From: Polynucleobacter meluiroseus
GTDB taxonomy: Bacteria; Pseudomonadota; Gammaproteobacteria; Burkholderiales; Burkholderiaceae
DNA length: 64,000 nucleotides
Direction: 5' to 3'
NCBI RefSeq assembly: GCF_900205755.1
Contig: NZ_OANS01000001.1
Span: 496,001 to 560,000 of the forward strand
Within the stretch, counting starts at the first letter, position 1. Each line of letters opens with the position of its first letter. The notes under the pieces were generated by a model. That model searched no databases. It saw only the letters and a program-made list of their open reading frames with translations, and was not told the DNA's origin. This document shows, one piece after another, positions 1-64,000 of this stretch. The position numbers and the translations under genes are program-made.

Positions 1-127
1 CCTGACGGCGGTGCTAAAAGCTTTACCTCAGGAATCCCGTAAACCTAAGAAGACGCGCTCCGCCAAGAAGAAGGCAGCGCAAAAAGAAGTAACCGAAGAG
101 CAGTTAAATCTTAAGCTGAAGGGCTAA
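1..127 (+). CDS. rnc: Ribonuclease III, C-terminal end (partial)
   Basis: Only the last 41 codons are present, in frame 2, ending in TAA two bases before era. The visible end is a leucine-rich stretch ([10 protein letters not shown]) followed by a tail rich in Lys, Arg and Ala. RNase III cleaves double-stranded RNA in rRNA and mRNA processing. The catalytic domain lies outside the window, so the name rests mainly on the conserved rnc-era-recO order; the basic tail would extend past the usual end of the dsRNA-binding domain. Alternatives are few given the neighbours. Confidence 0.75.
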
Positions 128-129
128 TC

Positions 130-1068
130 ATGTTTAGATGCGGCACAATTGCGATCGTTGGGCGCCCTAATATGGGCAAGTCGACTTTGCTGAACGCGCT
201 GGTTGGTCAAAAAATTAGTATTACGTCACGCAAGGCGCAAACCACACGTCATCGTATTTTGGGTATTCAGAATCGCGAGGAGGCCCAATTTATTTTTATT
301 GATACACCAGGCTTTCAAACGCGTTTACTCAACACCCTCAATAAGGCCTTGAACCGTACGGTGACAACAGCCTTGCAGGATGTCAATGTGGCCTGCTTTG
401 TGGTTGAGGCGGGCTATTTTGGTGATGATGACGTAAAGGTACTGCGTTTATTGCCTGATGATCTGCCCATCGTTTTGGTGCTAAATAAACTAGATTTGTT
501 TAATAGTCGCTTTCAGACTCCTGGCGAGCGTGATCAGGCCTTATTGGATTTCATGAAAAAAATGAGTCAGCCTTGGAATGAATTAGGCGGACGTGAAGAT
601 CAAAACAAGTGCGAGTTCAAAGAAATCGTGCCCATGAGCGCAAAGAGTCCTGGAGATATTGAGCGACTTTTGGATGTTTTAGAAGGGTACTTACCTGAGG
701 CTGAAGCAGTCTACGATGGCGATACCCTGACTGACCGCAGTGAGCGCTTTATGGCCGCAGAGATATTGCGTGAGAAAGTCTTCCGCTTCACCGGTGAAGA
801 GTTGCCTTACACCAGCACAGTTGTGATCGACCAATTTAAGATGGATGGCAAGATGCGCCGCATTGCTGCAACCATCTTGGTAGATCGCGATAGCCACAAG
901 GCGATGATCATCGGTCAAAAGGGTGAACGCCTCAAGAAAATATCCACTGATGCACGAATTGATATGGAAAAATTATTTGATGGCAAAGTCTTTTTGGAGA
1001 CTTGGATTAAGGTCAAGCGCGGTTGGGCTGACGACCGAGCCGAACTTCGGGCGCAGGGTTTGGAATAA
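130..1068 (+). CDS. era: GTPase Era
   Basis: Ribosome-associated GTPase that binds the 3' end of 16S rRNA and helps 30S maturation. Residues 11-18 form the P-loop (GRPNMGKS), 58-61 the G3 motif DTPG and 119-122 the G4 motif NKLD. A KH RNA-binding domain fills the C-terminal third, with its GxxG loop (GQKG) at 262-265. The 312 residues are close to family length. One small oddity is Met15 in the P-loop, where many Era proteins have Val. The gene starts two bases after the rnc stop, so the two are almost certainly cotranscribed and probably translationally coupled. Confidence 0.97.
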
Positions 1069-1074
1069 ATAGCT

Positions 1075-1809
1075 ATGGCGTATCTTCGTGTCGCTGACGA
1101 ACCCGCTTTTGTATTGCATAGCATTCCCTATAAAGAAACCAGCCTGATTCTGGATGTGTTTACGCGCCAGCATGGCCGCATGGCTTTAATTGCTAAAGGC
1201 GCTAAACGACCCCACTCTACTCTCCGGCCAGTACTTCAACGATTTCAGCCTTTGCTAGTCTCTTGGAGTGGCAAATCCGAGTTACGTACGCTGACTAAAT
1301 CCGAATGGGTTGGGGGAGTGCCTTCCTTAGTTGGCGATGCTCTGCTGTGCGGCTTTTATTTAAATGAATTGCTTGTCAAGTTCTTGGCGCGCGAAGATCA
1401 ATATGAAACGCTCTACGATCATTACCTAGATACCATCACTGCGCTCTCTAACTTAGAGTTTGAATCCAAGGGTCTAGAAGAAATCTTACGCCCCTTTGAA
1501 TTAACCCTCTTACAAGAAACAGGTTATGCCGCCGCTTTAGATTACTGTGTTGAAACCAATGAAGCCCCGATTGCCAAGGAGCGCTATGTTTATCAACCTG
1601 AGCGAGGCGTGCGCCCTATCCAAGCGGATGATCCAGGCCATTGGCCCGTTTTGATGGGCCGCTCCTTATTAGCAATTGCGCTGGGAGATTTTTCTGATCC
1701 GGAAACGCTTTCAGAGAGCAAGCAGTTAATGCGCTTCTTGCTTGGACTCCATTTGCAAGATCAAGTCCTTACCACCCGACAAATCCTGATTGATTTGAAG
1801 AAAATCTAG
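1075..1809 (+). CDS. recO: DNA repair protein RecO
   Basis: RecO works with RecF and RecR to load RecA onto SSB-coated single-stranded DNA in recombinational repair. The N-terminal OB-fold region is recognisable in the VLHSIPYKETSLIL stretch (residues 13-26), followed by basic residues and a helical C-terminal half with the LLVKFLARED segment. No zinc-finger cysteines are seen, as in many proteobacterial forms. It starts six bases after era in the same operon, matching the standard betaproteobacterial rnc-era-recO-pdxJ-acpS order. Confidence 0.93.
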   Translation: MAYLRVADEPAFVLHSIPYKETSLILDVFTRQHGRMALIAKGAKRPHSTLRPVLQRFQPLLVSWSGKSELRTLTKSEWVGGVPSLVGDALLCGFYLNELLVKFLAREDQYETLYDHYLDTITALSNLEFESKGLEEILRPFELTLLQETGYAAALDYCVETNEAPIAKERYVYQPERGVRPIQADDPGHWPVLMGRSLLAIALGDFSDPETLSESKQLMRFLLGLHLQDQVLTTRQILIDLKKI

Positions 1810-1821
1810 TAATCTAGCAAG

Positions 1822-2580
1822 ATGAATACTCCATCAGTAATTGAGCTTGGTATCAATATAGATCACGTAGCGACCCTTAGAAATGCGCGGGGCACTGTTT
1901 ATCCCAGCCCTCTCAAGGCGGCGATGCTGGCGGAGGAGTATGGGGCAGATGTGATTACTTTACATTTACGTGAAGATCGCCGTCATATTAAAGATGCGGA
2001 CTTATTTGCAATCCGCCCATTGATCAAGACGCGCATGAATTTAGAGTGTGCTGTCACCCCTGAGATGCTGGCAATTGCTTGTAAAGTAAAGCCCCATGAC
2101 GTGTGCCTAGTGCCTGAGAAGCGCGAAGAAGTTACCACTGAGGGTGGCTTGGATGTAGTGAATTATTTCTCCATAGTAAAAGCGGCTACTGCGCAACTAC
2201 AAGATGCGGGGATTCGGGTGTCCTTATTCATTGACCCAGAAGAAAAGCAATTGTCGGCGGCAAAAGAGCTGGGTGCAACGGTAGTGGAGCTTCACACTGG
2301 GCGCTATGCCAATCTCAGTGATGGTGAGCAAGCACAAGAATTAGTGCGCATTGAGCGTGCGGCGCAATTTGCAAAAAGTTTAGGACTTCGGGTCAATGCG
2401 GGTCATGGCCTGAACGAAAGTAATGTATCGCCCATTGCTGCGCTGCTTGAGCTCTCTGAGTTAAATATTGGCCATGCCATTGTGGCTGAGGCAGTATTTA
2501 AAGGTTGGGAGCGCGCGATTAAGGATATGCAGACCCTAATGCAACAGGGTAGGGCTCAAGCGCAGACGGGTCATGCATGA
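1822..2580 (+). CDS. pdxJ: Pyridoxine 5'-phosphate synthase PdxJ
   Basis: Condenses 1-deoxyxylulose 5-phosphate with 3-amino-2-oxopropyl phosphate to form pyridoxine 5'-phosphate, the last step of de novo vitamin B6 synthesis. The TIM-barrel family motif near residues 11-21 ([11 protein letters not shown]), the [12 protein letters not shown] segment and the C-terminal GHGLN phosphate-binding loop are all present. At 252 residues it has family length. It lies 12 bases after recO, and its last four bases overlap the acpS start (ATGA), which implies translational coupling. Confidence 0.97.
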
Positions 2581-2969
2581 TTATTGGTATTGGCACTGAC
2601 ATTCTGCAGATTCAGCGTTTAGAGGCCGCTTATGAGCGCACGCAAGGTCGTTTGGCTGAAAAGATCTTAGGGCCAGATGAGATGGTGGTCTTTCGACAGC
2701 GGCTGGCTCGCAATCATCAGCGTGGCATTGCTTTCTTGGCCACCCGCTTTGCAGCCAAAGAGGCATTTTCGAAAGCCATTGGACTAGGAATGCGAATGCC
2801 AATGACCTGGCGTCTTTTGCAAACGCTTAATGAGCCGAGCGGTAAACCGGTGACATCCTATTTGGGCGTACTCGCTCAATTTATGACTGAGAAAAACTGG
2901 GAAGCTCAAGTCACAGTAAGCGATGAAAAAGAGATGGCGATTGCCTTTGTGATTGTGACGCAAAAGTAG
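2577..2969 (+). CDS. acpS: Holo-[acyl-carrier-protein] synthase
   Basis: Transfers 4'-phosphopantetheine from CoA to the serine of acyl carrier protein, activating fatty acid synthesis. The N-terminal [15 protein letters not shown] contains the metal-binding Asp8, and [11 protein letters not shown] carries the second conserved Glu and Lys. The 130 residues match the small trimeric AcpS type rather than the larger Sfp type. Its ATG overlaps the pdxJ stop by four bases; the pdxJ-acpS pairing is conserved in many proteobacteria. Confidence 0.96.
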
Positions 2970-2985
2970 AATTGAAAGAAGGTAC

Positions 2986-4062
2986 ATGACTAAAGCAAAA
3001 ATGCAACCAGGCCCCATCACATTAGATGTCTTAGGTTTAGAGCTGAAAGCCGAGGATCGACGCCGTATCAGTCACCCGCTTACTGGCGGCGTTATTTTGT
3101 TTGGCAGAAACTTCGCTAATCGCAAGCAACTGACCAAACTAACTGCCGATATTAAGAAGTTACGCCCTGACGTTTTAATCTCCATTGATCACGAGGGCGG
3201 AAGAGTGCAGCGCTGCAGGTCTGACGACTTTACTCATTTACCTGCAATGCGCAAGCTTGGTGAACTCTGGGAGAAGAAAAATAAATCGACCCACGCCGCT
3301 GAATCGGCTGCGATAGCAATGGCTGCAGCAACTGCCTGTGGTTATATCTTGGCCGCCGAACTTCGTGCCTGTGGTGTGGATTTCAGTTTTACGCCAGTGT
3401 TGGATTTAGATTTTGGTCGCAGTGAGGTGATCGGTGATCGCTCCTTTAGCCGCGATCCACAACTTGTTTTTGCATTGGCGAAAAGTCTCAATGAGGGCTT
3501 GCGTTTAGCCGGTATGGCTAATTGCGGCAAACACTTTCCGGGTCACGGTTGGGCTGAGGCTGACTCGCATGTAGCTATTCCGGTAGATGAGCGCTCACTC
3601 AAGCAAATCTTGAATGCAGACGCTAAACCTTATGAGTGGCTCGATCTGAGTTTGGCAGCAGTGATGCCAGCCCATGTGATCTATCCCAAGGTGGATAAGC
3701 ATCCAGCTGGATTTTCTAAGATTTGGTTACATTCTATTCTTCGTCAAGAGTTGGGATTTGAAGGGGTAATCTTTAGTGATGATCTGTCAATGGAGGGTGC
3801 TAGTGTTGCAGGCTCCGTGGTTAAGGGCGCTGAAATGGCACTCGACGCTGGATGTGATGCAGTATTGATTTGCAACCGACCTGATTTGGCTGACGAGCTA
3901 CTCTCTCAACTCAAGGTATCAAAAGCCAAGCAAGCAGAATCTGCCAGGCGTTTAAATCGTTTAATGCCCAAGGGACCTGCTAGCTCTTGGAATGCATTGC
4001 AGGATGAGCTTGAGTATCGGCATGCTAAAGCACTATTAAAGAAGTTGGCCCTGATTCAATAA
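2986..4062 (+). CDS. nagZ: Beta-N-acetylhexosaminidase NagZ
   Basis: Cytoplasmic family 3 glycosidase that removes N-acetylglucosamine from anhydro-muropeptides in peptidoglycan recycling. The family signature KHFPGHG is at residues 182-188, with the catalytic His in it, and the nucleophilic Asp lies in FSDDLSMEG near 265. No signal peptide is visible, in keeping with cytoplasmic action. A good ribosome-binding site (AAGAAGG) precedes the chosen ATG; a second in-frame ATG five codons on is possible. It closes the era operon and is followed by a bidirectional terminator. Confidence 0.96.
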   Translation: MTKAKMQPGPITLDVLGLELKAEDRRRISHPLTGGVILFGRNFANRKQLTKLTADIKKLRPDVLISIDHEGGRVQRCRSDDFTHLPAMRKLGELWEKKNKSTHAAESAAIAMAAATACGYILAAELRACGVDFSFTPVLDLDFGRSEVIGDRSFSRDPQLVFALAKSLNEGLRLAGMANCGKHFPGHGWAEADSHVAIPVDERSLKQILNADAKPYEWLDLSLAAVMPAHVIYPKVDKHPAGFSKIWLHSILRQELGFEGVIFSDDLSMEGASVAGSVVKGAEMALDAGCDAVLICNRPDLADELLSQLKVSKAKQAESARRLNRLMPKGPASSWNALQDELEYRHAKALLKKLALIQ

Positions 4063-4088
4063 GCGTCACTGGAATACGGTAGGCATAA

Positions 4089-4112
4089 AAAAGCCCGGCA
4101 TGCCGGGCTTTT
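4089..4112. terminator. Bidirectional intrinsic terminator between nagZ and efp
   Basis: A perfect 24-base palindrome, AAAAGCCCGG joined to its complement, gives a GC-rich stem flanked by A and T runs on the two sides. It therefore works in both directions, ending the nagZ transcript on + and the efp transcript on -. Confidence 0.92.
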
Positions 4113-4131
4113 AAACTATTGCAAACTTAGA

Positions 4132-4692
4132 TTAGTTTGCGCGGCTACGATATTCACCATTACGCGTATCAATCTCAATCTTGTCACCAGTATTGCAAAA
4201 CAGGGGAACCTGTAATTCGTAACCGGTAGCAAGTTTGGCGGTCTTCAGAACTTTGCCTGAGCTGGTGTCGCCCTTGACTGCAGGTTCTGTGTAAACAATT
4301 TCACGAACTAAGGAATTGGGCATGGCAACGGAAAGGGCTTTGCCTTCATAGAAAACGACTTCGCAAGGCATACCTTCTTCGAGGTAATTGAGTGCATCGC
4401 CCATGAACTCAGCTTCTACTTCGTACTGGTTGTAGTCAGTATCCATAAAGACATACATTGGATCTGCGAAGTAAGAATACGTACATTCTTTCTTATCCAA
4501 AATCACCACATCAAACTTATCGTCCGCCTTGTATACACCTTCATTAGGCGCACCCGAGATCAGGTTCTTAAATTTCATTTTGACAACTGAGGAGTTGCGG
4601 CCTGAGCGGCTGTATTCGGCTTTCAAAACGACCATGGCATCAGTGCCGATCATTACTACGTTACCAACGCGGAGTTCTTGTGCTGTTTTCAT
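4132..4692 (-). CDS. efp: Elongation factor P
   Basis: EF-P relieves ribosomes stalled at polyproline stretches. Three beta-barrel domains are spanned by 186 residues. The modified tip residue is Arg32, in SRSGRNSS, rather than the Lys found in E. coli; this is the class rhamnosylated by EarP, whose gene lies just upstream on the same strand. The start is supported by CAGGAA eight bases before ATG. An 87-base gap separates it from earP and holds a TACAAT -10-like hexamer (minus strand, 4746-4751) with no clear -35, so efp may have its own weak promoter as well as read-through from earP. Confidence 0.97.
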
Positions 4693-4779
4693 CTTGCTAT
4701 TCCTGGGTGCAGAGCTGAATTTCTGCGAATTTTGTCAAAAACAAGATTGTAACCGCCCAGCGCTACTTTCGACCTAAGC

Positions 4780-5850
4780 TTAGGCTACAAATGCCATTAA
4801 ACGGGCAGCCAGGCCCCCATCTGCTTGACTACCTAGTAATTGGGTTCTCCAAGTCTTGGCATGCTCAGTCCAAGAATCTAAGCCCCCAATCCACTCAGAG
4901 GGCATTGCCCAGGACATCGCCTGATTGCAACTGGTCTGCAGGTTGTCATCTGCCAAGGCTAGGTAAAGATCTAAAAAGGCCTGTAATTTCACCTCATGCG
5001 CTTGGTCTGCTTGGGGGTAGATGTGCCAAATAAAGGGCTTGCCGGCTAACTGGGCTCGTAAAAAGGAATCCTCACCTCTCACAATATTGAAATCGCATTG
5101 CCCAAGCACCCAGTCATAGTCATCCTGCGATACAAAAGGCATCGACACTAATTGAATTTGCGGGGGGATTAGGGCGGGATCCCTTAAGGTCAGGTTGAGT
5201 TGCTCGCGTAGTCCATAGGTCAGAATCACATCAACGTTCTGACCAGTGCCGCCTAAGTCTTGTAGCCACTTTGCCAAAGGCGCTCCAGGGTAGCAGAACA
5301 GACTGATTCTTTTGGTGTTGGGTCTAAGTTGTTGCCAAGTCGACTGCACGCTTTGAGGAATGAGTTCGCCTGTTTGAGTCGATACAGCGGGTACTGGGTC
5401 GAGCAATAGTCCCCCCGTATTCTCTTGAAAACCCGGAAAGAAAAAATATTTAGGAATGCCGTGGGCCTGGGGTGATGCTTTGCCATGAAAGTCGACCACC
5501 CAAGGCTCGGCGCTTAAATACTCCAAGTTAATAATGAGGGGCTTTTTGGGGGCGATGATTAAGCTAGTGAGATATCTCTCGGGAAGGGTGCAGCCGAATG
5601 CCTCAATGACCACATCGGGCGCTTGTGGAAAGTCTCTTGGAATATGCTCGCTGGCTTCCCAGGGCTGCAGGTCGATTTTGTCCCGAATAGACTGATCCAC
5701 TCCAGATGCGAGTAAATTAAGGGTTGGCAGATCATCGCAGAAAATGCGAACCTCTTGCTGATGAAGGCTTGTTAAGCTTCTCGCAAGACGCCAACAAATA
5801 CCTGCATCACCATAGTTATCAACGATATGACAGAAAATATCCCAACGCAT
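4780..5850 (-). CDS. earP: EF-P arginine rhamnosyltransferase EarP
   Basis: Transfers rhamnose from dTDP-beta-L-rhamnose to Arg32 of EF-P. The N-terminal [15 protein letters not shown] segment (residues 9-23) is the family hallmark and holds the catalytic Asp. The C-terminal half has the nucleotide-sugar site, with [17 protein letters not shown] near residues 258-274. The 356 residues are close to family size. It pairs with an Arg32-type EF-P directly downstream, which supports the assignment strongly. Its ATG overlaps the ATG of uvrC on the other strand by two bases. Confidence 0.96.
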
Positions 5851-7765
5851 GAGTAATTCGCTTTTTGAAAACCTTCAGCAAGATGTAAAAGGGTTGCCCG
5901 GATTGCCGGGAGTGTATCGTTTTTTTGACGAAGCGAGCCAGATTCTGTATGTCGGTAAAGCGCGTAATCTTAAAAAGCGGGTCTCCAGTTATTTTCAGAG
6001 TAAGCAATTATCTCCGCGTATTGCCCTGATGGTGGGCAAGATTGCCCGCTATGAGACAACAGTAACACGGACGGAAACCGAGGCTTTACTTCTCGAGAAC
6101 AATCTCATCAAGGAATTGGCGCCGCCATTCAACATTCTGTTTCGTGATGATAAGTCTTACCCCTACGTCATGCTGACTGGCCATGAATTTCCTAGGCTTG
6201 CTTCGTATCGCGGCAAAGTGGATAAGCGTAACCATTACTTCGGCCCATTCCCAAATTCTTGGGCAGTACGTAATAGCGTGCAAATTCTGCAAAAGGTGTT
6301 TCGACTCAGAACCTGTGAAGATTCTGTTTTTAAGAATCGTAGTCGTCCCTGTCTCTTACACCAGATTCATCGTTGTAGCGCCCCTTGTGTTGGGCGTCTG
6401 AGTGTTCAGCAATATGGGCAAGATGTAGCTCAAGCAACTCGATTCTTGGAAGGGGACCACACGAGTGTCTTGTCTGAACTCGAGCGAGAAATGCATCTAC
6501 ATAGCGATGCGATGGAATTTGAGATGGCGGCTGTTCTTCGTGACCGCATTGCCGATTTGTCGGGCGTACTGCAGCAGCAGTCTATGGACACAGTTGCTGA
6601 TGGTGAAGGGGATGTCGACATTATTGCCGTCGCAGAAATGGAGGGCGTAATTTGCGTCAACCTGGCCATGGTGCGGGGTGGCCGTCACTTGGGGGATCGT
6701 GCTTATTTTCCGAAGGGTTTGCGTTCCACTTCGGGAGAGCTTCCGCCTGCCCCTGAAATTTTAGAAGCGTTTATTGCTCAGCATTACTTAGAAGATAAAG
6801 AGGGCGATGCTGGTTTAAATGCCAAACTGATTCCGCCCGTACTAATCCTAAATCATGCTCTGCAAACGGCGGCGGATGATGGTGCCGTGATCCCAGAATC
6901 CCCCCCTGAAAGTTTGCATGACCTTTTAAATACTCAGGCCGGCAGAAAAGTCACCTTCTTGCACCAACCCCAAGGGCAACGACGCCACTGGTTATCGATG
7001 GCAGAAGGCAACGCCAAAATTGCGATTGCCAAACGGCTCGTTGAAACGGGCGGCCAACTCGCGCGGGCGCGAGCTTTAGCCGATATCTTAGCTTTGGAGC
7101 TAGAGAGCCTTGAGCAATTGCGGATTGAATGTTTCGATATTAGCCACACCTCTGGCGAAGCGACGCAGGCTTCTTGCGTGGTGTACGCAAAAAATGCCAT
7201 GCAATCGAGCGAATATCGTCGGTTCAATATTAACGGTATCACCCCGGGAGATGACTATGCAGCGATGCGCCAGGTACTGCAGAGACGCTATGCCAACTTT
7301 CAGGAATTACCAGTGGAAAAAATGCCGCAAGTCATTCTGGTTGACGGGGGTAAGGGTCAAGTAGAGATGGCACGACAAGTACTCTCGGAATTTGGTATGG
7401 ATATTGGTTTAATAGTAGGGGTTGCTAAAGGCGAGGGTCGTAAGGTGGGCCTTGAAGCTCTAATATTTGCGGATGGCCGCCCAGCGCTCGAGCTGGGTAT
7501 CGGTAGTCCCGCCTTACTCTTGGTGGCGCAGATTCGGGATGAGGCACACCGCTTTGCAATTACAGGCATGCGGGCCAAGCGAGCCAAAGCGCGGACGGTT
7601 TCCAGGTTGGAGGAGATTGAGGGTATTGGAGCCAAGCGTCGGCAGAAATTACTCGCCCGTTTTGGCGGGCTCCGCGGTGTGGCGAGCGCCACTATCGAAG
7701 AATTAGCGGGTGTAGAGGGAATCTCTACCGCCTTAGCTGAACAAATCTACCAGCAACTTCATTAA
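5849..7765 (+). CDS. uvrC: Excinuclease ABC subunit C
   Basis: UvrC makes both incisions beside DNA lesions handed over by UvrA-UvrB. Visible in order are the GIY-YIG nuclease domain (GVYRFFDE to [14 protein letters not shown], residues 21-45), the UVR motif that contacts UvrB ([15 protein letters not shown], near 210), the RNase H-like C-terminal nuclease, and two helix-hairpin-helix motifs at the end ([13 protein letters not shown]). At 638 residues it is full length. No upstream alternative start exists and no Shine-Dalgarno is seen, because the start lies inside the earP start region. No SOS box was found nearby. Confidence 0.96.
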
Positions 7766-7805
7766 GGCTGGCTAATGTATTCCGACATTGGTTTATGCTT
7801 GCAAT

Positions 7806-8381
7806 ATGCCATTTAATCTACCGATCGCCCTGACTTGGTTGCGCGTTGCGGCCATTCCTTTAATGGTGATTGTGTTCTATCTCCCCAACACTTGGCTTTC
7901 TCCGTTTGAGAAAAATCTGATTGCCACCATTATTTTTGTTTTTGCTGCTTTGACAGACTGGCTGGATGGATTCTTAGCGCGTCTCTTAAAGCAAGAGTCT
8001 GCTTTTGGACAATTTCTAGATCCTGTAGCGGACAAGCTCATCGTCGCGGCATCACTACTGGTGTTATTAAATATGGACCGAGTCCAAGTTTGGGTCGCAC
8101 TCATCATCATCGGTCGTGAAATCACTATCTCCGCCTTAAGAGAATGGATGGCACTTTTAGGGGCGGGTAAAAGCGTTGCTGTGCACATGGTTGGCAAGCT
8201 AAAAACCACCGCTCAGCTCATAGCGATTCCCTTTTTATTGCTGAATGACACTTTATTTGGTTGGTTAGATTGCGCTCGCGTGGGCACTTGGTTGATCTGG
8301 GTTGCCTCCTTTTTAACCTTGTGGTCCATGTTTTATTACATGAAGAAGGCGCTTCCTCAGTTGGTCGAGCATCAGAAGTAA
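7806..8381 (+). CDS. pgsA: CDP-diacylglycerol-glycerol-3-phosphate 3-phosphatidyltransferase
   Basis: Inner-membrane enzyme that makes phosphatidylglycerol phosphate from CDP-diacylglycerol and glycerol-3-phosphate. The CDP-alcohol phosphotransferase motif is complete: TDWLDGFLAR, then FGQFLDPVADK. Four or more hydrophobic segments span the 191 residues. I chose the ATG giving MPFNLPIALTWLR, which matches the usual PgsA N-terminus, over an in-frame TTG six codons upstream. It follows uvrC by 40 bases, an association seen in many proteobacteria. Confidence 0.95.
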   Translation: MPFNLPIALTWLRVAAIPLMVIVFYLPNTWLSPFEKNLIATIIFVFAALTDWLDGFLARLLKQESAFGQFLDPVADKLIVAASLLVLLNMDRVQVWVALIIIGREITISALREWMALLGAGKSVAVHMVGKLKTTAQLIAIPFLLLNDTLFGWLDCARVGTWLIWVASFLTLWSMFYYMKKALPQLVEHQK

Positions 8382-8496
8382 AGCTGGAAGTTCAATTGCC
8401 ATAAGGCTTTCGTGTTTAATTGGTTTTACTTCTTGGCTGTTGTACAAACAAAAAATACCTTTCAGAAAATTGTTTGTTAAACTACTGCCCTGTTAT

Positions 8497-8572
8497 GCGG
8501 GAATAGCTCAGCTGGTAGAGCGATACCTTGCCAAGGTATAGGTCGGGAGTTCGAACCTCCTTTCCCGCTCCA
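8497..8572 (+). tRNA. tRNA-Gly (anticodon GCC)
   Basis: A 76-base cloverleaf: acceptor arm GCGGGAA pairing with TTCCCGC, discriminator T, encoded CCA end. The D arm starts AGCTCAGCTGG, and the anticodon stem ATACC/GGTAT encloses a loop with GCC at 8530-8532. The T arm is GGGAGTTCGAACCTCC. Confidence 0.98.
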
Positions 8573-8579
8573 TGTTCGA

Positions 8580-8608
8580 TGGGAAGCCCTAAAAAGCTTC
8601 CCATTTTT
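8580..8608 (+). terminator. Terminator-like hairpin between the two tRNA genes
   Basis: A perfect 8-bp stem (TGGGAAGC with GCTTCCCA, loop CCTAAAAA) is followed at once by TTTTT. It lies seven bases after the CCA end of tRNA-Gly and 15 bases before tRNA-Cys. It could end a monocistronic tRNA-Gly transcript or mark a processing site. Confidence 0.7.
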
Positions 8609-8622
8609 GATTTTGAGTATTT

Positions 8623-8696
8623 GGCGCGTTGGCCGAGTGGTTAGGCAGGAGCCTGCAAAGCTTCGTACGGGGGTTCGATTCCCTCACGCGCCTCCA
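8623..8696 (+). tRNA. tRNA-Cys (anticodon GCA)
   Basis: A 74-base cloverleaf with acceptor GGCGCGT pairing to ACGCGCC, discriminator T and encoded CCA. The anticodon stem GGAGC/GCTTC contains one G-U pair, and the anticodon GCA is at 8655-8657. The T arm contains GGTTCGATTCC. Confidence 0.97.
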
Positions 8697-8706
8697 GTGA
8701 TTTAGC

Positions 8707-8734
8707 TTGACGATTGATGAGCTTTCCCTAAAAT
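8707..8734 (+). promoter_or_regulatory. Sigma-70-type promoter for the lipoprotein gene
   Basis: TTGACG, a 16-base spacer and TAAAAT match the -35 and -10 consensus at five of six positions each. It lies about 45 bases before the lipoprotein start codon and just after tRNA-Cys. Confidence 0.7.
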
Positions 8735-8779
8735 GCGATAGTTAGGTGAACAGAATCTATTAATTTTTAGAGTGAAAAT

Positions 8780-9241
8780 ATGAATTCATTAAAGCAAGTC
8801 AAAATGATCGCGGCAACCTTGTTGCTTTCCAGCTTTTTGGCAGCCTGCGCTTCATCTGGCTCTTCACTTTCAGGCACCCCTGCAGAAGTTCAAGAAATTC
8901 AAACCCAGCTTTTGGGTGATATGCCTTTACCTCAAGGGGCTCGCATCTCAGGTGCCGACTCAATCATTATTGGCGGCGGTGATTCTTGGGTTGGGCGCGC
9001 GGTAATCAATGCTCTTCAGAGCGCTACCGAGGTTTATGCTTTTTTTCAATCCGAATATCCCAAAGCCGGCTGGAATACCGTGAGTGCGGTGAAGGCTAAA
9101 ACCAGTATCTTGGTATTTACTAAGGGGGATAGAACCGCCACCGTTGAAATCAATGAAGGCTCACTCGGCGGCCCCAAATCAGTTATCACCATTACTTCTT
9201 CGCCTAAAAACGCAAATGTGATCGCACCTATCAAACGCTAA
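8780..9241 (+). CDS. Putative outer-membrane lipoprotein of unknown function
   Basis: The 153-residue product begins with a charged N-terminus, a hydrophobic stretch and the lipobox LAAC, with lipidated Cys at residue 23. The mature part is Ser/Gly-rich at first, then resembles small envelope proteins with an alternating hydrophobic pattern (ATEVYAFFQSEYPKAGW). I do not recognise a named family. It has its own strong promoter and a terminator, so it is a monocistronic unit convergent with lexA. It would be exported by Sec, processed by signal peptidase II and, with Ala-Ser after Cys rather than Asp, sorted by Lol to the outer membrane. Confidence 0.85.
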   Translation: MNSLKQVKMIAATLLLSSFLAACASSGSSLSGTPAEVQEIQTQLLGDMPLPQGARISGADSIIIGGGDSWVGRAVINALQSATEVYAFFQSEYPKAGWNTVSAVKAKTSILVFTKGDRTATVEINEGSLGGPKSVITITSSPKNANVIAPIKR

Positions 9242-9262
9242 ATAATCTAGGCGCTACATAGT

Positions 9263-9290
9263 AAAAAGGCCTCAAATAAGAGGCCTTTTT
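9263..9290. terminator. Bidirectional terminator between lipoprotein gene and lexA
   Basis: An 11-bp perfect stem (AAAAAGGCCTC with GAGGCCTTTTT) and a six-base loop give T runs on both strands. It can end both convergent transcripts. Confidence 0.92.
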
Positions 9291-9308
9291 CAATTAGGGA
9301 AGCAAGAC

Positions 9309-10028
9309 TTAAAGACCGCCGGAACGAATAAGCCCGACCGCTTGACCCTCAACAGCAAAGTTGGCCTGTCGACTATCCACTAGGATATTTTTGAAGTCTG
9401 GGTTTTCAGCTTGCAGTTCAATGACGATGCCGCTTGCGGTGGTCTTTTGATGCCAGCGCTTCACGGTGACTTCGTCATCTAAACGGGCAACCACGATATC
9501 GCCATTGCGAACTTCGGTAGCCTTTTTCACTGCCAAATAGTCGCCATCCAAAATGCCCGCATCACGCATGCTCATGCCCACTACTTTGAGTAAGTAATCG
9601 GCGCCCTTGCTAAATAAACTGGGATCGACTGGAATCTGTTTTTCAATATGTTCCACCGCCATGATGGGAGAGCCAGCGGCCACTCGACCGATTAAGGGTA
9701 GGGTGAGCTGTTGCAGTGCTCCAGACGGTAATGACATCTGACGGAAATGATTTTTATTTTGTTGCTGATTAAAGGGCTGCGAAATACGGATGCCACGCGA
9801 GGTTCCTGGCGTGAGTTCGATGTACCCTTTTTTTGCCAGCGCCCGAAGATGTTCTTCAGCCGCGTTGGCCGATGCGAAGCCCAATCGAGCGGCAATTTCT
9901 GCGCGTGTGGGTGGTGAACCACTATCGTCAATGGCATTGGTAATGAGCTCGAGGATTTCACGTTGACGCGCTGTGAGTTTTGGCAATGCCAGGAGCTCTT
10001 CAGAGAAATTAGCTGTATTTATATCCAT
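9309..10028 (-). CDS. lexA: SOS repressor LexA
   Basis: Represses SOS genes and is inactivated by RecA-stimulated self-cleavage. From the chosen ATG (239 residues), the winged helix DNA-binding domain spans about 18-80 ([25 protein letters not shown]). The Ala-Gly cleavage site is 118-119, catalytic Ser is 153 (GMSM) and Lys is 190 (EVTVK). The start is uncertain: a TTG at 9986 would give a 225-residue MPKLTARQ form, nearer the usual family N-terminus, with a weak GAAGAG upstream. The ATG form would need leaderless translation, which the promoter geometry allows. A LexA box overlaps the promoter, so the gene is autoregulated. Confidence 0.96.
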
Positions 10029-10029
10029 A

Positions 10030-10045
10030 CTGTCATTGTATACAG
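10030..10045. promoter_or_regulatory. LexA (SOS) box
   Basis: CTG, ten bases and CAG form the exact core of the LexA operator, with outer T and A extending the dyad (CTGT...ACAG). It overlaps the -10 hexamer of the lexA promoter. It also lies 44 bases before the asparaginase start on the other strand and could affect that gene. Confidence 0.88.
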
Positions 10046-10063
10046 CACTTTTGTATAGTTCAA
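10035..10063 (-). promoter_or_regulatory. lexA promoter, predicted to give a leaderless or very short leader mRNA
   Basis: On the minus strand, TTGAAC (-35) is followed by exactly 17 bases and TACAAT (-10). Six bases later comes the ATG of the longer lexA reading frame, so transcription would begin at or next to the start codon. Confidence 0.72.
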
Positions 10064-10088
10064 GCAAATTGGCGGTAGATAATAAGCC

Positions 10089-11165
10089 ATGAGCCAAATT
10101 TCCAACGCCACCGAACAATTGCCCCATATCTTGGTTTTAGGGATGGGAGGCACCATCGCTGGTTTGGCGGCAGACCCAGAGGGTAACCCTAATAAGTACA
10201 AGGCTGGGCAGGTCGGCATAGACTCACTTTTAGCCCATATTGCATCAGCTTTACCTCAGAATATTGCGGTGATTTCAGAGCAATTGGCCAATATGAATAG
10301 CCGAAATCTCTCTGAATCGCTGCTCACGGATTTGGGAAACCGCATTCAAGAATGTCTCAATGATCTCCTAGTAAAGGGAATTGTCATTACTCACGGTACC
10401 GATACGATGGAGGAAACAGGCCTTTTTCTGCAAGCGACCTGCGGCCATCGTGCCCAAATATTAGGCAAAAGAATCGTCATTACCGGCGCCATGTTGCCGG
10501 CCAACGCGCCGGCAGCTGATGGTCCGAGAAATCTCGTTGATGCCATTAGCTGGGCATCCATGCCGCTGGAGAACTGTCCTAATGGTGTTTACGCAGTCAT
10601 GTCTGGCAAAGTCTGCCTAGCAATGGATTTGGCGAAGCGCCACGGATCGGCTTTAAATGCCCCATTGCGAGATTCGCCAACGAGCCCCGTCAATTTGATT
10701 AATCCCTCATGGCTATCCTGCGTGAAAGCGGTGCAAGCAGCTTGGGGGGAGGATTTGCCAATTCCGAAGGCTGAAGAATGGCCTTGGGTAGAGATTTTGA
10801 CAAGTCATGCGGGGGCAAGGGCGCGCACGATTAAGCATTGGCTCACTAGCGAAGTACTGGGCTTGGTTCTTGCTGGCACGGGGGCGGGGGGCTTTCATGA
10901 TGATTGGTCCGAGCCCTTAGATGAAGCTATAGATCGTGGAATTGCTTTGGTGAGAACCAGCCGCACAGGGAGTGGCGCTACTTACCCCCATATTCCTGAA
11001 AAAGACGCGCATGGTTGCATGGCCTCGGGCACCTTATCTGCTCCACGAGCCAGAATCGCCCTTCAATTGGCCTTAAATGCCGCAGAAACACTGAAAATAT
11101 CTGGTAAAGCCCTGACTTGGCAGGATTTTTTTGCTAGAATAGCCAACTTGCCTGAGTTTAGGTAA
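10089..11165 (+). CDS. L-asparaginase family protein (asparaginase/glutaminase fold)
   Basis: Hydrolyses asparagine to aspartate and ammonia in this family. The first catalytic Thr is in GMGGTIAG (residues 18-25) and the second catalytic triad segment is [10 protein letters not shown]. The AMLP...ADGPRNL segment and a C-terminal [11 protein letters not shown] stretch are also typical. No signal peptide is visible, so a cytoplasmic location is likely despite closer likeness to the type II fold. It is divergent from lexA; a weak -10-like GATAAT ends five bases before ATG. Length (358) is slightly above E. coli AnsA/AnsB. Confidence 0.9.
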
Positions 11166-11169
11166 GCGT

Positions 11170-11199
11170 TTTAAAAGCCTTGTATGTTGTACTTACAAT
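11170..11199 (+). promoter_or_regulatory. Candidate promoter of the rpsF operon
   Basis: TTTAAA, an 18-base spacer and TACAAT form a moderate -35/-10 pair. Predicted start near 11206 puts the whole leader hairpin at the 5' end of the transcript. Confidence 0.45.
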
Positions 11200-11212
11200 T
11201 TGTTACTACCTT

Positions 11213-11268
11213 GTCACACTGGCGCTAACTTCAACAACCATCGGAAGTTAGCAAGACGCCCAGGTGAC
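11213..11268 (+). promoter_or_regulatory. Structured rpsF leader, candidate S6:S18 autoregulatory element
   Basis: A nested hairpin lies 21 bases before the rpsF start. The outer stem is GTCAC/GTGAC, then CTGGC pairs with GCC-AG across a bulged C, followed by a five-base AAGAC bulge. The inner stem is a perfect 9 bp (GCTAACTTC with GAAGTTAGC) with an 11-base loop containing ACCATCG. Position and architecture fit the known leader bound by the S6:S18 complex upstream of rpsF. The family match itself is inferred and needs a covariance-model search. Confidence 0.65.
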
Positions 11269-11289
11269 TTTATCCTTAAGGAGTGTTAG

Positions 11290-11664
11290 ATGCGTCATTA
11301 TGAAATCGTTTTTATCGTCCATCCGGACCAAAGCGAGCAAGTGCCCGCCATGATCGAGCGCTACAAAGCGACATTAGCTACCGCAGGTGGCAAAGTGCAT
11401 CGCATTGAAGACTGGGGCCGTCGTCAGATGGCTTACATGATCGACAAGCTTGCTAAAGCCCATTACGTTTGCATGAATATTGAGTGCGACCAGAAGACTC
11501 TGGAAGAGCTTGAGCATGCGTTCAAATTTAATGACGCTGTTTTACGTCACCTCATCATCAAGACGAAGAAAGCTGAAACTGAGCCTTCCATCATGATGAA
11601 AGAAGTGAATCGTGAAGAAGCGCGTAAATCTGCTCAAACTGAAGCTCCAGTAGCGGCAGCCTAA
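11290..11664 (+). CDS. rpsF: 30S ribosomal protein S6
   Basis: Binds 16S rRNA together with S18 on the platform of the small subunit. The sequence opens with [18 protein letters not shown] and contains the conserved [13 protein letters not shown] segment near residues 39-51. The C-terminal tail is acidic and alanine-rich, as in related bacteria. AAGGAG precedes the ATG. First gene of the rpsF-priB-rpsR-rplI operon, preceded by a structured leader through which the S6:S18 complex may repress translation. Confidence 0.98.
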
Positions 11665-11723
11665 GCTAAAAATTTGAAGAGGAATAGACAGACTAGAAAA
11701 CGAATTAGAGAAGCGGAGCGGCG

Positions 11724-12017
11724 TTGAATCATTTCACCCTCACTGCGATCTTAATTTCTAAAGACGCGATTCGATTTACCCCTGCAGGAATACCCGTAAT
11801 GCATTGCCAGCTTGAACATAGCGGTGAAGTAAACGAGGTAGGAGTAGCAAGGAAAATTCAGATGAGTGTTGAAGCCATAGCGATTGGCCCCATACAAAGA
11901 GGGCTTGAGCAAATGGATTTAGGAGCTAAGGCGGTGTTCGAAGGATTCTTAGCGGCGAAGACTCTACGTAATCAAAGACTGGTATTCCATATCACCCACA
12001 TTCAATTGAAAAATTAA
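11724..12017 (+). CDS. priB: Primosomal replication protein N (PriB)
   Basis: A 97-residue OB-fold single-stranded DNA-binding protein that helps PriA restart stalled forks. The N-terminus [19 protein letters not shown] and the [11 protein letters not shown] strand are typical. It starts with TTG; GGAG five bases before it supports this, and no ATG fits. Its position between rpsF and rpsR is the conserved location of priB in beta- and gammaproteobacteria. The later replicative helicase gene dnaB in the same run adds to the context. Confidence 0.94.
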
Positions 12018-12030
12018 AGAGGAAATCATC

Positions 12031-12303
12031 ATGGCGTTTGGAAAGAAACCCGATTTCAAAAAGAAACCCGCTCAGAACCCATTGTTCAAGCGTAAGCGTT
12101 ATTGCCGTTTTACTGTTGCTGGTGTTGAACAGATCGACTACAAAGATGTCGACACCTTGAAGGACTTTGTTGGCGAGAACGCCAAGATCACTCCTGCTCG
12201 TTTGACAGGCACAAAAGCAAAGTATCAGCGTCAGTTAGACACCGCTATCAAGCGTGCTCGTTTCCTGGCCCTGCTGCCATTCTCTGACCAACATAAGAAA
12301 TAA
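12031..12303 (+). CDS. rpsR: 30S ribosomal protein S18
   Basis: Binds the small-subunit platform as a heterodimer with S6. The family core [17 protein letters not shown] and the C-terminal [18 protein letters not shown] are clear. A basic Lys/Pro-rich N-terminal extension of about 20 residues is present, as in related bacteria. AGAGGAAAT precedes the ATG, and it follows priB by 13 bases. Confidence 0.98.
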
Positions 12304-12316
12304 TTGGGAGCCCTCA

Positions 12317-12769
12317 ATGCAAATCATTCTCTTAGAAAAAGTAACAAACCTGGGCAACCTTGGCGACGTAGTTCGCGTTAAAGACGGTTATGCTCGCAAT
12401 TTCTTGATTCCACAACGCAAAGCGCGTCGCGCTACAGAAGCAGCTATTGCTGACTTTGCAGTACGTCGTGCCGAGTTGGAAAAGTTAGCTGCTGAGAAAT
12501 TAGCTGCTGCGCAAGCTGTTGGTGAGAAGCTCAAGGATCTCGTACTCGAAATCGGTCAAAAAGCTGGTGTTGATGGTCGCTTGTTTGGTTCCGTAACAAA
12601 CCACGATATTGCTGATGCTTTAAAAGCAAAAGGCTTTGATCTCGAAAAAGCGTCTGTTCGTTTACCTACTGGCCCATTAAAAATGGTTGGTGATCACCCT
12701 GTAGCGGTTGCTGTTCATACCGATGTAGTGACTGATATCACTGTCCGCGTAGTTGGCGAGCAAGCTTAA
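12317..12769 (+). CDS. rplI: 50S ribosomal protein L9
   Basis: L9 binds 23S rRNA and extends from the large subunit. The first residues [17 protein letters not shown] and the [12 protein letters not shown] motif are diagnostic. A long central helix rich in Ala, Glu and Lys links the two globular domains. The start is set at the ATG giving 150 residues; longer upstream reading in the same frame would overlap rpsR and lacks the family N-terminus. GGGAG precedes it. Confidence 0.98.
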
Positions 12770-12792
12770 GTTTTACATTTAGCAATAGCCTC

Positions 12793-14232
12793 ATGGCTGA
12801 ATCTCCTATACGTTCCATTACGACCAATCTTGGCATGATGGGCTCTGGGGATTCGGTCGTGCAGGCCTTAAAGGTCCCACCCCATTCCGTAGAAGCTGAG
12901 CAATCTCTGCTTGGTGGTTTACTGATCGACAATACCGCTTGGGATCGTCTCGGCGGGATACTAACGGATAAAGATTTTTATCGCCCAGAGCACTCCTTGA
13001 TCTACAAGGCAATCGCTCGTTTAGTTGGCGACAATCACCCGGCCGACGTCATCACGGTGCATGAGGCAGTCAAATCCGAACAGGGCGGTGATTTAGTCGG
13101 CATTGATTACCTTAATTCTTTAGCGCAAAACACCCCTAGTGCTGCCAATATCAAAGGGTATGCTGACATCGTGCGTGATCGCAGTATTTTGCGGCGCTTG
13201 ATTGAAGTCTCCGACAGTATTGTGAGCTCGGCTTTTGTTCCTGAAGGGCGTTCAGTCAGAACCTTGCTGGATGAAGCAGAGGCCCGCATTTTGCAAATCG
13301 GGGAAGAGGGTAGCCGTAAAGCTGACTATCTTGAGATTGAACCCCTACTCAGAACTGTAGTTGCGCGGATTGATGAACTCTATAACCGTCAAGGCGGCAG
13401 CGACATCACTGGCATTGCAACTGGCTTTATAGATTTAGATAAGCAGACAAGTGGCCTCCAAAAAGGCGACTTAGTGATTGTTGCGGGCAGACCATCGATG
13501 GGTAAAACCGCGATGGCACTCAATATTGCTGAAAACGTTGCCTTGGCTGAGGGCTTGCCGGTTGTGATTTTCTCGATGGAGATGTCTGGTGAGCAATTGG
13601 CCTCGCGCTTGCTGGGATCAGTTGGGCGTGTAGACCAAAGTCGCATGCGTACTGGAAAACTGCAAGATGACGAATGGCCACGCGTGACTGATGCCATTGC
13701 CCGTTTAAGTAATACCCAAATTTTGATTGATGAAACTGGTGCTTTATCTAGCCTTGAGTTACGCACTAGAGCGAGACGGATTGCCCGAAACTTTGGTGGT
13801 ACGCTCGGGCTTGTCGTGATTGACTACTTACAGCTGATGAGTGGCTCAGGTTCAGAAAATAGAGCAACTGAAATTTCTGAAATCTCCCGCTCCTTAAAAT
13901 CTCTCGCAAAAGAATTGCAGTGTCCTGTAGTAGCGCTATCCCAGTTAAATCGCGGTCTTGAGCAACGCCCAAATAAACGTCCAATCATGTCCGATCTGCG
14001 TGAATCAGGCGCGATCGAGCAAGATGCTGATGTCATTATGTTTATCTATCGCGATGAGGTGTATCACCCCGACACCACCACCGACAAAGGCATCGCTGAA
14101 ATCATCATTGGTAAACAGCGTAATGGCCCAATTGGGACGATTCGCCTGAGCTGGCAAGGGCCTTATACTAAGTTTGATAATTTAGCGATGGGCTCGAGTG
14201 GCTATTCTTCAGGCGGTTACGAGCCGTTTTAA
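12793..14232 (+). CDS. dnaB: Replicative DNA helicase DnaB
   Basis: Hexameric 5'-3' helicase at the replication fork. The N-terminal collar domain begins with PPHSVEAEQSLLGGLL (residues 29-44), and the RecA-like ATPase domain has Walker A GRPSMGKT at 232-239 and Walker B LVVIDYLQLM. The DLRESGAIEQDADVI motif is the conserved helicase region near the end. The C-terminus is Gly/Ser-rich. It follows rplI by 23 bases with no terminator between, so it may be part of the ribosomal operon; no clear Shine-Dalgarno is seen. A terminator follows. Confidence 0.97.
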   Translation: MAESPIRSITTNLGMMGSGDSVVQALKVPPHSVEAEQSLLGGLLIDNTAWDRLGGILTDKDFYRPEHSLIYKAIARLVGDNHPADVITVHEAVKSEQGGDLVGIDYLNSLAQNTPSAANIKGYADIVRDRSILRRLIEVSDSIVSSAFVPEGRSVRTLLDEAEARILQIGEEGSRKADYLEIEPLLRTVVARIDELYNRQGGSDITGIATGFIDLDKQTSGLQKGDLVIVAGRPSMGKTAMALNIAENVALAEGLPVVIFSMEMSGEQLASRLLGSVGRVDQSRMRTGKLQDDEWPRVTDAIARLSNTQILIDETGALSSLELRTRARRIARNFGGTLGLVVIDYLQLMSGSGSENRATEISEISRSLKSLAKELQCPVVALSQLNRGLEQRPNKRPIMSDLRESGAIEQDADVIMFIYRDEVYHPDTTTDKGIAEIIIGKQRNGPIGTIRLSWQGPYTKFDNLAMGSSGYSSGGYEPF

Positions 14233-14273
14233 GCTTGATGCTTGAGCTAATTCCCCTTAAGGGAAAAAAAGAA

Positions 14274-14296
14274 AAAGCCTCACAATGTGAGGCTTT
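14274..14296. terminator. Bidirectional terminator after dnaB
   Basis: A perfect 10-bp stem (AAAGCCTCAC with GTGAGGCTTT) with a three-base loop lies between the convergent dnaB and PsiF-like genes. It has A and T tracts on its sides, though the T run on + is only three bases. Confidence 0.8.
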
Positions 14297-14316
14297 GTCA
14301 TTACAGCGAATACGTT

Positions 14317-14583
14317 TTACTTGCTGCCTTCACACTTCTTAATAGAGGCCGTTTTAGCAGCGCCATATAGAGGCTTACCATCTTTGCTGACGGCCTTGGC
14401 TTCGCAATCGTCTACCTTCACATCGCCCATACATTTCTTCATGGATGCGGTTTTAGCGGCTCCATATAGTGGCTTACCATCTTTACTCACAGCTTTAGCT
14501 TCACACTCCGCTTGGTCTGCGAATGCGAGTGAAGGTAGTGCGAAACTCAGCGCAATACTCAAAGCAATAATCATTTTTTTCAT
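14317..14583 (-). CDS. Small exported protein with two PsiF-like repeats
   Basis: An 88-residue protein with a Sec signal peptide (MKKMIIALSIALSFALPSLAFA, mature from about residue 23). The mature part is two near-identical 25-residue units, each starting CEAKAVSKDG and ending MKKC or IKKC, joined by eight residues. The C...L-x-G-x-x-K...MKxC pattern resembles the PsiF repeat found in phosphate-starvation-linked periplasmic proteins; this family link is inferred. Each unit could form one disulfide. The start was set by AGGAGAG before the ATG. Function unknown. It has its own promoter and terminator. Confidence 0.85.
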   Translation of the reverse strand: MKKMIIALSIALSFALPSLAFADQAECEAKAVSKDGKPLYGAAKTASMKKCMGDVKVDDCEAKAVSKDGKPLYGAAKTASIKKCEGSK

Positions 14584-14619
14584 GAAGATCTCTCCTAGGT
14601 TATGAAATGAAACGCAATA

Positions 14620-14649
14620 ATGATAAAAATCAACCTCATGCAACATCAA
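14620..14649 (-). promoter_or_regulatory. Candidate promoter of the PsiF-like gene
   Basis: On the minus strand TTGATG, an 18-base spacer and TATCAT form a moderate -35/-10 pair, predicting start about 30 bases before the ATG. The upstream flank is rich in repeated TTGA-type words. Confidence 0.5.
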
Positions 14650-14692
14650 GCAAACTCAAGAAAACTAAAGCAACTTCAACCTCAACACTACA

Positions 14693-15514
14693 TTAACTTT
14701 GTTTCACGATCATATTGTGTGAGGCCACTGGGGTAGGGAACCCAGCTTCTGTTAATACTTTAGCCATGATGCGGTTCACCTCAAAATAGACTGCCCAGTA
14801 CTCAGCATTCAGGCAGTAAGGGCGCACTGCTAAAACAGGGCCGACGAGATTAAATTCTAAAATATTCACTTCAATGGCCGGGTCATTTAAGACGTTCGGA
14901 ATAGCTGATATCTTTTCACGAAGAAGTTGCATGGCAGCCTCGGGATCAGTATCGCTAGAAAGTTGGCATTTAAGGTCGACACGCCTAAATTCTGAACTGC
15001 TGTAATTCTGAATATTGTCACTTAGAATTTTATTGTTCCCAATTGTTGTAACAATATGATCCGCGGTATTAATGATGGAGGAGAAGATGCCAATCTCTTT
15101 TACGATGCCCGTAACTCCACCAGCAGTAATGACATCACCTACCTTAAACGGTCGCAGAACAATCAGAAAGACGCCCGCAGCAAAATTAGAGAGTAGTCCA
15201 GCCCAAGCTGCGCCAATCGCAATACCGGCAGTAGCAAACAAAGCGGCAAAGCTGGTGGTTTGCATGCCGAAATAACCTAAGATGCCAACTACTAAGAGGA
15301 TATTTAAAGTAATCGATACGATAGAGTGAACATAGCGCAAGAGGGTCGGGTCTAGCTTTTTTTGCACTAGGCCGGCACGAATCAGTCTTTGGACAAGGTT
15401 AATTAACCATCGTCCAAGCAACCAAAGTACCAGGGCTGACAGTATTTTTAGCCCTGCTTGAGCCGCGATGGTAATCAACATCTCCTGGAGTTTGTAGAAA
15501 TCAAATTCTTTCAC
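14693..15514 (-). CDS. MscS-family mechanosensitive ion channel
   Basis: Inner-membrane channel that opens under membrane tension to release solutes on osmotic downshock. After three hydrophobic segments, the pore-lining TM3 and signature region read AGIAIGAAWAGLLSNF and LRPFKVGDVI (about residues 93-128). A cytoplasmic beta domain and C-terminal alpha/beta domain follow. At 273 residues it is close to E. coli MscS. The start codon is GTG with AAAGGA seven bases upstream. It follows the NlpC/P60 gene by 18 bases on the same strand. Confidence 0.93.
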   Translation of the reverse strand: MKEFDFYKLQEMLITIAAQAGLKILSALVLWLLGRWLINLVQRLIRAGLVQKKLDPTLLRYVHSIVSITLNILLVVGILGYFGMQTTSFAALFATAGIAIGAAWAGLLSNFAAGVFLIVLRPFKVGDVITAGGVTGIVKEIGIFSSIINTADHIVTTIGNNKILSDNIQNYSSSEFRRVDLKCQLSSDTDPEAAMQLLREKISAIPNVLNDPAIEVNILEFNLVGPVLAVRPYCLNAEYWAVYFEVNRIMAKVLTEAGFPTPVASHNMIVKQS

Positions 15515-15532
15515 AGCAAAGTCCTTTAGTGA

Positions 15533-16072
15533 TTATGGGTTTGAGGTAACTAATCTTCTTGCTTCAGTGTATCTTGCCGCCCAATAAGGCGAAGTAATGT
15601 ATTCCAAGCGGACAGTTCCACCCGCACTAGGCGCATGCACAAAGCGGCCTTGCCCTACATAAATCCCCGCATGCGAATACTTTTCACCGGTGGTATTGAA
15701 GAACACTAAATCACCAGGTGCTGGAGGTTGATTTTCTAGACTCTGCCCTTTATTACTCATCTCTTGAATAGTGCGAGGTAATTTGATGTTGGCTGATTTA
15801 GCGTAGACATACGCAATGAGCCCGCTGCAATCGAAGCCTGCCTTGGGGTTGTTGCCACCATAACGGTATGGCACCCCCACTAAGCCCACAGCTGCAATCG
15901 AGATGTCTTCCGTACCGGCGCTAGTATCTTTCTTGAATTGAGATAAGCGGTTGCTGTCTTGCTTCCCGCCAAAGGTACCGCATCCTGTGAGTATCAAGGA
16001 CGCACAAACGAAAATGCCGCACCCTATGAGAGTGCGGCATGAGTGAGTTTGCTTAGAGTGCGTCGGCAGCAT
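15533..16072 (-). CDS. NlpC/P60-family cell wall peptidase lipoprotein
   Basis: Predicted peptidoglycan endopeptidase anchored to the outer membrane. The signal sequence ends in the lipobox LTGC with Cys31. The NlpC/P60 domain has catalytic Cys82 (FDCSGL), His134 (YSHAGIYVG) and a third polar residue His146 (RFVHAPS). The 179-residue size is typical of Spr/NlpC proteins. Its start lies 20 bases inside the end of the PhoH-like gene, implying translational coupling. The substrate is probably the D-Glu-mDAP bond, by family only. Confidence 0.92.
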   Translation of the reverse strand: MLPTHSKQTHSCRTLIGCGIFVCASLILTGCGTFGGKQDSNRLSQFKKDTSAGTEDISIAAVGLVGVPYRYGGNNPKAGFDCSGLIAYVYAKSANIKLPRTIQEMSNKGQSLENQPPAPGDLVFFNTTGEKYSHAGIYVGQGRFVHAPSAGGTVRLEYITSPYWAARYTEARRLVTSNP

Positions 16073-17717
16073 GATCCGCTAAACGTGAACGCTCACCGCG
16101 AGCGAGCGTGACATGCCCGCCATGCCTCCAGCCTTTGAAGCGATCCACTACATAAGTGAGACCCGACGAACCTTCGGTTAAGTAAGGTGTATCGATCTGC
16201 GCAATATTACCCAAACAAACAATCTTGGTACCAGGGCCCGCACGGGTCACTAAGGTTTTCATTTGCTTGGGGGTGAGATTTTGCGCTTCATCGATAATGA
16301 CAAATTTACTCACAAAGGTTCTACCGCGCATAAAATTCATGCTTTTCACTTTGATGCGTGAGCGAATCAGTTCTTGGGTAGCAGCGCGACCCCACTCTCC
16401 GGCATTATCTTCATTGCGGTGGAGTACTTCGAGGTTATCGTCAAAGGCGCCCATCCAAGGCTGCATCTTTTCTTCTTCGGTACCAGGCAAGAAACCAATA
16501 TCCTCACCAACAGGCACGGTAGCGCGCGTGATGATGATTTCGTTATAGCGCTTACTATCAAGCACCTGCTCCAAGCCTGCCGCCAAGGCGAGTAAGGTTT
16601 TACCAGTACCCGCTTGCCCCAACAAGGTAATGAAATCCACTTCTGGATTCATTAAAAGATTCAGCGCAAAGTTTTGTTCGCGGTTACGTGCGGTCACACT
16701 CCACACATTGTTTTTCTGGTGGGAGAAATCTCTTAAAGTTTGCAACAGGGCTGTCTTGCCGTTGATTTCTCGAACTTGGGCGTAGAAAGGGGTAGAGCCA
16801 TCAGGATTTTCTTGATACACAAACTGATTGACCAACATGCTTGGTACGCTAGGTCCGGTCACACGGTAGAACATGGTTCCGGAACGGCTATCTGCCCAGC
16901 TTTCCATCGCCTTGCCATGCTTAGGCCAAAAATCCGCAGCCAAAGTCATGACGCCGGAGTACATGAGATCACGGTCTTCGAGGACTTGGTCGTTGAAGTA
17001 ATCCTCTGCAGCTAAACCAAGTGCGCGGGCTTTAATACGCATATTGATATCTTTGGATACCAAGACTACTTCTCGCCCCTTGTGGGTTTTCTGGAGCTCA
17101 CTAACTACTGCCAAAATCATGTTGTCGCCTTTGCCCTCAGGCAATCCCTCAGGCAAGGCTTGGGTGGTGAGTTTGGTCTGAAAGAAGAGGCGCCCACTCA
17201 CATCGTGGTTACCCAATTTATTTAGAGGGATACCTTCATCCAGGCTACCGCTAGTGCCCGTGACGAGCTGATCCAAGGAGCGACTTACCGTACGGGCATT
17301 ACGCGCAACTTCGGTCATGCCCTTCTTGTGGTTATCCAATTCCTCAAGCGTGGTCATGGGTAAAAAGAGATCATGCTCAGAAAAACGGAACAGCGAGCTA
17401 GGATCGTGCATTAATACATTGGTATCGAGCACAAATAAGCTTGGTGGGCCGGTACGAGCCAACCGCTTTGGCTTTTCTGGGGCGCTAACCTTAATGTTGC
17501 TTTGCTCCTGCTGGAGTGATTGGCGTGTGCCCTTAATTTTTTCTAATGCGACCTCAGCCGCTGAGAGATCTTCTTCAAGCTCTTCATTCCAATCAGATGC
17601 ATGATCTTCCATCACAACTGGCTTTGCTGGAGCAGGACGTTTTTTTAAATCAGGGGTGTCCTTACTACTCAGTTTGACTTGACCAGCAATTTGCGTTGGG
17701 ATGGGGGGCAATGGCAT
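16053..17717 (-). CDS. PhoH-family protein with N-terminal PIN domain
   Basis: A 554-residue fusion: a PIN-type RNase domain from about residue 92 (LFVLDTNVLMHD, metal-binding Asp98), then a PhoH ATPase domain with Walker A GQAGTGKT near 367-374 and Walker B FVIIDEAQNLT. PhoH2-type proteins act as RNA helicase/nucleases in related systems; the role here is inferred. I chose the ATG preceded by TAGGAGAG rather than an upstream start ten codons earlier. The leader holds a terminator hairpin that ends 15 bases before this ATG, so expression probably depends on read-through. Confidence 0.93.
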   Translation of the reverse strand: MPLPPIPTQIAGQVKLSSKDTPDLKKRPAPAKPVVMEDHASDWNEELEEDLSAAEVALEKIKGTRQSLQQEQSNIKVSAPEKPKRLARTGPPSLFVLDTNVLMHDPSSLFRFSEHDLFLPMTTLEELDNHKKGMTEVARNARTVSRSLDQLVTGTSGSLDEGIPLNKLGNHDVSGRLFFQTKLTTQALPEGLPEGKGDNMILAVVSELQKTHKGREVVLVSKDINMRIKARALGLAAEDYFNDQVLEDRDLMYSGVMTLAADFWPKHGKAMESWADSRSGTMFYRVTGPSVPSMLVNQFVYQENPDGSTPFYAQVREINGKTALLQTLRDFSHQKNNVWSVTARNREQNFALNLLMNPEVDFITLLGQAGTGKTLLALAAGLEQVLDSKRYNEIIITRATVPVGEDIGFLPGTEEEKMQPWMGAFDDNLEVLHRNEDNAGEWGRAATQELIRSRIKVKSMNFMRGRTFVSKFVIIDEAQNLTPKQMKTLVTRAGPGTKIVCLGNIAQIDTPYLTEGSSGLTYVVDRFKGWRHGGHVTLARGERSRLADHAADAL

Positions 17718-17727
17718 GCAGACTCTC

Positions 17728-17889
17728 CTAAAAGAAAAAACCGTCAAGCGGGCTGCTGTGACGGTCGATTACGAAAATGGGTGATATGGCGGATGAAAAA
17801 CGGAGTGGGTTGTTTACCGAGCCTGTCACTGACAATACAGGCTGATGAGTCAAACGGATGGTCAGACTTTCCCGTCGTTTCTGATGCAT
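17728..17889 (-). CDS. Possible 53-residue leader peptide upstream of phoH
   Basis: An open frame begins MHQKRRESLTIRL and runs through the phoH leader, including both arms of the terminator hairpin, to a TAG stop that overlaps the phoH Shine-Dalgarno (TTTTAGGAG). A possible -10 ends seven bases before its ATG. I know of no homologue, and the ribosome site is weak. It may be chance; its interest lies in the overlap of stop codon, hairpin and ribosome site. Confidence 0.35.
   Translation of the reverse strand: MHQKRRESLTIRLTHQPVLSVTGSVNNPLRFSSAISPIFVIDRHSSPLDGFFF
17735..17765 (-). terminator. Intrinsic terminator or attenuator in the phoH leader
   Basis: On the minus strand a perfect 7-bp stem (ACCGTCA with TGACGGT) can extend inward by AGC/GCT past one bulged C. 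It is followed by a T run and then, 15 bases later, by the phoH ATG. No promoter can fit between hairpin and gene. Confidence 0.7.
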
Positions 17890-17896
17890 ATGCTTC

Positions 17897-17924
17897 ACTT
17901 TACCCCAAAATTGGAGCTTTGCAA
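17897..17924 (-). promoter_or_regulatory. Weak candidate promoter for the phoH leader transcript
   Basis: TTGCAA, a 16-base spacer and TAAAGT on the minus strand, each four of six matches to consensus. It would start transcription next to the ATG of the possible leader peptide. The score is marginal. Confidence 0.3.
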
Positions 17925-17952
17925 GCACCCCTAATTAAATTAATTTAAAAAA

Positions 17953-18420
17953 TTAAGGTGTTTCTTTGGCGGCTTGTAATACCTCTGTCACATGACCGGT
18001 TACTTTAATTCCACGCCACTGTTTTGCGAGCTTACCGGAGGAGTCAAAGAGGAAGGTACTACGCTCCACACCACGCACTTGCTTGCCGTACATATTTTTC
18101 ATCTTCATGACACCAAACAATTGGCACAACTGTTCTTCTGTATCAGCAACCAATTCGAATGGGAGCTCTAGTTTGCTACGAAAGTTGTCATGGGATTTGA
18201 GGGAGTCTCGTGAAACTCCGACAATCAAAGTATTGGCAGCGGTGAAGGCGTCGATATGATCACGGAACTCTCCAGATTCAGCAGTACATCCTGGAGTCAT
18301 ATCTTTAGGATAAAAATAAATAACCAACTTTTTGCCTGCAGCAGACTCGGGAGAAAACATCAGGCCTGAAGTTGCCGGCACTGAACACTCGGGCATGGGT
18401 TTACCAATTTCTACTGTCAT
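17953..18420 (-). CDS. bcp: Thioredoxin-dependent peroxiredoxin, BCP type
   Basis: Reduces hydrogen peroxide and organic hydroperoxides. The peroxidatic Cys45 is in the family motif FYPKDMTPGCTAE, and the SRDSLKSHDNF segment is typical. The resolving Cys found five residues later in E. coli BCP is missing here (TPGCTAESGEF), so it is either a 1-Cys form or uses another Cys such as the one in EEQLCQLF. The ATG six bases after AGAGGA is chosen over an upstream TTG. It lies 45 bases after arnD on the same strand and may be read from the arn operon. Confidence 0.93.
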   Translation of the reverse strand: MTVEIGKPMPECSVPATSGLMFSPESAAGKKLVIYFYPKDMTPGCTAESGEFRDHIDAFTAANTLIVGVSRDSLKSHDNFRSKLELPFELVADTEEQLCQLFGVMKMKNMYGKQVRGVERSTFLFDSSGKLAKQWRGIKVTGHVTEVLQAAKETP

Positions 18421-18465
18421 GATCAATCCTCTTGTATGTTTCTTATCTGTTGATTAAAGCTTACT

Positions 18466-19383
18466 TTAATTCTTTTGCATAATCAGTTCACCACTACGAT
18501 TTGCCACTTCACCCCACGTCAGCGGAAGTTGCGCTATTTTATCGAGTTGTTTAGTGGCCTCCCAAGAGCGATGCAGTTCGCCCATGGTAACGGGATCATG
18601 ACCTTGATTTAGGAAACCAGCCAGCAGTGCTTCAAAGGCGGGCAGCAGTTTTTGGCCTTCAAGCTCAGCATGCAAGGTAAATACTTGATCGTTGGGATTG
18701 CTTTGGGTGATGTCCAATATTTTCTTTGCCGCATCAAACTCGCTGGCATCATCAACCCCGATTAATTCATCAAAGGTGGGCAGGGTGGTTGGATACTGCA
18801 CATGCTTTAATTTGCCTGAAGGCAGGGCAAAGCGGTAAGGCATCAGATTAGGCTCTGCTCTACCGTCGGAAGAATATTTGATGCCCCACTGATCTAGTTG
18901 GGTAAAAGCCGCTTCATTCATTTGCCAGCCAGCCGCACCATAAGTGGCTGGTGGATGACCAAAGATCTCAATAAAACGATCCCAGCTTTTTTGCATTTGC
19001 TCTGTGGTCCACTGCGCATCTTTGTGACGCACGCCATCTTGCCACTCCACATGGTCCCAAGTATGGATGCCTGTCTCATGTCCGGCCTTATCAATGGCAC
19101 GCATTTCCGCTGCCGCTTGCTGCCCAATCTGAGGTCCGGGCAGTAAGACTCCGTACAGCAAGGTTTTAATGCCGTAGTGCTCTACTACCGAAGTGCGACT
19201 AACCTTCTTCAGAAAGCCTGGACGAAAGACGCGCTTGAGGGCGCGACCAGTGTGATCCGGTCCCAGACTAAATAAGAAGGTTGCTTTTAAACCAAAGCGC
19301 TCCAATGTGCGAGCGAGGTTGGGCACGCCTTCTTTTGTACCGCGCAAGGTGTCGACATCTACTTTGAGAGCAATTTTTGCCAT
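18466..19383 (-). CDS. arnD: 4-deoxy-4-formamido-L-arabinose-phosphoundecaprenol deformylase ArnD
   Basis: Removes the formyl group from undecaprenyl-phosphate-Ara4FN, giving the lipid donor used by ArnT. The polysaccharide deacetylase fold starts MAKIALKVDVDTLRGT with the catalytic/metal Asp pair, and the metal-binding histidines are in GIHTWDHVEW. The VTLP-like segment LPTFDELIG matches ArnD closely. It is the last arn gene, 13 bases after the dehydrogenase gene. Confidence 0.94.
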   Translation of the reverse strand: MAKIALKVDVDTLRGTKEGVPNLARTLERFGLKATFLFSLGPDHTGRALKRVFRPGFLKKVSRTSVVEHYGIKTLLYGVLLPGPQIGQQAAAEMRAIDKAGHETGIHTWDHVEWQDGVRHKDAQWTTEQMQKSWDRFIEIFGHPPATYGAAGWQMNEAAFTQLDQWGIKYSSDGRAEPNLMPYRFALPSGKLKHVQYPTTLPTFDELIGVDDASEFDAAKKILDITQSNPNDQVFTLHAELEGQKLLPAFEALLAGFLNQGHDPVTMGELHRSWEATKQLDKIAQLPLTWGEVANRSGELIMQKN

Positions 19384-19396
19384 GAATGACTAAAAA

Positions 19397-20443
19397 TTAT
19401 TCTTGGTCAACTAGGTGACGCGCTTTTTCAACATCTTCGCGGTAGGCTTCGAATATGTTCTTTAAGGCATCAGTCATATTGGTAGTAGGCTGCCAGTGGA
19501 GTTCGGCCATCGTATTGTCAATTGCTGGCACGCGGTTTTGTACATCTTGATAACCCTCACCATAGTAGGCGCCTGAAGTCGTCTCAACGATGCTTACTGC
19601 GTCAGCTGTTTTAGCGTACTCCGGAATACTGCGTGCGATTTCCAGCATTTGATTTGCTAAGTCGCGCACAGAGTGATTGTTCTTTGGATTGCCGATGTTA
19701 TAAATCTTCCCATTGGCTATGCCATTTTGGTTATCAATAATGCCCATCAGCGCATCGATACCATCATCGATGTAAGTAAAGGCGCGTTTTTGCTCACCAC
19801 CATCCACGAGATTAATAGGTTCACCGCGGACAATGTGACCCAAGAACTGGGTCACCACACGAGAAGAGCCTTCTTTTGGAGTGTAGATACTGTCGAGTCC
19901 AGGCCCAATCCAGTTAAATGGACGGAAGAGTGTAAAGCGTAAGCCTTCCATACCGTAGCCCCAAATGACGCGATCCATCAATTGCTTGGAGCAAGCGTAA
20001 ATCCAGCGGGGTTTATTAATAGGACCGTAGACCAAGTTGGAAGTGGCAGGATCAAATTCGGCGTCTTCGCACATTCCATAAACCTCGGAGGTCGATGGAA
20101 AGACCAAATGCTTTTTGTATTTCATAGCAGAGCGGACGATGGGAAGGTTGGCCTCAAAATCCAGCTCAAATACTTTCAGTGGTTGCTGCACATAAGTTGC
20201 GGGGGTAGCGATTGCAACCAAAGGCAAGATCACATCACATTTACGAATGTGATATTCCACCCATTCTTTATTGATGGTGATATCGCCTTCAAAAAAGTGC
20301 ATACGCGGATGATTGATTAAGTCACCTAGGCGGTCATTTTGCATATCCATGCCGTAGACATCCCAGTCGGTTGTCTCCAGAATACGCTTGGAAAGATGGT
20401 GGCCGATAAAGCCATTAACACCCAGAATGAGTACTTTTTTCAT
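19397..20443 (-). CDS. UDP-glucuronate oxidative decarboxylase (ArnA C-terminal domain as a separate protein)
   Basis: Oxidises and decarboxylates UDP-glucuronate to UDP-4-keto-arabinose, the first committed step to Ara4N. It has the Rossmann motif GVNGFIG (8-14), a PSTSEVYG Ser/Thr site and the YxxxK pair Tyr149/Lys153. In E. coli this domain is the C-terminal half of ArnA; here it stands alone with 348 residues. The formyltransferase half is the next gene upstream, 36 bases away. Together they do the work of ArnA. Confidence 0.93.
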   Translation of the reverse strand: MKKVLILGVNGFIGHHLSKRILETTDWDVYGMDMQNDRLGDLINHPRMHFFEGDITINKEWVEYHIRKCDVILPLVAIATPATYVQQPLKVFELDFEANLPIVRSAMKYKKHLVFPSTSEVYGMCEDAEFDPATSNLVYGPINKPRWIYACSKQLMDRVIWGYGMEGLRFTLFRPFNWIGPGLDSIYTPKEGSSRVVTQFLGHIVRGEPINLVDGGEQKRAFTYIDDGIDALMGIIDNQNGIANGKIYNIGNPKNNHSVRDLANQMLEIARSIPEYAKTADAVSIVETTSGAYYGEGYQDVQNRVPAIDNTMAELHWQPTTNMTDALKNIFEAYREDVEKARHLVDQE

Positions 20444-20479
20444 TGCTACTACCCCGTTTTAATCGAATAAATGAACTGC

Positions 20480-21349
20480 TTACGGATTGGCTGGATACCA
20501 GTTCAGTATTGCAACTGCTTTGTGGTCGCCACCAATTCCAAATACTTGATTATCAACCACTTGGATACCAGGGGTCTCAAGTCGTAGTTCGGCCGGAAAA
20601 GGCCCATTTAGGCTGGTGCAAGCCACGATCATGCGTTGCCCCTGCCAATCAGTAAATGCGCCTGGATAGGGCGGTGCCACAGCCCTCACCAGATTATGGA
20701 TTTGGGCGGCAGTCTGTTGCCAATGAATTTCCCCATCAGCAGGCTTGCGGCCGCCAAAATAGCTGCCTTTAGACAGGTCATTAGCTTGTTTGGGTACTAT
20801 TCCTTGCAGGAGCTCAGGCAAAACTTGCTGAACGACCGCGCGCGCAGCCTGACTCACTTTGCCAAAGACATCAGTGGCCGTCTCATCAGGACCAATAGGA
20901 ACTGCAACCTGACCCACAATCGCGCCTGCATCAGGCTTCGCCTCCATGACATGCAAAGTGGCGCCAGTCTGCGTTTCCCCATGCAGAATGGCCCAATTCA
21001 CGGGTGCTCGACCGCGGTACTTTGGCAAAAGTGAGCCATGCATATTGAGTGCGGCGATCTTAGCGCAAGCCAATAATTCGGCGGGCAGCATGTGACGGTA
21101 ATAGAAAGAAAAGAGATAGTCTGGTGCCAATGCCTGAATCTGCGGAATCAGGCTAATTAATTCAGTATTGGTGGGCGTGATGCATGCGATCTTTCGCTCT
21201 TCGCAGAGTTTGGCGACGCTAGAGAACCAAACATTTTCATGGGGATCATCTTGGTGTGTCACTACTAAGTCAACTTCAATGCCAGCAGTCAAAAGGGCTT
21301 GCAAGCATTGCACGCCCACATCATGGTAAGCAAAGACAACTGCGCGCAA
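20480..21349 (-). CDS. UDP-Ara4N formyltransferase (ArnA N-terminal domain as a separate protein)
   Basis: Transfers formyl from 10-formyltetrahydrofolate to UDP-4-amino-4-deoxy-L-arabinose. The catalytic triad of the family is intact: Asn102 and His104 in LNMHGSLLPKYRG, and Asp140 in AKPDAGAIVG, the same numbers as in E. coli ArnA. The start is TTG placed directly after the arnC stop codon (TAA TTG), implying coupled translation. The protein ends at the end of the formyltransferase C-subdomain with no fused dehydrogenase. Confidence 0.93.
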   Translation of the reverse strand: MRAVVFAYHDVGVQCLQALLTAGIEVDLVVTHQDDPHENVWFSSVAKLCEERKIACITPTNTELISLIPQIQALAPDYLFSFYYRHMLPAELLACAKIAALNMHGSLLPKYRGRAPVNWAILHGETQTGATLHVMEAKPDAGAIVGQVAVPIGPDETATDVFGKVSQAARAVVQQVLPELLQGIVPKQANDLSKGSYFGGRKPADGEIHWQQTAAQIHNLVRAVAPPYPGAFTDWQGQRMIVACTSLNGPFPAELRLETPGIQVVDNQVFGIGGDHKAVAILNWYPANP

Positions 21350-22321
21350 TTAGGATTTCTCTAAAACAGTTTGCACCACATAGCGGGGGCGCTCTCTAAC
21401 TTGCTGATAAATCCGGCCAATGTATTCGCCGACTAAGCCTAGCCCGAACAACATCACGCCAATAAGGAAGAAGGTTAGAGCGAATAGGGTGAAGACACCT
21501 TCCACCTCTGCGCCCAATAAAAAGCGCCTCACTAACAAGTAAATAAACAAGCTACCAGCTGCTAAGGCGAGAAACATACCCAAGATAGAAAAGATTTGCA
21601 AAGGCATGACTGAAAAGCCAGTAACCAAATCAAAGTTCAAGCGAATCAACTGATACAGGCTGTACTTAGACTCACCTGCGAAGCGCTCTTCATGCTTGAC
21701 ATTAATCTCAGTGGGATTGGACGCGAAGGTGTAACCCAGTGCTGGAATAAAGGTATTGCTCTCATTACACTGACGCACTAAATCCACAATTCTGCGGCTG
21801 TAACCCCGTAGCATGCAGCCTTGATCTGTCATGGTGATATGCGTAATTTTTTGACGCAGACCATTCATGGCACGTGAGGCAAATTTTCTAAAAAAAGTAT
21901 CGCGACGATTAGCGCGAATGGTGCCAACATAGTCATGACCATTGAGTAATTCATGGGTCAGGGCATCAATCTCTTCTGGGGGATTTTGTAAATCAGCATC
22001 TAGGGTGATGATGTATTGACCGCGAGCGTATTCAAAGCCAGCCATGATGGCCATGTGTTGACCAAAATTACTCTGGAACAACACGGCGCGAGTGACATCA
22101 GGGCGTAGCTCTACTTGCGTTGCCAACATACCTGCGGAGCGATCTTTACTGCCGTCATTGACGAACACCACTTCATATTGCAGTTTGTATTTAATAGCGA
22201 CCGCATCTAGCGCGGGATAAAGTCGATCAAATAGGGCCTGTAGCCCATCAGCCTCGTTATAGACTGGAATGACGATGCTGAGTTGGGGTTGGCCGGCTTG
22301 GCTTGCGAGGTTTGCAGTCAT
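21350..22321 (-). CDS. arnC: Undecaprenyl-phosphate Ara4FN transferase ArnC
   Basis: Family 2 glycosyltransferase that loads Ara4FN from UDP onto undecaprenyl phosphate at the inner face of the inner membrane. The GT-A fold begins LSIVIPVYNEADGL, has the metal-binding DADLQNPPEEI and the QGCMLRGY loop. Two C-terminal transmembrane helices (about residues 233-290) and an amphipathic tail fit ArnC. It lies between arnB and the formyltransferase in an arn operon, which settles the substrate better than sequence alone. Confidence 0.92.
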   Translation of the reverse strand: MTANLASQAGQPQLSIVIPVYNEADGLQALFDRLYPALDAVAIKYKLQYEVVFVNDGSKDRSAGMLATQVELRPDVTRAVLFQSNFGQHMAIMAGFEYARGQYIITLDADLQNPPEEIDALTHELLNGHDYVGTIRANRRDTFFRKFASRAMNGLRQKITHITMTDQGCMLRGYSRRIVDLVRQCNESNTFIPALGYTFASNPTEINVKHEERFAGESKYSLYQLIRLNFDLVTGFSVMPLQIFSILGMFLALAAGSLFIYLLVRRFLLGAEVEGVFTLFALTFFLIGVMLFGLGLVGEYIGRIYQQVRERPRYVVQTVLEKS

Positions 22322-22368
22322 AGCCCAATTTTGCCTGATCTTGTCCCGAACCCCATTTTTATAGAATT

Positions 22369-23550
22369 TTAGGGTTTGAGATGGTTTTTGAGAACGCCAG
22401 CAAGCGCCTTGGCGATTCGGCTGACGTCGTCATCTGCCATCCCTGGAAAGAGTGGCAAAGTCAAAATGGCACGACCAATGCGCTCAGCGATGGGGGTGGC
22501 AGCTACCGCATATCCCCGCTCTTGATATAGCGCAAATGTGGTGATGCATGGGTAATGAACACCAGTACCAATGCCCAACTCTTTGAGCTCAGTCATGACT
22601 TGTGCGCGACTTACATTTAACTGGTCGAGTGGCAAGACCACTTGAAACATATGCCAATTACTCTCGGTAAAGTTTTCCACTGCGAGTTCGAGGGCCAGAT
22701 GCTCAATGTTCGCGTCTTTCATTGCCTGAGGAATGGCTGCAAAGTATTGGCGTGCGAGTGCTGTCCTGCGAGCCTGAAATGCCGGCAAATGCTTAAGCTG
22801 GTGCAAACCAATCACAGCATTTAAATCAGTCAAATTGTCTTTGCCACCCAGCACGGTGACATCCATTCCGTCCATGCCGGTTCGCGTTAAGCCCTGTAAA
22901 CGAAATTTTTCTGCGAGCTGAGCCTCTTCAATATTGTTGAGAACTAAGCAGCCGCCCTCCACCGTCGACAAATTTTTATTCGCCTGAAAACTAAAGCTCA
23001 CCAAGTCACCGAAGCTGCCAATTTTCTGATTCTTCCACGTTGAACCAAAGGCCTGAGCGGCATCTTCAATCACGCGTAAATTAAATTGCTTCGCAAGTGC
23101 ATAAAGTTGATCCATATTGACAGGCAAGCCAGCCAAATAGACGGGCATGATGGCACGTGTTTTAGGGGTGATGGCGGCGGCCACCTTGTTTAAGTCGATA
23201 TTCCGTGTCACTGGATCAATGTCGACAAACACCGGTGTGGCACCCACCCCCAAAATCACATTTGAAGTGGCTACCCAAGAAATCGGCGTAGTGATGACTT
23301 CATCGCCAGGACCAATGTCGGCCACTTGTAATGCAATCTTCATGGTTGCGGTGCCATTGGCAAAACAGCGTACTGGGCGACCGCCAAAATAAGCACTTAA
23401 GGCAGCCTCAAATTCAGCGAGCTTGGGACCCGACGTTACCCAGCCCGAGCGCAAAACCTCAGAGACTGCTTCAATCGTTGCTTCATCAAAGTGCGGGCGC
23501 GTGAAGGGAATGAAGGGAAGGGGAGGAGTAGTACTTTTGTCGGCTGGCAT
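22369..23550 (-). CDS. arnB: UDP-4-amino-4-deoxy-L-arabinose aminotransferase ArnB
   Basis: PLP-dependent aminotransferase that converts UDP-4-keto-arabinose to UDP-Ara4N using glutamate. The N-terminal FIPFTRPHFDEATI and SGWVTSGPKL motifs, EDAAQAFGS and the PLP Lys192 in SFQANKNLST are typical of the DegT/ArnB family. I chose the ATG giving 393 residues, close to the 385 of E. coli; it overlaps the end of arnT by a few codons. A longer start 14 codons upstream is less likely. The arn context separates it from other DegT aminotransferases. Confidence 0.92.
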   Translation of the reverse strand: MPADKSTTPPLPFIPFTRPHFDEATIEAVSEVLRSGWVTSGPKLAEFEAALSAYFGGRPVRCFANGTATMKIALQVADIGPGDEVITTPISWVATSNVILGVGATPVFVDIDPVTRNIDLNKVAAAITPKTRAIMPVYLAGLPVNMDQLYALAKQFNLRVIEDAAQAFGSTWKNQKIGSFGDLVSFSFQANKNLSTVEGGCLVLNNIEEAQLAEKFRLQGLTRTGMDGMDVTVLGGKDNLTDLNAVIGLHQLKHLPAFQARRTALARQYFAAIPQAMKDANIEHLALELAVENFTESNWHMFQVVLPLDQLNVSRAQVMTELKELGIGTGVHYPCITTFALYQERGYAVAATPIAERIGRAILTLPLFPGMADDDVSRIAKALAGVLKNHLKP

Positions 23551-23557
23551 GATGAAC

Positions 23558-25261
23558 CTAGTGGGCAAGAGTTTGGGGGGTGGATATGACATTGGGGTGC
23601 TTCACGATGACACGGCGCGCATCTCTGCCCACTTCTTGCATGGGCACCTGGCGTTGTTGTAACTCTACATACTGCTCTGGAACCATCAGCGCGTATGCAG
23701 TTTGATCTTCTTCCCAGCGCAGAATAAATGCGTCTAAGGTGGGTAGCCAAAGCTCGGGCTGTTGCGCCACGCCAAACCCGAGTTCATCTGGAAACTCCAC
23801 CATGGTCATGGTTCTGCCTAAATAGAAGGGCACCGTGTGGTCAAGAATACGTACTGAATAGACGTTCACATTTGGAGGAATCAAGCCTTTAACGCGTTCT
23901 GCAAGGTCAACCCCTGACACTGCGCGGCCGAGCGTTTCATGGCCAGTCCCAGCGATCAACGCGCACAAGAAGAATCCAATAGCAAAGCAGGTAATGCTGA
24001 CTAAGCCCTGAACTTTCGCAATAGCAAAGGAAAACAGGCTGAATGATAATAAGGTCATTAGCGCAGCAATAACCCAATAGGTATATTGCGCGTAAGAAGC
24101 GATTTCATCTGGCTTTGCTTGTTGGCTAATAGACGCCAAAAAGAAAAAACCAATACCAGCCAAGATGGCAAAGAAGAGTACTTGCAGTTGCCATGCCAGT
24201 GATAGGCTACCTTTCAAGTTGAGCACGCGATCCAAGTGGTAACCCACCAGCAATGCTAAAGCGGGAAAAATGGGAAAAATATAACCCGGTAACTTAGATT
24301 GAGAGATGCTGAAGAATCCAAAGATCGCCACAACCCAACATACTAATAACCACTGTCCGGAAAAGTACTGCCGCCGTGCGCGCCATGCTAGGACAAGCGC
24401 CCCGGGAACTTGAGCCAACCAAGGTAAGAAGCCGATCAATAAGAGCGGGAGAAAGTAGTAGATAGGTCCAGTGCGACTATGACCACTTTCTGTAAAGCGC
24501 TGCAAGTGTTCATGAATAAAGAAGAACTCTAGGAAGGCGGGATTGCGTTGGGCAACTAAGACAAACCAAGGGGCAGTAATGGCGAAGAAAATGCACAGCC
24601 CACTAATTAAATGAAGCCGCTGCCAGATTTTCCAATCCCAGTTACTGATCGAATACGCTACGAGAACCATTCCGGGAATGGCCGCGCCAATCACGCCTTT
24701 GGAGAGTGTCGCTAAAGCCATGCATCCCCAGCAGAGCCACATCCAGTAGCGCCCGCTGCTAGAGTTAGATGAGGTTTGAGCAAACAACAGGCTGCACAAT
24801 GCCGCGACCAAAAAAGCTGACAGACCCATATCTAAAGAATTGACATGACCCCCGATAACCCAGATTGGGGAAGACGCTAAGGCGAGCGCGGCGATGAAAC
24901 CAGCGCGAGCGCTATAAAGGCTGGCGCCTGTAAAACCCACCATCAAGATGGTTAAAAACCCCGTTAGGGCTGTCCAAAGACGGGCTTGCCATTCACCGAT
25001 TCCAAATACTTGAAATGACAAGGCGGTCGCCCAAATCTGTAAAGGAGGTTTTTCAAAATAGAGGTAGCCGTTATAGCGCGGGGTGATCCAGTCTCCAGTG
25101 ACAAGCATCTCCCGTGCTATCTCGGCGTACCGACCTTCATCCGAGGGAATGAGGTGGCGGTAGTTCAGGGTGGCAAACCAGAGTAAAGCGTAAATCAGAA
25201 CAAGAATCAGTATTTGTATGGGACTGAAACTATTCAATTGCCGAGTTTGATTCAGCTGCAT
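23558..25261 (-). CDS. arnT: Lipid A Ara4N transferase, ArnT-type GT39/83 glycosyltransferase
   Basis: Moves Ara4N from its undecaprenyl carrier to lipid A phosphates on the periplasmic face, lowering negative charge and giving resistance to cationic peptides and polymyxin. About a dozen hydrophobic segments cover the first 450 residues. The GT-C catalytic Asp region reads LIPSDEGRYAEIAREM in the first periplasmic loop, and YFEKPPLQIW follows. The start codon overlaps the stop of the Mth938-like gene by one base. The six arn genes on this strand lack obvious internal terminators. Confidence 0.92.
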   Translation of the reverse strand: MQLNQTRQLNSFSPIQILILVLIYALLWFATLNYRHLIPSDEGRYAEIAREMLVTGDWITPRYNGYLYFEKPPLQIWATALSFQVFGIGEWQARLWTALTGFLTILMVGFTGASLYSARAGFIAALALASSPIWVIGGHVNSLDMGLSAFLVAALCSLLFAQTSSNSSSGRYWMWLCWGCMALATLSKGVIGAAIPGMVLVAYSISNWDWKIWQRLHLISGLCIFFAITAPWFVLVAQRNPAFLEFFFIHEHLQRFTESGHSRTGPIYYFLPLLLIGFLPWLAQVPGALVLAWRARRQYFSGQWLLVCWVVAIFGFFSISQSKLPGYIFPIFPALALLVGYHLDRVLNLKGSLSLAWQLQVLFFAILAGIGFFFLASISQQAKPDEIASYAQYTYWVIAALMTLLSFSLFSFAIAKVQGLVSITCFAIGFFLCALIAGTGHETLGRAVSGVDLAERVKGLIPPNVNVYSVRILDHTVPFYLGRTMTMVEFPDELGFGVAQQPELWLPTLDAFILRWEEDQTAYALMVPEQYVELQQRQVPMQEVGRDARRVIVKHPNVISTPQTLAH

Positions 25262-25638
25262 TAAGCTGCTTCCACGATCAGGGCCAGTAAAACGCGTCGA
25301 CCCTCGCCTACGAGGATGTTGAAAGTTCGGCAGGCAGCCTGGGAATCCATCAACTCAAAGCCAATTTTGGCTTCGATGACTGCCTTCATGAGTTCGTGCT
25401 TGGGAAAGCGCTGGCGGTTCCCAGTGCCAATTAGGATTAATTCGGGCTTGAGAGCGGCCATTTCCTCGAAATTGCTAGCCATTAAGTCGTCAAACGATTT
25501 AACGGGCCACTCCAGAATCTCGCCATCCGACCTCAGCAAAACAGCATGACCGTACTGCCGTTTATTGATCTCGACATAACCCTCCCCGTAGGCGGTGATG
25601 GTATTTGTTCCTGAATGGGGGTCAGATTGAAGCTTCAT
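25261..25638 (-). CDS. Mth938-like (DUF498) domain protein
   Basis: A 125-residue single-domain protein of the Mth938/NDUFAF3 fold. Typical features are ITAYGEGYVEIN near the start, a central PELILIGTGNRQRFP motif and GIGFE-like IGFELMDSQAACRTFN toward the end. The molecular function of this family in bacteria is unknown. It leads the arn operon here, joined to arnT by a one-base overlap, so it is cotranscribed; a link to Ara4N synthesis is not established. Confidence 0.88.
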   Translation of the reverse strand: MKLQSDPHSGTNTITAYGEGYVEINKRQYGHAVLLRSDGEILEWPVKSFDDLMASNFEEMAALKPELILIGTGNRQRFPKHELMKAVIEAKIGFELMDSQAACRTFNILVGEGRRVLLALIVEAA

Positions 25639-25664
25639 GGGGACTCTCTGTCATAATTGTGTAG

Positions 25665-25670
25665 ATTATA
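25665..25670 (-). promoter_or_regulatory. Consensus -10 box for the arn operon
   Basis: A perfect TATAAT lies on the minus strand about 27 bases before the first ATG, with AGAGAG as ribosome site between. The nearest good -35 (TTGAAA) is 20 bases away, longer than ideal, so strength may depend on an activator. Confidence 0.45.
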
Positions 25671-25717
25671 GCTAGCTGTTTTTTCTCAAATTTCAAGAAC
25701 TTACCCTTTAATTTATT

Positions 25718-26971
25718 GTGAAACCCGTCCTAAAGTCTGAAAAACTCACCCACGTCTGTTACGACATCCGCGGTCCAGTGCTCGAGCTTGCGCAGCGCAT
25801 GGAGGAGGAGGGTCACAAAATTATCAAATTAAATATTGGTAATGTGGGTGTTTTCGGCTTTGATCCTCCGGAAGAAATTCAGTTAGACATGATTCGCAAC
25901 CTAGCGAATGCCTCAGCGTACTCTGATTCCAAAGGAATTTTTGCGGCGCGCAAGGCTATCATGCAGTATTGCCAAGAAAAAGGCATACAAGGCGTTACTT
26001 TAGATGACATCTACACCGGTAACGGGGTATCAGAATTAATTGTGATGTCTATGAATGCCTTGCTTAACGATGGCGATGAAGTATTGGTACCAGCGCCTGA
26101 CTATCCGCTGTGGACTGCGGCAGTAAGTTTGTCTGGTGGTAAACCAATTCACTATCTTTGTGACGAAGCCAAAGAGTGGGCACCGGACTTAGCGGATTTG
26201 CGCAGCAAGATTACGCCACGCACTAAGGCCATTGTGGTGATTAACCCCAACAACCCTACAGGGGCAATCTACTCGACCGAAGTCTTGATGGAGCTGACCG
26301 AGATCGCCCGTGAGCATGGCTTAATTCTGTTTGCTGACGAAATCTACGACAAGATGTTGTATGACCAAGAGAAGCATGTTTCTTTGGCATCACTCTCGAC
26401 TGATGTTGTCGTCATTACTTTCAATGGCTTATCTAAAAACTATCGCTCCTGCGGCTATCGTGCCGGCTGGATGGTCTTATCAGGCGATAAAGAAATGGTG
26501 CGAGACTATATTGAAGGACTCAATATGCTGTCCTCCATGCGCTTATGTGCCAACGTGCCTGGTCAGTACGCCATTCAAACGGCGCTTGGTGGCTATCAAA
26601 GTATTAATGACTTGGTTGCCGAAGGTGGCCGCTTGGCAAAGCAACGCGACATGGCTTGGAATCTCATTACCGCTATTCCTGGAGTGACTTGCGTGAAGCC
26701 AAAATCCGCCTTGTATCTATTTCCTAAATTAGATCCAGAGATGTATCCGATTGAAGATGATCAGCGATTTGTTGCGGATTTATTAAAAGAAGAAAAAATA
26801 TTACTAGTTCAGGGCTCAGGCTTTAATTGGGATAAGCCAGATCATTTCCGTGTGGTGTTCTTGCCCCATGAAGATGTCTTAAAAGAAGCCATTGGACGCC
26901 TTGCCCGTTTTCTGGAGCGTTACCGTCAAAAACATAGTCGTAAAGCGGCTAATTCAATAGCTACAAAGTGA
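25718..26971 (+). CDS. alaA: Alanine transaminase AlaA (PLP aminotransferase)
   Basis: Makes alanine from pyruvate and glutamate. The N-terminal segment with VCYDIRGPVLELAQRMEEEG and KLNIGNVGVFGF matches E. coli AlaA closely. The PLP Lys is in GLSKNYRSCGYRAGW, and NPNNPTGAIY is the substrate-binding loop. The start is GTG at the position matching AlaA; a TTTAAT hexamer ends five bases before it, so the transcript may be leaderless. The stop is two bases before the hom start, so both probably share an operon with thrC. Confidence 0.93.
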   Translation: MKPVLKSEKLTHVCYDIRGPVLELAQRMEEEGHKIIKLNIGNVGVFGFDPPEEIQLDMIRNLANASAYSDSKGIFAARKAIMQYCQEKGIQGVTLDDIYTGNGVSELIVMSMNALLNDGDEVLVPAPDYPLWTAAVSLSGGKPIHYLCDEAKEWAPDLADLRSKITPRTKAIVVINPNNPTGAIYSTEVLMELTEIAREHGLILFADEIYDKMLYDQEKHVSLASLSTDVVVITFNGLSKNYRSCGYRAGWMVLSGDKEMVRDYIEGLNMLSSMRLCANVPGQYAIQTALGGYQSINDLVAEGGRLAKQRDMAWNLITAIPGVTCVKPKSALYLFPKLDPEMYPIEDDQRFVADLLKEEKILLVQGSGFNWDKPDHFRVVFLPHEDVLKEAIGRLARFLERYRQKHSRKAANSIATK

Positions 26972-26973
26972 TT

Positions 26974-28284
26974 ATGAAACCGATTCAAGTAGGTCTATTA
27001 GGTGTTGGTACTGTTGGTAGTGGTGTTTTCACTGTTCTCGAGCGCAATCAAGATGAGATCTTGCGTCGCGCCGGGCGGGGTATTCGTATTCATACGGTTG
27101 CCGATTTAGATGTAGAGCGGGCCAAAGCCTTGGTCAAAGACCATGCGCAAATAGTGAATGATGCTCGCGCCGTCATTGCCAACCCCGAGATCGATATTGT
27201 GGTGGAATTGATTGGCGGCTATGGCATTGCTAAAGAGCTAGTGCTCGAAGCAATAGCCGCAGGTAAGCACGTGGTGACTGCCAATAAAGCATTAATTGCA
27301 GTGCACGGCAATGAAATTTTTAAAGCCGCCCACGAGCACGGAGTAATGGTCGCATTTGAGGCGGCTGTTGCTGGCGGTATTCCGATTATCAAAGCCTTGC
27401 GTGAGGGCTTAACGGCCAACCGTATTGAATGGGTCGCCGGCATTATTAATGGCACCACCAACTTCATCCTTTCTGAAATGCGCGATAAGGGCTTGGACTT
27501 TGCAACCGCCCTGAAAGAGGCGCAACGTTTAGGTTACTCAGAGGCTGATCCTAGTTTTGATATTGAAGGTGTGGATGCGGCTCATAAAGCCACCATCATG
27601 AGTGCAATTGCTTTTGGTATTCCAATGCAGTTCGATAAAGCCTATGTTGAAGGCATCACACAATTAGATGCGATCGATATTAAATACGCTGAACAGCTTG
27701 GCTATCGCATTAAGCTTTTAGGCATTGCAAAAAAGACAACGGTTGGGGTGGAGTTGCGAGTGCATCCGACCTTGATACCGGCGAAGCGTTTGATCGCTAA
27801 TGTTGAAGGCGCTATGAATGCGGTGCAAGTCTTTGGTGATGCAGTTGGCACTACGCTCTATTACGGCAAAGGCGCTGGTTCTGAGCCCACTGCCTCGGCC
27901 GTCATCTCTGACCTCATCGATATCACTCGGATGATGGGCGCGAGTTCAGAAAATCGGGTGCCTTATTTGGCGTTTCAGCCAGATGCGGTGCGCGAGATTT
28001 CTGTACTACCGATTGGTGAAATTACAACGAGCTATTACCTGCGCTTATGTGTGGCTGATCAGGCCGGTGTGTTGGCAGAAATTACCAAGATCTTTGCAAC
28101 TCATGGCATCTCTATCGATGCGCTCTTGCAAAAAGAGGCAAACGAGGGTGAGAGCCAAACAGATTTAGTGGTCCTCACGCACGAGACAAAAGAAAAGCAG
28201 ATGTTGGCAGCTATTCAGGATATTGAGGACCTTAAAACGGTTCTGGGTAAGGTCGTGAAAATTCGTTTGGAAGAGTTATCCTAA
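26974..28284 (+). CDS. hom: Homoserine dehydrogenase
   Basis: Reduces aspartate semialdehyde to homoserine on the path to threonine and methionine. The NAD(P) site is MKPIQVGLLGVGTVGSG; the catalytic region has GIINGTTNFIL, YSEADPSFDIEG and the Lys in VDAAHKA. An ACT domain fills the last 80 residues (YYLRLCVADQAGVLAEI), suggesting feedback control by threonine. It is monofunctional, without an aspartokinase domain. A GTG two codons upstream is a possible alternative start. thrC follows by three bases. Confidence 0.96.
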   Translation: MKPIQVGLLGVGTVGSGVFTVLERNQDEILRRAGRGIRIHTVADLDVERAKALVKDHAQIVNDARAVIANPEIDIVVELIGGYGIAKELVLEAIAAGKHVVTANKALIAVHGNEIFKAAHEHGVMVAFEAAVAGGIPIIKALREGLTANRIEWVAGIINGTTNFILSEMRDKGLDFATALKEAQRLGYSEADPSFDIEGVDAAHKATIMSAIAFGIPMQFDKAYVEGITQLDAIDIKYAEQLGYRIKLLGIAKKTTVGVELRVHPTLIPAKRLIANVEGAMNAVQVFGDAVGTTLYYGKGAGSEPTASAVISDLIDITRMMGASSENRVPYLAFQPDAVREISVLPIGEITTSYYLRLCVADQAGVLAEITKIFATHGISIDALLQKEANEGESQTDLVVLTHETKEKQMLAAIQDIEDLKTVLGKVVKIRLEELS

Positions 28285-28287
28285 AAA

Positions 28288-29730
28288 ATGCGTTACCAGT
28301 CTACGCGGGGCAATAGTCCCCAGCAATCCTTTTTAGAAATCCTCCTCGGGGGTTTAGCGCCTGATGGCGGCTTATATTTGCCCACAGAGTACCCGCAAGT
28401 CACAACCGCCCAGTTAGATTCGTGGCGCGGACTGCCCTACGCTGATCTAGCTTATGAAGTATTAAGCCTGTATTGCACAGATATTCCTGAGAATGATTTG
28501 CGTGCTTTATTACGTAAAACGTATACCGCTGAAGTCTATTGCAATGGCCGCCCACAAGACAATGCCCAGGACATTACGCCTTTACATTGGTTGGGTGAAG
28601 AGCAAGGCACGCGTATCGGATTGTTGAGTCTCTCCAATGGCCCTACCTTGGCATTTAAGGATATGGCCATGCAGTTCTTGGGTAATCTTTTTGAATATGC
28701 ACTCAAGCAAACGGGGCAGAAGCTCAATATTTTGGGCGCTACCTCGGGTGATACAGGCAGTGCCGCTGAGTATGCGATTCGCGGCAAAGAGGGCATCAAG
28801 GTATTTATGTTGTCGCCCCGCGGCAAGATGAGCGCCTTCCAAGCAGCGCAAATGTATTCCTTGCAAGATCCCAATATTTTCAATTTAGCAGTAGATGGCG
28901 TATTTGATGATTGCCAAGACATTGTGAAAGCAGTCAGCAATGATCACGCCTTCAAACTCAAAAGTGAGATTGGTACTGTGAACTCCATTAACTGGGGGCG
29001 GGTGGTCGCGCAGGTGGTGTATTACTTTCAAGGTTATTTACTTGCTACAAAAACGAGCACTGAAAAAGTGTCCTTCACAGTGCCTTCCGGCAATTTCGGT
29101 AATATTTGCGCCGGCCATATTGCCCGCATGATGGGTCTGCCGATCGCCCACTTGGTAGCCGCAACTAATGAGAATGATGTACTCGATGAGTTTTTCCGCA
29201 CCGGCGTCTATCGGGCGCGCAAGTCGGCTGAGACCTTGCACACTTCCAGTCCATCCATGGACATTTCTAAGGCGAGCAATTTCGAGCGCTTTGTCTATGA
29301 TCTTTTGAGTCAGGATGGCAAAGCCACTGCAGAGATGTTCAAGCAAGTAGATGCAGTGGGTGGCTTCGATATTTCTAAAGAAGCCATCTTCAAAGACATC
29401 GGTAAATATGGCTTTCAGTCGGGACGCAGCAGTCATCAGAACCGGATTGAGACGATTCAAGACATTGACCAGCGTTATGGGGTGATGATCGATACACATA
29501 CTGCGGATGGTGTCAAAGTGGCACGCGACCATTTGCAAGCAGGCATTCCCATGATTGTTTTAGAAACTGCTCTGCCAATCAAGTTTGAAGAAACCATTGA
29601 ACTTGCTTTAGGTCGCCCAGCAGAGTGCCCGGCAGCGTTTAAAGATATCAAATCCAAACCTCAACGGGTTGAAAATATTGCGGCAGATGTGATGCAGGTC
29701 AAAGCCTTTATCACTGCCCATCTGACTTAA
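28288..29730 (+). CDS. thrC: Threonine synthase
   Basis: PLP enzyme converting O-phosphohomoserine to threonine. The N-terminal YQSTRGNSPQQSF and GLAPDGGLYLP motifs and the PLP Lys in GPTLAFKDMAMQFLG are clear. The phosphate-binding GATSGDTGSAAEYAIRG loop follows. At 480 residues it belongs to the longer proteobacterial/yeast type. It is coupled closely to hom, so the last three steps from semialdehyde, less the kinase thrB, are together; thrB is not in the window. Confidence 0.96.
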   Translation: MRYQSTRGNSPQQSFLEILLGGLAPDGGLYLPTEYPQVTTAQLDSWRGLPYADLAYEVLSLYCTDIPENDLRALLRKTYTAEVYCNGRPQDNAQDITPLHWLGEEQGTRIGLLSLSNGPTLAFKDMAMQFLGNLFEYALKQTGQKLNILGATSGDTGSAAEYAIRGKEGIKVFMLSPRGKMSAFQAAQMYSLQDPNIFNLAVDGVFDDCQDIVKAVSNDHAFKLKSEIGTVNSINWGRVVAQVVYYFQGYLLATKTSTEKVSFTVPSGNFGNICAGHIARMMGLPIAHLVAATNENDVLDEFFRTGVYRARKSAETLHTSSPSMDISKASNFERFVYDLLSQDGKATAEMFKQVDAVGGFDISKEAIFKDIGKYGFQSGRSSHQNRIETIQDIDQRYGVMIDTHTADGVKVARDHLQAGIPMIVLETALPIKFEETIELALGRPAECPAAFKDIKSKPQRVENIAADVMQVKAFITAHLT

Positions 29731-29757
29731 TCTGTTTATCACCACCCCAACATCATC

Positions 29758-30999
29758 ATGACCAAGCCGCCTATGTTGACTGCTCAGCAGGCTTTGGAAC
29801 ATCTCCTTAAGAATGCCCATGCGGTAGTTGAGAGCGAGAAGGTGCCCATGCAGGCAGCCCTATCTCGGGTCTTGGCGCAAGACGTCAACAGTTTGGTAGA
29901 CGTCCCACCCTTGGACAATACGTCGATGGACGGATACGCGGTTCGTAGCGCTGATATTGCAGCGGCTGGCGCTATTTTGACTGTAGCGCAGCGCATTCCA
30001 GCAGGTTCCGTAGGCACATTTTTAGAGCCTGGTACCGCTGCACGCATCTTCACTGGTGCACCCGTGCCTGAAGGGGCTGATGCAGTGGTGATGCAAGAGG
30101 ATTGCACTAGTGTTCCCGATCAAAGCAATCAGGTTCAAATCAATATTGCCCCCATGACAGGTCAATGGGTACGGCGACGTGGGGAAGATTTAAGTGCTGG
30201 TAAAACAGCCCTATTAGCGGGTACATTTTTGCGCCCACAAGAGTTGGGTGTAGCGGCCTCCGCTGGCCACACGCATTTAGAGGTCAAGCGCCGCGTTAAG
30301 GTAGCAGCATTCTTTACCGGCGATGAATTATCTTTACCAGGTGAACCTCTTAAACTAGGCGGTATCTATAACTCCAATCGCGACACGCTATTGGCATGTC
30401 TACGTTCATTGGGCTGCGATGCGACTGATTTAGGCATTGTTCCTGATCGCCTAGAGGCTACTCGCGCAACCTTGCGAGAGGCAAGTAGGGATCATGATTT
30501 GATTATTACTTCCGGTGGCGTATCTGTCGGTGAGGAAGATCACATCAAGCCTGCAGTAACAGCAGAAGGCCGTTTAGATCTTTGGCAGATTGCGATCAAA
30601 CCCGGTAAGCCCTTGGCATTTGGTGCGGTGCGTAAATCAAATGATCCGACTGATGGTGAAGCTTGGTTTATCGGCCTCCCCGGCAATCCCGTTTCGTGCT
30701 TTGTAACTTTCTTACTATTTGTTCGACCTTTCATCCTGAAGTTGCAAGGACGAACTGTTGAGCCAATGCCAAGCTATCCGATGCGTGCCGACTTTAATTG
30801 GCTCAAAGCAGATCGCCGTAATGAATTTTTGCGTGTGAAGATCAATGCGCAGGGCGGCTTAGATCTTTTCCCTAATCAGAGTTCTGGGGTTCTCACCAGT
30901 GCTTCTTGGGGTGACGGCTTAGTAGATTGCCCACCAGGGCAGGCTATTCTGGTTGGTGAGATGGTCAAATACATTCCTTTTAGTGCTCTGTTAAGTTAA
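29758..30999 (+). CDS. moeA: Molybdopterin molybdenumtransferase MoeA
   Basis: Inserts molybdate into adenylylated molybdopterin to give molybdenum cofactor. Conserved segments include VPPLDNTSMDGYAVR near residues 49-63, GAPVPEGADAVVMQED, FFTGDEL, TSGGVSVGEEDHI and GLPGNPVSCF. The 413-residue size covers all four MoeA domains. It begins a short molybdenum cofactor run with moaD and moaE, 27 bases after thrC; no terminator separates them. Confidence 0.96.
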   Translation: MTKPPMLTAQQALEHLLKNAHAVVESEKVPMQAALSRVLAQDVNSLVDVPPLDNTSMDGYAVRSADIAAAGAILTVAQRIPAGSVGTFLEPGTAARIFTGAPVPEGADAVVMQEDCTSVPDQSNQVQINIAPMTGQWVRRRGEDLSAGKTALLAGTFLRPQELGVAASAGHTHLEVKRRVKVAAFFTGDELSLPGEPLKLGGIYNSNRDTLLACLRSLGCDATDLGIVPDRLEATRATLREASRDHDLIITSGGVSVGEEDHIKPAVTAEGRLDLWQIAIKPGKPLAFGAVRKSNDPTDGEAWFIGLPGNPVSCFVTFLLFVRPFILKLQGRTVEPMPSYPMRADFNWLKADRRNEFLRVKINAQGGLDLFPNQSSGVLTSASWGDGLVDCPPGQAILVGEMVKYIPFSALLS

Positions 31000-31017
31000 T
31001 TGGGATAGGATTTCACA

Positions 31018-31275
31018 ATGATTATCCAATTGCGTTTCTTTGCCTCCTTACGTGAAAGTCTGGGCATTTCTCAGGAGACTATCGTCATTCCAGATACCGT
31101 TAAAACGATAGCTGATCTGCGATCCCATTTGGCTGAGCGTGGAGCCGTTTGGGCAGAAGTCATGGCCGAAGGTAAAGTGATTCGCTGTGCATTAAATCAG
31201 CAAATGGTTTCGGATGCCGCCTTGCTACAAGAGAATGCCGAGGTCGCTTTCTTCCCCCCTGTTACAGGAGGCTAA
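31018..31275 (+). CDS. moaD: Molybdopterin synthase small subunit MoaD
   Basis: Ubiquitin-like sulfur carrier that donates thiocarboxylate sulfur to precursor Z in the MoaD-MoaE complex. The 85-residue protein ends in the required Gly-Gly (FFPPVTGG) that is adenylylated and thiolated. IQLRFFASLRE is the typical first strand. It lies 18 bases after moeA and one base before moaE, its direct partner. Confidence 0.95.
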   Translation: MIIQLRFFASLRESLGISQETIVIPDTVKTIADLRSHLAERGAVWAEVMAEGKVIRCALNQQMVSDAALLQENAEVAFFPPVTGG

Positions 31276-31276
31276 G

Positions 31277-31744
31277 TTGGCAAGTTCAACGATCCGCATT
31301 CAAGAAGCCGATTTTGATTTAACGACCGAAATAAAAAACCTGCGCCAAGGCGATTTGCAAGTTGGCGCAATCGTCAGTTTCTTGGGTACCGTACGGGATA
31401 TGAACGAGGGCCAAGAAGTTCGAGGGATGACCTTGGAGCACTACCCCGGCATGACCGAAAAGGCTTTAGAAGATATCGTGACTCAAGCGCAGCAACGCTG
31501 GGATCTGCGCAATACAGTAGTGATTCATCGGGTGGGGCCACTCTTGCCTGAAGACCAAATTGTGCTTGTGGCAGTCAGTAGCGCCCACCGCGGCGAGGCT
31601 TTTGCTGCCTGCGAGTACATCATGGACTTTCTGAAAACAGCCGCACCGTTTTGGAAAAAAGAAGAAACGCCTGATGGCGGACGTTGGGTGGATGCCCGCG
31701 TTACCGATGAAGCAGCCCTAGCGCGCTGGAATAAGTCTAAGTGA
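31277..31744 (+). CDS. moaE: Molybdopterin synthase large subunit MoaE
   Basis: Catalytic subunit that adds the two dithiolene sulfurs of molybdopterin. Motifs include VGAIVSFLGTVRD, LEHYPGM, IHRVGPLLPED and the active-site Lys region YIMDFLKTAAPFWKKE. I place the start at TTG, one base after the moaD stop, because GGAGG lies six bases upstream and the protein then begins in family register (155 residues). Upstream in-frame ATGs fall inside moaD and are less likely. Confidence 0.94.
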   Translation: MASSTIRIQEADFDLTTEIKNLRQGDLQVGAIVSFLGTVRDMNEGQEVRGMTLEHYPGMTEKALEDIVTQAQQRWDLRNTVVIHRVGPLLPEDQIVLVAVSSAHRGEAFAACEYIMDFLKTAAPFWKKEETPDGGRWVDARVTDEAALARWNKSK

Positions 31745-31763
31745 TGTAGGCGTAGGTCGGAGT

Positions 31764-32021
31764 TTAGGCATCAGAAGCCGAGGTCTCAAAAAACCCCAGC
31801 TTGGCAGATCTTGGTAAACGCTTCAAGCGAGCCTCCGCTTTAGAGGCTTCAGAGCGATCAGGGTGGGCTTGCGTAGCCAAGAGGATGACTGGTCTGCGAG
31901 ACCGAGTGTAACGGGCGCCTTGACCTGAATTATGAGCTTCTAGACGATGCTCCAAGCGATTGGTAATGCCAGCATAGAAGCTGCCATCAGCGCATTCGAG
32001 GAGATAAACCAGCCAAGTCAA
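31764..32021 (-). CDS. GIY-YIG nuclease family protein
   Basis: A single-domain protein of 85 residues of the YhbQ/UPF0213 kind. The GIY-YIG core reads VYLLECADGSFYAGIT, followed by Arg in NRLEHRLEAHNSG and ARYTRSRRPVIL. The Glu expected late in the domain is in EASKAEARLKRL. Some family members act in DNA repair or RNA metabolism; the exact role is unknown. It starts with TTG, no Shine-Dalgarno is seen, and it is convergent with moaE and divergent from clpB. Confidence 0.85.
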   Translation of the reverse strand: MTWLVYLLECADGSFYAGITNRLEHRLEAHNSGQGARYTRSRRPVILLATQAHPDRSEASKAEARLKRLPRSAKLGFFETSASDA

Positions 32022-32068
32022 AAGAGCAATTTTTTCAAAGAAAATTTGATAAGTAGGGGGTCTGGAGG

Positions 32069-32095
32069 CTTGATATTTTTCATATTACCCCTATA
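32069..32095 (+). promoter_or_regulatory. Sigma-32 heat-shock promoter for clpB
   Basis: CTTGATA, a 12-base spacer and CCCCTATA match the sigma-32 pattern CTTGAAA / CCCCATnT closely. It sits 80 bases before the clpB start, as expected for a heat-shock chaperone gene. Confidence 0.8.
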
Positions 32096-32175
32096 TTCTA
32101 TAAGCTATGACATTGTTAAAAACCTTGCCAATAATTTAGTAGCTTATCTCCCTATCTTAATTAACGTATATCCAG

Positions 32176-34776
32176 ATGAGAATAGAAAAATTCACCACTA
32201 AATTCCAAGAAGCCCTCGGCGAAGCCCAGAGTTTAGCCTTAGCCAAGGACAATCAATATATTGAGCCAGCCCATTTAATGCTGGCCATGTTGCGCGATTC
32301 TGATGGTGGCGCCAAGAGCCTGATGACCAGAGCAGGGGTAAATGTCTCAGGCTTAGAAAAAGGTTTAGAGAAGCTCATCAGTAACTTGCCTGAAGTGCAG
32401 GGGACTGGAGGTGAAGTTCAGGTGAGTCGCGATCTCACCAACTTCTTAAATCTAACTGAAAAAGAGGCGACTAAAAGGGGTGATCAATTTATCGCAGGTG
32501 AGCTTTTCTTATTGGTTGCCTCGGAAGATAAGGGTGAGTTAGGGAAACTCGCTCGTGAAAACGGCTTAAATCGTAAATCATTAGAGGCGGCAATTGATTT
32601 GGTCCGCGGAGGAGAAGCAGTGAATAGTGCAGATGCTGAAAGTCAACGTGAAGCCTTAAAAAAATACACCATCGATTTAACTGAGCGTGCGCGCATCGGT
32701 AAGCTCGATCCAGTCATTGGTCGTGATGATGAAATTCGTCGCACCATCCAGATCTTGCAACGCCGTGGAAAAAATAACCCGGTGTTGATTGGTGAGCCTG
32801 GTGTAGGTAAGACGGCCATTGTCGAGGGTTTGGCGCAACGTATTGTGAATGGTGAAGTACCCGAGACTCTAAAAGACAAACGCGTCCTAGTTTTAGATAT
32901 GGCACTCTTATTAGCAGGCGCCAAATACCGCGGAGAATTTGAAGAGCGCCTTAAGGCTGTATTGAATGACGTAGCCAAAGATGAAGGCCGCACCATCATC
33001 TTTATTGATGAGATCCATACGATGGTGGGCGCGGGTAAGGGCGAGGGCGCAATGGATGCAGGCAATATGCTCAAACCAGCCTTAGCGCGTGGTGAACTAC
33101 ATTGCATTGGCGCCACCACCTTAGATGAGTATCGCAAGTACATTGAAAAAGACGCCGCACTTGAGCGTCGCTTCCAAAAAGTGATGGTGGAAGAGCCTAG
33201 CGTTGAGGCGACGATTGCGATTCTGCGGGGCCTGCAAGAACGCTATGAACTGCATCATGGTATCGAAATTACCGACCCAGCGATTGTGGCGGCGGCAGAG
33301 TTATCCCATCGCTACATTACTGACCGATTCTTACCTGATAAGGCAATTGATTTAATTGATGAAGCGGGCTCTCGCATCCGGATGGAGATCGACTCCAAGC
33401 CAGAGGTGATGGATAAATTAGAGCGCCGTCTAATTCAGCTCAAGATTGAGCGTGAAGCCGTCAAGAAAGAAAAAGATGAAGCCTCGCAAAAGCGTTTGGC
33501 CTTAATTGAAGATGAAATCAAGCGCCTCGGTTCTGAATATGCAGATTTAGAAGAAATCTGGAAAGCTGAAAAAGGCGCAGTAATTGATGTCGCTCACATC
33601 AAAGAAGAAATTGAAAAGGTCAGAGCAGAAATCGTCAAACTTCAACGTGAAGGCAAGTTAGAGAAAGTCGCTGAACTGCAGTACGGCAAACTTCCGGAGC
33701 TTGAAGAAAAGCTGAAGTCTGCTGCAGCCGCAGAAGCCAAGGGCGATAAAAATGGCGTTGTCAAAAATAAACTCTTGCGCACCCAAGTCGGCGCCGAAGA
33801 GATTGCCGAGGTAGTATCACGCGCTACCGGTATTCCGGTATCGAAGATGATGCAGGGCGAGCGCGATAAATTGCTCAAGATGGAAGCGCTTTTGCACAAC
33901 CGGGTAGTGGGTCAAGAAGAGGCCATTCGAGCAGTATCAGATGCGATTCGGCGTTCACGTGCAGGCCTATCTGAAGAGCATCGCCCTTATGGCTCATTCT
34001 TATTCTTGGGTCCTACGGGCGTTGGTAAGACGGAGTTGTGCAAAGCGTTAGCAGGCTTCTTGTTTGATAGTGAAGATCACTTAATTCGTATCGACATGAG
34101 TGAGTTCATGGAGAAGCATAGTGTGGCCCGCTTAATTGGCGCACCTCCTGGCTATGTTGGTTACGAGGAGGGTGGTTACTTGACCGAACAAGTGCGTCGC
34201 CATCCATATAGCGTGATCTTGTTTGATGAGATTGAGAAAGCCCATCCTGATGTCTTCAACATTCTTTTGCAGGTGCTTGATGATGGTCGTCTAACAGACG
34301 GCCAAGGTCGCACCGTTGACTTCAAAAACACGGTCATTGTGATGACCAGTAATATCGGCTCACACCTGATTCAGTCAATGGTGGGCAAGAAGCAGTTGGA
34401 GATTAAAGAGGCCGTATTCGAAGAGCTCAAGGGTCACTTTCGTCCAGAGTTCTTAAACCGGATTGATGAGATTGTAGTGTTCCATGGTTTGGATAAGGGC
34501 AACATCGCCAACATCGCCAAAATCCTGCTCAAGAACTTGTCAGATCGCTTGGCTAAGATTGATATGCAGCTTGAAGTTAGCGACGCGGCACTGGATAAGA
34601 TTGCCGAGGTAGGTTTTGATCCCGTCTTTGGTGCTAGGCCACTGAAGCGGGCCATCCAGCAATATATTGAAAATCCTGTCTCCAAAATGATTCTAGAGGG
34701 ACACTTTGGCCCTAAAGATACTGTGCCGGTCGATGTGGATAAACAAGGTGCGTTTATTTTCGATAAGAAAAAGTAA
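32176..34776 (+). CDS. clpB: ATP-dependent disaggregase ClpB
   Basis: Hexameric Hsp100 chaperone that rescues aggregated proteins with DnaK. The N domain (1-150) has the double Clp repeat starting [16 protein letters not shown]1 has Walker A GEPGVGKT near 206; the coiled-coil middle domain spans about 410-530 and is Glu/Lys-rich; NBD2 has Walker A GPTGVGKT near 607 with the C-terminal sensor [10 protein letters not shown]. The middle domain separates ClpB from ClpA/ClpC. No Shine-Dalgarno is evident. It has a sigma-32 promoter. Confidence 0.97.
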
Positions 34777-34797
34777 GCTATTTTTCAATCACTCATT

Positions 34798-34854
34798 CGG
34801 CATCTCAGTAACTCCTGGTAAGCATAGGGGATAAGGGGAGTGACTCAGATGCCG
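34798..34854. repeat. Long imperfect inverted repeat between clpB and the HIT gene
   Basis: Arms of 18 bases: CGGCATCT and AGATGCCG pair perfectly at the base, then one C-C mismatch, AGT/ACT, a two-base mismatch and CTCC/GGAG, closing a 21-base loop. There is no T run, so it does not look like a normal terminator. The right arm overlaps the predicted HIT promoter -35. Confidence 0.65.
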
Positions 34855-34868
34855 ATTTCGTTTACATT
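34840..34868 (+). promoter_or_regulatory. Candidate HIT gene promoter with start at or beside ATG
   Basis: GTGACT, exactly 17 bases and TACATT form a fair -35/-10 pair. The -10 is six bases before the ATG, with no room for a Shine-Dalgarno, suggesting a leaderless mRNA. Confidence 0.5.
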
Positions 34869-34874
34869 GACTCC

Positions 34875-35315
34875 ATGGAAAATTGTGCGCTTTGCCAAGA
34901 AGAACTTCATCCTGAAGACGGTCAGCTGATTTGGCGAGGCGACGACTGCCGGGTGATTCTTGTGCGAGATGCCGATTTACCCGGATTTTGTCGTGTGATC
35001 TGGAATCGCCACGTTGCTGAAATGACCGATTTAAGTGTAGGCGAACGTGAGCACGTGTTGGCTTTGGTTTTTGCCGTGGAACAAGCCATACGTCATGTGA
35101 TGCAACCCGACAAAGTCAATTTGGCAGCCCTAGGCAATATGCACCCCCATATTCATTGGCATGTTATTCCACGTTATCGGGATGATGCTTTCTTCCCCGG
35201 TTCTGCTTGGTCTGCTAGAGCTCAAGAAACCCCCGCAGACATACTATTGAATCGTGAACAAGCGGCTTTAGCGCTGCCTGAGGCCATTAAGTCGGCGATA
35301 GCTGCGCTGCACTAA
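34875..35315 (+). CDS. HIT-family nucleotide-binding protein
   Basis: Histidine-triad hydrolase fold of 146 residues. The triad is His92, His94, His96 in HPHIHWHVIPRYRDD, with WNRHVAEMTDL earlier. An N-terminal Cys-x-x-Cys (CALC, 4-7) could bind zinc, as in related HIT proteins. The family hydrolyses or transfers nucleotidyl groups from dinucleotides; the substrate here is unknown. It stands alone after clpB, with its own likely promoter. Confidence 0.93.
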   Translation: MENCALCQEELHPEDGQLIWRGDDCRVILVRDADLPGFCRVIWNRHVAEMTDLSVGEREHVLALVFAVEQAIRHVMQPDKVNLAALGNMHPHIHWHVIPRYRDDAFFPGSAWSARAQETPADILLNREQAALALPEAIKSAIAALH

Positions 35316-35369
35316 CTCTGAACGGGCGTTGCAGACCCAGCGGACGAAGTGCTATAAAATTCCGAAGGT

Positions 35370-35747
35370 ATGAAATTCCCAAAAAACCGCAGCCTGATTC
35401 ACTGGATAGCCGCATTGGCGATCTTGCTGAGTGCCCTTGCGCCTGCGGTTTCCCAAGCAATATCGGCAAGCAATGGCGGTAATAATCTCGTCATGGATAT
35501 TTGCTCTGCAGATGGCCATGGCTTGCAAATTAAAGTCCCAGCTGGCACATCATCTGAAACATCTGCTTCTCAAGAGCATTGCCCCTATTGTGTCGTGCAC
35601 CTCGATGTTGCTCCTCCCTTAGCAATCAATTTAGAATTCACTAATACAGCCAACTTCGCATTTTTCCCAGCATTGTTCTACCAATCGCCCACGCCACTCT
35701 CGGCTTGGGTGACTCCTCCCTCAGCAGCCCCTCCAGCACAAGCCTAA
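35370..35747 (+). CDS. DUF2946-family small exported or membrane protein
   Basis: The 125-residue protein has a hydrophobic N-terminal helix (HWIAALAILLSALAPA, 11-26) typical of DUF2946, then a Cys at 45 in MDICSADG and the pair HCPYC at 70-74. A second hydrophobic patch and a Pro/Ala-rich tail (PPSAAPPAQA) end it. DUF2946 genes often sit near copper or other metal transport genes; function is unproven. It precedes an outer-membrane barrel gene by 66 bases and probably shares its transcript. Confidence 0.82.
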   Translation: MKFPKNRSLIHWIAALAILLSALAPAVSQAISASNGGNNLVMDICSADGHGLQIKVPAGTSSETSASQEHCPYCVVHLDVAPPLAINLEFTNTANFAFFPALFYQSPTPLSAWVTPPSAAPPAQA

Positions 35748-35813
35748 TTTCGTCATTAGGAAATAGCCTAGCTATTTAGTTGCAATGAATTAGCAGTATC
35801 AGTTGGAGAAATC

Positions 35814-36872
35814 ATGTTGAAATTGAATAAACTCATCATCGCGATGGGCTTAGTTATACCTTCCGCAGGTGCAATGGCGTGTGCCAGTTGTGGATGTAGT
35901 TTGAATACAGACATTGGTACTCAAGGCATGGGTATGAATGAAGGCTGGACTCTAGATATCCGCTATGACACGTTGAATCAAAATAAATTGCGATATGGTC
36001 GCAATGGTATTTCTCAGTCGCAGGCTGCAGCGACAACGAACTCAAAGACTGGTGGACCTGCTGAAGTCGAAAACTACACGCAAAATAATTACTTAACAGC
36101 TTCATTGGATTACAACGATGGCGTGAGTTGGGGTGTAACAGCCTCTCTTCCTTACATCATGCGTAATCACAACACCTTCGGTAATTACGGGGAGGATACA
36201 AATGGTGCAATGCCTCCAACACCGGGTACTGGTGCTTACTCATCTAAAACTGCTGGCATTGGCGATATAAAAATGATCGGCCGCTACTTTGGGCTTGCAG
36301 AACAAAAAGATTGGGGCTTTCAATATGGCATCAAGTTGCCGACAGGAAGTAGAAATCAAACGGGAAGTTTATCTAATGGGAGTGGACAGGTAGCAGTAGA
36401 TCCAGCCTTGCAGGCTGGCTCAGGATCGACGGATCTCATCGCAGGTATTTATAAATTTGGGTTTTTTAACGATTCTGATAATTGGGCTTATTTTGCACAA
36501 GCTCAATATCAGGCCGCTGTGATGGTGCAATCCATACCGGGCTCCCTAGTCTCAGCAGGCTATAGCGCTGGTGGTACTTATCGTCCAGGCAATGCCGCCA
36601 ACTTGAATCTGGGTGTGAACTACCAGGCTTTCGAAAAGTGGGTTCCAACCTTGCAGTTGAATGTCATTAACAAGACCGCAGACAGCGGGACAGCTGCTGA
36701 CACATGGGCTACTGGTGGAACCTTGGCTTATTTGACACCTGGATTGCTTTACCGCCTCACAGATAAAACTCAGGTCTACGCCAACGTACAGCTGCCTGTA
36801 TATCAAAATGTGAACGGTATTCAGCTTGTCCCTTCGTATATTGCCTCTATGGGCGTACGAGTAAGCTTTTAA
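35814..36872 (+). CDS. Outer-membrane beta-barrel protein with N-terminal CASCGC motif
   Basis: The 352-residue protein has a Sec signal (MLKLNKLIIAMGLVIPSAGAMA) so that maturation would expose CASCGC (Cys23, 26, 28) at the very N-terminus. The rest is rich in alternating aromatic/hydrophobic strands, Gly, Asn and Tyr, and ends in Phe (MGVRVSF), the usual signal for outer-membrane insertion. The preceding residues AMA are a poor lipobox, so a lipoprotein is possible but less likely. Function unknown; the Cys cluster suggests metal or redox chemistry. Confidence 0.85.
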   Translation: MLKLNKLIIAMGLVIPSAGAMACASCGCSLNTDIGTQGMGMNEGWTLDIRYDTLNQNKLRYGRNGISQSQAAATTNSKTGGPAEVENYTQNNYLTASLDYNDGVSWGVTASLPYIMRNHNTFGNYGEDTNGAMPPTPGTGAYSSKTAGIGDIKMIGRYFGLAEQKDWGFQYGIKLPTGSRNQTGSLSNGSGQVAVDPALQAGSGSTDLIAGIYKFGFFNDSDNWAYFAQAQYQAAVMVQSIPGSLVSAGYSAGGTYRPGNAANLNLGVNYQAFEKWVPTLQLNVINKTADSGTAADTWATGGTLAYLTPGLLYRLTDKTQVYANVQLPVYQNVNGIQLVPSYIASMGVRVSF

Positions 36873-37388
36873 TTATTGATTAGATAAAAGCGGGGACACC
36901 ACTTCCTCAAGTAGTTTGGTATCGACTTTTGGATCGCCGGTCATGCCATTCTTCCTGAGAATCCCCTGCTTATCAATAATGAAGGTGCTGGGAATGCGCC
37001 AAATTCTGCCGTAAGCAGAACAGTTCATTTGTTTTTTTTCAGCAGACAGGAAAGAGTAACTCTGCAGGATTTTTTGAGCTTGCTCTATGTAAGATGGCTT
37101 ATCCATAGTGATAGCCAAAACTTCAAATCCTTTGGATTTGTTTTGTTTGAGATACATTTCAATTGCTGGCATCTCTTCTCTGCAGGGCTCACACCAGCTA
37201 GCCCAAAAGTTTACCAATACGACCTTCCCTTTATACGTTTTGAGATCGAAAGGTTTGCCGTCCAACAAGGTACCTTCAATATTAGGGGCTGGTGAACCAA
37301 GCTCGATGCCAGCCAGTGCGAAGGGACAAGTTAAGACAATCGCTATCAACAAAATGCATTGCTTGGCCAGTAGAGAATAAAAATTCAT
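36873..37388 (-). CDS. TlpA-like periplasmic thiol-disulfide oxidoreductase
   Basis: Thioredoxin-fold protein with an N-terminal signal or membrane anchor (ending FALAG), then VLVNFWASWCEPCREEMP with active-site Cys66 and Cys69. The cis-Pro region IPSTFIID completes the site. TlpA/ResA proteins reduce specific periplasmic cysteines, for example in cytochrome maturation or copper delivery. It is convergent with the barrel gene with no bases between their stop codons, and could act on the Cys-rich neighbours; that is inference. Confidence 0.92.
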   Translation of the reverse strand: MNFYSLLAKQCILLIAIVLTCPFALAGIELGSPAPNIEGTLLDGKPFDLKTYKGKVVLVNFWASWCEPCREEMPAIEMYLKQNKSKGFEVLAITMDKPSYIEQAQKILQSYSFLSAEKKQMNCSAYGRIWRIPSTFIIDKQGILRKNGMTGDPKVDTKLLEEVVSPLLSNQ

Positions 37389-37428
37389 CTTAAGGATGCT
37401 GTCATGATTATCTAAATCAGTACTTGAT

Positions 37429-37860
37429 TTAATTTAACCTCTTTAAGGCTTCCAAATAGTTGTCTGGATTCAGAGCTTTGCCTTCACGCTGCGCCTCCCA
37501 CATTACCTGACCTAGGCAGTCCATCATCAGGTGTTGGGCTTCATGCTTAGAGCCTAATTTCTGAGTGAGCTTTTCTGCAATCGCTTTAATGCCTGGGGGT
37601 TGATCAATGGAGATTTGTTCGCTAATCGATAAATGCATGGAGAGATGCAAGAAGGGGTTCGTTTCCCCGCGCTCAGGCGTGTAATCTTGCGCTACTGCAT
37701 TTTCGGGATCGGCTAGTTGAGGGTGGTATTCAGGGTGCTCTCCCATCCAATCACTGGCCAACATTTCCATGGGGGTGAGTACTTGATTTTCAGAGCGCTT
37801 CTTCCAGGTATCACAGAAAAACCGCCGCACTTCTTCACGAGTTGGGTTGAATATCGCCAC
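37429..37860 (-). CDS. DUF1841 family protein
   Basis: A 143-residue conserved betaproteobacterial protein. It starts at GTG giving MAIFNPTREEVRRFF, with AAGGA eight bases before; longer reading would extend far into nth. Typical motifs are HPEYHPQLADPE, NPFLHLSMHLSISEQISIDQPPGI and GSKHEAQHLMMDCLG. Many His, Glu and Met residues suggest a helical fold; function unknown. It overlaps nth by 26 bases, so translation is probably coupled. Confidence 0.9.
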   Translation of the reverse strand: MAIFNPTREEVRRFFCDTWKKRSENQVLTPMEMLASDWMGEHPEYHPQLADPENAVAQDYTPERGETNPFLHLSMHLSISEQISIDQPPGIKAIAEKLTQKLGSKHEAQHLMMDCLGQVMWEAQREGKALNPDNYLEALKRLN

Positions 37861-38506
37861 GGATTTTTCCTTCGCCAGTTTTTTGTTTAAAGCTGCAGAG
37901 TGGTTCAACAATGCACTGAGCGCAATCGGGGCTGCGCGCTTTGCAGGTGTACCTGCCATGCAGAATAAGCCAATGATGGGCGTCATGCAAAAATTCTTTT
38001 GGAATGCGCTTGAGCAACTGCTGTTCTACCTCTACAACATCTTTACCTGGGGCCAAACCAGTGCGATTGGCAACCCGAAAGATATGAGTATCTACCGCCA
38101 TCGTTGGGTGACCAAAGGCGGTATTGAGAATGACATTAGCGGTCTTTCTGCCAACGCCAGGTAGCGCCTCAAGCGCCTCTCGATTTTCAGGAACTTCGCC
38201 ACCATGTAAGTCGATCAAAAGCCGACAGGTTTCTTGAATGTGCCGACCTTTGGCATTAAACAAGCCGATGTGCTGAATGTAAGGCTTTACCCCTGCCTCG
38301 CCGAGATCCAGCAGGGCTTGCGGAGTATTGGCAATTTTGAATAATTCACGCGTCCCTTTGTTCACCGAAATGTCTGTCGCCTGAGCGGATAGCAGCACGG
38401 CAATCAAGAGTTCAAAAGCGGAGCCGTACTCCAGCTCGGTTTCTGGATGGGGGTTAATTTCTTTAAGTTGCGCAAAGAAGGCTTGACGTTTTTGTGGATT
38501 CATCAT
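37835..38506 (-). CDS. nth: Endonuclease III
   Basis: DNA glycosylase/AP lyase removing oxidised pyrimidines. The helix-hairpin-helix EALPGVGRKTANVIL carries the catalytic Lys, and MAVDTHIFRVANR the catalytic Asp. Four C-terminal cysteines (CKARSPDCAQCIVEPLC) bind the [4Fe-4S] cluster in the Cys-x6-Cys-x2-Cys-x5-Cys pattern. A short tail follows. The start overlaps the rnfB stop by four bases, an arrangement known from E. coli, where nth ends the rnf operon. Confidence 0.96.
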   Translation of the reverse strand: MMNPQKRQAFFAQLKEINPHPETELEYGSAFELLIAVLLSAQATDISVNKGTRELFKIANTPQALLDLGEAGVKPYIQHIGLFNAKGRHIQETCRLLIDLHGGEVPENREALEALPGVGRKTANVILNTAFGHPTMAVDTHIFRVANRTGLAPGKDVVEVEQQLLKRIPKEFLHDAHHWLILHGRYTCKARSPDCAQCIVEPLCSFKQKTGEGKIRGDIQPNS

Positions 38507-39201
38507 TTTTTCTGCTGTGCTCTGGCAATCGCGGCGGCAATGATGGCGCGTTTGCGAGCTTGCTCTTGGACAGCCTCGTCAGAGTCTGGCTGTTCAGCAT
38601 TAACGACAACTAACTTCGCCGCCGCTTTCTTGGCGAGGCGTGCATCGTTATCTCGTTCTTCGCGTATGAGGCGTTGGTTGCGGGCATGGTAGCGCGTGCG
38701 CGCAATCTCAGCGAGCGCATTTGACCAGGCATTCCAGCCTGTGCGGTCGTCGGTCACCTCGATCATGCTGATGCAATCGACTGGGCAGGGTGGAATACAG
38801 AGATCGCAGCCAGTACACCATTCACCTAGGATGACGTGCATCTGTTTTGAGGCGCCTACGATCGCATCGACTGGACAGGCCTGAATGCACAAGGTGCAAC
38901 CGATACAGCGCTGGGGATCAATGAAGGCGATCGCTCTTGGACGCTCGTAGCCACACTCTGGATTGATATCTGGATTGAGGGCAAAAGCATCTTGGGGATA
39001 TAGCGGTGCCAAGATGGCGCTTAAGCTCTGGATACCTTCAACTCCGCCCGGAGGGCAGCGGTTTGGTAGTACATCCCCGGTGGCCAGTGCTTCGGCATAC
39101 CCGCGACAGTCCGGGTAGCCGCATTTAGTGCACTGCGTTTGTGGAAGAAGATCTTCTAGCCGATTACTTAAATCAGTGATCTGCAGAGGAGTTATCTTCA
39201 C
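38503..39201 (-). CDS. rsxB: Stand-alone RnfB/RsxB-type ferredoxin protein
   Basis: Contains the 4Fe-4S domain with CTKCGYPDC and RCPPGG (residues 24-52) and two ferredoxin motifs, CIGCTLCIQACPVDAI and CTGCDLCIPPCPVDCI. In E. coli RnfB has an N-terminal membrane helix; it is absent here and the protein starts straight into the Fe-S domain. No rnfA, C, D, G or E is nearby. A basic Ala/Arg/Lys-rich C-terminal tail of about 80 residues is added. It is three bases after phaZ. Likely a soluble electron carrier. Confidence 0.9.
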   Translation of the reverse strand: MKITPLQITDLSNRLEDLLPQTQCTKCGYPDCRGYAEALATGDVLPNRCPPGGVEGIQSLSAILAPLYPQDAFALNPDINPECGYERPRAIAFIDPQRCIGCTLCIQACPVDAIVGASKQMHVILGEWCTGCDLCIPPCPVDCISMIEVTDDRTGWNAWSNALAEIARTRYHARNQRLIREERDNDARLAKKAAAKLVVVNAEQPDSDEAVQEQARKRAIIAAAIARAQQKK

Positions 39202-39204
39202 AAA

Positions 39205-40494
39205 TTATTTAGCGGCTAGCTTCGGCAATCGGGCCTTAGTTTTAGCTTGAACAGGCTGATGCTCACGAATAAAGGACTTAATTTTTGGATACACCTTATC
39301 ACGCCAACGACGACCAGCAAAGATGCCATAGTGACCTGCGCCAGCAACTTCATAGTGGGCTTTATTCGTTTTGGGAATGCCAGCACATAAATCATGAGCC
39401 GCGCGTGTTTGACCACTACCGGAGATATCGTCTAACTCGCCTTCAATAGTCAGGAGGGCGGTACGCTTAATATCTTGTGGCTTGACAAGCTCGCCAGCTA
39501 CTTTCCAGGTGCCATTTGGCAGGGCGTAATCTTGAAACACCGTCTTAATAGTATCTAAGTAGTATTTCGCATCCATATCCAAGACGGCGTTGTACTCGTC
39601 ATAAAAACGGATATGTGACTCTACGTCCTGCTCGTCGCCACGCACTAAGTTCTGGAAAAAATCCCAATGGGATTGCATATGTGTTTGCGGGTTCATTGCC
39701 AGAAAGCCTGTGTGTTGCAAGAAGCCGGGATAAACACGGCGATTTGCGCCAGGATAGCCGGGCGGTACTTTGTAGACAACATGGCTTTCAAACCAATCGT
39801 AGGATTTTTTCTCGGCCAAGTTGTTGACGGCGGTAGGCGACTTACGAGCATCAATCGGTCCGCCCATCATGATCATCGAGGCAGGAACGGTCTCCCCTGC
39901 AGAGGCCATTAGAGAGATCGCACCCAAGGTCGGTACTGTAGGTTGGCAAACAGACACCACATGCAGATTTTCTGCGCCAATGGTGCGAATAAATTCTTGG
40001 ATGTAATGGACGTAGTCATCTAAGCTAAAGTCACCTTCGGATAGAGGTATGAGTCGGGCATCAATCCAGTCAGTGATGTAGACCTTGTGATCTTGCAAGA
40101 GCGTGCGCACAGTGTCGCGCAATAGGGTGGAGTGATGTCCGGACAAAGGTGCCACTACGAGCACGACAGGATCGTCTTTAAGTTTCTTAATAACCTCAAG
40201 GTCATCAGAAAATCGCTTAAAGCGAATCAAATTGCAAAAGGGCTTAGCAAGTGTAATTCTTTCATGAACGGCAACTTCGCTACCATGCGCTTGGATGGAG
40301 CGAATGTTGAACTCGGGCTTTTTGTATTCCTTGCCTAAGCGATGGAGCAATTCATAGCTAGCGGCTAAACGCTCCGACCCTGGAACTTTAGAAGCAGGAT
40401 TGGAAGCGTTAATAAATGCCTCGGAGGCGGCATGCGCCCATGAGCTGACGGGTTGCAATAATGCTTTTTGAAACTCGTGTAACTGATAGAGCAT
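39205..40494 (-). CDS. phaZ: Intracellular polyhydroxyalkanoate depolymerase
   Basis: Degrades stored polyhydroxybutyrate granules. The alpha/beta-hydrolase fold has the nucleophile Cys in HVVSVCQPTVPTL, typical of PhaZ1 depolymerases of Ralstonia relatives, with Asp in LLTIEGELDDISG and His in GAGHYGIFAGRRW. There is no signal peptide. The 429 residues match the family. AGGAGG close to the start supports it. Presence implies the organism stores PHA, although phaCAB are outside the window. Confidence 0.94.
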   Translation of the reverse strand: MLYQLHEFQKALLQPVSSWAHAASEAFINASNPASKVPGSERLAASYELLHRLGKEYKKPEFNIRSIQAHGSEVAVHERITLAKPFCNLIRFKRFSDDLEVIKKLKDDPVVLVVAPLSGHHSTLLRDTVRTLLQDHKVYITDWIDARLIPLSEGDFSLDDYVHYIQEFIRTIGAENLHVVSVCQPTVPTLGAISLMASAGETVPASMIMMGGPIDARKSPTAVNNLAEKKSYDWFESHVVYKVPPGYPGANRRVYPGFLQHTGFLAMNPQTHMQSHWDFFQNLVRGDEQDVESHIRFYDEYNAVLDMDAKYYLDTIKTVFQDYALPNGTWKVAGELVKPQDIKRTALLTIEGELDDISGSGQTRAAHDLCAGIPKTNKAHYEVAGAGHYGIFAGRRWRDKVYPKIKSFIREHQPVQAKTKARLPKLAAK

Positions 40495-40517
40495 GTGACC
40501 TCCTGTGGAATTACTAG

Positions 40518-41717
40518 TTATGCCAATATGCGAGCAATGGCCGTTGCAACCTTATCAATGTTTTTAGTATTGAGAGCTGCAACACAAATACGGCCTGTTG
40601 AAAGGGCGTAGATACCATCTTCTTTTTGTAAGCGCTCAACTTGCTCAGGACTTAAGCCGGAGTAAGAGAACATGCCACGCTGTTCATTAATAAAAGAAAA
40701 ATCTTGCTTAGTACCCGCTGCTGCCAATTTAGTTACCAAGGCTTCACGCATGGACTTAATGCGCTCACGCATCTGCGCCAATTCATCTTCCCAGAGCTTT
40801 CTTAATTCAGGAGAATTGAGAACGGCAGCGGTAATTGCGGCGCCATGGGTAGGGGGATTTGAATAATTGGTACGAATAACGCGTTTAAGCTGTGACATCA
40901 CTCGAGTGGATTCTTCTTTGCTCTCGGTAATGATGGATAAAGCACCTACCCGTTCGCCATAGAGTGAGAACGATTTTGAGAAAGAGCTTGATACAAAAAA
41001 GGACATACCGGACTTGGCAAACAGGCGAACTGCCGCACCATCTTGCTCGATGCCGTCAGCAAAACCTTGGTAAGCCATATCCAAAAATGGAATCAACTTT
41101 TTCGCTTTACAAATCTCAATCACTTGAACCCATTGCGCTTCGGTAATATCTGCGCCAGTAGGGTTGTGGCAGCAAGCATGGAGCACCACGGTGGTGTTCG
41201 CTGGAAATGACTCCAAAGATTTCACCATGCCAGCAAAGTCAACGCCGCGGGTATTGCCATCGAAGTAGGTGTACTCGATTACCTCAAAACCAGCAGACTC
41301 AAAAATGCCGCGATGATTTTCCCAAGTGGGATTGCTGATTGCGGCGGGAGCATTTAAATTCAGACGCTTAATGAAGTCCGCACCAATACGCAAAGCACCG
41401 GTACCACCAATGCCTTCTGCAGTCACTACGCGACCCTCTTTGATTAAGTCAGAGTCAGCACCAAATAGAAGTTGTTGCACGGCTAAGTTAAATGGATTTG
41501 GCCCTTCAATCGGCACATAGCCGCGGGGCGCATGTTTGGCGACCAAGGTTTCTTCAGCCTGCATAACGGCCTGTAACAAGGGAATTTTGCCTTCGTCAGT
41601 GGTGTACACCCCAACACCGAGGTTCACTTTATCTGCGCGTTGATCGGCAACGTAGGCTTCGGTGAGGCCAAAAATAGGGTCTTTAGGGGCTAATTGAACG
41701 GAGGTGAAGAGGGTCAT
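40518..41717 (-). CDS. tyrB: Aromatic-amino-acid/aspartate aminotransferase
   Basis: Class I PLP aminotransferase of 399 residues. Key segments are NLGVGVYTTDEGKIP, the HACCHNPTGAD loop and the PLP Lys in SSSFSKSFSLYGERVG; the substrate Arg lies near the C-terminus in GRICVAALN. It transfers amino groups between aromatic amino acids or aspartate and 2-oxoglutarate. AspC and TyrB cannot be told apart safely by eye, so the symbol is tentative. It is divergent from uvrB, 145 bases away. Confidence 0.9.
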   Translation of the reverse strand: MTLFTSVQLAPKDPIFGLTEAYVADQRADKVNLGVGVYTTDEGKIPLLQAVMQAEETLVAKHAPRGYVPIEGPNPFNLAVQQLLFGADSDLIKEGRVVTAEGIGGTGALRIGADFIKRLNLNAPAAISNPTWENHRGIFESAGFEVIEYTYFDGNTRGVDFAGMVKSLESFPANTTVVLHACCHNPTGADITEAQWVQVIEICKAKKLIPFLDMAYQGFADGIEQDGAAVRLFAKSGMSFFVSSSFSKSFSLYGERVGALSIITESKEESTRVMSQLKRVIRTNYSNPPTHGAAITAAVLNSPELRKLWEDELAQMRERIKSMREALVTKLAAAGTKQDFSFINEQRGMFSYSGLSPEQVERLQKEDGIYALSTGRICVAALNTKNIDKVATAIARILA

Positions 41718-41862
41718 ATTGGAATTAAGTAGTAATTAAGGGGTTTATCTAGGTGGATTAACGAGAAATTCAACTCCATTTTAGTGAATTAGCCAATTTC
41801 CGTGACTGATTCAACTATTTCCTCATAAAAGCGGCAAAATCAACGTTTGTACAAAATTCGCT

Positions 41863-44037
41863 GTGAATCCAAGCGCAGATGAAATGATAGCCGAGATGCC
41901 CCCTAAGCCCCCTAAAAATTCTGCCAAATCCCCAGTAGACGAAAGTCCTAAAGCACCAGTGGTTGACCCACTGGGTGAAGCGGGTCACGACCTGGATCCA
42001 GCTAAATTTGTTAGCTTTCCGGATTCGCCTTTCCAGCTGTATCAACCCTTCCCACCGGCAGGGGATCAGCCGGCAGCGATCGACGCATTAGTCGCGGGCA
42101 TTGAGGATGGTTTGACTTTCCAAACGCTGCTCGGGGTAACGGGGTCGGGTAAGACCTTCACGATGGCCAACGTGATTGCCAGAATGGGACGTCCCGCCAT
42201 TATTTTCGCCCCTAACAAAACCTTGGCTGCTCAGCTCTATAGCGAGTTTAGGGAATTTTTTCCACGCAATGCGGTGGAATATTTTGTGAGTTACTACGAC
42301 TACTACCAGCCTGAAGCTTATGTGCCGCAACGGGATTTGTTTATTGAAAAAGACTCCTCAATCAATGAGCATATTGAACAGATGCGGCTCTCGGCGACCA
42401 AAAGTCTTTTAGAGCGCCGTGACGTCATCATCGTGGCCACGGTGTCGGCTATTTACGGTATTGGTAATCCTGGCGACTATCACAGCATGGTCATGACTTT
42501 GCGTCCTGGCGACAAGATGAGTCAGCGTGATATTTTGATGCGTCTGATTGCCATGCAGTATGACCGCAATGAAACCGACTTTAAGCGCGGTGTCTTTCGG
42601 GTGCGAGGCGATACGATTGATATCTTTCCAGCTGAGCATAATGAATTGGCCGTACGCGTGGAACTCTTTGACGATGCGATTGAGAGCCTGCAATTCTTTG
42701 ACCCGTTAACCGGACGTATCCGCCAAAAGATTCCGCGTTTCACGGTGTATCCAAGTTCGCATTACGTAACACCACGTGAGACGGTCCTTAAGGCCATTGA
42801 AACAATCAAGGTGGAGTTGCGCGAGCGCTTAGATGAGTTTGTGAAATCCGGTAAGCTGGTTGAGGCGCAGCGCTTAGAGCAACGTACGCGCTTCGATCTA
42901 GAGATGCTCAATGAGTTGGGTTTTTGCAAAGGCATCGAAAACTATTCGCGCCACCTCTCTGGCGCCTTACCAGGCGAGGCACCGCCGACCTTGGTGGATT
43001 ACTTGCCCAGCGACGCTTTGATGTTCTTGGATGAAAGCCACGTACTGATTGGTCAGCTTAATGCAATGTACAACGGTGACCAATCACGCAAACGCACGCT
43101 TGTAGAGTTTGGCTTTCGTTTGTTATCCGCAATGGACAACCGCCCCCTGAAATTTTCAGAGTTTGAAACGAAGATGCGTCAAACAGTGTTCGTTTCTGCA
43201 ACGCCGGCCGATTATGAAAATACCCATACAGGTCAGGTAGTGGAGCAAGTGGCCAGACCTACCGGTTTAGTGGATCCGGAAATTGAAGTATTACCAGCGA
43301 GCACTCAGGTAGATGACTTGCTTGGCCAAATCCACGAGCGAGTGAAGGTGCATGAGCGCGTGTTAGTGACTGTGTTGACTAAACGCATGGCTGAGCAGTT
43401 AACAGATTACCTGTCTGATAACGGGGTCAAAGTGCGCTACGTCCATTCCGATATTGATACGGTGGAGCGGGTAGAGATTCTGCGAGATTTACGTCTCGGG
43501 ATTTTTGATGTTCTAGTCGGGATTAACTTATTGCGAGAAGGCTTGGATATTCCTGAAGTTTCTCTAGTGGCGATCTTGGATGCTGACAAAGAGGGCTTCT
43601 TGCGCTCCGAACGCAGCTTAATTCAGACCATTGGTAGGGCAGCCCGAAACGTTAAGGGGAAGGCCATTCTCTACGCCGATCGCGTCACAGACTCCATGAA
43701 ACGCGCCATGGGAGAGACTGAACGCCGCAGAACTAAGCAAATCGCCTTTAACAAAGCTAATGGGATTGAGCCGCGTGGGGTGAAGAAGCGCATCAAGGAC
43801 ATTATTGATGGCGTCTATGACGTCAAGGAGAAGCGTTCCGAGATGCAAGTGGAGCAGGAGCGTGCGCGCTACGAGGATATGAGTGAAAAAGATCTCGCCA
43901 ACGAAATCAAGCGCCTAGAAAAACAAATGAACTCGGAAGCCAAAAACCTAGAGTTTGAGAACGCCGCTGCTACCCGCGATCGTTTGACCAAGGTAAAAGA
44001 AATGGCCTTTGGAGCCCGCTCGAGGGATGGCATCTAG
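41863..44037 (+). CDS. uvrB: Excinuclease ABC subunit B
   Basis: Damage-verifying helicase of nucleotide excision repair. Walker A is in [16 protein letters not shown], the beta-hairpin in [12 protein letters not shown], helicase motifs [10 protein letters not shown] and IGRAARN follow, and a C-terminal UVR motif ([20 protein letters not shown]) contacts UvrC. Compared with E. coli there is an extra N-terminal part of about 45 residues rich in Pro, Lys and Asp. The GTG start may be too early; ATGs at 41884 and 41896 are alternatives. No SOS box was seen. Confidence 0.95.
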
Positions 44038-44077
44038 ACCATTTGTGGCTAAGGGTTATATGGCCCACTCTCGTGGT

Positions 44078-44102
44078 AAACCCGACTGAATTACTGGGTT
44101 TT
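44078..44102. promoter_or_regulatory. IscR type 1-like site, distal
   Basis: Matches the E. coli type 1 IscR consensus (ATASYYGACTRWWWYAGTCRRSTAT) at 20 of 25 positions by hand, with the CCGACTGAATTA core intact. It also forms an AAACCC/GGGTTT dyad that could serve as a weak uvrB terminator. Confidence 0.6.
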
Positions 44103-44107
44103 GTGAT

Positions 44108-44132
44108 AAACTTGAGTGGAATGGTCGGGTAT
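44108..44132. promoter_or_regulatory. IscR type 1-like site, proximal
   Basis: Matches the same consensus at 21 of 25 positions by hand, including the GGTCGGGTAT right arm. It lies five bases after the first site and about 50 bases before iscR, where holo-IscR would repress its own operon. Confidence 0.68.
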
Positions 44133-44182
44133 TACCCACCTGACTATGAGCTGTCCATAACAATCCATTACCAAGGTGACAT

Positions 44183-44752
44183 ATGAGACTTACAACTAAA
44201 GGCCGTTTTGCAGTAACCGCAATGATTGATTTAGCCCTCCGTGAAGCACACGGTCCCGTAACGTTAGCCGGAATTAGCCAAAGACAGAAGATTTCACTCT
44301 CCTATCTTGAGCAGTTATTCGGCAAATTACGCCGTTTTAATATTGTCGACAGTACCCGCGGTCCTGGAGGCGGTTATACCCTCGCCCGCAAGTCAGATGA
44401 AATCAGCGTAGCCGACATCATCGTTGCTGTTGATGAACCACTAGACGCCACCCAATGTGGCGGTAAAGGTTCGTGCCATAGCGACGAAGAAAATCAGGGC
44501 CGTTGTATGACCCATGATCTTTGGTCAAACCTGAATTCCAAGATGGTCGAGTACCTCAGCTCCGTTTCTCTGCGCGACTTAGCGCAGCAGCAGGAAGATC
44601 GCGGCGTGATACTGCATGATCTGCGTCACAAAAAAATTAAGGTGGAAAGCAGTAAGGCCAAAAAGCCGGTGACTGCCATCACGCCTAAACCAGAGATTGC
44701 CCCAAAGCGACCTCTGATCAATTCCGTTTTTAATCTGGCTCAACAAAGTTAG
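44183..44752 (+). CDS. iscR: Fe-S cluster-sensing regulator IscR
   Basis: Rrf2-family repressor of the isc operon when loaded with a [2Fe-2S] cluster. Opens MRLTTKGRFAVTAMIDLAL with a winged helix. Cluster ligands are Cys92, Cys98, Cys108 and His111; the gap between the second and third Cys is nine residues, against five in E. coli. A basic C-terminal extension of about 40 residues (KKIKVESSKAKKPV) follows. AAGGTGA precedes the ATG. Two IscR-like sites upstream imply autoregulation. Confidence 0.95.
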   Translation: MRLTTKGRFAVTAMIDLALREAHGPVTLAGISQRQKISLSYLEQLFGKLRRFNIVDSTRGPGGGYTLARKSDEISVADIIVAVDEPLDATQCGGKGSCHSDEENQGRCMTHDLWSNLNSKMVEYLSSVSLRDLAQQQEDRGVILHDLRHKKIKVESSKAKKPVTAITPKPEIAPKRPLINSVFNLAQQS

Positions 44753-44797
44753 CCAAATACGGTTAACCTAGCAAGCTACTTTACTGATAAGCACACC

Positions 44798-46057
44798 ATG
44801 AACGCGACACAAGAAATCTCTGAGCAATCAGTACCCATGTTTAGTCCTAAACACTTCCCTGTGTATATGGATTACTCCTCCACTACGCCGATTGACCCAC
44901 GCGTTGTCGACAAGATGTTGCCTTACTTGCGTGAGCAGTTTGGCAATGCCGCCTCTCGTAGTCACGCTTATGGCTGGGCTGCTGAAGAAGCGGTGGAATG
45001 GGCGCGTTCAGAGGTTGCGCAATTGGTTCATGCTGACCCAAGAGAAATTGTATTCACGAGTGGTGCCACTGAAAGCATTAACTTAGCCATCAAAGGCGCC
45101 GCTCACTTTTACAAGGATCGTGGTAACCACATCATTACCGTAAAGACTGAGCACAAGGCGACTTTAGATACCTGCCGCGATCTGGAGCGCGAAGGTTTCG
45201 AAATCACTTACTTAGATGTCTTACCAGACGGCCTAATTGATTTTGCCCAACTTGAAGCAGCGATGAAGCCAGGCACGATTTTGGCTTCCGTGATGTACGT
45301 CAATAATGAAATCGGTGTGATTCAGGATATTCCGCGTATCGGAGAATTGTGTCGTTCACGTAATGTGATATTGCATGTAGACGCAGCGCAAGCCACCGGA
45401 AAAATTGAGATTGATTTAGAAAAGACTAAGGTCGACTTAATGAGCTTCTCCGCTCATAAGACTTATGGCCCTAAAGGTATTGGCGCCTTATTTGTGCGTC
45501 GCAAGCCCCGTATTCGTATTGAGGCTCAAATCCATGGTGGTGGTCATGAGCGCGGTATGCGCTCTGGCACTCTAGCGGTACACCAAATTGTAGGAATGGG
45601 TGAAGCTTTCCGTATTGCTCGTATCGAAATGGACGAAGAGAATGCGCGCATTCGTGCCTTGCGTGATCGCTTACTCGCAGGCTTGCAAGATCTTGAAGAA
45701 GTTTATGTCAACGGCGATATGGAAAATCGTGTTCCCCATAATCTGAATATCAGCTTCAATTATGTTGAAGGTGAATCCATGTTGATGGCCTTGAAGGACT
45801 TGGCCATCTCTTCTGGTTCAGCCTGTACTTCAGCCTCTTTGGAGCCGTCGTATGTATTGCGCGCCTTAGGCCGCAATGATGAGTTGGCGCATAGCTCGAT
45901 TCGCTTTACGCTCGGTCGCTTTACCACCGAAGAAGAAGTGGATTTCACAATCAAGTTAGTGAAAGAAAAGATCGCTAAGTTGCGGGAACTGTCCCCACTT
46001 TGGGAAATGTTCAAGGATGGCATTGATCTGAGCACAATCGAATGGGCTGCACACTAA
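44798..46057 (+). CDS. iscS: Cysteine desulfurase IscS
   Basis: PLP enzyme that takes sulfur from cysteine as persulfide for Fe-S clusters and tRNA thiolation. Motifs: [30 protein letters not shown], the PLP Lys in [12 protein letters not shown] and the mobile-loop catalytic Cys in [14 protein letters not shown]. About 18 extra residues precede the usual start ([12 protein letters not shown]); an internal ATG before FSPKHFPVY would give the common length. It lies 45 bases after iscR. Confidence 0.97.
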
Positions 46058-46121
46058 TTAAGTGAGCCAACCAAGATTAAACAGTACAACTAAACAAGAT
46101 AAAAGATAGCGAGAAAATACC

Positions 46122-46508
46122 ATGGCATATAGCGATAAAGTAATCGACCATTATGAAAATCCACGCAATGTGGGCTCATTTGAAAAGAACGATGATCAAG
46201 TTGGAACAGGCATGGTGGGTGCACCTGCATGTGGCGACGTTATGAAGCTTCAAATTCGCGTGAATGACCAAGGCGTGATCGAAGATGCTAAATTCAAGAC
46301 TTACGGTTGTGGCTCTGCAATTGCCTCTTCTTCTTTAGTTACAGAGTGGGTGAAGGGCAAAACGCTTGACCAGGCTTTAGAAATCAAGAACTCTTTAATC
46401 GCCGAAGAATTGGCCTTGCCACCAGTAAAGATTCACTGCTCTATATTGGCTGAAGATGCGATCAAAGCGGCAGTGAAAGATTACAAAGAAAAGCATCCCG
46501 CTAAGTAA
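46122..46508 (+). CDS. iscU: Fe-S cluster scaffold IscU
   Basis: Scaffold on which IscS sulfur and iron form a [2Fe-2S] cluster. The ligands Cys37 ([15 protein letters not shown]), Cys63 ([10 protein letters not shown]) and Cys106 with His105 are conserved, and the LPPVKIHCS segment (99-107) is the HscA-binding motif. The 128 residues match E. coli exactly in length. It is between iscS and iscA in standard order. Confidence 0.98.
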
Positions 46509-46539
46509 TCTCAAGGATTTTAGAAAAAGTAAATTCATC

Positions 46540-46863
46540 ATGGCAATTACCCTAACGGATAAAGCGGCAGTGCACATCAACCGCAATTTAGAAAAGCGCG
46601 GCAAGGGCTGTGGCTTACGCCTCGGTGTGCGTACCACTGGCTGCTCTGGCTTAGCCTATCAATTGGAATATGTCGATGAACCTGCTGCTGAAGACACGCT
46701 CTTCGAGTCGCATGGCATTAAGGTATTTGTAGATCCAAAAAGCTTGGCTTATATAGATGGAACAGAATTGGATTTTGTACGCGAAGGATTGAACGAGGGC
46801 TTTAAGTTTCAAAACCCGAACGTCAAAGATGAGTGTGGTTGCGGTGAATCCTTCCGCGTCTGA
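46540..46863 (+). CDS. iscA: Fe-S assembly protein IscA
   Basis: A-type carrier that binds iron or Fe-S clusters for transfer to apo-proteins. The three ligands are Cys35 (TGCSGLAY), Cys99 and Cys101 (ECGCGESF), at the same positions as in E. coli. 107 residues. The end of the gene overlaps the beginning of hscB. Confidence 0.97.
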
Positions 46864-47368
46864 CGATTACTTTCGTTTCTTCGGGATAGATCAGCAATTT
46901 CACATTGACTTGCCTGCCTTAGACCTGGCTTATCTAGCAATACAGAAAGAAGTTCATCCTGATCGCCACTCGCGTGGCAGTGAAGCCGATCAGCGCCTCG
47001 CAATGCAGATGACGACCCTTGCGAATACCGCCCTACAAACTTTGAAAAATCCTACTTTACGTGGCTTGTATCTTTGCAAGCTGCATGGAGTTGATGCTCA
47101 CCTAGAAACCAATACCGCCATGCCAGCCGCTTTTTTAATGAAGCAAATGGATTGGCGTGAAAGCCTAGATGAGCATGCCCAGAATCTGAATTCCTTAGAA
47201 GCCTTGCAGGCAGAGGTTGAGCAATCCAAAAAAGATACCCTTGCCGAAATCCGCCAAGCCATTGACTCAGCCAAAAATTATCAGCGTGCCGCCGAATTAT
47301 TGCGCGGCTTGCTTTTCATCGATAAGTTCGCTGTTGAACTTGATGATGCAATAGACACATTCAATTAG
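46829..47368 (+). CDS. hscB: Co-chaperone HscB
   Basis: J-domain protein that brings IscU to HscA and stimulates its ATPase. The HPD motif is at 43-45 ([11 protein letters not shown]), and a C-terminal three-helix domain for IscU binding follows. The first ATG lies 35 bases inside iscA; a GTG five codons later is an alternative, and no strong ribosome site decides between them. Translation is probably coupled to iscA. 179 residues. Confidence 0.95.
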
Positions 47369-47385
47369 ATTTACACTCGATCCCC

Positions 47386-49251
47386 ATGGCTTTATTACAA
47401 ATCTCCGAACCCGGTAAATCGCTCGCCCCACATCAAAGGCGCATTGCCGTTGGCATCGACTTGGGTACGACCAATTCCTTAGTGGCGATTGTGCGCGATG
47501 CGCTACCAAAAGTACTCCCAGATGCCGCAGGTCGAGAATTGCTTCCCTCCGTAGTACGCTACTTACCTAATGGCCGCACACAAGCTGGCTTTGAGGCTTT
47601 GGAAAACATGGTTTCCGATCCTAAAAATACTATCGCTTCAGTAAAGCGCTTTATGGGTCGTGGGATTAGTGATGTAGCCCATTTAGAAGATGCCCCTTAC
47701 GACTTTGTCGACGAGCCGGGGATGTTGAAGCTTCGAACTGTTGCGGGGGATAAAAGTCCCATTGAGGTTTCGGCGGAGATCTTAGCGCGCCTAAGACAAT
47801 TGGCTGAAGACTCCGTCAATGATGAGATCGTTGGCGCAGTGATTACCGTGCCAGCGTACTTCGATGATGCACAGCGTCAAGCGACTAAAGATGCGGCTAA
47901 GTTGGCAGGCATTGAAGTCCTGCGTCTGCTCAATGAACCTACTGCAGCTGCCATAGCCTACGGTTTGGATAATGCTTCCGAGGGTATCTATGCTGTCTAT
48001 GACTTGGGTGGCGGCACCTTTGATATCTCTATTCTGCGCATGAGCAGAGGGGTGTTTGAGGTTTTATCTACTGGGGGAGACTCCGCTCTTGGTGGGGATG
48101 ATTTTGATCATCGCCTGTATTGCTGGGTGCTTGAGCAAGCGAAATTACCGCCGATCTCTATTCATGATCACCGCAAATTGCTACTAGCTTGCAAGCATGC
48201 CAAAGAGCAATTGAGTCACAACCCCTTGGCACGCGTTCACGAAACACTCTCCGATGGCACCGTAGTCAATGTCGGTGTAAGCCAAGCGCAATTCTTTGAG
48301 ATTACGCAGACCCTGATTCATAAAACGGTGGTTGCAGTGAAAAAAGCCTTGCGTGATGCTGGCCTGAAGCCCGATGAAGTCAAGGGTGTGGTCATGGTGG
48401 GTGGTGCAACGCGCATGCCCCAAGTGCAGCGTGCCGTCGAGGAACTCTTTGGCACAAAGCCTTTAAATAATCTCAATCCAGATCAAGTAGTTGCCTTAGG
48501 CGCGGCAATGCAGGCTGATTTGCTCGCTGGCAATCAAAGTAAAGACGATGAGTGGCTCTTGCTGGATGTCATTCCGCTCTCGCTAGGTATTGAAACGATG
48601 GGTGGTTTGGTAGAAAAAATTATTCCTCGCAACACCCCCATTCCTGTTGCACGCGCACAGGATTTCACGACCTTTAAAGATGGTCAAACGGCTTTGGCAA
48701 TTCAGGTAGTGCAGGGCGAACGCGAGTTAGCGCAAGACTGCCGCTCATTAGGTAAATTTGAATTACGTGGCATCCCACCGATGGCCGCCGGCGCTGCTCG
48801 TATTCGGGTGACCTTTCAGGTGGATGCGGATGGCTTGCTTTCAGTCAGTGCGACCGAGCAGGTTTCTGGTGTGCATGCCTCAATTGATATCAAGCCCTCC
48901 TATGGCTTAACCGATGCGGAGATTACTCGCATGCTGCAAGATGGCTTTGCTTCCGCTCAAGTAGATCTCGTAGCTAGGTCCTTACGCGAAGAGCAGGTCA
49001 ATGCGCAGCGCTTGCTAGATGCAGTGCAAAGTGCCTTAGCTAGCGACCGCTCTTTGCTAAACCAAGAGGAGCAAGTGGTAGTGGACCAAGCAATGGCGAC
49101 CTTGCAAAAAATCCTGATTGAAGAAAGTGATAGTGATGTATTACGCAAAGCCGTAGATCACGCAGCCAAGGCAACGGACGATTTTGCACAAATGCGTATG
49201 AATGCGAGTATTCAGAAGGCTTTGGCCGGTAAGAATGTTGCAGAAATTTAA
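47386..49251 (+). CDS. hscA: Fe-S assembly chaperone HscA
   Basis: Specialised Hsp70 that releases clusters from IscU. The ATPase domain begins [15 protein letters not shown] and has [13 protein letters not shown] and [14 protein letters not shown]. The substrate domain contains the [17 protein letters not shown] linker region. At 621 residues it matches HscA rather than DnaK, and lacks the acidic DnaK tail. The isc position confirms the type. Confidence 0.97.
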
Positions 49252-49269
49252 GAAAAGAGAATTACGAAG

Positions 49270-49608
49270 ATGACCCAGATTGTTGTTCTACCTCATAGTG
49301 AATATTGCCCCGAAGGCGCGGTAGTTGAAGTTAGCCCTGGAACTTCTATTTGCGAAGCTTTATTGGAAAACAATATTCCCATTGAACATGCTTGCGATAT
49401 GGTGTGCGCTTGCACTACCTGCCATGTCATTGTGAAAGAGGGTTTTCAGAGTCTCAATGCACCCGATGAGAATGAAGAAGACTTGCTTGACCGTGCTTGG
49501 GGTTTGAATCCTCAATCTCGCTTATCTTGCCAGGCGATTGTTGCCCGTGAGAATTTGGTGATCGAGATTCCAAAATACACCGTTAATCACGCTAAAGAGA
49601 ATCATTAA
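49270..49608 (+). CDS. fdx: [2Fe-2S] ferredoxin of the isc system
   Basis: Supplies electrons to Fe-S assembly. Cluster ligands Cys42, Cys48, Cys51 and Cys87 are present, with an extra conserved Cys46 (ACDMVCACTTCHVIV), matching adrenodoxin-type E. coli Fdx numbering. 112 residues. Last gene of the isc operon here; iscX is not found downstream, where a terminator follows. An NADP reductase gene (fpr) lies some 4 kb away and could be its partner. Confidence 0.97.
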   Translation: MTQIVVLPHSEYCPEGAVVEVSPGTSICEALLENNIPIEHACDMVCACTTCHVIVKEGFQSLNAPDENEEDLLDRAWGLNPQSRLSCQAIVARENLVIEIPKYTVNHAKENH

Positions 49609-49744
49609 TTTCATCACACGGGCTGCACCAATTTAGAGCAGCGTGCACCTAAATTACGCCGATCATATTGTGAGTAAAGAAATAAGTCAGTAGTATGACT
49701 GGGTAGTTCATTCTTTAGGTAGTACCTCCATAGTTTTCTTTTAA

Positions 49745-49770
49745 GCCATCCCTCGGGGTGGCTTTTTTCT
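49745..49770 (+). terminator. Intrinsic terminator after the isc operon
   Basis: AAGCCATCC pairs with GGGTGGCTT (one G-T pair) around a CTCG loop and is followed by TTTTTT. It ends transcription on + only; the minus side lacks a T run, so cysN has no obvious matching terminator. Confidence 0.85.
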
Positions 49771-49791
49771 TTGCAGAAAACGCTTCAGTTC

Positions 49792-51147
49792 CTAAAGTGG
49801 GGTAGTCGCCCTGATCATGCCAGCCGCCACAGTATGGTTTGTAGCTTCATCAATCAAAATAAATGCACCGGTCGCTTGCGATTGAGTAAAAAGATCTGCG
49901 GCAATGGGCTTTTGTAGGACCAAATCAATTTTGCCAATCTCATTCGTCTTTAGAGGATGCGTAGAGCTGGCATGGGATAAGGTGTGCACGTCTAGAACTT
50001 GCCGAATCTCTTTTACTTTGGCGCCAACGGTATTGGTAGTGTGCTGCAAAGCATATTTTCGACTCAGGGAAAGCGGCTCGCTATCAAGCCAGCAGAGGTC
50101 CGCAGAAATCTGCTTACTCAGGGTAGGGGGCGTCGCGTCATCTGTACTAATGAAGAGGCAGCCGCGCGATACATCAATATCTTCCAGTAAACGAATGGCT
50201 ACCGCATCCCCTGTCTTAGCGGATTCCACCGCATTATTGGCAGTGGACTGCCCACGATTTGACTGATTGCCAAGATATATCTCAGCAACGGTAGCCTCAG
50301 TATTGCTAGGCAGCACACGAATCTTTTGACCTTTATGAATACTGCCGGATTCTATCTGTCCAAGATAGCCCCGGAAATCGTCTGAGGCACTGCCATCCTG
50401 ACGCGCCACATATTGAACCGGAAAACGTAAAGCTATTTTTTCAGACTGGGGGCTGGTATCTAGGCACTCCAACCACTCCAATAGTGTCGGACCTGAATAC
50501 CAGGGAGTATCTTTGCTAGCCTTAACCACATTTGCACCCAGCAAGGCAGAGATAGGAATCAGCGTGGGCTTGGGCAAGCCAATTTTTTCGCTTAATTCAG
50601 TAACGGCGGTGGTGATGGAATTGAAAATACTTTCATCAAAGTCAAATAAATCCATTTTGTTTACCGCAAACACGATGTGGCGTAGTCCGAGCAAATAAAC
50701 GATAGCGGCATGACGCTTGGTTTGGGCTAATAAGGTGGCTGGCGTGGAGTTGAAATCCACGCGACTCGCATCAACCAAGATAACGGCAACATCAGATTGA
50801 GAGGCGCCGGTGACTAAGTTGCGGGTGTATTGCTCGTGCCCTGGAGCATCGGCCACGATGAACTTGCGTTTAGGTGTTGAAAAATAGCGATACGCCACAT
50901 CAATAGTAATACCTTGTTCGCGTTCCGCTTCTAAGCCATCTGTCAAAAGAGCAAGATCGACTCCTGCATCAGCAGAGGTCACGCGGGCGTGTTTCGTTTT
51001 CGCCAGGGACTCAAGCTGATCTACCAAAATCGATTTGGTATCAAACAGTAAGCGGCCGATTAAGGTGCTCTTGCCATCATCAACGCTGCCGGCAGTAATG
51101 AAACGGACCACATTTTGGTGTGTCGTGTTCTTGCTTACTTGCGTCAT
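49792..51147 (-). CDS. cysN: Sulfate adenylyltransferase subunit 1 (CysN)
   Basis: GTPase subunit that drives ATP sulfurylase, the first step of sulfate assimilation. G motifs: GSVDDGKST near residue 20, DAPGHEQYTRNL and NKMDLFD. Elongation factor-like beta barrels follow. At 451 residues there is no fused APS kinase (CysC) domain. The start overlaps the cysD stop by one base. Last gene of the cys operon. Confidence 0.96.
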   Translation of the reverse strand: MTQVSKNTTHQNVVRFITAGSVDDGKSTLIGRLLFDTKSILVDQLESLAKTKHARVTSADAGVDLALLTDGLEAEREQGITIDVAYRYFSTPKRKFIVADAPGHEQYTRNLVTGASQSDVAVILVDASRVDFNSTPATLLAQTKRHAAIVYLLGLRHIVFAVNKMDLFDFDESIFNSITTAVTELSEKIGLPKPTLIPISALLGANVVKASKDTPWYSGPTLLEWLECLDTSPQSEKIALRFPVQYVARQDGSASDDFRGYLGQIESGSIHKGQKIRVLPSNTEATVAEIYLGNQSNRGQSTANNAVESAKTGDAVAIRLLEDIDVSRGCLFISTDDATPPTLSKQISADLCWLDSEPLSLSRKYALQHTTNTVGAKVKEIRQVLDVHTLSHASSTHPLKTNEIGKIDLVLQKPIAADLFTQSQATGAFILIDEATNHTVAAGMIRATTPL

Positions 51148-52070
51148 TAGAAGTAACCCTCTTTTTTGCGACGCTCCATAGAGGCCTCATTTGTTTGATC
51201 GTCCATTCGAGTGGCGCCGCGCTCCGTAATTTCAGTAATGGCGGTTTCTGCAATGATCTCGATGGGATTGCTTGCCGTACTCAACACTGGGCAAGTGCAG
51301 CTAATGTCGCCCACAGTGCGAAAACGCACATCTAGCATCTCGCTAATCTCACCAGCGGCCTTCGGAGTGATATTGGTGACAGGAACTAGCAGGTTATTTT
51401 TCTTAACAACCTCACGTTGGTGGGTGTAATAAATGCTGGGGAGCTCCAAGCGCTCGCGAGAAATATATTGCCAAATATCGAGTTCAGTCCAGTTGGAGAT
51501 TGGGAAGACGCGCATATTCTCTCCTTGAGCAATGCGGGCGTTATAGAGCTTCCACAGTTCAGGCCGTTGCGCCTTAGGGTCCCATTGACCAAATTCATCT
51601 CTGAAAGAAAAGATGCGCTCCTTAGCGCGCGCCTTTTCTTCATCACGCCGTGCACCACCCATTAAGGCATCAAATTCATATTCTGCGATAGCTTCTAATA
51701 AGGTGACTGCTTGCGCCGCATTGCGAGAATCTGTTTCCTTGCGCAGGCGCACAGTCCCCTTTTTAATGGAGTCTTCTACGTGCCCAACGATCAGTTTTAC
51801 CCCTGTATCGACAACCACCTGATCCCGAAATGCAATGACCTCTGGATAGTTGTGCCCAGTATCAATATGCAAAATGGGGAAGGGTAGCTTTACTGGCCGA
51901 TCGCCAAATTGAAACGCCTTACGCGCCAAGTGGAACATCACAATCGAATCCTTGCCGCCCGAGAAGAGCATTGCAGGATTAGCGCATTGAGCCACCACTT
52001 CGCGGATGATGAAAATCGACTCTGCTTCAAGCCAGTCCAAGTGATCATCCAATAATTTTGTTTCTAACAT
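51147..52070 (-). CDS. cysD: Sulfate adenylyltransferase subunit 2 (CysD)
   Basis: Catalytic subunit that makes adenylyl sulfate (APS) from ATP and sulfate. The PP-loop is in AMLFSGGKDSIVMFHL, and LHIDTGHNYPEVI and RRDEEKARAKERIFSFRD are typical. The ATG before LETKLLDDHLDWLE is chosen; a GTG two codons earlier is possible. It follows cysH by about 20 bases. Confidence 0.96.
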   Translation of the reverse strand: MLETKLLDDHLDWLEAESIFIIREVVAQCANPAMLFSGGKDSIVMFHLARKAFQFGDRPVKLPFPILHIDTGHNYPEVIAFRDQVVVDTGVKLIVGHVEDSIKKGTVRLRKETDSRNAAQAVTLLEAIAEYEFDALMGGARRDEEKARAKERIFSFRDEFGQWDPKAQRPELWKLYNARIAQGENMRVFPISNWTELDIWQYISRERLELPSIYYTHQREVVKKNNLLVPVTNITPKAAGEISEMLDVRFRTVGDISCTCPVLSTASNPIEIIAETAITEITERGATRMDDQTNEASMERRKKEGYF

Positions 52071-52091
52071 ACCCACTTTTTTTCTTATTGA

Positions 52092-52820
52092 TTATTTGTT
52101 TGCGTGCAGGCCGCACTCTTTACTATCGCTCTGTAGCCACCACCAACGACCCGCGCGAATATCTTCACCTTGCTTGACTGGACGCGTGCATGGTTCACAG
52201 CCAATACTAGGGTAGCCCTGCAAATGGAGTGGATGAATGGGTACCAATTCTTGCTGAATATAGGCCCAAACATCGCTTTCAGTCCAGTCGAACAAGGGGT
52301 TGAACTTGGCGATCCCGCGAGCATCGTCTAGTTCCTCAAAATGCAGCTCGGTGCGGGTAGTGGATTGCTCGCGTCTTTGACCTGTGAGCCATGCATCTGC
52401 ACCAAGCAGGGCGCTATTTAAGGGTTTAATCTTACGAGCACCACAACAGGCTTTCTTAGCCTCTTCGCCATCATAAAAGCCATTCATGCCGTATTGATCC
52501 ACAAAGGCTTCCACATCGCTCTCTTCTGGATAGACTTTTAAGATCTGAACGCCATAATGCGCTTCGGTCGTGTTCACCATATCCACCGTGGCTTGATGGA
52601 GTCGACCGGTGGCCAAAGTAAATAAATGAATAGCCACTTTGGCTTTGACTATGGCAGCGGTAATCACCATATCTTCGGCAGCTAAGCTGGTTGCAAAACG
52701 TACGTCACTAAAACGTGCCGTAATTGCAGTCAAGCGACCTTGAAGAATGGCAGACTTCTCAGCCAGTTGTTGCGCAGTAAGAGTGCTCTTAGGTATGGTC
52801 CAAAACTTTGGTGACATCAT
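52092..52820 (-). CDS. cysH: Assimilatory adenylyl-sulfate (APS) reductase
   Basis: Reduces APS to sulfite with thioredoxin electrons. Cys125-Cys126 (KACCGARK) and Cys208/Cys211 (GCEPCTR) are the [4Fe-4S] ligands that mark the APS-specific type, and the catalytic Cys236 is in KECGLH. PAPS-specific E. coli CysH lacks the paired cysteines. This agrees with the absence of an APS kinase here. Its start overlaps the TauE permease stop by four bases. Confidence 0.94.
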   Translation of the reverse strand: MMSPKFWTIPKSTLTAQQLAEKSAILQGRLTAITARFSDVRFATSLAAEDMVITAAIVKAKVAIHLFTLATGRLHQATVDMVNTTEAHYGVQILKVYPEESDVEAFVDQYGMNGFYDGEEAKKACCGARKIKPLNSALLGADAWLTGQRREQSTTRTELHFEELDDARGIAKFNPLFDWTESDVWAYIQQELVPIHPLHLQGYPSIGCEPCTRPVKQGEDIRAGRWWWLQSDSKECGLHANK

Positions 52821-53611
52821 GATGAAACTAGTTTAATTCCCACGAGAAAAAGCGTGCCAGCCAAGGTTGTTCTCGCAACCCGCTCGGAAACAATACTGGT
52901 TAACTTGGCGCCCAACCAAATGGCAGGTACAGAGCCAATTAATAATCCGAAGAGCAAATCAAAATGGACATTGCCAAGCCACCAGTGGCCTAAACCAGCT
53001 AGGGCAGTCAGCGGTACTGCATAAGCAATATCTGTGCCAGCAACCTCTGATGCTTTTAAGTGTGGGTAGAGCAAGAGGATGAGTGTGGCTCCAATAGCGC
53101 CAGCCCCAATCGAAGAAATGGTGACCAAAACACCAATGATCGCTCCTACCAAGATAGTGGCTATCTTGAGATGGCCACCTCTAGGTAAACGCTGAGGATG
53201 GTCTTTTACCCACCGTAGAATCTTCGCACGGAAGAGGAGTGATGCCGCTGTCAATAAAACAGAAACGCCAATGGCTAAGCTGATGACATGATTCCAGTCC
53301 TTCGAAACTGGCCCAACAAATTTCAGTACCAAAATAGAGAGCACGGCAGTAGTCAAGCTACCAATGCACAGCAGTTTCACAATATCCCAGCGCACATTGC
53401 CATGGAGGCGATGCGCTGCGGTACCGAAGCCTTTGGTAATCGCTGCAAAGGCGAGATCAGTACCGACGGCTGTAGCAGGCGCAACCCCGAAAATAATCGT
53501 TAGTAAGGGGGTCATTAATGAGCCGCCGCCAACGCCAGTCATGCCGACTAGGAGGCCTACTAGCGCGCCCGAAATAATGTATTGAGAAGAGTTTAAGAAA
53601 AATTCCAGCAT
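52817..53611 (-). CDS. TauE/SafE-family membrane permease
   Basis: Membrane protein of 264 residues with about eight hydrophobic segments. The family repeat pattern is clear: GLLVGMTGVGGGSLMTPLL in the first half and GVLVTISSIGAGAIGATL in the second. TauE/SafE proteins move sulfite, sulfonates or other anions. Place within a sulfate assimilation operon suggests sulfate uptake or sulfite export; direction is not shown. The ATG is preferred over an upstream TTG five codons earlier. It starts 17 bases after the small upstream gene. Confidence 0.9.
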   Translation of the reverse strand: MLEFFLNSSQYIISGALVGLLVGMTGVGGGSLMTPLLTIIFGVAPATAVGTDLAFAAITKGFGTAAHRLHGNVRWDIVKLLCIGSLTTAVLSILVLKFVGPVSKDWNHVISLAIGVSVLLTAASLLFRAKILRWVKDHPQRLPRGGHLKIATILVGAIIGVLVTISSIGAGAIGATLILLLYPHLKASEVAGTDIAYAVPLTALAGLGHWWLGNVHFDLLFGLLIGSVPAIWLGAKLTSIVSERVARTTLAGTLFLVGIKLVSS

Positions 53612-53628
53612 GGTTAGGTCTCGCAAAC

Positions 53629-53793
53629 TTAAGCGAATGCGGCCTCGTCTTCTGAAAACTTGATCATGTCCATCAGAAACAGAATCTTGCGTTGAAAGCT
53701 TTTGCGCTCCGCGACCCTGTCGTGGGGCAGTTGATCATGCTCACGTAGAAGCTGGGTAATGATGGGGTTGTACTGAATGCGCACCGGAGACAT
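53629..53793 (-). CDS. Conserved-looking 54-residue small protein at the head of the cys operon
   Basis: Begins MSPVRIQYNPIITQLL and ends KFSEDEAAFA; no homologue is recognised. It is charged and probably helical, with no membrane segment and no cysteine, and carries HDQLPHDR in the middle. An excellent Shine-Dalgarno, AAGGA, lies six bases before the ATG, better than those of the following genes. That ribosome site is one arm of a perfect 11-bp hairpin. The gene starts the operon that continues with the TauE permease and cysH. A small regulatory or accessory protein is possible; that is a guess. Confidence 0.75.
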   Translation of the reverse strand: MSPVRIQYNPIITQLLREHDQLPHDRVAERKSFQRKILFLMDMIKFSEDEAAFA

Positions 53794-53800
53794 TTCGATT

Positions 53801-53837
53801 CCTTAGTAAATAGGCCGTTATGGACAATTTACTAAGG
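53801..53837 (-). promoter_or_regulatory. Leader hairpin that sequesters the small gene's ribosome site
   Basis: In the minus-strand mRNA, CCTTAGTAAAT and ATTTACTAAGG pair perfectly over 11 bp around a 15-base loop. The 3' arm contains AAGG of the Shine-Dalgarno, so the folded state would block translation. Confidence 0.7.
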
Positions 53838-53840
53838 TAT

Positions 53841-53865
53841 CTATATATCCACAAGGAATATATAG
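53841..53865. promoter_or_regulatory. AT-rich dyad, candidate operator of the cys operon
   Basis: CTATATATCC and GGAATATATAG are inverted around ACAA, with one extra base in the right arm. Flanking GTATC and GATATC extend the symmetry. It could be a CysB-type regulator site; the identity is not shown by sequence. Confidence 0.4.
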
Positions 53866-53879
53866 CGATATCTACATTA

Positions 53880-53910
53880 CTTTTGGGTATATAGCTTTCA
53901 TACCCCAAAG
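53880..53910. promoter_or_regulatory. Inverted repeat downstream of fpr
   Basis: CTTTTGGGTAT and ATACCCCAAAG pair over 11 positions with one G-T mismatch and a nine-base loop. No T run follows on either strand, so it is a weak terminator at best and may be an operator or mRNA 3' structure. Confidence 0.45.
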
Positions 53911-53922
53911 CTACTTCTAGAA

Positions 53923-54699
53923 TTACTTCTCAACAAACGCCCGCTCAAAGACGTAATCGCCTAAATGCCCCAAGCTGGGCGAGACCTTGAAGCCCTTGGC
54001 ATCAAGCATGTCACAGGTTTCTTTCAGCATGGAGGGGCTGCCGCAAATCATTGCGCGATCCACTGCAGGATCTAAAGGAGGCAGGCCAATATCCTTGAAG
54101 AGCTGACCTGATTCGATAGCGGTAGTGAGGCGACCTGTTTGTTTGAAGGCTTCTCTAGTAACCGTGGGGTAATAAATTAGTTTTTCACGAATGATGTCGC
54201 CCAAGAATTCATCTTGGCTGAGATCTTCTTTGATGTACTCACTGTAAGCCAATTCGTTCACTAGACGCACACCGTGTACGAGCACAACTTTTTCAAATTT
54301 GTCGTAGGTATCGGGATCTCGAATGATGCTCATGAACGGCGCCAATCCTGTGCCAGTACTCAAGAGGTAGAGATGTTTTCCTGGATTTAAGTCATCAATG
54401 ACCAAAGTGCCAACGGACTTTTGACTTACCAAAATAGGGTCGCCCACCTGAATCTTTTGCAAGCGCGAAGTAAGTGGACCATCTTGCACCTTGATGCTGA
54501 GAAACTCTAAATGCTCTTGATAGTTAGGGCTGGCCACGCTGTAGGCTCGCACTAAAGGCTTGCCATCAACCTCTAAACCAATCATGAGAAAGTGCCCACT
54601 CCGAAAGCGCAAACCTTGATTGCGGGTGGTGGTAAAGCTAAACAGGGTGTCGTTCCAATGGTGAACGGAGAGAACGGTTTCGGTGTGATATGAGGCCAT
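53923..54699 (-). CDS. fpr: Ferredoxin-NADP+ reductase
   Basis: FAD enzyme moving electrons between NADPH and ferredoxin or flavodoxin. FAD-binding RAYSVASPNYQEHLEF and the NADP-binding STGTGLAPFMSIIRDP and ICGSPSMLKE segments are present. The C-terminus GDYVFERAFVEK ends in the short form typical of bacterial class Fpr. 258 residues. It is divergent from dsbB and upstream of the cys operon on the same strand. Confidence 0.95.
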   Translation of the reverse strand: MASYHTETVLSVHHWNDTLFSFTTTRNQGLRFRSGHFLMIGLEVDGKPLVRAYSVASPNYQEHLEFLSIKVQDGPLTSRLQKIQVGDPILVSQKSVGTLVIDDLNPGKHLYLLSTGTGLAPFMSIIRDPDTYDKFEKVVLVHGVRLVNELAYSEYIKEDLSQDEFLGDIIREKLIYYPTVTREAFKQTGRLTTAIESGQLFKDIGLPPLDPAVDRAMICGSPSMLKETCDMLDAKGFKVSPSLGHLGDYVFERAFVEK

Positions 54700-54862
54700 A
54701 GAAAAAACTTAATCAACTTAATAAATGTTGCAAAGGCTTGATTATCCTCATAAATACCCATACCAATTGCGCAATGTTGGATTAAGTTCTTATATCAAAG
54801 CAACTTTTAGTAATAAAGATCTAATTCCTGAGTGCTTTTGCACTTTTGACTATTATCTAAGC

Positions 54863-55369
54863 ATGAAGCCAAGTCAATACTATGTTCTCGCCTTAAGCAG
54901 TTTGTCCCTAGTGATCTTCGCGGTCATCTTGCAACAGGTAGGCTATCAGGGAGTCAGCTTTTTGCCTTGCCCTTTATGTGTTTTGCAAAGAGTAGGTTAC
55001 TTAGGAATTGCCTTATTTTGCCTACTAGCTGCCAACACAGTTTCCCTGAGAATGTACTTTCATGTGCTCGCACTCATGACGGCTATTTATGGGTTTTCAG
55101 TAGCGGCTCATCAGGTTTGGCTCTTATCGCATCCAGCATCTTCTTGCGGCATTGATCCTTTAGAAACTTGGATCAATCGCTTTCAATTGGCAAAGAGTTT
55201 TCCCATGTTATTCAAGGCGGATGGCCTTTGCTCTGCGCAACTGCCAGCCATTTTAGGTTTGCAAGTGCCCGAATGGTCTTTGCTGTGGTTTGGTGGATTT
55301 TTAGTGGTGCTCTCGCTCACCCTAATGAAAAAGCCCGCACCCGCAACGCCAGCTAAACCACTAACTTAG
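54863..55369 (+). CDS. dsbB: Disulfide bond formation protein DsbB
   Basis: Inner-membrane quinone oxidoreductase that reoxidises DsbA. Four hydrophobic segments span 168 residues. The first redox pair is Cys36/Cys39 in FLPCPLCVLQR; the second loop has SSCGID and later GLCSAQ. I chose the internal ATG (MKPSQYYVLALSS), which gives the normal DsbB start; the long in-frame upstream extension is not family-like. A TATTAT hexamer ends six bases before this ATG and no Shine-Dalgarno is seen. Confidence 0.92.
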   Translation: MKPSQYYVLALSSLSLVIFAVILQQVGYQGVSFLPCPLCVLQRVGYLGIALFCLLAANTVSLRMYFHVLALMTAIYGFSVAAHQVWLLSHPASSCGIDPLETWINRFQLAKSFPMLFKADGLCSAQLPAILGLQVPEWSLLWFGGFLVVLSLTLMKKPAPATPAKPLT

Positions 55370-55371
55370 AC

Positions 55372-56916
55372 TTACTCCTCTTCGCGCCGTAAATGCGGAA
55401 ACAAGATCACATCGCGAATATTGGGGGAATCAGTTAAGAGCATTACCAAGCGGTCAATACCGATACCGCAACCACCAGTTGGGGGCATGCCGTACTCAAG
55501 GGCACGAATGAAATCATGGTCAAAGTACATGGCCTCTTCATCACCCGCTTCTTTTTGAGCTACTTGCTTACGGAAACGATTGGCTTGATCTTCAGCATCG
55601 TTTAACTCTGAAAAGCCATTGGCAATCTCACGACCGGTAATGAACAACTCAAAGCGCTCGGTGATGCCAGGCCGGGTATCGGATTCACGGGCAAGCGGAC
55701 TGACTTCAATGGGGTAATCGATGATGAAAGTTGGTTCCCAGAGATGCTCTTCCGCTACCAGTTCAAATAAGGCGAGCTGAAGTGCGCCGAGACCGGCATT
55801 TTTCAAGGTTGGGCTGTCAGGATTTTCCCCACCTTTTTTTAGCTCACCACGAATAAAATCGGCATCTTCTAATTGAGCGGCTTGGTAGGTTTTATTGGAC
55901 TGCGGAGCATATTGCAAAATCGCCTCGCTAATAGAAAGGCGGTGAAACGGTTTGCTTAAATCTAATTCACGACCTTGATGGCTTAATACAGCAGTGCCTT
56001 GGGCATCGACTGCCGCTGCACGAATTAAGCCCTCAGTAAAGTCCATCAACCAACGGTAATCCGTGTAGGCCGCATAGAACTCCATCATCGTGAACTCAGG
56101 GTTGTGACGCGGGCTAACGCCTTCATTGCGGAAGTTGCGATTAATTTCAAAGACACGTTCAAAGCCACCCACGACTAAGCGCTTGAGATACAACTCAGGC
56201 GCGATGCGCAAAAACATCTGCATGTCTAAAGCATTGTGATGCGTAGTGAAAGGCTTAGCCGTAGCGCCGCCAGGAATAGGGTGCAGCATCGGCGTTTCCA
56301 CTTCCATGAAATCCGCCTCGAGCATATGATTCCGCAAAGAAGCAATTGCCTTGCTACGGGCCTTAAAAGTATTGCGACTTTCAGGATTGACGATAAGGTC
56401 GACGTAACGCTGACGGTATTTTGTTTCCAGATCAGACAGACCATGAAACTTGTCTGGCAGGGGGCGCAATGATTTGCTCAGCAAGCGCAGCTGACTGCAT
56501 TCGACAGAGAGCTCGCCTTTATTGGTTTTAAAGAGATTGCCTTCGGCGGCAATAAAGTCACCCATGTCCCAATGCTTAAATGCATTATGAATATCGGCGC
56601 CACTGAGCTCATCACTAATATAAAACTGAATCTGGCCAGTCCGATCCTGAATCGTCGCAAAGCTAGCCTTGCCCATGACCCGTTTGAGAACCATGCGTCC
56701 CGCCACTTTGACAGAAATCTTTTTCTCTGCCAATTCCTCTTTGCTCAAGCTGTCATAGTGAGTATGCAGATCCGTTGCTAAGTGGGTAGGCACAAAATCA
56801 TTTGGGAAGGCAATGCCTCCTTTGCGAAGTTGCACTAATTTCTCACGGCGTTCCGAGATGATGTGGTTCTCATCCAGTGCTTCGGTAGTATTGGGTGGAG
56901 TGGCTTTATCGTTCAT
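55372..56916 (-). CDS. lysS: Lysyl-tRNA synthetase, class II
   Basis: Charges tRNA-Lys. The N-terminal OB-fold anticodon-binding domain ([14 protein letters not shown]) is followed by the class II core with motif 2 ([18 protein letters not shown]) and motif 3 ([13 protein letters not shown]). 514 residues, the usual size. It follows prfB by 24 bases; prfB-lysS is a conserved operon in proteobacteria. It is convergent with dsbB with only two bases between the stops and no hairpin. Confidence 0.97.
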
Positions 56917-56940
56917 ATCTTCAGTATCACGAAAATGGGT

Positions 56941-58045
56941 TTATACGCCTTGTTTCAGGCTGGCTTCAATGAAAGCGTCCAAATCACCATCCAATACTTT
57001 TTGAGTATTGGAGATCTCTACATTGGTACGCAAATCTTTAATACGACTTTGGTCTAGCACATAGGAGCGGATTTGATGACCCCAACCCACATCGGTTTTG
57101 CTCGCCTCTAACTTGTCTTGTTCTACTCGGCGTTTTTGCATTTCGTGTTCGTACAAGCGCGATTTCAGCATCGTCATGGCTTCCGCACGATTGCGGTGTT
57201 GACTGCGGTCGTTTTGGCACTGCACAACGATGCCGGTGGGCAAGTGCGTTAAACGGACAGCGGAGTCCGTTTTATTAATATGCTGACCACCAGCACCCGA
57301 CGCGCGGTAGGTATCTGTTCGGATGTCCGCAGGATTGACATCTATCTCAATCGAATCATCGATCTCAGGATAGACATAGATACTGGCGAAGGAAGTATGG
57401 CGCCCGTTGGAGGAATCAAAAGGAGACTTGCGGACTAAGCGATGAACGCCGGTTTCTGAACGCAGATGACCATAGGCATATTCACCATCGACTTTGATGG
57501 TGGCGCTTTTAATGCCAGCAACATCACCATCAGATTCTTCTAGAATTTCCGTTTTATAGCCCTTGCGTTCACAGTATTTCAGATATTGACGAAAGAGCAT
57601 GCTGGCCCAATCACAGGCTTCAGTACCACCCGCACCCGCCTGAATATCGATAAAGCAACTGCATGGATCCATCTCATTGTGGAACATACGGCGGAACTCT
57701 AAATCACCAACCGTCTTGCTATAGCTTTCAACATCATGCGCAATGGCAGTGATAGTCTCAAAATCATCCTCTTCTTTGGCCATATCAAATAATTCGATGG
57801 CACCAATGAGATTGCTATTGAGGTCGGAGAGGGTAGCTACCACCCCATCGAGCATTTTCTTTTCTTTGCCGAGGGCTTGGGCTTTCTTTTGATCATCCCA
57901 AATGGTGGGATCCTCAAGAATCGAATTGACTTCGGTAAGGCGACGTGACTTTACTTCGAAGTCAAAGATACCCCCGAAGCGCTTGCTCACGAACGAGCAG
58001 GTCGGAAAGGGTATTAGAAATAGTATTGAGTTGTTCGGCTTCCAT
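56941..58045 (-). CDS. prfB: Peptide chain release factor 2 with programmed +1 frameshift
   Basis: RF2 ends translation at UAA and UGA. The first 27 codons (ATG at 58045, reading [11 protein letters not shown]) run to an in-frame TGA at 57962-57964; translation shifts +1 by skipping T57964 and goes on for about 340 residues, giving 367 in total. The GGQ motif is in [14 protein letters not shown] and the stop-codon-reading tripeptide SPF in [15 protein letters not shown]. Low RF2 makes the ribosome shift and restore RF2, so the gene is autoregulated. It heads the prfB-lysS pair. Confidence 0.97.
57961..57975 (-). promoter_or_regulatory. prfB programmed frameshift signal
   Basis: On the minus strand GGGGG acts as an internal Shine-Dalgarno, three bases before the slippery CTT codon, which is followed by TGA and C. 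The arrangement is the same as in E. coli prfB (GGGGGTATCTTTGAC). Confidence 0.96.
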
Positions 58046-58063
58046 CCCTCAATTATAAGGGGG

Positions 58064-59827
58064 TTATTTGCCTACAGCCAATTCGCTGTCATCATGCGCT
58101 TCGATCATCAACTGCACCCGCGCTACCCCTTGATAGCGGTCAGTCACTATGCGATAGGCCAACTTGGCCCGCTTAGGTAAGGTTTGTGTGCGGTTGAACC
58201 AAACTCCTGTCAAGGGTTTGCTGAGGGACTCCCCATTACCTAAGGGGCGCATTTGCAGACGCAAATGCTTTTCTTTCATCAAACTTTGTTGAGCAATTTC
58301 GAACTCGCCATAAAACAAGGGCTGTGGAAAACCTTGCCCCCAAATTTCTTCGGCTAACAGGTCGCCTATTTCGGGAGTTAATTCGGAGGCAGCTAAAGCG
58401 CCATCGTGGGGGTGGCGCCGCTCGAGCAACTCATCGTTGAGTAGCTCGTTAGCTACCTGTTGAAATAAGTTATCAAACTTATCAAAATCCATCTTCCTAA
58501 TGCTTAGCCCTGCAGCCATCGCATGCCCACCAAATTTAAGAATCAAGCCAGGCTCTCGCTTAGACACAATGTCTAGCGCATCCCTCAGGTGAAAGCCAGT
58601 CAGCGAACGTCCCGAGCCGCGTAACTCTTCTCCAGTCGACCCATCTGCCGGAGCAAAAATAATTGCTGGGCGATTAAAGCGTTCTTTCAAGCGGGAGGCA
58701 ATAATGCCGACTACGCCCTGGTGCCACTCAGGGTGCCAAAGACAAATACTATTCCGCTCCGCCATCGTATTTGCCAATTGATCTTCCGCTAAATGCGCCA
58801 GGGCAGTTTCTTGCATCCCGGTTTCGATGACGCGACGCTCACGATTAATGCGATCCAATTCTTGGGCCAGTTCAATTGCCTGTTCTGGCTGATCACTAAT
58901 TAGTAAGCGGATGCCTAAGCTCATATCTGCGAGTCGCCCGGCAGCATTGAGGCGAGGACCAATTGCAAAGCCTAAATCAAAGGTGTTGGCTTTAAGTGCA
59001 TCCCGCATTGCCACCTGAAAGAGCGCAGCAATACCCGCTTGCGATCCTCCTGCCCGAATACGCTTTAAGCCATTCGCAACAAGAATGCGGTTATTGCGGT
59101 CCAGTTGAGCCACGTCAGCAACGGTTCCCAAAGCCACTAAATCTAAGAGACTCTCGATTTTTGGCTGGGTTGCAGCTGTGAATTTGCCACGCTTTCGTAG
59201 TTCAGCGCGCAGGGCTACCAATAAGTAAAACATGACGCCCACACCCGCCAACGCTTTGCTCGGAAAGGTGCAGCCAGGTTGATTCGGGTTGACGATGGCG
59301 AGCGCTTGTGGAAGACGGTCGCCGGGCAGGTGGTGGTCCGTCACAATTACTTGCATGCCCAGTGCATGCGCGTGATCGACGCCGGCCTCACTAGCAATAC
59401 CATTGTCAACAGTGATGAGGTACTTGGGTTTAGGGTTTTGTTGCGCGGCTAATTCCACTACCTCAGGGGTTAGTCCATAGCCCATCGTAAAACGATTGGG
59501 GACTAAAAACTGAATTGCCACATCCTCTCCACCCAACATTTTCAAACCTCGCACAGCGACTGCGCATGCGGTAGCGCCATCACAGTCGTAGTCCGCCACC
59601 ACTAATATGGGTTCCTTACGCTCCAGAATATCGGCGAGTAAGCTGGCCGTGCTTACACAGCTCTTCAGCTCGAGCGGCGAGAGTAATTGCTTTAGATCAA
59701 GGGATAATTCTTCTGGTGCGTCGACACCTCGAGCGGCAAATAGTCTTGCTAACAGAGGGTGCAGACCGCTTTGTTCTAACCAGCTTGAGGTGCGTTCGGA
59801 GTAGGGCCGCTGTGGAAAAAGGCTCAT
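58064..59827 (-). CDS. recJ: Single-stranded-DNA-specific exonuclease RecJ
   Basis: 5'-3' single-strand exonuclease in recombination and mismatch repair. DHH motifs: [12 protein letters not shown], the DHH itself in [10 protein letters not shown] and the DHHA1 domain with [13 protein letters not shown]. An OB domain follows. At 587 residues it is close to E. coli (577). It overlaps the upstream gene by four bases and precedes prfB by 18 bases, a common recJ-prfB-lysS order. Confidence 0.96.
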
Positions 59828-60774
59828 GACTGACTAATATCAGCCCAGGTCAAGACTTTGGGTTTTTGCCAAAAAGCCCAAGCAGAAGTGCTTAAGTCTT
59901 TTGCGGTAAAAACACGACGACGCGCAGCCCCTTTTTTGAAATCAATGATTTCTACTTCTTGGAGCGCTTTTGTATCCAAAGCTTTGAGCAGCTCTGGCCA
60001 AAGTTGGGCCGGATCCTCTAGCCAAGCAAATGCGTTTTCCATGGCTGAAAGATCAACCGTAAGCTGATGAGGAATCCCTAGGTGTTTAGCTAAACCGGCC
60101 AATAAGGGATGTCCACCATAAATGACTGCGCTTTGCTTTAAGACCTGAGGCGCCTCAACTGCGTTGAGCTTGCCAATGCCACTTAACCAAATTGAGTTGA
60201 TTTTAGGCAGACCCCGTGCTTCGCGCGCCTCATTTGTGGGGTCGACATGCCACAGCATCTGAATCTCATTTTGAATTTTGCGCCAACGCTTTGCTAGGCC
60301 TACTTCATGGGTATCGTGTGGCATCCACCAGTCGATATTGCGTCCATGGGATTGATCTACGGAATGGGTCGCTAGGCTAGCAAAAGGACCAGCAGAAATG
60401 AACCACTCTCTGCTCCCCTGAAATAAGAGTGGATGCTGAAAGTCTTCCTCAATTAGAGGGAGGGCAACTTTAAGTAGATTGGCGGATTCTTCGCTTGTCA
60501 GATCAACCTGACTTTGTGCCATCAAAATAAGATGATCGCGGGTTGCGTGTAAATGCACGGGCTGTAGGCAGGCAATACTTTGATCCGGATCAAAAGCCTG
60601 ATTAGTCTGCCCGAGTAGCAATACGGGTGCAGCAGGGAGTTTTTCTCCGAGAAGAAAGCGTTCATGCGGTAAGCCGCTCATGGGGCCCATATGCTGAGGA
60701 TCATCTAGATCGTAGGCATCCTCCCCTGAAAGCATCAGGGTAAAGCGCTTAGGAAGGAGTTTGGTCGCGGTCAT
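59824..60774 (-). CDS. Conserved hypothetical protein upstream of recJ
   Basis: A 316-residue protein with several conserved-looking blocks, for example WFISAGPFASLATHS, GRNIDWWMPHD, AKRWRKIQNEIQMLWH and INSIWLSGIGKL. It has no signal peptide or membrane helix. Related betaproteobacterial proteins have been labelled phosphoglycerate mutase-like regulatory proteins, but I see none of the usual metal-binding Asp/His motifs, so I do not assign that function. Its four-base overlap with recJ implies coupled expression. An ATG is chosen over a TTG seven codons earlier. Confidence 0.8.
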   Translation of the reverse strand: MTATKLLPKRFTLMLSGEDAYDLDDPQHMGPMSGLPHERFLLGEKLPAAPVLLLGQTNQAFDPDQSIACLQPVHLHATRDHLILMAQSQVDLTSEESANLLKVALPLIEEDFQHPLLFQGSREWFISAGPFASLATHSVDQSHGRNIDWWMPHDTHEVGLAKRWRKIQNEIQMLWHVDPTNEAREARGLPKINSIWLSGIGKLNAVEAPQVLKQSAVIYGGHPLLAGLAKHLGIPHQLTVDLSAMENAFAWLEDPAQLWPELLKALDTKALQEVEIIDFKKGAARRRVFTAKDLSTSAWAFWQKPKVLTWADISQS

Positions 60775-60841
60775 TCCCTTTATTTTAGGGGGCAATTGTG
60801 GAAACCATGTGAATGCCTGCTCAATTGTCTACACTGTGGTT

Positions 60842-62104
60842 ATGTTGAGACTTCCTTTAGAACTAGAAATCGGCCTGCGTTACACCCGCTCCAAGCGTCG
60901 TAAGACTGTGGGTAAGCGAGATGGCTTCCTCTCCTTTATCTCCGGAATTTCTACCGCCGGGATTGCTTTGGGTGTGGCTTCCTTGATTGTCGTGCTATCC
61001 GTAATGAATGGCTTTCAGAAGGAAGTTCGTGATCGTATGCTTTCCGTACTTTCTCATGTGGAAATTGTTTCCCCAGATGGATTGTCCAATTGGGAGCCGC
61101 TTGCTCTCAAAGTAGCCAATCAGCCGCATGTGATTGGCGTGGCACCTATGGTGAGTTCGCAAGGGCTGTTAAGTCGCGATTCGGCAATGCGTGGCGTGTC
61201 GATTCGTGGTGTATCGCCAACTGAGGAGGGTAAGGTATCCGATTTGCCCAAACAATTTGTGGCTGGCAGCATTAATGATCTGCAGCCAGGGAGCTTTGGT
61301 GTTGCCTTAGGGGCTCAGTTAGCCAACATGATGGGTGCACACGTAGGTGATCGCGTCAATTTGATCGTACCCGAGAGTGATCTCACCCCTGCGGGAGCGA
61401 TGCCCAGAATGCGTACCTTGCAGGTAGTCGGTGTTGTGGATAGCGGGCACTATGAGTTTGATAGTTCTTTGGTCATCATGCATTGGAAAGATGCTGCAGC
61501 CTTATTGCGTTTACAAGACCCCTCTGGACTCCGAGTCAAAGTAGACAATATGCAACGTGCCCCAGAGGTGGCGATTGAACTCTCGCAAGCGCTTCCTCCT
61601 CAACTGTGGATTACGGATTGGTCGCGCTCCAATCGCAATTGGTTCGCAGCCGTGCAAACCGAGAAGAAAATGATGTTTATCATTTTGACCTTAATCATCG
61701 CTGTTGCCGCCTTTAACTTGGTTTCCACACTCGTGATGACCGTCAATGAAAAGCAGGCCGATATTGCCATCTTGCGGACCATGGGTGCAAGCCCTGGATT
61801 GGTCCAAAGAATTTTTCTAGTACAAGGTTTGGCAATTGGCCTCATGGGTTCTTTGGCAGGAGTTGGCCTAGGTCTCTTAATAGCTCTCAATATTGATGTG
61901 ATTGTCCCAACGATAGAGGCCCTATTTAGGGTGCGTTTCTTACCCCGCGATGTCTATTTTATTAGCGAGCTTCCATCTGATGTTCACTTTTCTGATGTGC
62001 TGACCGTGGGTTTAATGGCCTTCGGTCTCTCTGTGTTAGCTACGATCTACCCTAGCCGAAGGGCTGCTCAGGTTCAGCCCGCGGAGGCTTTGCGCTATGA
62101 GTAA
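60842..62104 (+). CDS. lolC: Lipoprotein-releasing ABC transporter permease (LolC/LolE)
   Basis: Inner-membrane part of the LolCDE complex that extracts lipoproteins for the outer membrane. One transmembrane helix near residues 36-58 ([20 protein letters not shown]) is followed by a large periplasmic domain and three C-terminal helices (from about 277), with [26 protein letters not shown] as the family coupling region. Many betaproteobacteria have only one LolC/E permease; only one is seen here. The start [15 protein letters not shown] is chosen; a TACACT hexamer ends six bases before it. Confidence 0.94.
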
Positions 62105-62804
62105 TCCAGTACATACCTCTCATGAGCTGATCCTTGATGCCAAGGGCTTAGCCAAAACGTACGGTAAGGGTTCTACCGCGGTCTCCGTTCTTAAGGAGAT
62201 TGATTTGCAAGTGGCGCCATCGGAGAAGGTCGCTATCGTAGGGTCATCAGGGTCAGGCAAGAGCACGCTCTTGCACTTGTTGGGAGGCCTAGATACCCCC
62301 TCGGCTGGATCGGTGATTTTGGCCGGGGAAAATTTAAATACCTTGCCTGAGGCTAAATTAAATCGTCTACGCAATCAGAGCTTAGGATTTATTTATCAGT
62401 TTCATCATCTTTTAGATGAATTCAGTGCCATTGAAAACGTTGCCTTACCCTTGCGGATTCGTGGCTTAGATCCTGCTGAAGCTTTGGCGCGAGCAAGCAA
62501 GATGTTGCATGCTGTAGGTTTGGCACATCGCGAACTTCACACCCCAGGCGAGTTATCAGGAGGAGAGCGACAACGCGTAGCGGTAGCCCGAGCTTTGGTA
62601 GGTAACCCCGCCTGCGTTCTTGCAGATGAACCTACCGGAAACTTAGATACTGAAACCGCTGATGGCGTATTTGATTTAATGCTGGATATTGCGCGTGATC
62701 AAGGTACAGCCTTTGTCATCGTGACCCATGACCCCATTCGTGCAAAACGCTGCGACCGGATTTTGCATTTAGAGCGTGGGGTATTAAAGACGTTCTCAGC
62801 ATGA
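62097..62804 (+). CDS. lolD: Lipoprotein-releasing ABC transporter ATPase LolD
   Basis: ATPase of LolCDE. Walker [10 protein letters not shown] near residue 49, a [14 protein letters not shown] segment typical of LolD, signature [15 protein letters not shown] and Walker [12 protein letters not shown] are all intact. 235 residues. It overlaps lolC by eight bases and tatD by four, so the three genes are translationally linked. Confidence 0.96.
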
Positions 62805-63652
62805 AAGCCGGGCTCATTTGGGCTGACACACTTTGTCAGTTAAATTCATCCACGTTTGCTTTGATGCTGCCGCAACTGCTTGAGCGGGCAGCGCAGCAGG
62901 GCGTCAACGCCATACTGATGCCATCGATCACGACGGCTGACTGCACGCAATTAAAGACCTTAGCCTCTACTCATTGCGATCAAATTCCAGGTTTGGTTTA
63001 CACGCTAGGTATTCATCCTCTGTATGTAGATCAGGTAACAGAGGATGATCTAGTCATGCTCCAAAAGCAGATTGAACATGCTTTACCTGATCCACGCTTT
63101 GTGGGTCTTGGTGAGATCGGTTTGGATTATTTTGTGGCAGGAGTCGACGTTGCAAAACAAGAGTTCATTTTTCGAGCCCAATTAGACATAGCGGAACAAT
63201 TTCAGTTGCCAGTGGTGTTACATTCGCGCAGAGCCCATGATCAGATCTTAAAAGCTTTGCGTCTGCGTGCAAAGATCAGTGGGGTGGTTCATGCATTTAA
63301 TGGCAGCATTCAACAAGCAGAACAATTTATCGGCTTGGGATTCAAATTGAGCTTTGGAGGAGCCGCTACTTATGCGCGCGCACTACAAATTCGACGCTTA
63401 CTAAAAGAGCTCCCCCTCGAAAGCATTGTGATTGAAACAGATGCGCCAGATATCCCCCCAGCTTGGCTGAAGGAGGAGGATGGACTTTTTAACGAGCCGG
63501 CTTATTTACCTCGCATAGCGCAAGAACTGAGCAATATAAGAAATGTTCCCATCGAAGAATTCTCAAAAGCAGTGTGGGGCAATACATTGCAAGCCTTCCC
63601 TCGCTGGTCAGCCTTGATGGCCAACACCTCAAACCCTTCTACCCTTTCTTAA
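62801..63652 (+). CDS. TatD/YjjV-family metal-dependent hydrolase lacking the HxH motif
   Basis: TIM-barrel hydrolase close to YjjV. The usual first metal ligands (DTHCHLD) are replaced by DTLCQLN at residues 9-15, so both His of HxH are missing. Other ligands remain: Glu in [10 protein letters not shown], His in [11 protein letters not shown], His in GVVHAFNGS and Asp in [11 protein letters not shown]. coli TatD also lacks HxH, so activity is not excluded. Family members act as DNases; the substrate here is unknown. It overlaps lolD by four bases. Confidence 0.88.
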
Positions 63653-63656
63653 AGTA

Positions 63657-64000
63657 TTGCGCTGGGCTATTGCGGCGTTTATCGCCGGGGGATCACTCCT
63701 TCTCTTTTTATCGGCGATACCAGAGGGATGGCAATTTTGGTGCAGTGTATTCAGCATGACCTGCTCCGCTGCTTTCCTTCTGTGTAAGAAATTGCTGCTT
63801 CCCTCCTATTCAGCCAATCTCTGTGCAATACTTTTTTTCTGCGTATTGGGTTTTGCTTGGAATGCACATTACGCTGAGGGGCGCTTAAGTAATATTCTGG
63901 ATTCTGCGCTTGAGGGGGCTGAGATCTCGATAGAAGGGCGCGTGAATGCCTTGCCCCAAAGTAATGCGTCAGGAGCTAAGTTTGCCTTCGCAGTCGATCG
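63657..64000 (+). CDS. comEC: ComEC/Rec2 DNA uptake protein, N-terminal part (truncated by window end)
   Basis: The frame is open to the last base. It starts at TTG (MRWAIAAFIAGGSLLLFL) four bases after the tatD stop; no ATG or GTG fits upstream. Three hydrophobic stretches in the first 65 residues are followed by AHYAEGRLSNILDSALEG and ISIEGRVNALPQ, the DUF4131 region that leads ComEC proteins. ComEC forms the inner-membrane channel for transforming DNA. The competence and nuclease domains lie outside the window, so the name is probable. Confidence 0.78.
   Translation, partial: MRWAIAAFIAGGSLLLFLSAIPEGWQFWCSVFSMTCSAAFLLCKKLLLPSYSANLCAILFFCVLGFAWNAHYAEGRLSNILDSALEGAEISIEGRVNALPQSNASGAKFAFAVD

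Follow-up and report, generated by a model that had tools for sequence, protein, structure and literature searches.

Background

What does a hairpin do when one of its arms covers the ribosome site of a gene and the DNA of its other arm looks like part of a promoter? The minus strand of the Polynucleobacter DNA studied here (the window, a single stretch of 64 kb) carries, in this order, fpr, a 129-nt leader, a gene of 54 codons, tauE, cysH, cysD and cysN. A sequence-only reading of that leader had described three inverted repeats in about 110 bases, the one nearest the gene being a perfect 11-bp hairpin over the AAGGA ribosome site. All three are there, spanning about 111 nt, and the hairpin has 11 of 11 pairs and a 15-nt loop, with the AAGG of AAGGA within its 3' arm. 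The same reading took the hairpin to control translation of the gene's own message, and this is the point that we revisit here, in the window and across the genus.

Fold-back inhibition in IS10 hides the start region in read-through RNA arriving from outside, and does so with the terminal repeats of the transposon, unlike the Polynucleobacter leader. As T4 gene e is described in PMC3014915, its late promoters lie in the 5' strand of a hairpin that masks the Shine-Dalgarno sequence (SD), and lysozyme yield from the long early RNAs is lower by a factor of about 100. For sigG of B. subtilis, PMC5942855 puts forward a hairpin as a block to RNA that enters by read-through from the spoIIG operon; it cannot form in RNA from sigG's own promoter. 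We found no paper on the present small gene, by title or abstract, in the open literature searched. In this work we propose, with barely better than even confidence, that the DNA letters of its leader encode a hairpin which silences read-through RNA from fpr and in which the gene's own promoter is embedded.

Results and discussion

The locus and its small gene

The features under discussion are collected in Table 1. The top NCBIfam match of fpr is ferredoxin--NADP(+) reductase, with a score under the cut-off of that model; cysH and cysD, both encoding PAPS-reductase-domain proteins, were assigned by Pfam, and the TIGR02034 match of CysN lies above its cut-off. A scan for terminator-like sites returned none between fpr and the small gene, and none in the whole window. 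On the plus strand, an apparent IscR-IscS-IscU-HscB-HscA-ferredoxin set, named from sequence, occupies window positions 44183-49608 and is convergent with the cys operon.

Table 1. Features of the fpr-cysN locus, in window coordinates
Feature	Position	Strand	Remarks
fpr, ferredoxin--NADP reductase-like gene	53923..54699	-	putative source of read-through RNA
First dyad, close to the fpr stop	53879..53911 (about)	-	folds with a GGGTAT/ATACCC core
Middle dyad, CTATATAT-N9-ATATATAG	53841..53865 (arms 53865-53858 and 53848-53841)	-	8/8 pairs; over the -35; candidate LysR-like activator site
Putative -35 element, TTGTGG	53849..53854	-	17 nt from the -10
Putative -10 element, TAAATT	53826..53831	-	bases 1-5 lie within the 5' arm of the 11-bp dyad
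11-bp inverted repeat, CCTTAGTAAAT/ATTTACTAAGG	5' arm 53837-53827, loop 53826-53812, 3' arm 53811-53801	-	
Putative transcription start	53818..53819	-	in the hairpin loop; placed from the -10
Shine-Dalgarno sequence, AAGGA	53800..53804	-	first four bases inside the 3' arm of the 11-bp dyad
54-codon gene, unnamed small protein family	53629..53793	-	conservation, dN/dS, AlphaFold2 model
TauE/SafE permease	52817..53626	-	PF01925
cysH, cysD, cysN	49792..52820	-	PF01507 in cysH and cysD; TIGR02034 in cysN

Judged by its relatives, the 54-codon frame, which the sequence-only reading had called a gene without recognising it, is a true gene under purifying selection. It is kept in 105 of 186 genomes of the same genus (E <= 0.001), with a 54-aa translation in 100 of 108 copies and 13 invariant columns in an alignment of 89 sequences. 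The median dN/dS (Nei-Gojobori) is 0.072 over the 1340 usable of 5151 pairs from 102 of the 108 copies, the excluded pairs being saturated or too close. With a median dS of 1.7, close to saturation of the synonymous sites, this value is rough; all 1340 usable pairs fall below 0.5.

The failure to recognise the protein is likewise borne out, with no named family for any of the 89 members (best Pfam E 0.037, best NCBIfam E 0.1) and no significant sequence match in the PDB (best E 0.4). Sub-threshold matches to Pfam Complex1_LYR occur in 10 of the 89 (best E 0.042), and we treat this possible LYR resemblance as a lead only. AlphaFold2 predicts a confident two-helix hairpin (mean pLDDT 95.9), for which Foldseek returned no match at E <= 0.001; the top VIA-align match has Z 8.0 over 52 residues with an rmsd of 2.9, and many unrelated rows are nearly as good. 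The structural matches of the model are generic helical hairpins.

Matches outside the genus are few. Among 299 genomes of the family, those with E 0.02-0.08 lie in five genomes of other genera, within frames of 308-1064 aa, and among 399 genomes of the order two matches, with E 0.003 and 0.009, lie outside the genus, within frames of 213 and 350 aa; we take these weak matches to be chance. A true, though divergent, homologue (L172; 53% over 51 residues) was found in a 77-aa frame with a longer C-terminus, in a Burkholderiales MAG outside the named Polynucleobacter records. One genome (G069) holds two intact copies, L106 and L110, one behind fpr, the other ahead of tauE-cysHDN and differing at its N-terminus. 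Broken copies occur in three genomes: the second match of L105 (G103, one internal stop), L107 (G158, two stops) and L042 (G033, one TGA). The leaders of the latter two are still similar to intact ones.

A putative promoter within the hairpin

The DNA of the 5' arm is also the -10 region of a conserved, putative promoter. Of 100 scored leaders, 99 have a TTG at a distance of exactly 17 nt before the -10. The count presupposes that the -10 is regular and in its expected position, and letters 1, 2, 4 and 6 of the hexamer are invariant in it by construction, whereas the TTG spacing is not so constrained. The scored leaders come from a set of 108, obtained by removing three duplicate loci (L025, L109 and L110) and one frame-shifted L107 row, from which this count leaves out eight (L042, L073, L079, L083, L089, L105b, L107 and L108). 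They fall into 92 of type 1 and eight of type 2, which differ in upstream sequence and are alike in TTG spacing. The hexamer reads TAAATT, TACATT, TACAGT or near these; in type 1 the TT of the CTTG preceding it is invariant, while the five positions that follow the hexamer carry 0.4 to 1.1 bits. The type-2 leaders (L002, L004, L006, L020, L023, L028, L081 and L105) have a different upstream element, about CATATCNATANCANTAAAGATT, before a TTG-17-TACATT promoter.

Agreement with the consensus extends to only 6-9 of 12 positions, which fits an activator-dependent promoter as far as the letters tell, and a standard promoter scan of the window does not list this one. The start would lie in a conserved TAAC (53819-53818), about 7 nt past the -10, placing the 5' end of the message in the hairpin loop, about 25 nt ahead of the ATG. 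Since the 5' arm is the -10 region of the promoter, the native mRNA should lack the hairpin, and since the short mRNA would be without the 5' arm, its ribosome site should be open. Control of the gene's own message, as the sequence-only reading had it, is thus not what the hairpin appears to provide; its likely role is the silencing of incoming RNA.

The stem in the window and across the genus

The SD is recognisable in 23 of the 62 window genes (predicted non-overlapping ORFs of at least 100 aa), and their longest perfect SD-covering stem has 6 bp; the present one has 11. The window contains three perfect 11-bp inverted repeats whose loops fall in the range 3-25, while 20 local shuffles average 0.4 (sd 0.9); the two others are at 9262 and 63012. 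Folding of the leader RNA gives a z of -2.7, and 0 of 200 shuffles are equally stable.

In 90 distinct type-1 leaders, 90.0% of 989 stem cells are paired, against 85.3% (sd 0.5) in shuffles and 30-50% with slid partners, a comparison which favours the stem because the structure came from one of the rows. Cells altered on both sides number 35, against 10.0 in shuffles, and the stem covariation of 0.150 (0.080 in shuffles) is reached by 0 of 500, in relatives that are not independent of one another; pairs with a double change are ordinary in number (4 against 3.2, reached by 101 of 500 shuffles). Pair 5 is A-U in the window and G-C in most leaders. On a tree built from fpr DNA (89 rows), independent compensatory events are few and not significant, and in TACATT leaders pair 9 is broken with no compensation, in a comparison that omits 11 leaders (the eight of type 2, L073, L105b and L108). 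The sequence-only reading had staked itself on conservation of the frame and on compensatory changes in the stem; the frame proves conserved, and compensatory changes are present, few of them independent.

The predicted mean unpaired probability of the SD is 0.26 for RNA from the -35 and 0.67 for RNA from the inferred start; shuffling of the 5' part gives 0.54 (103 of the 108 leaders, scored without L002, L073, L083, L105b and L108); masking goes beyond 95% of shuffles (p <= 0.05) in only 33 of the 103. The 96 type-1 leaders give 0.25 in the long RNA against 0.54 shuffled, and the seven of type 2 give 0.44 against 0.47, none of them significant.

Perfect SD-covering stems of at least 5 bp are present in 87 of the 98 loci with a same-strand gene end within 160 nt, a good stem being missing in the other 11, and in 3 of the 9 remaining loci, as against 11% of shuffles; the 5-bp and 160-nt cut-offs were picked post hoc, and G-U pairs and single mismatches were uncounted. 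L106 accordingly has a stem score of 2, though a 9-bp stem with one break is present. The association between stem and distance (Fisher p 0.0004) ignores kinship, which is a confounder. Enrichment of stems where a gene ends close upstream is predicted by protection against read-through.

Proposed mechanism and comparison with known systems

We propose that the short mRNA comes from a promoter of sigma-70 type whose -35 is overlain by a LysR-like palindrome. Read-through RNA from fpr would have both arms and fold into the 11-bp hairpin, hiding the SD. With the SD hidden in the long RNA and open in the short, synthesis of the small protein would require that the gene's own promoter be active, presumably when sulfur is limiting. 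At the cysHDN loci, an untranslated first cistron might also promote Rho termination of the read-through RNA.

This anatomy would work like those of T4 gene e and sigG, an analogy that we draw from sequence and predicted folding; as in both, the 3' arm covers the SD. The likeness to T4 gene e and I-TevI, in the account of PMC3014915, is that the promoter lies within the DNA of the 5' strand of the SD-masking hairpin, so that long RNA from upstream can fold and gives little translation, the short RNA being without the 5' strand. There the promoters are late promoters of a phage and the setting is a lytic time course, whereas here we find a putative host-type promoter, a LysR-like site and a metabolic neighbourhood. 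Like sigG as presented in PMC5942855, the small gene is chromosomal and has a proposed anti-read-through hairpin that would be absent from own-promoter RNA; sigG, however, encodes a sporulation sigma factor and its stem has at least 20 pairs, while the betaproteobacterial stem of 11 pairs precedes a small-protein gene with sulfur genes for neighbours. In ugtS-ugtL of Salmonella (PMC8896665), too, two mRNAs with different starts decide the synthesis of a small protein, but the arrangement is the opposite one, the long mRNA permitting translation of ugtS and the short one being without its SD, and the sections of PMC8896665 consulted describe no masking hairpin for ugtS.

If our reading is true, the silencing of read-through that was shown in T4 and proposed for sigG has a further use, in a free-living betaproteobacterium and for a metabolic gene, and the distribution of the hairpin over one genus makes its selective cause testable. 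A second gain is an unnamed, conserved small protein that accompanies fpr and sulfate, sulfite and organosulfur genes. A fuller version would be a double lock, in which a LysR-activated promoter has a -10 that is also the 5' strand of the SD-masking hairpin and fpr RNA stays silent, some clades having remade the device from different letters, with the device fading where no close gene points in, and the helical-hairpin protein perhaps regulating sulfur assimilation; taken as a whole, this version is tentative and we would sooner doubt it than adopt it.

Alternative readings

The main rival is a palindromic DNA operator, where a dimeric repressor bound across the -10 and the mRNA start would block RNA polymerase and the overlap with the SD would be incidental. 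The dyad does span the -10 and the inferred start, a usual position for an operator, both arms are retained in most type-1 leaders with symmetric changes present, and the spacing is constant in 77 of 90 leaders. The pairing, however, outlives the letters: the SD is still paired in clades that use CCTAAA/TTTAGG (L023 and L105, where masking is not significant in folding), TCCTCT/AGAGGA (L094) or CCTTGA/TCAAGG (L035), and pair 6, which is required neither by the hexamer nor by the SD, is G-C in 61 leaders, A-U in 9, G-U in 6, U-G in 2, C-G in 1 and unpaired in 11. The loop has 14 nt in 5 leaders, 15 in 77 and 16 in 8, and a rigid operator should be less tolerant of such variation. We consider the operator unlikely, though to be taken seriously.

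The hairpin might instead act in the main message, as the sequence-only reading proposed, if the true start preceded the 5' arm and the structure were opened by some factor or signal. The stability of the leader fold and a TATATT within the middle dyad, a possible -10, speak for this; TTG-17-TANANT, on the other hand, occurs in type 1 and type 2 alike, conservation of the middle dyad does not extend to type 2, and the leader is without an Rfam match. We regard such a start as quite improbable. Slightly less probable again is that the pairing is a by-product, a conserved promoter and SD of purine/pyrimidine bias being complementary by chance and inherited together, with no regulatory role. The small number of independent compensatory events, the persistence of the gene in some leaders without a stem and the missing excess of masking in type 2 are what a by-product would give. 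Yet the stem far exceeds those of the other window genes and of shuffled upstream DNA, and an ATTTACC stretch that neither the -10 nor the SD needs is retained in most type-1 leaders. Three further candidates were rejected. A riboswitch or other Rfam family has no leader match at gathering score (only two tRNAs were found in the window), a transcription attenuator conflicts with the lack of a terminator-like site in the scan, and a leader-peptide attenuator agrees neither with that lack nor with a long conserved frame which has no cysteine in 94 of 102 full-length copies.

The upstream dyads

The sequence-only reading had also suggested that the middle dyad could be a LysR-type (CysB) operator, and its candidacy as a LysR-type site gains support, with CysB as one possible binder, since the dyad is conserved and at the position expected of a LysR activator. 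It is fully paired (8/8) in 61 of 97 type-1 leaders and has at least 6 pairs in 88 of 97, with a compensated variant in L054; it is not kept in type-2 leaders. By position and symmetry it is a conserved palindrome and a candidate LysR-like site. In a pattern search of the genome allowing up to 3 mismatches, a weak test, the dyad pattern had one match elsewhere, with 3 mismatches, at a clpX-like frame, and a longer pattern had no other match. The genome has a CysB homologue, 50% to the CysB-family protein of a relative, and those parts of the literature that were consulted gave no usable CysB consensus. The stretch upstream of the sulfite-reductase-like gene is AT-rich and has TTGTAG, and inspection by eye found no site there shared with the leader. 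A search of the same genome for Sbp returned no match, an empty answer which in this search shows nothing.

Conservation does not extend to the first dyad: at its place, 90 of 97 leaders have no perfect stem longer than 5 bp.

Genomic company across the genus

The nearest upstream gene is fpr in 95 of 107 loci. Downstream, tauE is next on the same strand in 45 of 107, cysH in 1 of 107 and a convergent gene in 55 of 107; cotranscription with sulfate assimilation genes, as the sequence-only reading had proposed, fits fewer than half of the loci. Across the 186 genomes, the small gene occurs with cysH in 58 and alone in 47, cysH alone in 20 and neither in 61 (Fisher p 2.8e-5 for co-occurrence, a statistic that ignores kinship). 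On these counts of sequence matches, the small gene is linked to sulfate reduction, yet not dependent on it.

Its neighbours elsewhere suggest that the gene is a member of the sulfur regulon. L054 is without adjacent cysHDN; its convergent neighbours are a SoxC-type sulfite dehydrogenase and, matched below the curated cut-off, a YeiH-like protein. At L105 the small gene precedes a gene for a sulfate-binding protein, followed by a CysT-W-A set (names assigned from sequence) and accompanied by a CysB-family regulator. The divergent homologue L172 directly precedes an O-acetylhomoserine/O-acetylserine sulfhydrylase gene (TIGR01326, above cut-off), and its neighbours include taurine dioxygenase-like and taurine-transporter-like genes, both just under their cut-offs.
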